Source of the DNA: Ruminococcus sp.
GTDB lineage: Bacteria; Bacillota_A; Clostridia; Oscillospirales; Ruminococcaceae
NCBI RefSeq assembly: GCF_024684275.1
Contig: NZ_JAIKXF010000061.1
Coordinates: 1-9,479, forward strand
Direction of reading: 5' to 3'
Length of the DNA: 9,479 bases
Both the position numbers and the translations under genes were made by a program. Under the pieces are notes generated by a model. The model searched no databases and was not told the origin of the DNA. It saw only the letters and a program-made list of their open reading frames with translations. This document shows positions 1 through 9,479 of the stretch, one piece after another. Numbering within the stretch: the first letter of the stretch is position 1; every line of letters starts with the position of its first letter.

Positions 1-183
1 CTCCTCCAGTATGATAATACTTGCAGGACACTCCTTGGCACATTTTCCGCAGCCTACGCACATCGTTTCATCAATGACTGCATTTATGCCGTGAGGTACA
101 CTTACAGCTCCCTTTGGGCAGACCTTTACACAGCAGCCGCAAGCCACGCACAGGCTTTTATCAATTACAGCTTTTCGTTTCAT
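1..183 (-). CDS. 2[4Fe-4S] dicluster ferredoxin, partial (C-terminal end outside window)
   Basis: Reading the minus strand from the ATG at 183-181 gives 61 residues beginning MKRKAVIDKSLCVACGCC, still open at the window edge. Two complete cluster-binding motifs are visible: C12-x2-C15-x2-C18-x3-C22-P and C42-x2-C45-x2-C48-x3-C52-P. This is the classic bacterial 8Fe-8S electron-carrier pattern, with an extra Cys17 inside the first motif. There is no signal peptide, so it should act in the cytoplasm as a low-potential electron carrier or as a small subunit or domain of an oxidoreductase. The start is fixed by an AGGAGG ribosome binding site about 7 bases upstream. Simple ferredoxins of this kind end near 56-65 residues, so it may be almost complete, but a longer protein with a ferredoxin N-terminus cannot be excluded. 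Its redox partner is not visible. Confidence 0.93.
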   Translation of the reverse strand, partial: MKRKAVIDKSLCVACGCCVKVCPKGAVSVPHGINAVIDETMCVGCGKCAKECPASIIILEE

Positions 184-188
184 GTAAT

Positions 189-196
189 CGCCTCCT
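189..196 (-). promoter_or_regulatory. Ribosome binding site of the ferredoxin gene
   Basis: On the minus strand CAGGAGGC lies about 7 bases before the ATG at 183. It is a near-perfect Shine-Dalgarno sequence and decides the ferredoxin start. Confidence 0.8.
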
Positions 197-213
197 GAGT
201 ATATTATATACTC
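197..213. repeat. 17-nt perfect palindrome directly upstream of the ferredoxin ribosome binding site
   Basis: GAGTATATtATATACTC has 8-base arms around a single central base and abuts the Shine-Dalgarno sequence of the ferredoxin gene. On the minus strand its middle contains TATAAT. That hexamer lies so close to the Shine-Dalgarno site that it is unlikely to be a normal -10 box for this gene. The palindrome could be an operator, or an RNA hairpin in the leader that limits ribosome access. It is AT-rich, so chance remains possible. Confidence 0.45.
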
Positions 214-229
214 TTTGTAGTTTTTGGTC

Positions 230-244
230 TGTGACAAAGTCACA
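230..244. promoter_or_regulatory. TGTGAC-AAA-GTCACA dyad upstream of the ferredoxin gene
   Basis: TGTGACAAAGTCACA is a perfect 15-nt dyad with 6-base arms and a 3-base centre. It resembles half-sites of CRP/FNR-family operators (TGTGA...TCACA) but with one base less between the halves. Its centre lies 32 bases, about three helical turns, from the centre of the palindrome at 197-213. It may be a transcription-factor site, or a short leader hairpin if the transcript begins further upstream. The regulator is not identified. Confidence 0.4.
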
Positions 245-290
245 TTAGAGGTAAATATACGAACAAGTTTATGAATTGCTCCAAAACGTT

Positions 291-482
291 TTAAAAGCAA
301 TATGCAAAAGCTCCTTTTCCGATGGAGTTTACAGTGTTAGGAATAACAACACTGATCATAGTTTCGCAATGTGAAAAAGCTCGGTCTCCGATCTCTGTTA
401 CGCCTCTTGGAATCTGAACATTTGCTTCATTTCCATTGTAGGACTCCAGAATATGACCTCTTATGATGAAATCTTCAAGCAT
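291..482 (-). CDS. Small BspA-type leucine-rich-repeat protein, 63 aa, probably truncated
   Basis: The product has no signal peptide. It begins MLEDFIIRGHILESYNGN and then carries about two BspA/LRR_5-type repeats: VQIPRGVTEIGDRAFSHC and VVIPNTVNSIGKGAFAYC. It stops directly after the Cys that normally closes a repeat. Full-length relatives usually carry many such repeats. The neighbouring LRR-dockerin protein has the same stretch (IPNSVNTIGDGAF) and continues with KNLKSV. The matching DNA, 319-345 here and 7551-7577 there, agrees at 22 of 27 bases. Past the stop, no reading frame resumes an LRR pattern before 183, so this is not a simple frameshift within what can be seen. The gene keeps a promoter (516-544) and a modest Shine-Dalgarno (AAAGGGTG). 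It is either a decayed 5' remnant or a real mini-LRR protein, possibly for protein-protein contact. No terminator separates it from the ferredoxin gene on the same strand. Confidence 0.6.
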   Translation of the reverse strand: MLEDFIIRGHILESYNGNEANVQIPRGVTEIGDRAFSHCETMISVVIPNTVNSIGKGAFAYCF

Positions 483-515
483 TATTTCACACCCTTTGTT
501 TCTGATTTTATTCTT

Positions 516-544
516 ATTATACAGCAGAAATTCTGAAAAAGCAA
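516..544 (-). promoter_or_regulatory. Sigma-70-type promoter of the small LRR gene
   Basis: On the minus strand TTGCTT (544-539), a 17-base spacer and TATAAT (521-516) precede the 63-aa gene by about 34 bases. The -10 box is perfect and the spacing optimal; the -35 box keeps only the TTG core. The spacer contains a short palindrome, CAGAAATTCTG, at 525-535. Confidence 0.6.
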
Positions 545-642
545 TAGATTACCCGTGTATACGCCCACTTATGCAGGAAGACAGTGCTTCAATAAGAGGA
601 GATATTTCTATTATTTCACTTTTGGAAAAATATATTATTATT

Positions 643-648
643 TTGACA
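643..648 (+). promoter_or_regulatory. Possible -35 box (TTGACA) for the 163-aa gene
   Basis: A perfect TTGACA lies 54 bases before the ATG at 703, but nothing close to TATAAT stands 16-18 bases downstream (the sequence there is GTGTTT). It is recorded as a weak candidate only. No better plus-strand promoter was seen between 483 and 702. Confidence 0.22.
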
Positions 649-684
649 TACTGACGAAACAAACTGTGTTTTAACTTCTGGATT

Positions 685-690
685 AGGAGG
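685..690 (+). promoter_or_regulatory. Ribosome binding site with long spacing, 163-aa gene
   Basis: A perfect AGGAGG is followed by 12 bases before the ATG at 703, against the usual 6-9. No other start codon lies closer in frame, and a TAA at 691-693 blocks any upstream start. Translation is therefore probably from 703, with reduced efficiency. Confidence 0.6.
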
Positions 691-702
691 TAAATAGCTT
701 TT

Positions 703-1194
703 ATGGAAAAGAAAAGGCGAGATGTTATTGTTAGTAGGTTCGAGACATATGGAGACGACTTCCGATTCGACGATAATAAGGCTATTTGTAATTTAGCCGT
801 CAATACCAAGGACAAAACTATCAGATTCACGCTAGAAGATGGCGGTTCTCCATCGCTGTACGTAATCCTGATGGCTATGAGCGTAAATAAGGCTTGGCTG
901 GAAATAATTGAAAAATGCGAAGAGCCTGCTGAGATGGACCGATATTTCTTGCTCACCCGTTGGATCAACTTTGAGTCATCGGATTATTTTCTCTGTCATG
1001 AGAGGGATGATGGTGTGACTGTGATCGATAAGTGCCTGATCAAATGCGGCGTTGGTGGCGGCATTGACTCTTGTACATTGTCGCCGTTAGATTATTTACT
1101 ACTACTGGAGTATGATTCGCGTTTGGATTTTAGTACACCAGACGACAGATTAAAAGAACTGCGAAAAGACTACGACTTTAGGTATTTAAAGTAA
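703..1194 (+). CDS. Hypothetical protein, 163 aa, unknown function
   Basis: I do not recognise this protein. It starts MEKKRRDVIVSRFETYGDDF, has no signal peptide and no obvious membrane segment, is acidic in its C-terminal half and ends DYDFRYLK. A glycine-rich turn (KCGVGGGIDSC) and a leucine run (LDYLLLLEYDS) stand out; they suggest a globular cytoplasmic protein. The start is fixed by an in-frame TAA at 691-693 just upstream. The AGGAGG at 685-690 lies 12 bases from the ATG, which is longer than usual. It is the only plus-strand gene in the left part of the window, sits alone between two minus-strand genes, and shares a bidirectional hairpin terminator with the xylanase-like gene. Its codons look AT-rich: 22 G/C in the 60 bases 781-840, against 35 in hsdM bases 9061-9120. 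It may be a recently acquired orphan. Confidence 0.75.
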   Translation: MEKKRRDVIVSRFETYGDDFRFDDNKAICNLAVNTKDKTIRFTLEDGGSPSLYVILMAMSVNKAWLEIIEKCEEPAEMDRYFLLTRWINFESSDYFLCHERDDGVTVIDKCLIKCGVGGGIDSCTLSPLDYLLLLEYDSRLDFSTPDDRLKELRKDYDFRYLK

Positions 1195-1207
1195 ATTAAA
1201 TAAGGAA

Positions 1208-1230
1208 AAGGCGGGAGATTCTCCCGCCTT
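1208..1230. terminator. Bidirectional hairpin terminator between the 163-aa gene and the xylanase-like gene
   Basis: AAGGCGGGAG-att-CTCCCGCCTT forms a 10-bp GC-rich stem with a 3-base loop. On the minus strand the stem is followed by a T-rich tract (TTCCTTATTTAATTT), which makes it a good intrinsic terminator for the xylanase-like gene ending at 1268. On the plus strand the tail (CATTCAATTTATT) is less U-rich, but it starts 13 bases after the stop of the 163-aa gene, so it probably serves both convergent genes. Confidence 0.82.
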
Positions 1231-1267
1231 CATTCAATTTATTACTATTGGAAGCACTTTTTGTACG

Positions 1268-3436
1268 TTATTTTGCGAAGCTCAGCTCCTTGAAATCAGC
1301 ATAGCCGTTTGAATCATATGACTCAACATACATTCCTATTTTCGTTACACAGGCGATTTCTTCGTTGTATATGGAACATTCCTCAAGGAAATCGCTTAGA
1401 TTGTATTTGTTTTCAATACAGCATGAATCGCTATTTTTTATGGGATCATCCTTGCGATAGAAGTATAAGTTGCTTATCTTTCCTGCTCTATACTCCTTGT
1501 TCATATAATACTCAACGCCGTTTACAGTGACTGTTTCGTACTTCCCGCTGTCTATTGCTTCGCTGATGTAACTCTTAGCATAGCTGTTCCACTTAAAGCA
1601 TTCGTGTATCTCAAAGTCTATCCATTGGTTATCTTCCCGGAATGCTCCGCGGAGAAACACATCTATATCATTTGTTGAGTTTATATCAGCATAATAGTTG
1701 ATATCGAAGTCCTTGCAGTAATTTAATGAGTATTCGTCGTATTCAGCATAGCTTCCGCAGGTATAATCGGCTATTCTGTTCCATTCAGCAGTAAATGTGC
1801 CGTCCCTGCGTACTATGGTGCTGACGGCATCATCGTTTTGTCTGTGGGCTGAGACCTCCAACGTGCACTGATTATCTGTGTTGCGGAATATATTGTCGCC
1901 TGTCAGTAAAACTGCTTCATTCTCGGTAAGAGGTATCTCATCCGAAACGCCGAGCACGTACTTTGTCAGAAGCACAAGGTCACTTACATTTGTCTTGAAA
2001 TCGCCGTTTGCATCGCCGCTTTCCTCTATGATGTTATTGCCTGTTGACTTCAATACAGCCTTGCGGCATAACACAATATCAAAGCTGTTTATAGTACCGT
2101 CGCCGTTGAGGTCGCAGCGCTTCCCGGCTTCAAATGTCTGTATTGCCGTATCGTCTGCGGAACCGGCAGAGCTTATGAAGAAATCGTCGATAAAGAAATC
2201 AACGTTTGAATCAGCTTCAAATATGATCATGTATTTTCGGAAATTATCATGCTTGAAATCAAAGAACAGACCGCGTATGTTTGTCCATTGACCGGCTTTA
2301 CATATCCTTTTTCCAATATGATACGTTTTGTCCTGCGGCAATACTTCTTCATCATTGTATTCGTACAAATACACTTTAAAGGAAGTATCCTTATCTGCGT
2401 ATATCCTCGCTCCCGTCTGAAAACGGGCAGCAGTACCGTCTGAGGGAGCCGGAAGGTAATAAGGATCCAGCTCATAACAGAACGCTGATGATATATATTC
2501 GCCGCAGCATACGTTCAATGACTGCTCACCGCTGAAAAAAGCGTCTTTGGTGAGTTTGACCGTGTTTCCACTGTAGCAGCCGGCTTTGTCGTTTTCTGTC
2601 TCAAAATCCACCGTTATTATCCTTCCGTCCCTGCCGACAGGAAGAGGATCATGCCGCTCGTATGGTTCATGGATCTTGAATTTATCGAACAACTCCTCTG
2701 TAGCAGCGTCCATATTTGTATCCATTGAGATAAGCTTTGCGGAGCCGTTGGACTTGTACGCCTCAATTCCGAATTTCACATCATAAAGATATCCCACATC
2801 CAGTCCTGCGGAAGCCCATGCTTTGAAGTGCCCGCTCACATCTATAGTTCCCTCAAGATGATTTGTGGAATTGAGCTCAAGCGGGTCTCTGCGTGCAACG
2901 CTCCAATACATGGGGTAATTGTAGCCTCTGCCGTCAAAAGTCTGTCCAACATAAATGCTCCAGAAAAGATCGTAAGTAGTGTCGCCAATGATCACGCTGC
3001 CCAGTTTTTCAGCATTTTCTCCGGGCGGCTGCCATGATGCCCAGGCTTCAACAATATGAAATTTTGCCAATGCATTTGACATCCAGCCCTGAACCCCAAC
3101 ATATGCGATCCCGTCGGTATTTATATCAAGAGAGTAGTCGATAGAGTAATCCTTCACCTGATCAGCTTGTACCGTGTTTTTTTCAAAGCCATTTCCCTTC
3201 AGTGCCGTTGAATTGTGTATGTCGTTCCAACTAAAAGAAAAGCCGTTGTTGTCTGTGTTTTCATATTCAACATCGCCCTCGTAAAAAGCATTCCAAATCT
3301 CGTAAACGTAGTCATCAATTATACCCTTTATCAGCTGATCAGCAGCATTTGCAGTGAACAAGTTAAAGGCTGACACAACACAAAAACATACGACTGCTGT
3401 GAGTACAGATAACATTTTTGTCAGTGTTTTTTTCAT
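1268..3436 (-). CDS. Exported dockerin protein with degenerate GH11 xylanase module, CBM22-like module and second GH11-like module, 722 aa
   Basis: A Sec signal peptide (about 1-31, ending TANA|AD) precedes four modules. Residues 43-240 match the GH11 beta-jelly-roll pattern: IVEAWASWQPPG, YDLFW, MYWSV, HFKAWASAG, IEAYKSNGSA. The nucleophile position of the usual LxEYYIV motif is K125; the acid/base Glu is kept as E225. Residues about 272-423 look like a CBM22/CBM4-type carbohydrate-binding jelly roll (start ITVDFE, end DFFIDDFFIS). Residues 439-496 are a dockerin with loops D442/N444/D446/D453 and D475/N477/D479/D486. Residues about 505-722 resemble a second, more diverged GH11 fold (GTFTAEWNRI, KDFDINYYADIN, VESYDSNGYADF, E705). 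The dockerin should attach the protein to a cell-surface scaffoldin. The order follows R. flavefaciens GH11-CBM22-dockerin-X xylanases. The family suggests xylan as ligand; loss of hydrolysis is my inference. It is transcribed alone, between its own promoter and a terminator. Confidence 0.86.
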   Translation of the reverse strand: MKKTLTKMLSVLTAVVCFCVVSAFNLFTANAADQLIKGIIDDYVYEIWNAFYEGDVEYENTDNNGFSFSWNDIHNSTALKGNGFEKNTVQADQVKDYSIDYSLDINTDGIAYVGVQGWMSNALAKFHIVEAWASWQPPGENAEKLGSVIIGDTTYDLFWSIYVGQTFDGRGYNYPMYWSVARRDPLELNSTNHLEGTIDVSGHFKAWASAGLDVGYLYDVKFGIEAYKSNGSAKLISMDTNMDAATEELFDKFKIHEPYERHDPLPVGRDGRIITVDFETENDKAGCYSGNTVKLTKDAFFSGEQSLNVCCGEYISSAFCYELDPYYLPAPSDGTAARFQTGARIYADKDTSFKVYLYEYNDEEVLPQDKTYHIGKRICKAGQWTNIRGLFFDFKHDNFRKYMIIFEADSNVDFFIDDFFISSAGSADDTAIQTFEAGKRCDLNGDGTINSFDIVLCRKAVLKSTGNNIIEESGDANGDFKTNVSDLVLLTKYVLGVSDEIPLTENEAVLLTGDNIFRNTDNQCTLEVSAHRQNDDAVSTIVRRDGTFTAEWNRIADYTCGSYAEYDEYSLNYCKDFDINYYADINSTNDIDVFLRGAFREDNQWIDFEIHECFKWNSYAKSYISEAIDSGKYETVTVNGVEYYMNKEYRAGKISNLYFYRKDDPIKNSDSCCIENKYNLSDFLEECSIYNEEIACVTKIGMYVESYDSNGYADFKELSFAK

Positions 3437-3442
3437 ATGTTT

Positions 3443-3450
3443 CCCCCCCT
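3443..3450 (-). promoter_or_regulatory. G7-tract ribosome binding site of the xylanase-like gene
   Basis: On the minus strand the Shine-Dalgarno sequence is a run of seven G preceded by A (AGGGGGGG), 6 bases before the ATG at 3436. A homopolymer here is unusual compared with the AGGAGG sites of neighbouring genes. It could vary in length by slippage, or be a sequencing-sensitive spot. Confidence 0.6.
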
Positions 3451-3471
3451 GAGATGTTATTTTATGCCATT

Positions 3472-3500
3472 ATTATACAAGGCCGAGAGGCAGAAATCAA
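3472..3500 (-). promoter_or_regulatory. Sigma-70-type promoter of the xylanase-like gene
   Basis: On the minus strand TTGATT (3500-3495), exactly 17 bases and a perfect TATAAT (3477-3472) lie upstream. The predicted transcript start is near 3465, giving a leader of about 28 bases that carries the G-run ribosome binding site. Confidence 0.72.
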
Positions 3501-3558
3501 GTCGTTTATTGCCGAATATACAGCTGTTTTGAAATTGTTCCTGTTATAAGCTATAAAG

Positions 3559-3586
3559 AAATCCGCCCATTATTATGGGCGGATTT
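3559..3586 (-). terminator. Hairpin terminator of the 971-aa dockerin gene
   Basis: AAATCCGCCCAT-tatt-ATGGGCGGATTT is a perfect 12-bp stem with a 4-base loop, starting 22 bases after the stop codon at 3609. On the minus strand it is followed by CTTTATAG, a modest U-tract joined to the TTT at the stem base. It separates this gene from the xylanase-like gene, whose promoter lies downstream at 3472-3500. Confidence 0.82.
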
Positions 3587-3608
3587 TCGTATTATTATGT
3601 AACTGTGA

Positions 3609-6524
3609 TTATTGTATCTTGCTACCGCCCCATTCAACGACAGTAAAGCCGTTCCTTTCAAAGGTCGATAACTGCTGCGGTTCGATATCAATTGCTTCTT
3701 CCAATGGAACATACGTCATGAATACACGCAACATACTGTCAGGTGTAGGTGTGATGTTCAGTTTTGCGGAATTGGTATAGGCTTCGCTCTGGAAAGAAAT
3801 GAAATTATACTTGTTATGCTCCATAAGCGGCAGCCAGTATACGATGAACTCGTTCATTTCATCTTCGGTCAATCCCATAAATGTGAGCTTTTCCTTGAGG
3901 AAACTCTCTGTATCACTGCCGGCAACACAGAAGCCTTTGGAGAAATCGAATCTTGTACGGCAGTTTACTGCGTCCCAGAACAGATATCTGTGATGTGTAC
4001 CGTCAGCTTTGTTTACGATCCTTCCGTCAGGATATGCTGTTACGTCCCAGCCGTTATTATACTTGGGATAAGTTGTTGAGAGCTCAGCTTCCGTCAGTTC
4101 AAGTTCAACATGAACATCGGTTTCCTGCTCCGGATACAGGTATATTACAGGCTTTCTTGCAACTTGTTCAAAATAGATAGTCGGAGTTTTGCCGTCATCT
4201 TTAAATACTTTTATCCAGCCGTATTGACCGTTATATTCTGTAAACAGCCATTCGTTGTTATTGTTCTGAGCACCCTTTTCGATCAGGCGCGTATCCGCAG
4301 GAATGCATGCAATGGTGCTATATCTCTCATCCGGACCTTGATAAAGCTTAAGACCGTCTTCCAGAACAAAGAATGGAACACCGTACTCGAAACTCTCATC
4401 AGGATTAACATAATAGGAATACTTATCCTTCAGATCTCTGAGTTTTGTCGTGATACCCGGCGTTCTGTCTGAAACTGTCTTTATCTTAGAACCGTCTGAA
4501 TAGGTGAGTTCAAGTCTGAACTCGCATTCACTCCATTCAGGTCCGTCGGGATTATTCATGTTTTGCATCATACTGTCATAGTCCTGAGCCATTATCTCAC
4601 GATATTCCTGCTCTGATATCTGAATAACAATAGACTGAGGCTCCTGAGCATATGTCAGATCCTGATAAGACAGAAAATAGTTTTCGCCTTCACAGTATAC
4701 TTTATATATGATCATTGCACCTGCGACACCGCCAGATTCTGTGACACTGACCTCGACAGGCAGATCTATTGATTTAAGAAGTGCTTTTCTCATAAGAACA
4801 AGATCAAAGATCGTAAGCTTGTTATCCAGATCAAAGTCAGCTTCTGCCCAGTCGTAAAGCTCCTTATCGTATGCATTGAGCAGCCATTTCTGTAATGCTA
4901 CAAGATCAGCAATATTGAATTTACTGTCACCGTTTATATTACCTGAAGCTTTTATCTTGGTTCTTATCACAAGCTCCATTGATCCGTTGTCATATAATGT
5001 AACTTCGGGCTGATCATCGCACAGGAATTTAAAGATATCCGCGGATCTATATAGCTTTGCGAGATCGGTCTGATAGACCTGCGGATTGGAGTCTGCACAA
5101 TATACAGGGCCAGTGTACATCCAGCCGTCCGGAGACATATTTGATCTGAATCTTATATCCGTACCAAATCCAAGATTATGGTGTTCTGCCAGCTCACTCG
5201 GGATAAGCTCTCCTGTATCCTTGTCATAAAACGTTATCCTTGTTTCTCCCTTTTCAAGGTCGGTCAAATCAGCAGACTTTTCCTCGGGGAGTACCCTTTT
5301 AGACGTTTTTTTCAGCCTGAACACAACGTCAGCTGTGTTGTTGTCATATTTCTTTACGGTAATATGATCTTCAGGTACAATAGTTCCGTTGTAATAACCC
5401 GCAGATTTTTCTTCAGTCTCCGGCAGGGAGTAACTTTCAGGTATATCAAGCAAGCCGAAGGAGAAATTGTAACCATCAAAGAAGTTGCCTAAACCTACAA
5501 TGGCAGGGTTATTTCTGAATCCGACGGGCTGCATATTGCATTTTATCTCACCATCGGATGTACTTTGACGAATATCCGTCCATATTCTCGGCATTGCACC
5601 CTCAGGGAGAGTAAGCAGCTCGCCTGTGTCATAGTCAACAAGGGTTACTCTCATATCTTCCGAAAGCAGTATAGTCTGTGCATTATCAAGCACAGTACAG
5701 TCCGCAGTCAGTGTATATAATGTTGGCTCAGCTTTGGATGTACGTATCCATGATATCTTTTCATATCCGTCTTTCACTGCCTGATATACATATATCTTAT
5801 CAATTGAACCGTCATCATACAAATCCGGTACCTGCATAGTGCAGTCGGACGTCAAAAGATACTTTATGTTCTCATATTTGTTATTGTAGTCAGGCTCCAA
5901 TTTGTCACCAAGCTGATCCACTGCCATCGTACAGAACACAACATAATTGCCATTTACAGAAACATTACCGTTTTTCTTAGTATACTCATCATACTCAGTC
6001 ATGCTGTCTGGTAGCCATCTGAAGATATCGGTTTCGGTGATACAGAGGTTCTGGCCGACTGTAAAGTTATATTCAGCAATTGTTGGCGGTTCCCAATCGT
6101 CAGGAGTTTCTTTGACCTGTACATGAGGATCAACTATTGACAGATCAATATCGCCTTGTTTCTGCGGCTGATAGACAAACACATCAAAGCAGGTCTCAGT
6201 CAGCTCATGAGTGTAGATCTCATGTTTAAGTTCGAGCCCCATTCCTACAGTTGATTTCAGTTCATATCCGTATGTATCTGCACTGCGGCCCTTTCTCGCA
6301 CGATCAGGATATACTAAACAGATCAGACCATTGTCAATATGCGTAGCTCCATAGGAATTACGGAACTCTACAGCGGAATCAAAATCAGACGGGATCCAGT
6401 CCGGGAGTTTAGCAATAGCGCCTGTGTCCTCTGCATACGAAATAGATGCAGAAGCATTAAATGAAAGCGGCGTGATTGCAGTTGCAGCAGCGGCAATTGC
6501 AGCAGCTATCTTCTTGAGTTTCAT
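3609..6524 (-). CDS. Large exported dockerin protein with SH3-like and conserved C-terminal domain, 971 aa, function unknown
   Basis: The chosen start is the ATG at 6524 (MKLKKIAAAIAAAA). A GTG three codons earlier keeps the frame open, but its bases are part of the AGGTGA ribosome binding site. A signal peptide covers about 1-31. Modules in order: an N-terminal region about 41-265 (LPDWIPSDFDSAVEFRNSYG, then strand-rich sequence); two related repeats at about 292-406 and 428-524 (VTLVDYDTGELL / ITFYDKDTGELI, then TDIR, DG and PV landmarks); a dockerin at about 528-585 (loops N529/N531/D533/D540 and D563/D565/D567/D574); a region about 586-718 of unknown type; a bacterial SH3-like module about 719-775 (LKLYQGPDERYSTI ... 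YGWIKVF); and a C-terminal domain about 790-971 from KPVIYLYPEQETDV to GFTVVEWGG. The last resembles a conserved bacterial family I recall only as uncharacterised. The dockerin implies attachment to a cellulosome scaffold, and the SH3-like part may bind cell wall. No catalytic motif was recognised. It has its own promoter and terminator. Confidence 0.83.
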   Translation of the reverse strand: MKLKKIAAAIAAAATAITPLSFNASASISYAEDTGAIAKLPDWIPSDFDSAVEFRNSYGATHIDNGLICLVYPDRARKGRSADTYGYELKSTVGMGLELKHEIYTHELTETCFDVFVYQPQKQGDIDLSIVDPHVQVKETPDDWEPPTIAEYNFTVGQNLCITETDIFRWLPDSMTEYDEYTKKNGNVSVNGNYVVFCTMAVDQLGDKLEPDYNNKYENIKYLLTSDCTMQVPDLYDDGSIDKIYVYQAVKDGYEKISWIRTSKAEPTLYTLTADCTVLDNAQTILLSEDMRVTLVDYDTGELLTLPEGAMPRIWTDIRQSTSDGEIKCNMQPVGFRNNPAIVGLGNFFDGYNFSFGLLDIPESYSLPETEEKSAGYYNGTIVPEDHITVKKYDNNTADVVFRLKKTSKRVLPEEKSADLTDLEKGETRITFYDKDTGELIPSELAEHHNLGFGTDIRFRSNMSPDGWMYTGPVYCADSNPQVYQTDLAKLYRSADIFKFLCDDQPEVTLYDNGSMELVIRTKIKASGNINGDSKFNIADLVALQKWLLNAYDKELYDWAEADFDLDNKLTIFDLVLMRKALLKSIDLPVEVSVTESGGVAGAMIIYKVYCEGENYFLSYQDLTYAQEPQSIVIQISEQEYREIMAQDYDSMMQNMNNPDGPEWSECEFRLELTYSDGSKIKTVSDRTPGITTKLRDLKDKYSYYVNPDESFEYGVPFFVLEDGLKLYQGPDERYSTIACIPADTRLIEKGAQNNNNEWLFTEYNGQYGWIKVFKDDGKTPTIYFEQVARKPVIYLYPEQETDVHVELELTEAELSTTYPKYNNGWDVTAYPDGRIVNKADGTHHRYLFWDAVNCRTRFDFSKGFCVAGSDTESFLKEKLTFMGLTEDEMNEFIVYWLPLMEHNKYNFISFQSEAYTNSAKLNITPTPDSMLRVFMTYVPLEEAIDIEPQQLSTFERNGFTVVEWGGSKIQ

Positions 6525-6528
6525 AATA

Positions 6529-6535
6529 TTCACCT
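6529..6535 (-). promoter_or_regulatory. Ribosome binding site deciding the start of the 971-aa gene
   Basis: On the minus strand AGGTGAA lies 4 bases before the ATG at 6524 (AGGTGAATATTATG). The same bases contain the GTG at 6533-6531 that would give a start three codons earlier. No good Shine-Dalgarno serves that GTG, so the ATG is preferred. Confidence 0.65.
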
Positions 6536-6574
6536 GCCATTCTTCAGATTTGCAGTATATAACTGCTTTATTTC

Positions 6575-6603
6575 ATTATACAGCGATATCTCGCTGAATG
6601 CAA
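6575..6603 (-). promoter_or_regulatory. Promoter of the 971-aa dockerin gene with a dyad in the spacer
   Basis: On the minus strand TTGCAT (6603-6598), a 17-base spacer and a perfect TATAAT (6580-6575) lie about 50 bases before the start codon. The spacer is almost filled by the inverted repeat CAGCGA-tatc-TCGCTG (6581-6596), which touches the -10 box. A repressor bound there would block RNA polymerase. Confidence 0.65.
6581..6596. promoter_or_regulatory. Candidate operator: 6-4-6 inverted repeat between -35 and -10
   Basis: CAGCGATATCTCGCTG has two perfect 6-base arms around 4 bases and sits between -35 and -10 of the promoter, so it would not be transcribed. That favours a DNA-binding site over an RNA hairpin. 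The protein that would bind it is unknown. Confidence 0.45.
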
Positions 6604-6615
6604 GAGATAATTGTG

Positions 6616-6631
6616 CTATATTTCTATATAG
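6616..6631. repeat. Second 6-4-6 inverted repeat upstream of the -35 box
   Basis: CTATAT-ttct-ATATAG has the same arm and spacer lengths as the repeat at 6581-6596, centred 35 bases away on the other side of the -35 box, but with a different sequence. It is AT-rich, so chance is a real alternative. The rest of 6632-6770 shows no gene or clear structure. Confidence 0.3.
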
Positions 6632-6773
6632 GGTTTAACGTTTGAAGAAAGCAAAATGTGCGGTTGAAATCGTAAACTTTTTATGAACTTATGAAGAAAT
6701 TGTATTATTATATCTATTGATGAGGCTATTTATAAAGCAGCAGGCACTATTCGTTTTACGATATAAATAGAAA

Positions 6774-6794
6774 ATCGGGGCATAACGCCCCGAT
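6774..6794 (-). terminator. Hairpin terminator of the LRR-dockerin gene
   Basis: ATCGGGGC-ataac-GCCCCGAT is an 8-bp GC-rich stem with a 5-base loop, starting 11 bases beyond the stop codon at 6806. On the minus strand it runs into TTTCTATTTAT, a suitable U-rich tail. Confidence 0.82.
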
Positions 6795-6805
6795 AAAAGA
6801 TATGT

Positions 6806-7927
6806 TTATTTTTTCTTCATGTAATCAGTAAGGCTGACCGTACTCTTGTTTGTGGCTGTGTAAGCGTAATAAGCCAGAACATAAGAAGCATCAACAGCAT
6901 TGACAGCGCCGTCTTTGTTTATATCGCAGCATTCAAGATCATCACTTGAAGGTTTAGATTTATTCTGAGCATTCTTTGCATATATAGAAAGGATTTCTGA
7001 AGCGTCCACAGAGTTGATCTTACCGTCTGCAGTAGGATCTCCATATGTTGGTAAAGCGCTGAATTTAAAGCCGTATTTTTTTGCAACTGTTTCGGCTGTT
7101 GAGTTTTTATAGCCTTTGATTACGATTTTATCAGTGATTTTTACGGCTTCGTTTAAAGATTGAGGGGTAAAAGTTTCACCATCGTCGGATATACCATCAG
7201 TTAAAATGAATTCACATGTGGGATTTTTAAACGTAAGATATTTCATATTTTCACAGCCTACAATTGCAGAAAGATAGAATTTTGAAACGTTTTCCCCGCA
7301 TTCAAGGAATTCAAGTGAACTACACCGAGAAAAAGCATATTTTTTTATCGTTGTTACCGAAGGAGGTAATGTAATGTTTTTCAGATTAATACACCATGCA
7401 AAAGTGTGATTTTCTATTGTTGTTGGATTATTACGTAGCTCAATCGACTTGAGATTAAGACAACAAAAAAATGCGGCATAATCAATAGTTTTAACATTGT
7501 TTCCGATAGAAACACTTTTCAAGTTTTTACACTGATAAAAAGCACCATCGCCGATAGTATTTACGCTGTTAGGAATATTAATGCTTGTAATATTTTCACA
7601 TTCAAAAAACGCATGTCTGCCTATGTATCTGACTGGCAAACCATCTATGTTGTCAGGAATATCAATTTGACCTGAAGCATATTTATCGCATTTTGCAAGA
7701 GTCAGCTCTCTGTTAGTTGTTGTATATGTGATATTATTCTTTTCGTCAATTATTGTTGGGTCAATATCAAAAATGCTATTAGGTTCATCATCATTAGGAA
7801 TAATCATTTTTTCAGGTTCAGCATATGCAGTCGAAATTACATTATCTGATATATTCTGAGATATCGGCAATAAAGTGCCTGTTATAATAAATGCGAGAGA
7901 CATCGCAAAAAGCTTTTTCAGTTTCAT
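6806..7927 (-). CDS. Exported BspA-type leucine-rich-repeat protein with C-terminal dockerin, 373 aa
   Basis: A signal peptide (about 1-36, cleavage after TAYA) is followed by about six BspA/LRR_5 repeats between residues 88 and 235. These carry the IPNSVNTIGDGAFYQC pattern with a period near 23. A typical capping stretch follows (IVIKGYKNSTAETVAKKYGF, about 269-288). Residues about 296-356 are a dockerin with loops D297/T299/D301/D308 and D335/N337/D339/D346 and matching helices (VDASEILSIYA, VDASYVLAYYA). It should be secreted and docked on a cohesin, offering the LRR face for contact with protein or polysaccharide; the target is unknown. The dockerin helices differ from those of the two other dockerin proteins here, which have DLVLxxK-type helices, so it may use a different cohesin. 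AGGAGG lies 8 bases before the ATG. Promoter and terminator flank it closely, so it is monocistronic. Confidence 0.92.
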   Translation of the reverse strand: MKLKKLFAMSLAFIITGTLLPISQNISDNVISTAYAEPEKMIIPNDDEPNSIFDIDPTIIDEKNNITYTTTNRELTLAKCDKYASGQIDIPDNIDGLPVRYIGRHAFFECENITSINIPNSVNTIGDGAFYQCKNLKSVSIGNNVKTIDYAAFFCCLNLKSIELRNNPTTIENHTFAWCINLKNITLPPSVTTIKKYAFSRCSSLEFLECGENVSKFYLSAIVGCENMKYLTFKNPTCEFILTDGISDDGETFTPQSLNEAVKITDKIVIKGYKNSTAETVAKKYGFKFSALPTYGDPTADGKINSVDASEILSIYAKNAQNKSKPSSDDLECCDINKDGAVNAVDASYVLAYYAYTATNKSTVSLTDYMKKK

Positions 7928-7959
7928 CAGGACTTCCTCCTCTGAATTTGGTAATAAAT

Positions 7960-7988
7960 ATTATATCATAAGCCCAGGTCTTAGTCAA
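7960..7988 (-). promoter_or_regulatory. Strong sigma-70-type promoter of the LRR-dockerin gene
   Basis: On the minus strand TTGACT (7988-7983), 17 bases and a perfect TATAAT (7965-7960) lie upstream of the gene. This is the best promoter match among the minus-strand genes. The spacer holds an imperfect dyad, AAGaCCtGGgCTT. Confidence 0.8.
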
Positions 7989-8011
7989 ATCAAAAGTTGC
8001 TATGAATTCTA

Positions 8012-8032
8012 TTCGGGGCATCAGGTCCCGAA
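8012..8032. repeat. Short inverted repeat in the divergent intergenic region
   Basis: TTCGGG-gcatcaggt-CCCGAA has 6-base arms and a 9-base loop. It lies between the two divergent promoters (7960-7988 minus, 8094-8122 plus). Neither side has a T-tract, so it is not a normal terminator. No gene was found between 7989 and 8093. Confidence 0.35.
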
Positions 8033-8093
8033 CAAGCTCATTCTGCTTACACTTACAAAGTACCTGGATTAAGCAAAATTCATAAAATAACAA

Positions 8094-8122
8094 TTGTATT
8101 CCTGCTTGAAATATGATATAAT
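8094..8122 (+). promoter_or_regulatory. Promoter of hsdM with extended -10
   Basis: TTGTAT (8094-8099), 17 bases and TATAAT (8117-8122) preceded by TGA form an extended -10 promoter. The transcript should start near 8129, giving a leader of about 38 bases before the hsdM start codon. Confidence 0.75.
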
Positions 8123-8136
8123 TAAATAAATATAAC

Positions 8137-8150
8137 CTCACTGCTGTGAG
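8137..8150 (+). repeat. Small hairpin or dyad in the hsdM leader
   Basis: CTCAC-tgct-GTGAG is a 5-4-5 inverted repeat just downstream of the promoter. It ends 5 bases before the GGAGG ribosome binding site at 8156-8160. It could be an operator at the transcript start or a leader hairpin that tempers translation of the methyltransferase. It is short, so confidence is low. Confidence 0.35.
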
Positions 8151-8155
8151 ATTTC

Positions 8156-8160
8156 GGAGG
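8156..8160 (+). promoter_or_regulatory. Ribosome binding site of hsdM
   Basis: GGAGG is followed by 6 bases and the ATG at 8167, which confirms that start. Confidence 0.75.
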
Positions 8161-8166
8161 AATACA

Positions 8167-9479
8167 ATGATAACAGGAGTCATTAAGAATAAAATTGACA
8201 AGATATGGACCGATATATGGGCTGGCGGTATCACCAATCCGCTTACCGTTATCGAGCAGCTCACATACCTTATGTTCATACGCTCCCTTGACGAGAAGGA
8301 GCTTGAAAACGAAGAATTTGCCAATATGACAGGCGAAACTGCCGACCTTATCTTCCCGCAGTCGGAGATAGGACAGGCTATGCGCTGGAGCAAGTTCAAG
8401 GACAGAGACTCCCGAGAGATCTTCGACCTCATTTCGCAGCGTGTTTTCCCTGCGGTGAAGAAGATGAAATACGGCAGGCTTCCCGAATTCGATGACAAGG
8501 GTGAGCTTATCGAGATACCTGACCGCGCTGACGAAGAGCAGGTTCAGACTGCTTTCTCACGCTACATGGACAGCGCTGTGTTCGTTATACCCAATCCGCA
8601 GGTGCTCCAAAAGATAATCACAGGTCTGGACGACCTCTACGAGCACGACATTGCCGACCTCGATATGCAGGGCGACCTCTACGAGTATATGCTGGGCAAG
8701 CTCAGCACAGCAGGTCAGAACGGTCAGTTCCGTACACCTAAACATATCCGTGAGATGATGGTGGAGCTGGTCGCACCGACTCCAGATGACCTTATATGCG
8801 ATCCTGCCTGCGGTACTGCCGGATTCCTCGTTTCTGCGGCTGAATATATCCGAAAGCACTATGAGGACACAATGACTGACGAGCAGTGGGCGGACTTCTC
8901 AAACAAGACCTTCACAGGCTATGACACAGACCACACTATGCTCCGTATCTCTGCCATGAACCTCATGCTGCACTCTATCACCAACCCCGACATCGACTAC
9001 AAGGACAGCGTTTCCAAGCAGAACAATGTCAGCGGCAAATATACCGTATGTCTGGCGAATCCGCCCTTCAAGGGCACTGTTGACGCCGAGAGCATCAACG
9101 ACAACCTCAAAGCAGTCACCAACACGAAAAAGACTGAGCTTCTCTTTCTTGCGCTGTTCCTGCGCCTGCTCCAGAAGGGCGGACGCTGTGCATGTATCGT
9201 TCCCGACGGCGTGCTTTTCGGCTCGTCAAAGGCTCACAAGTCTATCCGTCAGGAGCTTATCGAGAATCATCAGCTCAAAGCCGTTATCTCCATGCCCAGC
9301 GGCGTATTCAAGCCATATGCAGGCGTTTCCACGGCTGTGCTTGTGTTCGTGAAGACCGATGCAGGCGGCACGGATAATGTGTGGTTCTACGATATGAAGG
9401 CGGACGGCTTCTCCCTCGATGACAAGCGTTCGGAGATAGCCGAGAACGATATTCCCGATATTATTTCCCGTTTCCATAA
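8167..9479 (+). CDS. hsdM: Type I restriction-modification system DNA methyltransferase subunit HsdM, partial (3' end outside window)
   Basis: The frame stays open from the ATG at 8167 to the edge, giving 437 codons. Residues 1-170 fit the helical HsdM N-terminal domain (WAGGITNPLTVIEQLTYLMF). The N6-adenine methyltransferase domain follows, with GQFRTPKHI (186-194), the AdoMet motif DPACGTAGF (212-220) and the catalytic motif NPPF (298-301). Later conserved stretches include IVPDGVLF (344-351) and MPSGVF (376-381). HsdM normally pairs with HsdS to methylate adenines and with HsdR to cut unmodified DNA. HsdS and HsdR would be expected further right; they are not in the window. The start is set by GGAGG at 8156-8160, 6 bases upstream. 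The gene is clearly richer in GC than the others here. HsdM proteins are commonly around 500 residues, so it is probably near the end. It looks intact and active. Confidence 0.96.
   Translation, partial: MITGVIKNKIDKIWTDIWAGGITNPLTVIEQLTYLMFIRSLDEKELENEEFANMTGETADLIFPQSEIGQAMRWSKFKDRDSREIFDLISQRVFPAVKKMKYGRLPEFDDKGELIEIPDRADEEQVQTAFSRYMDSAVFVIPNPQVLQKIITGLDDLYEHDIADLDMQGDLYEYMLGKLSTAGQNGQFRTPKHIREMMVELVAPTPDDLICDPACGTAGFLVSAAEYIRKHYEDTMTDEQWADFSNKTFTGYDTDHTMLRISAMNLMLHSITNPDIDYKDSVSKQNNVSGKYTVCLANPPFKGTVDAESINDNLKAVTNTKKTELLFLALFLRLLQKGGRCACIVPDGVLFGSSKAHKSIRQELIENHQLKAVISMPSGVFKPYAGVSTAVLVFVKTDAGGTDNVWFYDMKADGFSLDDKRSEIAENDIPDIISRFH

Follow-up and report, generated by a model that had tools for sequence, protein, structure and literature searches.

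A dockerin-bearing GH11-fold protein of Ruminococcus and its conserved relatives with dismantled xylanase active sites

Introduction

What does a xylanase fold do in a cellulosomal protein when lysine occupies the place of its catalytic nucleophile? The question is raised by a 722-aa protein encoded in a 9,479-nucleotide stretch of Ruminococcus sp. DNA (the window), for which a sequence-only reading had suggested three roles, i.e., xylan binding, a decoy for xylanase inhibitors, or a changed chemistry. Retaining hydrolysis by the GH11 route needs a nucleophile carboxylate, and the accessible part of PMC8609826 describes GH11 members as endo-xylanases only. Here we analyse the protein, its relatives and the retention of active-site residues among them.

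Results

The protein combines a probable signal peptide, two GH11-fold modules, a CBM22-like module and a dockerin.

1268..3436, minus strand: gene of 722 aa with signal peptide, pseudo-GH11, CBM22-like module, dockerin and second pseudo-GH11
3344..3436, minus strand: probable signal peptide, residues 1-31, judged by eye from MKK, a hydrophobic stretch and ANA
2708..3331, minus strand: N-terminal GH11-fold module, residues 36-243, catalytically disarmed
3062..3064, minus strand: codon AAA of Lys125, nucleophile position according to alignments
2762..2764, minus strand: codon of Glu225, acid/base position (Glu here; E, D, S, G, Q or H in relatives)
2156..2671, minus strand: CBM22-like module, residues 256-427, without Pfam match
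1952..2113, minus strand: type I dockerin, residues 442-495 (PF00404, E 2.1e-09)
1271..1939, minus strand: C-terminal second GH11-fold module, residues 500-722, more decayed than the N module, without Pfam match
1616..1618, minus strand: codon of Asp607, nucleophile-equivalent in the second GH11 module
1322..1324, minus strand: codon of Glu705, acid/base-equivalent in the second GH11 module, not conserved in 20 rows

The type I dockerin is clear (Dockerin_1 PF00404, 37.9 bits against a Pfam cut-off of 22.9), and beyond the GH11-like, CBM22-like and dockerin parts no further catalytic module was found in the 722 residues. The sequence-only reading had recognised the first GH11-fold module and overlooked the second one and the CBM22-like module. 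Elsewhere in the window, positions 3609-6533 (minus strand) encode a 974-aa neighbour with dockerin-like and SH3-like regions below the Pfam cut-offs. Over its last 267 aa this neighbour shares 67% identity with the C-terminal end of the GH11-like protein L038, which is encoded one large ORF away from a paralogue of the 722-aa gene in R. flavefaciens Y1. A leucine-rich-repeat protein with a dockerin (6806-7927, minus strand) is encoded on the same strand as the 722-aa gene, so that the latter lines up with two further dockerin genes, a clear one and a weak one. The window also holds an HsdM-like N6 DNA methyltransferase cut by its end (8146-9477, plus strand) and an open frame with ferredoxin-type cysteine motifs CxxCxxCxxxCP, read by eye, occurring twice (1-300, minus strand).

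The N module has the GH11 jelly-roll fold, as indicated by its PF00457 profile score and by structural matches of the predicted model. Alignments confirmed that Lys125 occupies the nucleophile's place and that the acid/base Glu225 is kept, so the dyad positions read Lys125/Glu225 in place of two catalytic Glu. The other proposed losses, Tyr69 to Q116, Tyr80 to H127, Arg112 to Y162 and Gln127 to M176, were confirmed as well, and the thumb Pro116 is replaced by T166; all five we take to be -1 subsite residues of GH11. The protein thus differs from the GH11 endo-xylanases 1h4g, 1f5j and 4ixl in its nucleophile and in each of these residues, and its dyad is gone. With the nucleophile carboxylate absent, the window protein is not expected to carry out retaining hydrolysis of the GH11 type.

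The remaining carbohydrate modules are also altered. Residues 256-427 are related to CBM22 / CBM_4_9 by fold and by profile, the profile E-value being only ~1e-3, and the Pfam search gave no PF02018 match for them. The ligand contacts of CBM22 are presumably Trp53, Tyr103, Tyr134 and Glu138, of which Tyr134 is kept and the other three seem replaced in a weak alignment; compared with the CBM22 of XynY (1dyo/1h6x), the module would have lost most of these ligand residues, and xylan itself may not be its ligand. What lies between the two GH11 modules is a decayed CBM22-like module. The C module is related to GH11 by profile and fold, not by Pfam, and has Asp607/Glu705 at the dyad positions; none of 20 aligned C modules has E/E, and the position of Asp607 is filled by D, G, R, Y, H, N, E or T among them. 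Both GH11 modules have thus kept the jelly-roll fold and lost the retaining dyad; in the N module the thumb Pro and the greater part of the -1 subsite are gone as well.

A protein search returned 11 relatives, while a profile search returned 30 matches, of which 29 are true relatives after the dockerin-only match P0031 was dropped. Aligned with the window protein, these 29 give 30 proteins, and the nucleophile position reads K in 8 (the window protein included), L in 7, E in 5, R in 4, Q in 3, N in 2 and S in 1; both Glu occur in two of the 30. The hypothesis that Lys125 and E225 form a new active site, of Schiff-base or single-acid type, draws on the E or D found at the acid/base site in all 8 Lys rows of this alignment and on the structure search, in which the model matched the designed retro-aldolase RA61 variants 7f1k and 3b5l, built on a xylanase scaffold that carries a catalytic Lys. 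If the Lys were catalytic it should not vary; here, however, the close relative P0005 has N, the wider clade has L, R, Q, S or E, and the sister-branch Lys row L082 has His opposite. As the residue at the Lys125 position varies among relatives, the changed chemistry proposed earlier is disfavoured and in our judgement hardly plausible.

Matches at E <1e-75 were found in 14 of 125 genomes of the genus; 13 of them span most of the protein, and the one in G052 ends at residue 560. Among 396 genomes drawn from the family, a draw that held few of the genus, the only match at E 1e-70 or better was R. flavefaciens Y1. The named carriers are Y1, with two close copies, and MA2007.

Could these genes simply be decaying, or the substitutions be sequencing errors? 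In-frame stops do occur, i.e., a TAG that interrupts the GH11 module in the copy from MA2007 (L002:5335-5337) and a TGA in one sister-branch copy, and these would fit a pseudogene; 21 of 23 matches at E <1e-75 are nevertheless free of internal stops. Over nine pairs the NG86 dN/dS was 0.13-0.28 at full length and 0.13-0.22 in the N module, compared with 0.06-0.07 in four pairs of canonical GH11 modules, the nine pairs sharing sequences and thus not being independent, and dS being near saturation in one pair. The C module gave 0.42 and 0.45 in two pairs. Since dN/dS lies above that of the active paralogues, constraint appears relaxed, and by this measure the proteins are maintained by purifying selection that is weaker than on active enzymes. 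The relatives share the substitutions and their genes are under purifying selection, which upholds the earlier argument against a single sequencing error and makes such an error, like pseudogene decay, barely credible.

In a tree built without the trait columns, 44 clade rows split from 15 canonical rows (14 loci and 1f5j) with an SH-aLRT of 100, in a quick search with long branches. The incomplete P0009 and P0026 had been left out before the 67-row alignment, whose 52 non-canonical rows were reduced to 44 by dropping the fragments L002 and L080 and the identical or nearly identical P0001, P0007, P0013, P0016, P0021 and P0030. The nucleophile Glu is kept in 14 of the 44 rows (0.32), a count that allows for a 2-residue insert in one branch, and no row holds more than four of the seven tested active-site residues. 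Retention is 0 for Gln127, 0.07 for Pro116, 0.09 for Arg112, 0.20 for Tyr69, 0.32 for Glu78, 0.34 for Tyr80 and 0.48 for Glu172, whereas 66 other positions conserved in canonical enzymes have a median of 0.77; the difference has a Mann-Whitney p of 0.010 and is not significant in the cruder Fisher form (p 0.088), and in both tests neither positions nor rows are independent. As controls, both Glu were present in 14/14 canonical rows, hand-picked from loci at hand and several of them by a motif containing the nucleophile Glu; because of this choice we added 39 distinct domains scoring >=250 bits with a canonical GH11 profile, itself built from E/E seeds, and all 39 have both Glu. The sequences indicate that the loss runs through the clade and is not a random decay of everything.

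E/E is found in four of the 44 rows and E/D in four, and these rows, together with the intact GH11 fold, are consistent with a residual or altered glycoside hydrolase, some members being slow on xylan or using a different substrate. The window protein lacks the nucleophile carboxylate and the Tyr69, Tyr80, Arg112, Pro116 and Gln127 equivalents, and we rate such a hydrolase as very unlikely; going by their residues, the four rows with both Glu might retain some activity.

In the sister branch, ten tree rows have the nucleophile Glu in 8 cases and Q or H at the acid/base position in 7. Its members L032, L033, L057, L058, L059, L081 and L082 share the architecture, mostly with the nucleophile Glu and with Gln/His at the acid/base site; the Lys row L082 has His there. 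Y1 and MA2007 also encode proteins with tandem GH11-like stretches, three by Pfam in L034, L035 and L039, two in L036 and one each in L037 and L038. Most catalytic positions in these proteins are altered, although E/E is still aligned in the middle module of L034. A dockerin exceeds the cut-off only in L035, with weak ones in L036, L037 and L039, and L036 has relatives in 11/125 genus genomes. A GH11-CBM_4_9-dockerin protein at L030:1381-3312 carries a rhodanese-like domain at its end, which is an unusual companion in a cellulosomal protein.

Discussion

The intact GH11 fold, the dockerin and the -1 subsite dismantled across the family support the earlier designation of a cellulosomal pseudo-xylanase. 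Xylanases with the order GH11-CBM22-Doc-GH11(-CE) are on record in R. flavefaciens, i.e., FD-1 ORF01315 and its kin, and the accessible parts of the two sources (PMC2930009, PMC4081043) name GH11 modules, with neither "catalytic residue" nor "inactive" found in them. Module order and dockerin are alike in our protein, but all three of its carbohydrate modules are decayed. We consider it probable that it is a secreted, dockerin-bearing, non-hydrolytic relative of these multimodular xylanases, with glycan binding or targeting as its most likely function. The dockerin would plug the protein into a cohesin of the cellulosome or of the cell surface, and the pseudo-GH11 cleft, with its Trp9-equivalent platform kept, could work with the modules next to it to bind a plant cell-wall glycan that is left uncut, probably a hemicellulose such as xylan. 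The protein would thus act as an adhesin or targeting subunit, and Lys125 may occupy the disused nucleophile pocket as several other residues can, perhaps in a pair with E/D225. The sequence comparison makes it probable that the protein adheres to plant cell walls or has another task that involves no cutting; a xylan-binding module seems the likeliest of the three roles suggested earlier, and the ligand may be something other than plain xylan.

The glycan site could, on the other hand, be lost altogether and the modules serve as spacers or protein-protein interaction modules, the jelly roll being kept as a scaffold. Active-site residues and, apparently, the CBM22 ligand residues named above are replaced whereas many residues of the scaffold are preserved, which would fit this, as would the even more decayed C module. 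Against it, Trp48, which we take to be the equivalent of BcX Trp9 in the -2 subsite, is kept in 46 of 49 rows (only L002, L080 and P0001 dropped), a retention that could be structural, and no partner protein is known. Moreover, many R. flavefaciens dockerin proteins carry glycan-binding modules, as far as the accessible parts of PMC2930009 and PMC4081043 go. We regard a spacer or protein-binding function as rather unlikely, yet as the next most likely after glycan binding or targeting.

A decoy would draw off xylanase inhibitors of plant or microbial origin and so spare the active GH11 enzymes. A precedent is the oomycete glycosidase decoy reportedly described in Ma 2017, a GH12 protein said to keep its inhibitor surface, which is also a glycosidase-fold pseudoenzyme but of another family and organism. 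The Y1 and MA2007 genomes match PF00457 in 22 and 23 places at an E-value of 0.1 or better, and at least 26 of these 45 keep both Glu, which would likewise be compatible with a decoy. Xylanase inhibitors contact the GH11 thumb and cleft, and a decoy should keep these positions; as they are among the most changed ones, the decoy role put forward earlier is disfavoured and highly improbable.

CttA of R. flavefaciens is an adhesin, and glycan binding by the 722-aa protein would have a parallel there, likened by description only, as a cellulosomal protein without a listed catalytic module. CttA differs in using CBMs and an X-dockerin (CBM-CBM-X-Doc in the accessible part of PMC5301203). The available text of PMC10992016 places CBM75, 76, 78 and 80 of R. 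flavefaciens beside GH43, GH44 and GH5 modules. Glycosidase-family pseudoenzymes are already known, and as far as our searches go a conserved clade of dockerin proteins with GH11 pseudo-xylanase modules is a new form of them: no natural GH11 pseudoenzyme was found in the open-access literature searched, nor in the accessible part of PMC6549527.

It is conceivable, at somewhat less than even chances, that the GH11 jelly roll was recruited more than once in one Ruminococcus group as a non-catalytic glycan-recognition module. This would be a new natural binding-module family, present in pairs and tandem triplets on cellulosomal proteins, the newer R. flavefaciens CBM families being compared by description alone; it would supply the cellulosome with recognition subunits that have so far passed as xylanases or unknowns. 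PF00457 matches are easily counted as endo-xylanases, and since a conserved clade lacks the dyad, such counts overstate the xylanase content of R. flavefaciens-type genomes. The clade offers natural non-hydrolytic xylanase folds and a testable function for some dockerin proteins whose part in this exceptionally complex cellulosome is poorly understood.
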